The notes: a model not told the origin generated them from the letters alone. Counted from the stretch's first letter, positions 1 to 11,086 are shown. The stretch is 11,086 nt of DNA from a bacterium (GCA_020061125.1 JAGUYV010000336.1:1-11086), one strand, 5' to 3'. Translations and numbers: made by a program.

Positions 1-535
1 ACATGAATGAGAACTGCCTGCGGAGACTGAAACAACACCACTTGTAAGACCCACAACATCAACCGGTGTTGTTCTATCTGTCCATGTTCCATCGCCAAGT
101 CGGCCACTAGCGTTGCTCCCCCAGCATTTAACTCCGCCATTCGAGGTTAGCGCGCAAGTATGGGTCGATCCCGCAGAAACAGCGACAACTCCGCTTGCGA
201 GACCCACAACATCAACTGGTGTTGTTTTGTCAATTGCTGTCCCATCACCGAGAACACCATAAGCAGTGGCTGAATTTTCCCCCCAGCATTTAACTCCGCC
301 ATTCGAAGTTAGCGCGCAAGTGTGGGTCGTCCCCGCAGAAACAGCGATAACTCCGCTTGTGAGACTCACAACATTAACCGGTGCCCACCTATCTGTTTTT
401 GTTCCATCGCCGAGAGCGCCCCAGATATTAGCCCCCCAGCATTTAGCTCCTCCGCTTGATGTTATTGCACATGTATGAAACGCCCCCGCTGAAATGCGTT
501 GATGCTGTATCGAATTCTCTGAAGAACACAACGAT
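1..535 (-). repeat. Tandem RCC1-coding direct repeats
   Basis: Near-identical DNA units begin at plus-strand positions 119, 281 and 434, each with the core CCCCAGCATTTA or a close variant, giving periods of 162 and 153 bases (54 and 51 codons). Segments 119-220 and 281-382 differ at only about nine of 102 bases; the unit from 434 is more diverged, and a further unit is cut by the window start. They encode repeats with the pattern SAG-x3-H-[TS]-C-A, then KCWG, then LGDGT. Such similarity points to recent duplication or gene conversion within the RCC1 array, and it is a place where assemblies may collapse copies. Confidence 0.8.
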
Positions 536-2157
536 GAACAACCATCATTTGATGTTGTATTCCCATCGTCGCATTGCTCACCGGATTCAACAATATTGTT
601 ACCACATTGACTAACGGATCCGTCGGGAATGCATGTAAAACTGCCGCCACAAACCTTGCCAGTACCGCAGTGGCTGTTGGATGTGCATTCGACACAACTA
701 CCGCTGCCCCCAATTGCAGGAAGACAATAAGGAGTAGGCGTTCCGCAGATATGATATAAATCCCCTTTTGTTCCACATGAATCATACCAGTATAGATTGT
801 TATCATAGCAGTTTACTGTTGCATTCAGTGTACAGATACTTTGGCATGAATGGTCAACACAGAACGCACCTCCTGAACATTCTTCGTTAGTAGAGCATTC
901 CAGCAACTGTATGCTTTTAGAGGTAATGCCATTATAATAGATTTTTAGATATTGCTGATATTTACTTTCGATATGCCCGTAAGCCGTTGACAATGTATCC
1001 TTGTCAAGCATATCTGCAAATATTCTGTCTGCAAATCTCAGCCCATAACTCTGCATAATATTGAAACCGAGAAACGCTCCTGCACCGGCGTTTAAAAATG
1101 CATTCGCCATTCTTTCATTGTATCCGTTGAGACAGGCGCCGCTGTATACAATCGAATCGCTGCTGAAAGAGTTCGCCCCATAGTAATAAGTTATGAATGT
1201 ATTGCTTATCACCCAAAAATCTTTTTTTAAACCTAATATCCCATAGCCTACAGATAACTTTGCAATTCTCTTGTTCTTCAGATCATCTTCTAAATCAGCT
1301 GGTATAGGTCCGTTATCCGCAGGGATCCCTGTCATAAAACCAATATTTCCTGATTGTCCCGCAATTCCGTGTCCAAGCATAACAATAATTGAATAATTCC
1401 TCAGATTGTTTTTCCAGAAATTGAAGTCTGCGGCGGCATCATCCTTAACATCTACTGTAAAACCAACCGACTCTAAATTAGACCGCATATTCGACACATA
1501 AGGCCCCTGTTTGATAAGCATTACAGAGTCACCCGCAAGTGAGTTGATTATGAGTGCCTTTTTGTTTGAGATTGTCTTAAGGGCACTTCTTTGATTCACA
1601 TCACTGAAATCATTGCCAACAACGCGTGCGACTGTGATAATTTGCTCTTCTGGTTCTGGATAGTTTGAATCATATATGTAATAATGTGATTGTCCGCCTT
1701 CATATTCAACTGTAAAGACATAGTCATCATAATAGGCATTTTCTACAGATTGTTGTTTGCTTAATGAATCTTTTAACGCACTTAAAGCAGCTTCACTCAC
1801 TGTAGCCCCGTTGTAAAGGACTTCATCCACAATCGAAGATATTGAAGCATCATTTTGCGCATATTCCTCAACCGTTTGTGCAGCGGAACAGCTAGGATTC
1901 GTCATGCTGATTGACGCTCTCGCAATTATCAAAAGATCATTTGACAATATCTGACCGTCGGGCGCTCCAGATATGACCACATCGGCACGCGCAATCTGAT
2001 TGTCATCCAACAAATAAGTGCCAATGCTGGCACGCGCAATCATCAGCACATCATTGCTAAGGATCTGACCATCACCATTCACATCTCCGCAGAGGGCAAA
2101 GGCAGTAGAAGCACGGCAGACGATCAATAACAGAAAACATATCCAGATATGCTTCAT
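1..2157 (-). CDS. Secreted dockerin / caspase-fold peptidase-like / DUF4215 / RCC1-repeat protein (3' end outside window)
   Basis: The reading frame is open for all 719 codons from ATG 2157 to base 1, so the C-terminus is missing. An AGGAG ribosome site lies 7 nt before the ATG. Residues 1-22 form a signal peptide, with likely cleavage after AFA. A dockerin-like pair follows: loop 1 at 25-36 keeps D25, N27, D29 and D36, while loop 2 (about 59-74) keeps DGQILSND but is altered upstream. Residues about 195-385 resemble a clan CD (caspase/gingipain/CHAT) fold: a hydrophobic strand ending in LGHG (H263) and a second ending in SGAC (C342) give a candidate His-Cys dyad. Cys-rich segments follow at 421-515, then a DUF4215-type repeat at 518-544 (CGNN, QCDDGN, DGC). 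RCC1-type repeats of 51-54 residues start near 556 and continue past the edge. Expected location is extracellular or on the cell surface. The domain order is seen directly; protease activity and docking to the cohesin-like neighbour are inferred. The H-to-C spacing (79) is longer than in caspases, so an inactive or divergent enzyme is possible. Confidence 0.85.
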
Positions 2158-2195
2158 TTTGACTCTCCTGAATAAGGTCTTCATGATATATTAAC

Positions 2196-2230
2196 AAAGG
2201 GGTGCCACCTAATCCGGTGACACCCCTTTT
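2196..2230 (-). terminator. Rho-independent terminator after the cohesin lipoprotein gene
   Basis: A 14-bp stem with one mismatch pairs 2196-2209 with 2216-2229 around a 6-base loop. It lies 22 bases beyond the stop codon of the 2252-3610 gene. Read on the minus strand the hairpin is followed by TTTGTTAAT, an acceptable U-rich tail. The dockerin gene starts only 38 bases further on and I see no clear promoter in between, so the hairpin probably attenuates transcription rather than always ending it. On the plus strand it would also be followed by TTTT. Confidence 0.75.
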
Positions 2231-2251
2231 GTCCTTGTTTCGCCTTCCTTT

Positions 2252-3610
2252 TTATTGAATCGTCACATACGCATCTTTGAATGTGATGCCAGTCTGTGTA
2301 ACCAGGTTCAGGTTGTAATCCGTAAAGTTGGTGTTGGCCTGGGCCTGATCCCACTGAACCGCAAGCTGTCCGGTTGCGCCTTGCGCTGCGCTTAATGTCA
2401 GCGTGGCCAGCGTCTGGCCGCTTGTCATGGCCGATGCGGTGGTAAACGAAAGTTTGTACTGTCCCGCTGTCGCCGTGGTCTCTGCTTGTGAAGTTACATT
2501 GGAACCCAGCGTGCGCGAGCTGTATGTGAGTTTTGTGGAATCCCAAGTCACGGTTATGACACCAGCGCCAAGCCCGGCCGCCGGTGGATTGGCCATGCTG
2601 ATTACCAGATCCACGGTTCCACCTGCCGACGCACTTGCTCCCACAATATCAACACAGAAACCAGTGACGCCGGAGCATGAAGGTTCCGCAGCGGCTATGC
2701 TGACTGTAATTGCCGTGGCATTAGACATTACCGTGCCTACCTGTGCTGTGATGTTCGTCGAACCGTTTGCAACTGCTGTTGCTGTGCCTGAAGCGCCCGT
2801 GGCATTGACTGTGGCAACGCTTGTGTTGCTCGATGTCCATGTCATGCTGCTCGGGCAAGTGGTAGACGCACTGACAAGGTAAGTGCAGGATGCGGTTATC
2901 GCTGTTGTGCCACCTGATGATGAGATCGTTGAAGCCGTTGGAACGAGGGTTATTGCAGTGACGGAATCCGCAGTCAGTGTGATATTGACCGTAGTGGTTG
3001 CTCCCGCAGTCACCGTGGTAGTTGTCGCATAATCCAAATATCCCGATTTTCCCGCCGTAATTGTATGGCTGCCCGCCGCAACGGTCGTATAAGAAAGCGA
3101 TGCGCCGGTTATGCTTGCAGGCACTGCGCCATCAAGCGTGAATGTATCTACGCTCGTGGGTGAAACGAAATTGACAACCAGACCGCCGGACGCCGTCGGT
3201 GTCAATACCAGAGAAGTTTGCCCCTCTGCTTGAGCGACCGTGGTCTGCCCGGCAACTACCGTGACCGTAAAGGTTTGATCGCCGTATCCGGTTTTGGTGA
3301 TAGTGCATGTGTATTGTCCGGCGGGGACATTGGAAAGCGTATATGCGCCTTCAGAATTTGTTGCCCCGGAAACTCCACCGCATGTTACCGTTGCGGCTAC
3401 AAGGGGTAGATATCCTGATGCTGTTGCTTCGGCGCTTCTTCCGCTTATTCTTGTATACAAGTACCCTGAAACGCTGCCAGTGGTTGATGTCTGAAGATTA
3501 GCGTTGGACAAACCGCCACTTTTCCGGCCCCCGCATCCATTAAACAACATCGCAAAGGCGAGCAAGGGGATGGCAATGAATGTTGATAACAGCATTGTTC
3601 TCTTAAGCAT
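2252..3610 (-). CDS. Cohesin-domain lipoprotein with carboxypeptidase-regulatory-like, PEGA-like and Big2-like modules
   Basis: Translation gives 452 residues from ATG 3610, chosen because AAGGAGG lies 6 nt upstream; a frame extension to an upstream TTG at 3646 has no such site. Residues 1-25 are a signal sequence with C26 in the context LFNGC, an imperfect lipobox, so lipid anchoring is likely but not certain. Modules in order: a carboxypeptidase-regulatory-like beta domain at about 45-125 (TNSEGAYTLSNVPAG, then TKTGY), a PEGA-like segment at about 143-212 (VAAGSHTITAGKSGY), a Big2-like Ig fold at about 216-305 (MTWTSSNTSVATV, then GSTNITAQVG) and a cohesin-like domain at about 316-452 (GGTVDLVISMANPP, then VTWDSTKLTY). 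Cohesins bind dockerins; the next gene downstream starts with a dockerin pair, so this protein is a plausible surface anchor for it. The composition, rich in T, S, A and G, is typical of extracellular adhesive proteins. The module calls rest on pattern recognition only. Confidence 0.85.
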   Translation of the reverse strand: MLKRTMLLSTFIAIPLLAFAMLFNGCGGRKSGGLSNANLQTSTTGSVSGYLYTRISGRSAEATASGYLPLVAATVTCGGVSGATNSEGAYTLSNVPAGQYTCTITKTGYGDQTFTVTVVAGQTTVAQAEGQTSLVLTPTASGGLVVNFVSPTSVDTFTLDGAVPASITGASLSYTTVAAGSHTITAGKSGYLDYATTTTVTAGATTTVNITLTADSVTAITLVPTASTISSSGGTTAITASCTYLVSASTTCPSSMTWTSSNTSVATVNATGASGTATAVANGSTNITAQVGTVMSNATAITVSIAAAEPSCSGVTGFCVDIVGASASAGGTVDLVISMANPPAAGLGAGVITVTWDSTKLTYSSRTLGSNVTSQAETTATAGQYKLSFTTASAMTSGQTLATLTLSAAQGATGQLAVQWDQAQANTNFTDYNLNLVTQTGITFKDAYVTIQ

Positions 3611-3672
3611 TTTCTTCCTCCTTGAGGGGTTTCGTTTTCTTTTCAAATGTAATCCTTAAGAAATATGAAACA

Positions 3673-4200
3673 TCAGTTAACATCATATGATGCAAAAAGC
3701 CCATACCCGCCAAATCGGATGCCGTCTTTTTTGATTGCGGCCCCTGAAGTAAAGCGGAGGGAAAGACGATTCATCATTTGATACTTGCCAATAAAAATTG
3801 GGACGGTGCGAGTGATTTTTGTTGAAGTATTTCCGATGTCCATCTGATGCAACTGCAGTCCAAAACCCACTTTCCCTCTTTCCCATTTTCCGAAATCAGT
3901 CATGTAGCCAATTTGCAGCATGTAGTTATCGACATCGCCAATACCAAGGATGTTCGCATTTACATTGGTTCGTGAAAAATATGCGGCGCCAAAAAGCGTA
4001 TCGGCCCCTTTTGTAGCCTCCAGTCCGAACCCGACGATCCCGCCACCATCAAGATCGCCCTCATTCGGAAGGAAATAGCCAGCGTCCGCATGCCACTGTA
4101 ATCTTTGTGACACATTTTGCGCGGTCCCCGGCCTTGCAAATAGCAACAAAAAAATTGCCACAAGAATTGAAACATTCAACTTTTGTGTTGTTGACAGCAT
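3673..4200 (-). CDS. Small outer-membrane beta-barrel-like protein
   Basis: This 175-residue protein starts at ATG 4200, with AGGAGG 8 nt upstream. Residues 1-27 form a signal peptide (hydrophobic run ILVAIFLLLF, cleavage after GTA). The mature part of about 148 residues is rich in Gly, Tyr, Phe and alternating polar/apolar stretches such as GVGFGLQL-like and RFGGYGLFASYDV segments, as in 8-stranded outer-membrane barrels. No enzymatic motif is visible and it does not end in the usual terminal Phe. The stop is 62 nt before the cohesin gene with no terminator between, so the two are probably co-transcribed. It could be a partner in displaying or exporting the cohesin/dockerin proteins, but an unrelated small porin-like or OmpW/OmpA-barrel-like protein is equally possible. 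Family assignment is uncertain. Confidence 0.75.
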   Translation of the reverse strand: MLSTTQKLNVSILVAIFLLLFARPGTAQNVSQRLQWHADAGYFLPNEGDLDGGGIVGFGLEATKGADTLFGAAYFSRTNVNANILGIGDVDNYMLQIGYMTDFGKWERGKVGFGLQLHQMDIGNTSTKITRTVPIFIGKYQMMNRLSLRFTSGAAIKKDGIRFGGYGLFASYDVN

Positions 4201-4350
4201 TGCACGAGCCTCCTGGATTTGATTTTGAATGTAAAACGCAAACAGGGAATATTACAAATTCTCCAACCTGATTCAGTTGGGGAACATCGGTTTATTGATG
4301 GGATAATTTTGGATAAATATTTTAAAAAGCTGAAAGGGCAGGCCCCGGTT

Positions 4351-4484
4351 TGCGCAACAAGAGGAAGAAGCCGATTCTCGTCAGCTATCGCCCTATGTTC
4401 CCGAGGCTGCCCAAAAAAGCAGCTCAGGGGCGATAGCATTAAAAAGGCTAACCAATACATAAACTTCCTCCATCTTGTTGCGCA
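4351..4484 (-). ncRNA. Candidate structured small RNA or structured mRNA leader
   Basis: On the minus strand the segment starts with TGCGCAACAAGA (from 4484) and ends with TCTTGTTGCGCA (to 4351). The full arms 4464-4484 and 4351-4370 pair over about 17 bp with small bulges. Inside, 4428-4437 pairs perfectly with 4384-4393 (GCTATCGCCC with GGGCGATAGC). That stem is capped by a further imperfect hairpin, 4419-4425 with 4403-4410, around an A/U-rich loop. The layout is a closing stem, an internal bubble (26 and about 13 nt) and an apical stem. The predicted transcription start (about 4483) falls on the first paired bases. This recalls 6S RNA architecture, but length (134 nt) and sequence do not let me assign that family. 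It may instead be the 5' leader of the operon beginning at 4200, or a MITE-like inverted repeat. Confidence 0.45.
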
Positions 4485-4489
4485 GGAAA

Positions 4490-4517
4490 ATTATACCATA
4501 AAGTAATCGTAAAGCAA
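4490..4517 (-). promoter_or_regulatory. Extended -10 sigma70-type promoter upstream of the structured element
   Basis: The minus strand reads TGGTATAAT at 4498-4490, a perfect -10 hexamer with the extended TGn. A weak -35 (TTGCTT, 4517-4512) lies 16 bases upstream. Transcription should start near 4483, exactly at the foot of the closing stem of the element at 4351-4484. It could also drive the operon at 4200 through a leader of about 280 nt. Confidence 0.6.
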
Positions 4518-4535
4518 GATAATCCAAAAAAATAT

Positions 4536-4564
4536 TTGTCTCAATACCGTTCACATGATAAAGT
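4536..4564 (+). promoter_or_regulatory. Weak possible promoter for the methyltransferase gene
   Basis: TTGTCT at 4536-4541 is followed after 17 bases by TAAAGT at 4559-4564. Both boxes are only partial matches to the sigma70 consensus, but spacing and position (about 58 bases before the start codon) fit. A small hairpin (CACGC with GCGTG, about 4572-4591) lies in the leader. Confidence 0.3.
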
Positions 4565-4621
4565 CCGGGAGCACGCTAAAAATCCCGCGTGTTGGCTGGA
4601 ATTGACAAAGGAGAAATACAA

Positions 4622-5380
4622 ATGGACATGTGGAAATTTTTTGACATCACGCATCGGGATCACATTATCTGCAATCCCATGAGTGTTGAGAAACTTGATC
4701 AGCTTATCGCGCTTCTGAATCTGAAACCCGGGGCGCGCGCGCTGGACATCGCCACGGGAAAGGGCGAGTTTCTCATCAGGCTTGCGGAACGGCATCCGCA
4801 AATGACCGGCGTTGGGGTGGATTTCTCTCCGTACTGCGTTGCCGGCGTCAAGAAAAAGCATCAGGACCGTGTTCCGGAGGCCCGGCTCCAGTTCCTGGAG
4901 ATGGACGGGGCCAAGTATGTGCCGGAGACTCCGGAGAGCTTTGATCTGGCGGCCTGCATCGGGGCAAGCTGGATTTTCGACGGGCATCAAGGCACGCTGG
5001 CCGCGCTGCGCAAGATGGCGGCCCCGGACGCGTGGATCGTTGCGGGGGAACCGTACTGGCGGCAGGAGCCGGAAGCAGAGTATCTGGAAGCGATCGGGAT
5101 GACCCGGAACGACCTGGGAACCCATTGTCAGAACGCGGAGGCCGGGCGAGAGCTGGGCCTGGAGGCAGTTTACACGCTCGTCAGCAGCCAGGATGACTGG
5201 GACAGATACGAAGGACTGCAGTGGTACGCCGCGGAAACCTGGGCCAGCGCGCACCCGGACGATCCGGATGTGGAGACAGTGTTGAAGCGAGTGCGTGACA
5301 GCAAGGCCGCGTATTTGAGGTGGGGCCGCGAAACGCTGGGCTGGGCGATTTATGTGTTCAGGAATTCGAAGATATTGTGA
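4622..5380 (+). CDS. Class I SAM-dependent methyltransferase, substrate unknown
   Basis: This protein has 252 residues from ATG 4622, chosen because AAAGGAG (4607-4613) lies 8 nt upstream; an in-frame GTG at 4589 has no such support. The Rossmann-fold SAM site is clear: motif I is ALDIATGKGE at 40-49, the acidic residue after strand 2 is D67 in VGVDFS, the adenine-contacting acid is probably D95 in EMDGAKY, and the motif IV-like strand is FDLAACIGASW at 107-117. The family is methyltransferase type 11/25-like. The N-terminal helix segment (about 1-35) and the Trp/Tyr-rich C-terminal part (about 180-245) probably form the substrate pocket. No signal peptide is present, so it is cytoplasmic. 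It is divergent from the exported-protein genes to the left and appears monocistronic, because a long non-coding interval follows. Small-molecule methylation is likely; the substrate cannot be told from sequence. Confidence 0.9.
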   Translation: MDMWKFFDITHRDHIICNPMSVEKLDQLIALLNLKPGARALDIATGKGEFLIRLAERHPQMTGVGVDFSPYCVAGVKKKHQDRVPEARLQFLEMDGAKYVPETPESFDLAACIGASWIFDGHQGTLAALRKMAAPDAWIVAGEPYWRQEPEAEYLEAIGMTRNDLGTHCQNAEAGRELGLEAVYTLVSSQDDWDRYEGLQWYAAETWASAHPDDPDVETVLKRVRDSKAAYLRWGRETLGWAIYVFRNSKIL

Positions 5381-5384
5381 CGCC

Positions 5385-5695
5385 GGGCCTGTTGAAAGAG
5401 CCGGGCGGCCGCAAAAAGCAGGTACAGGCACGCGGAAAAACGCCGCGTTCCCAGTCCCTGTTTTTTGCTGCTTCTGCGCTTTGTGCGCGGCGGTTTTGTG
5501 GCGATAGATCACTGGCTGCGAATCCGTTATGTGGTTTCCTTTCGCTAAGGAATATTGCTAAAAACTTTCGCCCATCAAGAAGCTGGCTCGTGTTGGCTCA
5601 AGGCTGCGAAAAATTCGGGGACTGGGTCGTTTTCCGCAAGGAAAACGAAGCCTGTACCCAAGATTTTTTCGCCCCCGCACTTTTTCAACAGCCCC
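5385..5695. mobile_element. MITE-like non-autonomous element (311 bp) with inverted ends
   Basis: Bases 5385-5400 (GGGCCTGTTGAAAGAG) are an inverted copy of 5680-5695 (reverse complement GGGGCTGTTGAAAAAG), with 14 of 16 matching. Ends of the form GGGGCTGTTGAAAAAG are, from memory, common in bacterial insertion sequences. No transposase is encoded. ACGC occurs at 5380-5383 and 5696-5699, but one extra C separates the left copy from the inverted end, so a target duplication is uncertain. The element sits 4 bases after the methyltransferase stop codon and could supply that gene's transcript end. Internal structure includes the hairpin at 5606-5672. Confidence 0.45.
5606..5672. repeat. Long imperfect palindrome (REP-like hairpin)
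   Basis: The core stem TCGTTTTCC (5627-5635) pairs perfectly with GGAAAACGA (5640-5648) around a GCAA tetraloop. Outward, GGGGACTGGG (5617-5626) pairs imperfectly with AGCCTGTACCC (5649-5659), and GCGAAAAA (5606-5613) pairs with TTTTTTCGC (5664-5672). The GGGGACTGG ... CCTGTACCC arms resemble REP-type hairpins mobilised by RAYT (Y1 tyrosine) transposases, an attribution made from memory. The hairpin lies inside the MITE-like element. Confidence 0.55.
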
Positions 5696-5771
5696 ACGCT
5701 TGTTGTTTAGGGATACAGGAACGAAAGCATATTGCCGTCAAACTGCCGCTTGATTTTGCGGCGTTTGTTCC

Positions 5772-5807
5772 CTCCGCCTTCTCCGTTGTCTCCGCGCCCT
5801 CCGTGTT
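5772..5807. repeat. Four tandem 9-bp units CTCCGNNNN
   Basis: Units start at 5772, 5781, 5790 and 5799; each is CTCCG followed by four variable bases. On the other strand this reads as repeated CGGAG blocks followed by GGATT, a type of intergenic repeat that I recall recurring in many environmental bacterial genomes and giving spurious translations containing RINTEGAETTEKAEG. It encodes no believable protein here. Confidence 0.6.
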
Positions 5808-5902
5808 AATCCTTGTTTTTCTTTGCGCTCCGCCCGCCCTGTTCCCGCTGCCGCCGCGTCCGCAGCCTGTTACGGGTTGCATTCTCCGCGGCCCCGTTTT
5901 TC

Positions 5903-5931
5903 TTGTGTTTCCCTGACCGGAACATTATATT
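5903..5931 (+). promoter_or_regulatory. Sigma70-type promoter for the Mrp gene
   Basis: TTGTGT (5903-5908) and TATATT (5926-5931) are separated by 17 bases. Transcription would begin near 5938, leaving a leader of about 57 nt before ATG 5995. This supports the ATG over the in-frame GTG at 5935, which would lie at or before the transcript start. Confidence 0.5.
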
Positions 5932-5994
5932 TCTGTGGATGATCACGGTGGAAATCCGCCAGACCAATTCCCGAGAAAGCGAGGCGGAAAACAA

Positions 5995-6885
5995 ATGACG
6001 GAAGGCAAATCCTGCAGCACCTGCGGGGACGACTCCTGCAAGGCAAAAGCCATGCGGCCCGACGAGACCGTGGAAGAACACCTCGAGCGCCAGAAGCTCG
6101 AAAAGCGCATGTGCGCCATCAAAAACAAAATCATTATCTTGAGCGGCAAGGGCGGCGTGGGCAAGAGCACCGCGGCCGTGAACATCGCCGCGGGCCTTGC
6201 GCAACAGGGCCATTCCGTGGGCATCATGGACATTGACATCCACGGCCCGTCCATCCCGAATCTGCTGAACCTCGAGGGCCAGCGGCCCAAGAGCACGGGC
6301 GAAGCCCTGCTGCCCATCAAATACAACGACGGCATCAAGGTCATTTCCATCGCGTTCCTGCTCCCGAGCCGCGACGACGCCATCATCTGGCGCGGGCCTC
6401 TCAAAATCGGAACCATCAAGCAGTTCATGCGCGATGTGGAATGGGGCGAACTCGATTACCTCATCATTGACTGCCCCCCGGGCACGGGCGACGAGCCGCT
6501 GACCATCGCACAGACCATTCCCAATGTGACCGGCGCGGTCATCGTGACCACGGCCCAGGATCTGGCCATCATTGATGTGCGCAAGTCCATCACCTTCTGC
6601 GCCAAGGTGGATTTCCCGGTGTTCGGCGTGATCGAGAACATGAGCGGGTTCATCTGCCCGGGCTGCGGCCAGACGCACGACCTGTTCGGCAGCGGCGGCG
6701 GCCAGAAAATGGCCGAGGACATGAGCGTGCCGTTCCTGGGCAAGGTGCCCATCGAAACCGCGGCCCGCGACGCCGCGGACAAGGGCGAGCCTGTGGTCCT
6801 GGCCTTCCCCGAGTCCAACACCGCCAGAGCGTTCTCGGAAATCGTGAGCAAAATCAAGGAAAACATCGCCGCGGCAAGGGCCTGA
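5995..6885 (+). CDS. mrp: Mrp/NBP35-family P-loop ATPase, Fe-S cluster carrier
   Basis: This protein has 296 residues from ATG 5995, preceded by GAGGCGG; the in-frame GTG at 5935 is disfavoured because it sits at the predicted transcript start. The deviant Walker A motif GKGGVGKST is at 51-59, the switch I region DIDIHGPS at 79-86, and the switch II/Walker B strand YLIIDCPPGTGDE at 155-167. CPGC at 221-224 is the conserved pair that binds a bridging [4Fe-4S] cluster at the dimer interface in this family. The N-terminus has C7, C10, C15 and C40, recalling the N-terminal cluster of NBP35/Nubp1, and it lacks the DUF59 (MIP18-like) domain found in many bacterial Mrp proteins. The role is cytoplasmic storage and delivery of Fe-S clusters to target enzymes. 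It is monocistronic, between a promoter and a strong terminator. Family assignment is secure; N-terminal cluster binding is inferred. Confidence 0.95.
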   Translation: MTEGKSCSTCGDDSCKAKAMRPDETVEEHLERQKLEKRMCAIKNKIIILSGKGGVGKSTAAVNIAAGLAQQGHSVGIMDIDIHGPSIPNLLNLEGQRPKSTGEALLPIKYNDGIKVISIAFLLPSRDDAIIWRGPLKIGTIKQFMRDVEWGELDYLIIDCPPGTGDEPLTIAQTIPNVTGAVIVTTAQDLAIIDVRKSITFCAKVDFPVFGVIENMSGFICPGCGQTHDLFGSGGGQKMAEDMSVPFLGKVPIETAARDAADKGEPVVLAFPESNTARAFSEIVSKIKENIAAARA

Positions 6886-6915
6886 CCCGCACCCGGCGCA
6901 AGGCAAAGATTTTTC

Positions 6916-6947
6916 AAGGCCCCGCGGCGCACGCCGCGGGGCCTTTT
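6916..6947 (+). terminator. Strong rho-independent terminator after mrp
   Basis: A perfect 13-bp GC-rich stem (6916-6928 with 6933-6945) closes a GCAC loop, and a T4 run ends it at 6947. It lies 30 bases after the stop codon. Confidence 0.93.
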
Positions 6948-7002
6948 GCTTTGCCCGGATGCGACGCTTGCCGGGCCGCCGGAAAACATAATTTCCGCAC
7001 TC

Positions 7003-7031
7003 TTGCCGCATTTTCCCGTCTGTGCTATAAA
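7003..7031 (+). promoter_or_regulatory. Sigma70-type promoter for the two-component operon
   Basis: TTGCCG (7003-7008) and TATAAA (7026-7031) are separated by 17 bases, and TGC just before the -10 makes an extended -10. The predicted start is near 7038, giving a leader of about 94 nt before the kinase ATG. It lies after the mrp terminator, so the signalling genes form their own unit. Confidence 0.6.
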
Positions 7032-7131
7032 CCTTATTAGAATCATCAGGATTCGCGGATGTATAGTTTTGTGATACACTGTTCTTAACACATCCACCGC
7101 CTGGCGATTTTATTGCTTTTTGGGGCTTTTG

Positions 7132-10068
7132 ATGAAACCGGAGAAAAAAATCTTTCTGCTTTCCATTGCGGGCGGACTTGCGCTCTGGGTTTTCGACGCC
7201 CTTCTGGATTTTTTCTATTATTACCGGGGCGCGGGATTGCTGGACCTCTTGATTTTGAAAGTGCCCGCACACGAGGTTTACATCCGCCTGGTGATTCTGT
7301 CGCTGTTCGCGGGATTCGGCCTCCTTGCCGGAGCGCAGATAAGGCAACTGCGGCTTGCGCGAGAGGCCCTGCGCGAGAGCGAACAGACGCTGTCCATCAC
7401 CCTGCACAGCATCGGAGACGCGGTGCTGGCCACGGACATACAGGGCCGGGTCACCTTCATGAACCCGGTTGCGGAGCAACTCACGGGCTGGCCCGCGCAC
7501 GAGGCCAAGGGGCGGCCCATAGGCGAGGTGTTCCACATCGTCAACCAGTATTCGCGCGAGCGCGTGGAGAATCCCGTGAACAAGGTTCTGGAATCGGGAG
7601 CGGTTGTGGGCCTGGCCAATCACACGGTTCTGGTTTCCCGCGACGGCCGGGAATACATTATCGCGGACAGCGGCGCGCCCATCCGGACCCCGCAGGGCGA
7701 GGTCAGGGGTGTTGTGCTGGTGTTCCGCGACGACACCGAACGCCACCTCGCCCGCGAAGATGCCCGGCAGTTCCAGCACAGGTTCCGAGAATTGTATGAA
7801 GCCAGCCGCGACGGCTACGCCATGGTGGACTTGAATGGCGTGATCATCGAGTGCAACCGCGCTTTCGAGTTGCTCACCGGGTACTCATATAAGGAACTCA
7901 AGGCCAAACATTTCAACGACATCACGCCCGCAAAATGGCATGCCGCGGAGCAGACAATCATTGACGAGCAGGTTATGGCGCGCGGGTATTCGGACATCTA
8001 CAAAAAGGAATATCTCCGCAAGGACGGGTCCGTGATTCCCATCGAGTTGCAGACCTACCTGTACCGCAATCCAGATGGGGAACCCGCGGGCCTCTGGGCG
8101 CTGGTCCGCGACATCACGGAAAAGAACAAAGCCGAGCAGACGCGGAAGCAATACGAAAACCTGGTCCAGAGTTCGCCCATGGGCATGTTCATGTATAACC
8201 TGCTCGAGGACGGCCGCCTGGTTCTCGAAGGCGCAAACCCGGCCGCGGACCGGATTCTGGGCATAAACTGCGCAGAACGGATCGGCAAAACCATCGAGGA
8301 GGCGTTTCCGCCGCTTGCAGAAACCGAGGTCCCGCGGCGTTACATCGAGGCCGCGGCGCATGGAACACCCTGGTTCTTCGAGCAGGTGGATTACGACGAC
8401 GGCACGGTGGCCGGCGCATTCGAGGTGCATGCGTTCCAGACGCGGCCCGGGTCCATGGCCGTGTCGTTCATGGACATCACGGACCGCAAACGCGCGGAAA
8501 AACAGCTTGAGGACAACGAGCACCGCTACCGCAACATGTTCGAGCGCACAAGCAGCGGCGTGGTGGTTTACGAGGCGGTTGGCGAGGCCGAGGATTTCAT
8601 CATCAGGGAATTCAACAGCGCGGCCGAGCGCATCGAACAGATCGGGCGCGAGGCCCTGCTTGGGCGGCGCGTGACCGAGGTGTTTCCCGGCGTACGCGAA
8701 TTCGGCATCTTCGATGTGTTCCAGCGCGTGTGGCGCACCGGCGAACCCGAGCATTTCCCGCTCGGGTTCTACAAGGACGACCGCATGGCCGGATGGCGCG
8801 AGAATTACATTTATAAGCTGCCCTCGGGAGAAGTGGTGGCGGTGTACGACGATGTGACGGCGCGCAAGCAGGCCGAGGAAGCGCTGCGCGCCGAGCGCGA
8901 CCTGCTCGCGCACATCACCGAAACCAGCCCCGTGGGCATCGTGCTTGTGGACAAAACCGGCACCGTCACTTTCGCCAACTCGTTTGCGGAAAAGCATTTC
9001 GGGCTGACAAGGGCGCAAATTGAAGGCCGCGCATACAATGACCCGCAATGGGAAATCGAGGCCGTGGAAGGCGGCCCGTTCCCCGAGGACCAGCTCCCGT
9101 TCGCGCTCGTGAAATCCGGGCGCGAACCCGTGTTCGACATCCAGCACGCCATCGCGCTGCCGGACGGACGACGGCTTGCCCTGTCCATCAACGCCACGCC
9201 CCTGTTCGACGACGCCGGGCAATTCAACGGCATGGTGGCGTCCATCGAGGACATCACCGCGCGCAAGGAAAACGAGCTGGCCCTGGCTCAATACCGCGAC
9301 CGGCTCGAAGCCCTGGTGGACGAGCGCACCGCGGAGCTGCGCGACACCCAGCAGAAACTGATCGCCGCGGAACGCCTGGCCGTGCTCGGCCAGTTCGCGG
9401 GCAATGTGTCCCACGAAATCCGCAACCCGCTCGGAGTGATCTCCACCTCGGCCTACTACCTCAAGCGCCGCCTCCAGGATCAGGATGAGAAGATCCACAA
9501 GCACATCGCGCAGATCGGCCGCCAGGTGGACAACTGCACGCGCATCATCAAGAGCATGCTCGACCTCACGCGCATGGAGGCGCCGCGCAAAACAGCGGTG
9601 CCGCTGTCCGAATGCCTGGACGCGGCCACGGCCTCCGCGGGCGCGCCCCCGCGCCACATCAAGGTTGCGCTCGACCTGCCCGCGGAACCCGTGATTCTCC
9701 ACGCCGACCCCGAACAGATGCGGATCGCATTCAAAAACCTGATTAAGAACGCGTTCCAGGCCATGGAACCTGATGCGAACGGAACGCTGACAATCGCCGC
9801 GCTCGCGGCCACGGACGATTCGGGAGCGCCCTGCGCGCGGATTACGGTGTCGGACACCGGACACGGCGTTCCCGAGCAAATGCGCGACAAAGTCTTCCAA
9901 CCCCTGTTCACATCGCGCGCCACGGGCATCGGCTTCGGACTGTCCATCACGCAGATGATCATCGAGCGCCACGGCGGCGCCATCACACTCGAAAACTCGG
10001 CCGGGCCGGGCGCGTCGTTCCTCATCCGCCTGCCCCTGGCGCGGGAGGAGGATTCCCATGACAAATGA
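7132..10068 (+). CDS. Membrane-bound multi-PAS sensor histidine kinase
   Basis: This protein has 978 residues from ATG 7132, with a modest TGGGGC ribosome site at 7121-7126; an in-frame TTG at 7120 is less likely. Two membrane helices (about 7-29 and 49-68) bracket a short loop with PAHEVYIR, an N-terminal arrangement I recall from deltaproteobacterial kinases. Five PAS-type domains follow at about 84-205, 213-336, 341-457, 464-583 and 585-716, most ending in the typical DIT/DVT-x-RK junction. The HisKA domain has the H-box SHEIRNPL with phosphoacceptor H761. The ATPase domain has the N-box (KNAF, N873), the G1 box DTGHGV (D908) and the G2 box GIGFGLS (from 932). It has no receiver of its own. 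The last 11 bases overlap the next gene, implying translational coupling to the double-receiver protein, its likely phosphotransfer partner. Signals are probably cytoplasmic or membrane-sensed through PAS; no ligand can be named. Confidence 0.95.
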   Translation: MKPEKKIFLLSIAGGLALWVFDALLDFFYYYRGAGLLDLLILKVPAHEVYIRLVILSLFAGFGLLAGAQIRQLRLAREALRESEQTLSITLHSIGDAVLATDIQGRVTFMNPVAEQLTGWPAHEAKGRPIGEVFHIVNQYSRERVENPVNKVLESGAVVGLANHTVLVSRDGREYIIADSGAPIRTPQGEVRGVVLVFRDDTERHLAREDARQFQHRFRELYEASRDGYAMVDLNGVIIECNRAFELLTGYSYKELKAKHFNDITPAKWHAAEQTIIDEQVMARGYSDIYKKEYLRKDGSVIPIELQTYLYRNPDGEPAGLWALVRDITEKNKAEQTRKQYENLVQSSPMGMFMYNLLEDGRLVLEGANPAADRILGINCAERIGKTIEEAFPPLAETEVPRRYIEAAAHGTPWFFEQVDYDDGTVAGAFEVHAFQTRPGSMAVSFMDITDRKRAEKQLEDNEHRYRNMFERTSSGVVVYEAVGEAEDFIIREFNSAAERIEQIGREALLGRRVTEVFPGVREFGIFDVFQRVWRTGEPEHFPLGFYKDDRMAGWRENYIYKLPSGEVVAVYDDVTARKQAEEALRAERDLLAHITETSPVGIVLVDKTGTVTFANSFAEKHFGLTRAQIEGRAYNDPQWEIEAVEGGPFPEDQLPFALVKSGREPVFDIQHAIALPDGRRLALSINATPLFDDAGQFNGMVASIEDITARKENELALAQYRDRLEALVDERTAELRDTQQKLIAAERLAVLGQFAGNVSHEIRNPLGVISTSAYYLKRRLQDQDEKIHKHIAQIGRQVDNCTRIIKSMLDLTRMEAPRKTAVPLSECLDAATASAGAPPRHIKVALDLPAEPVILHADPEQMRIAFKNLIKNAFQAMEPDANGTLTIAALAATDDSGAPCARITVSDTGHGVPEQMRDKVFQPLFTSRATGIGFGLSITQMIIERHGGAITLENSAGPGASFLIRLPLAREEDSHDK

Positions 10069-10840
10069 GCCGGCCCCAAGCATCCTGATCGTGGACGACA
10101 ACCGCGACCTGTGCGAAATGCTCACCGATATCATGGAGATGGAAGGATTCCGCGTGACGCTTGCGCACGACGGGTTCGAGGCTCTGAAACTTGCGGGATC
10201 GCAATCCTTCGACATCGTGCTCATGGACATCAAAATGCCGGGCATGAACGGCGTGGAGACCTACAAAAAGTTCAAAGAACTGGCGCCCGGCACGCCGGTG
10301 ATCATGATCACCGCGTTCGCGCTCGAGGACCTTGTGCGCGAGGCCCTGCGCGAGGGCGCGTACGCCGCCCTGCAAAAACCCCTGGATTTCAACGAGCTGT
10401 TCGCCATCATCGAGGACGCGCGCCGCGAAAGCTCCCTGGTGCTTCTTATTGACGATGAAAAAGACCTGTGCGACGCCATGAGCGACGCGCTCTCCCAGCA
10501 CGGGTACCGCGTACGCACCGCCCACTCCGGCGAGGACGCCCTGCTCTTCGCGCGCCAGAACAATTTCGACTTCATTCTCCTGGACATGAAGCTGCCCGAC
10601 ATGAGCGGCTACGACACATTTCTGAAGATCAAACAGATCCGGCCGCGCGCCACGGTGATTCTCATCACCGGTTTCGCCGAGGAAATGAACGGGCTTATCA
10701 AAAAAGCCATTTCGCAAAACGCTTACATCTGCGTGCAAAAACCGGTCCGTATGGAGAAATTCGTGCCTTTGCTCGAAGACATCGCGCACCGGCGCGCGCA
10801 GGGCGACTTCAGCAAGCCCGATCCCCCGGACGATGCGTAA
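10058..10840 (+). CDS. Double-receiver response regulator without output domain
   Basis: This protein of 260 residues starts at ATG 10058 inside the kinase gene, after GGGAGGAGG. Two complete CheY-like receivers fill it. REC1 (about 9-123) has acidic residues D13/D14, phosphoacceptor D57 in LMDIKMPG, T84 and K107. REC2 (about 128-245) has D132/D133, phosphoacceptor D176 in LLDMKLPD, T204 and K228. Both therefore look phosphorylatable. Only a short Pro/Asp-rich tail follows, so no DNA-binding or enzymatic output exists. It probably accepts phosphate from H761 of the upstream kinase and passes it on or acts by protein contact, as single-domain receivers such as Spo0F or DivK do. The two receivers clearly differ in sequence, arguing for old duplication or separate partners. 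The next receiver gene starts 33 nt later. Confidence 0.93.
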   Translation: MTNEPAPSILIVDDNRDLCEMLTDIMEMEGFRVTLAHDGFEALKLAGSQSFDIVLMDIKMPGMNGVETYKKFKELAPGTPVIMITAFALEDLVREALREGAYAALQKPLDFNELFAIIEDARRESSLVLLIDDEKDLCDAMSDALSQHGYRVRTAHSGEDALLFARQNNFDFILLDMKLPDMSGYDTFLKIKQIRPRATVILITGFAEEMNGLIKKAISQNAYICVQKPVRMEKFVPLLEDIAHRRAQGDFSKPDPPDDA

Positions 10841-10873
10841 ACGCACCGCCGGAATACCGCCAATGGACTGCCA

Positions 10874-11086
10874 ATGAACACACTCTCGCTTCATGAAATC
10901 CCCGGCGCCAGGGCCAGCATTCTGGTGGTCGAGGACAACGGGCCGCTCGCGGACAATCTCCGCGACATCCTCGAAGACGAAAACATGCTCGTGCGCATCT
11001 GCGCCAGCGGCCGCGACGCCCTGGACGCCTGCGGCGCACGGGACTTCGACCTCGCGCTGGTGGACATGCGCCTGCCCGACATGGCC
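10874..11086 (+). CDS. Receiver-domain protein, N-terminal part (3' end outside window)
   Basis: The frame is open for 71 codons from ATG 10874 to the window edge. It encodes the first half of a CheY-like receiver: VVED with acidic E20/D21, then the phosphoacceptor D64 in LVDMRLPD. No good ribosome site precedes the ATG. A tiny upstream frame (ATG 10863) overlaps it as ATGA, so translation may depend on coupling with upstream reading. It is downstream of the double-receiver gene in the same direction and is probably part of the same operon. What follows the receiver (output, kinase or further receiver domains) cannot be seen. Confidence 0.85.
   Translation, partial: MNTLSLHEIPGARASILVVEDNGPLADNLRDILEDENMLVRICASGRDALDACGARDFDLALVDMRLPDMA

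Follow-up and report, generated by a model that had tools for sequence, protein, structure and literature searches.

A cohesin lipoprotein and a dockerin-bearing CHAT-like protein encoded side by side: a candidate non-cellulosomal surface-docking pair

The locus and its setting

The window analyzed here is an entire contig (C118; 11,086 bp) from a 4.1-Mb, 79%-complete assembly (G000) of an uncultured Gram-negative-type bacterium that belongs to a deep-branching lineage. Its order is represented by seven genomes, and the next relatives share only the domain level. The minus strand carries three genes, which encode a barrel-like protein (3673-4200), a cohesin lipoprotein (2252-3610), and a dockerin protein (1-2184). 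A preliminary description of the locus had called the latter two genes with the correct strand and coordinates and as adjacent in the same direction. The rest of the contig is ordinary, with plus-strand genes for a methyltransferase, an Mrp-type NTPase, a PAS histidine kinase, and a double response regulator; the best named relatives of the Mrp protein are 46-57% identical and spread across many phyla. The first 4 kb have a GC content of 0.41-0.54, below the value of about 0.6 in the plus-strand part, a pattern that fits acquired surface genes. The features of the minus-strand region are listed below.

3673-4200, minus: small protein, secreted and probably an outer-membrane barrel; its gene is the upstream neighbor of the lipoprotein gene; no Pfam hit
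2252-3610, minus: cohesin lipoprotein gene; ATG at 3610, in-frame TTG at 3646
3533-3535, minus: putative lipidated Cys (LFNG-C-GG), compared with the lipoprotein Cys in the CGGGG of related genes
3233-3406, minus: CarboxypepD_reg (prealbumin-like) domain; Pfam 45.2 bits
2972-3097, minus: PEGA domain; Pfam 45.8 bits
2714-2962, minus: Big_2 immunoglobulin-like domain; Pfam 32.3 bits
2294-2653, minus: C-terminal cohesin domain; Pfam 36.7 bits, genome search 40.5 bits
2199-2226, minus: strong hairpin (terminator- or attenuator-like) between the genes; -29 kcal/mol, z -5.6
1-2184, minus: secreted protein with dockerin, CHAT-like domain and RCC1 repeats; 728+ aa, truncated at its C-terminus by the end of the contig
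1900-2091, minus: type I dockerin, residues 32-95, two halves; Pfam Dockerin_1, PDB 1ohz_B, internal symmetry
952-1881, minus: helical lead-in and CHAT-like (clan CD, caspase-fold) domain; family alignment and hhalign
1369-1371 and 1132-1134, minus: codons of the putative dyad, His272 and Cys351; invariant HG and C
511-612, minus: Myxo-type cysteine-rich repeat (DUF4215/TIGR02232)
1-498, minus: RCC1 repeats, running past the contig end; strong Pfam matches

The lipoprotein ends in a cohesin domain

The lipoprotein is ordered as signal, Cys-Gly-Gly, CarboxypepD_reg, PEGA, Big_2, and Cohesin. The Pfam Cohesin match (PF00963) covers residues 332-451 of the 464-aa frame, clears the gathering score of 24.1, and spans model positions 3-130 of 139, nearly the full model. 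The signal sequence and C-terminal cohesin-like domain described earlier are thus borne out, and the profile search suggested as a check of that domain assigns it to cohesin. With a profile made from cohesins of other genomes, the window cohesin scored 18 bits, against about 2 to 4 bits for the Big_2 and CarboxypepD_reg/PEGA regions of the lipoprotein itself. Sequence search of the PDB returned weak matches (best E 0.013), the top three of which were cohesins or cohesin-containing entries (5nrk, 5nrm, 5lxv). A single-sequence AlphaFold model of the domain was all-beta at pLDDT 52, too poor for fold testing, and Foldseek run on this low-confidence model returned noise, with no informative fold match. 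Searching genome_contigs with the cohesin lipoprotein did not find relatives.

The N-terminus has a hydrophobic signal with a Cys at residue 26 counted from the ATG (AMLFNGCGG). The preliminary description placed this Cys in a lipobox-like context. The Cys is indeed present, and its Cys-Gly-Gly aligns with the lipoprotein Cys of related genes, but the F-N-G-C sequence, with Asn at -2, departs from the usual pattern and is not a strict lipobox; the lipoboxes of the homologues are more canonical. The cohesin protein is probably lipidated.

The neighboring protein begins with a symmetric dockerin

In the product of 1-2184, the dockerin stands immediately behind the signal sequence, in agreement with the dockerin pair previously proposed for the mature N-terminus. 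The segment alone scores 25.0 bits against Dockerin_1 (PF00404; cut-off 22.9) and 19.4 bits within the long protein, and its best PDB match is the Clostridium thermocellum Xyn10B dockerin (1ohz_B, E 1.7e-6). The first calcium loop is canonical and the second has a 4-residue insertion. The stretches that follow the two loops are nearly identical: the halves agree at 14/17 positions, with S-N at both cohesin-contact pairs. By comparison, the halves of the genome's five other dockerins are identical at 5-9/17 positions, and their contact residues are I-T, I-S, I-K, or V-A. These five are C-terminal on other, large FN3-type proteins, whereas the window dockerin is N-terminal and its helix sequence differs. 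The near-identity of its halves suggests a maintained function. Single-sequence AlphaFold prediction of the dockerin-CHAT region (pLDDT 35) was uninformative.

A CHAT-like domain in place of a glycosidase

Residues of about 200-415 had no Pfam match, and the CHAT family (PF12770) was not matched directly above cut-off. We therefore call the domain CHAT-like and not a member of CHAT. A sequence search of the PDB with this domain gave nothing of use. In profile-profile comparison, however, hhalign matched it to CHAT proteins at 96.9% (E 1.8e-10) with the His-Gly and the Cys aligned, and a cohesin profile used as a negative control gave 0%. In the family alignment, His272-Gly and Cys351 are invariant in six homologues. 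These results uphold the caspase-fold, peptidase-like domain of the preliminary description, which Pfam had missed; peptidase activity of the domain is a prediction. The RCC1 array named there is likewise present as strong Pfam matches.

A single-sequence search of 241 genomes identified the subfamily in 5, including that of the window (the others being G031, G058, G156, and G193), and a profile search added a weak, stop-interrupted match in G232. The CHAT-like domain belongs to a rare secreted subfamily. Its homologues differ in how they are held. The G058 protein carries SLH domains (91 bits), the G031 protein and the G156 paralogues begin with lipoprotein-like signals (judged by eye), and the G193 protein has a signal sequence and no recognized anchor. 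In the window protein, the dockerin occupies the place where the homologues mostly have anchors of their own. Of the new evidence, this replacement of an SLH or lipid anchor by a dockerin speaks most strongly for tethering. Regular CHAT-domain matches also occur in this genome, at six further places (C54, C300, C345, C68, C173, and C285; some perhaps fragments); they are unusual in the order, with one in G001 and none in G002-G006.

The preliminary description had termed the pair non-cellulosomal. A cellulosome is recognized by a scaffoldin with several cohesins and by glycoside hydrolases that bear dockerins; the 79%-complete genome has one cohesin above cut-off. Scanning its six dockerin proteins, two of whose frames are cut by contig ends, revealed no recognized glycosidase domain. 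These counts support the term.

Pairing and conservation of the two genes

With one above-cut-off cohesin and six dockerins in the genome, the probability of finding the cohesin 7 kb or less from a dockerin by chance is about 2%. In a set of 53 genomes from outside the order, 7 had both a cohesin and a dockerin, compared with an expected 2.9 (Fisher p 0.005). Of 46 cohesins, 16 were within 7 kb of a dockerin (expected 1.5), although 11 of these 16 close pairs came from one genome and nearly all were in one polypeptide. One cohesin-like match, L029 in G028, reads as a frame of a phosphoglycerate-mutase-like gene and was rejected as a cohesin; weak cohesin matches were for this reason handled cautiously. 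It was kept in the co-occurrence count, where its effect opposes association.

A search of related genomes for co-occurrence of the two genes, proposed earlier as a check, gave a divided answer. The exact lipoprotein/CHAT-like pair has no orthologue in the other genomes of the order; the CHAT-like domain is absent from them, and where the dockerin protein has matches there, these fall in the RCC1 or Cys-rich repeats. A similar cassette was nevertheless found in a second family of the order (G001:C20), consisting of a PEGA lipoprotein, a small secreted cohesin-like protein, and a large dockerin protein. The lipoprotein is homologous over CarboxypepD_reg/PEGA/Big_2 (E 1e-30), and the small protein scores 15.5 bits with Pfam Cohesin, below cut-off, and 29 bits with the local cohesin HMM. 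In the f3 genomes (G002, G003, and G004), related PEGA lipoproteins that end in a propeller adjoin dockerin/EF-hand ORFs, and Pfam found no cohesin at these loci. They support an association of lipoprotein and dockerin, not of cohesin in particular. At L117, L118, L119, L100, and L116, the ORFs that adjoin the PEGA/propeller lipoproteins contain dockerin/EF-hand repeats in several copies and end in a Cys-Asp-rich stretch (VCDDD), and at G004:C43 (L117:5540-11707, plus strand) three such lipoproteins lie in tandem. Loci of the L117 type are possibly a separate lipoprotein-calcium-repeat system.

The hairpin and the barrel gene

The hairpin at 2199-2226 sits in the 67-base gap between the cohesin and dockerin genes. 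It occurs at a single place among the 7 genomes of the order, which rules out a dispersed repeat element. Given so strong a hairpin in the intergenic gap, the two genes may either form separate units or belong to one attenuated operon in which the anchor exceeds the cargo.

The barrel protein had been given a possible role in display, a suggestion for which we found no support. It has no homologue in the order's other six genomes, and its sole paralogue in the window's genome lies beside a flagellin-like gene and not beside cohesin or dockerin genes. We rejected the barrel as a display partner for lack of linkage to such genes. The flagellin-like protein near the paralogue (L224:2873-4492, minus strand; G000:C189) has an apparent von Willebrand A domain (DRTGS motif) between conserved ends.

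A model for surface docking

We consider it moderately probable that the two genes encode a non-cellulosomal surface-docking pair. The sequence analysis shows what the domains are, that the genes are adjacent, that the dyad is conserved, that an anchor has been replaced, and that a second family has a similar cassette. The last two of these are independent lines of evidence that favor surface docking. Counted against it are the lack of an orthologous pair, the propeller C-termini in f3, the hairpin, the non-canonical lipobox, and the insertion in the second calcium loop. The surface tether proposed in the preliminary description is thus supported in part, by both domain calls, the anchor swap, and the G001 cassette, but not in its barrel display or in conservation of the exact pair.

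In the model, an N-terminal lipid would anchor the cohesin lipoprotein in the outer membrane and the prealbumin-like/PEGA/Ig-like stalk would keep the C-terminal cohesin away from the membrane. The secreted neighbor would exit the cell and fold its N-terminal calcium-binding dockerin, which the lipoprotein's cohesin would capture. The neighbor's CHAT-like domain, with its caspase fold and Cys-His pair, would then be retained at the cell surface together with the RCC1 propeller, with the dockerin replacing the SLH or lipid anchors of the CHAT-like homologues. Surface exposure of the pair and cohesin-dockerin binding are both predictions from sequence. More tentatively, and with some doubt on our part, the pair could be a dedicated one-to-one lock that displays a caspase-fold protease through a symmetric, possibly dual-mode dockerin, with modular, exchangeable anchoring in place of a membrane or wall anchor.

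Relation to known systems

Cellulose degradation is the best-known setting of cohesin-dockerin docking. The existence of cohesins and dockerins outside cellulosomes is established (Peer et al. 2009, cited in PMC8542988 and PMC9012536). The Cloacimonadota bacterium Ca. Stygibacter has dockerin-tagged peptidases (gingipain-like C25 and S8) and a cohesin scaffoldin (PMC8542988). Like the window's host, it is an uncultured Gram-negative-type bacterium with a secreted clan CD peptidase that bears a dockerin, in a surface complex inferred from sequence. Its scaffoldin, however, is a 3,755-aa multi-cohesin protein with CBMs and C-terminal-domain surface attachment, and its peptidase domain is C25, whereas the window has a single-cohesin lipoprotein and a CHAT-like domain with an N-terminal dockerin and RCC1 repeats.

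Syntrophic sulfate-reducing bacteria and ANME archaea have been described as having cohesin/dockerin adhesins (PMC10553843, PMC9012536). These too are non-cellulosomal cohesins and dockerins on surface proteins, adjacent in Hot-Seep1, and a PEGA surface protein is likewise conserved in Seep-SRB2. They differ in that cell-cell adhesion is proposed and expression data are available, and the passages considered here describe no CHAT-like cargo. The surface dockerins of C. thermocellum resemble the proposed pair in that a surface cohesin catches one secreted cargo protein, but they are reported to be single-mode (PMC5429695) and act at a Gram-positive surface, whereas the window dockerin is internally symmetric, as in dual-mode dockerins. 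The CHAT (caspase HetF-associated) proteins of PF12770 share the profile-profile match and the aligned His-Gly and Cys; the window domain differs from them in lacking a direct Pfam hit and in belonging to a rare secreted subfamily with SLH or lipid anchors or, in the window, a dockerin. A search for CHAT domain and dockerin together found no paper in the literature collection used. Cohesin-dockerin surface proteins outside cellulosomes are already known, dockerin-tagged peptidases among them; what would be new is the extension of such docking to a CHAT-like caspase-fold cargo on a single-cohesin lipoprotein. That one protease-like family uses SLH, lipid, or dockerin as its anchor offers a direct argument for the role of non-cellulosomal dockerins, and the pair, small and natural, would be useful for binding assays and for surface-display engineering in Gram-negative-type cells.

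Alternative explanations

Adjacency could instead reflect a shared surface-protein island, with the cohesin serving all or other dockerins, or the window dockerin docking elsewhere. Six dockerin genes face one above-cut-off cohesin, further cohesins may be missing because the assembly is 79% complete, and two further cohesin-like domains (C392 and C88) are present in the genome. The window dockerin nonetheless differs from the other five in position, helix sequence, and contact residues, and the low probability of chance adjacency also argues against this reading, which we regard as unlikely. We give still less credence to the idea that the conserved partner of the dockerin proteins is the CarboxypepD_reg/PEGA lipoprotein itself, with the dockerin/EF-hand modules acting as calcium-stabilized spacers or binding another domain. 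The propeller-ended PEGA lipoproteins of G002, G003, and G004, which adjoin dockerin/EF-hand ORFs at loci with no Pfam cohesin, speak for it, but a cohesin-like domain is found in both the window and the G001 cassettes, and the f3 dockerin ORFs look different, with multiple EF-hand-like repeats.

Finally, docking might be absent altogether, the C-terminal domain being a cohesin-like beta-sandwich that serves as a generic adhesin or stalk and the dockerin having lost binding. The weak pairwise similarity to solved cohesins and the altered second calcium loop are in line with this possibility. We judge it very improbable, given the near full-length, above-cut-off match to the Pfam model and the near-identical dockerin halves, which suggest that function has been kept. 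Surface docking of the two window proteins remains the reading that we prefer.

The two further cohesin-like domains lie in proteins encoded at C88 and C392. The protein at C88 (L040:2205-4169, minus strand) has a weak cohesin-like N-terminal region and a C-terminal dockerin, and its gene adjoins that of a second dockerin protein. At C392 (L011:3708-8042, minus strand), a cohesin-like domain lies close to the beginning of a 1,445-aa frame whose long remaining part is beta-rich, and G005:C256 encodes a cohesin-bearing protein of similar sequence.
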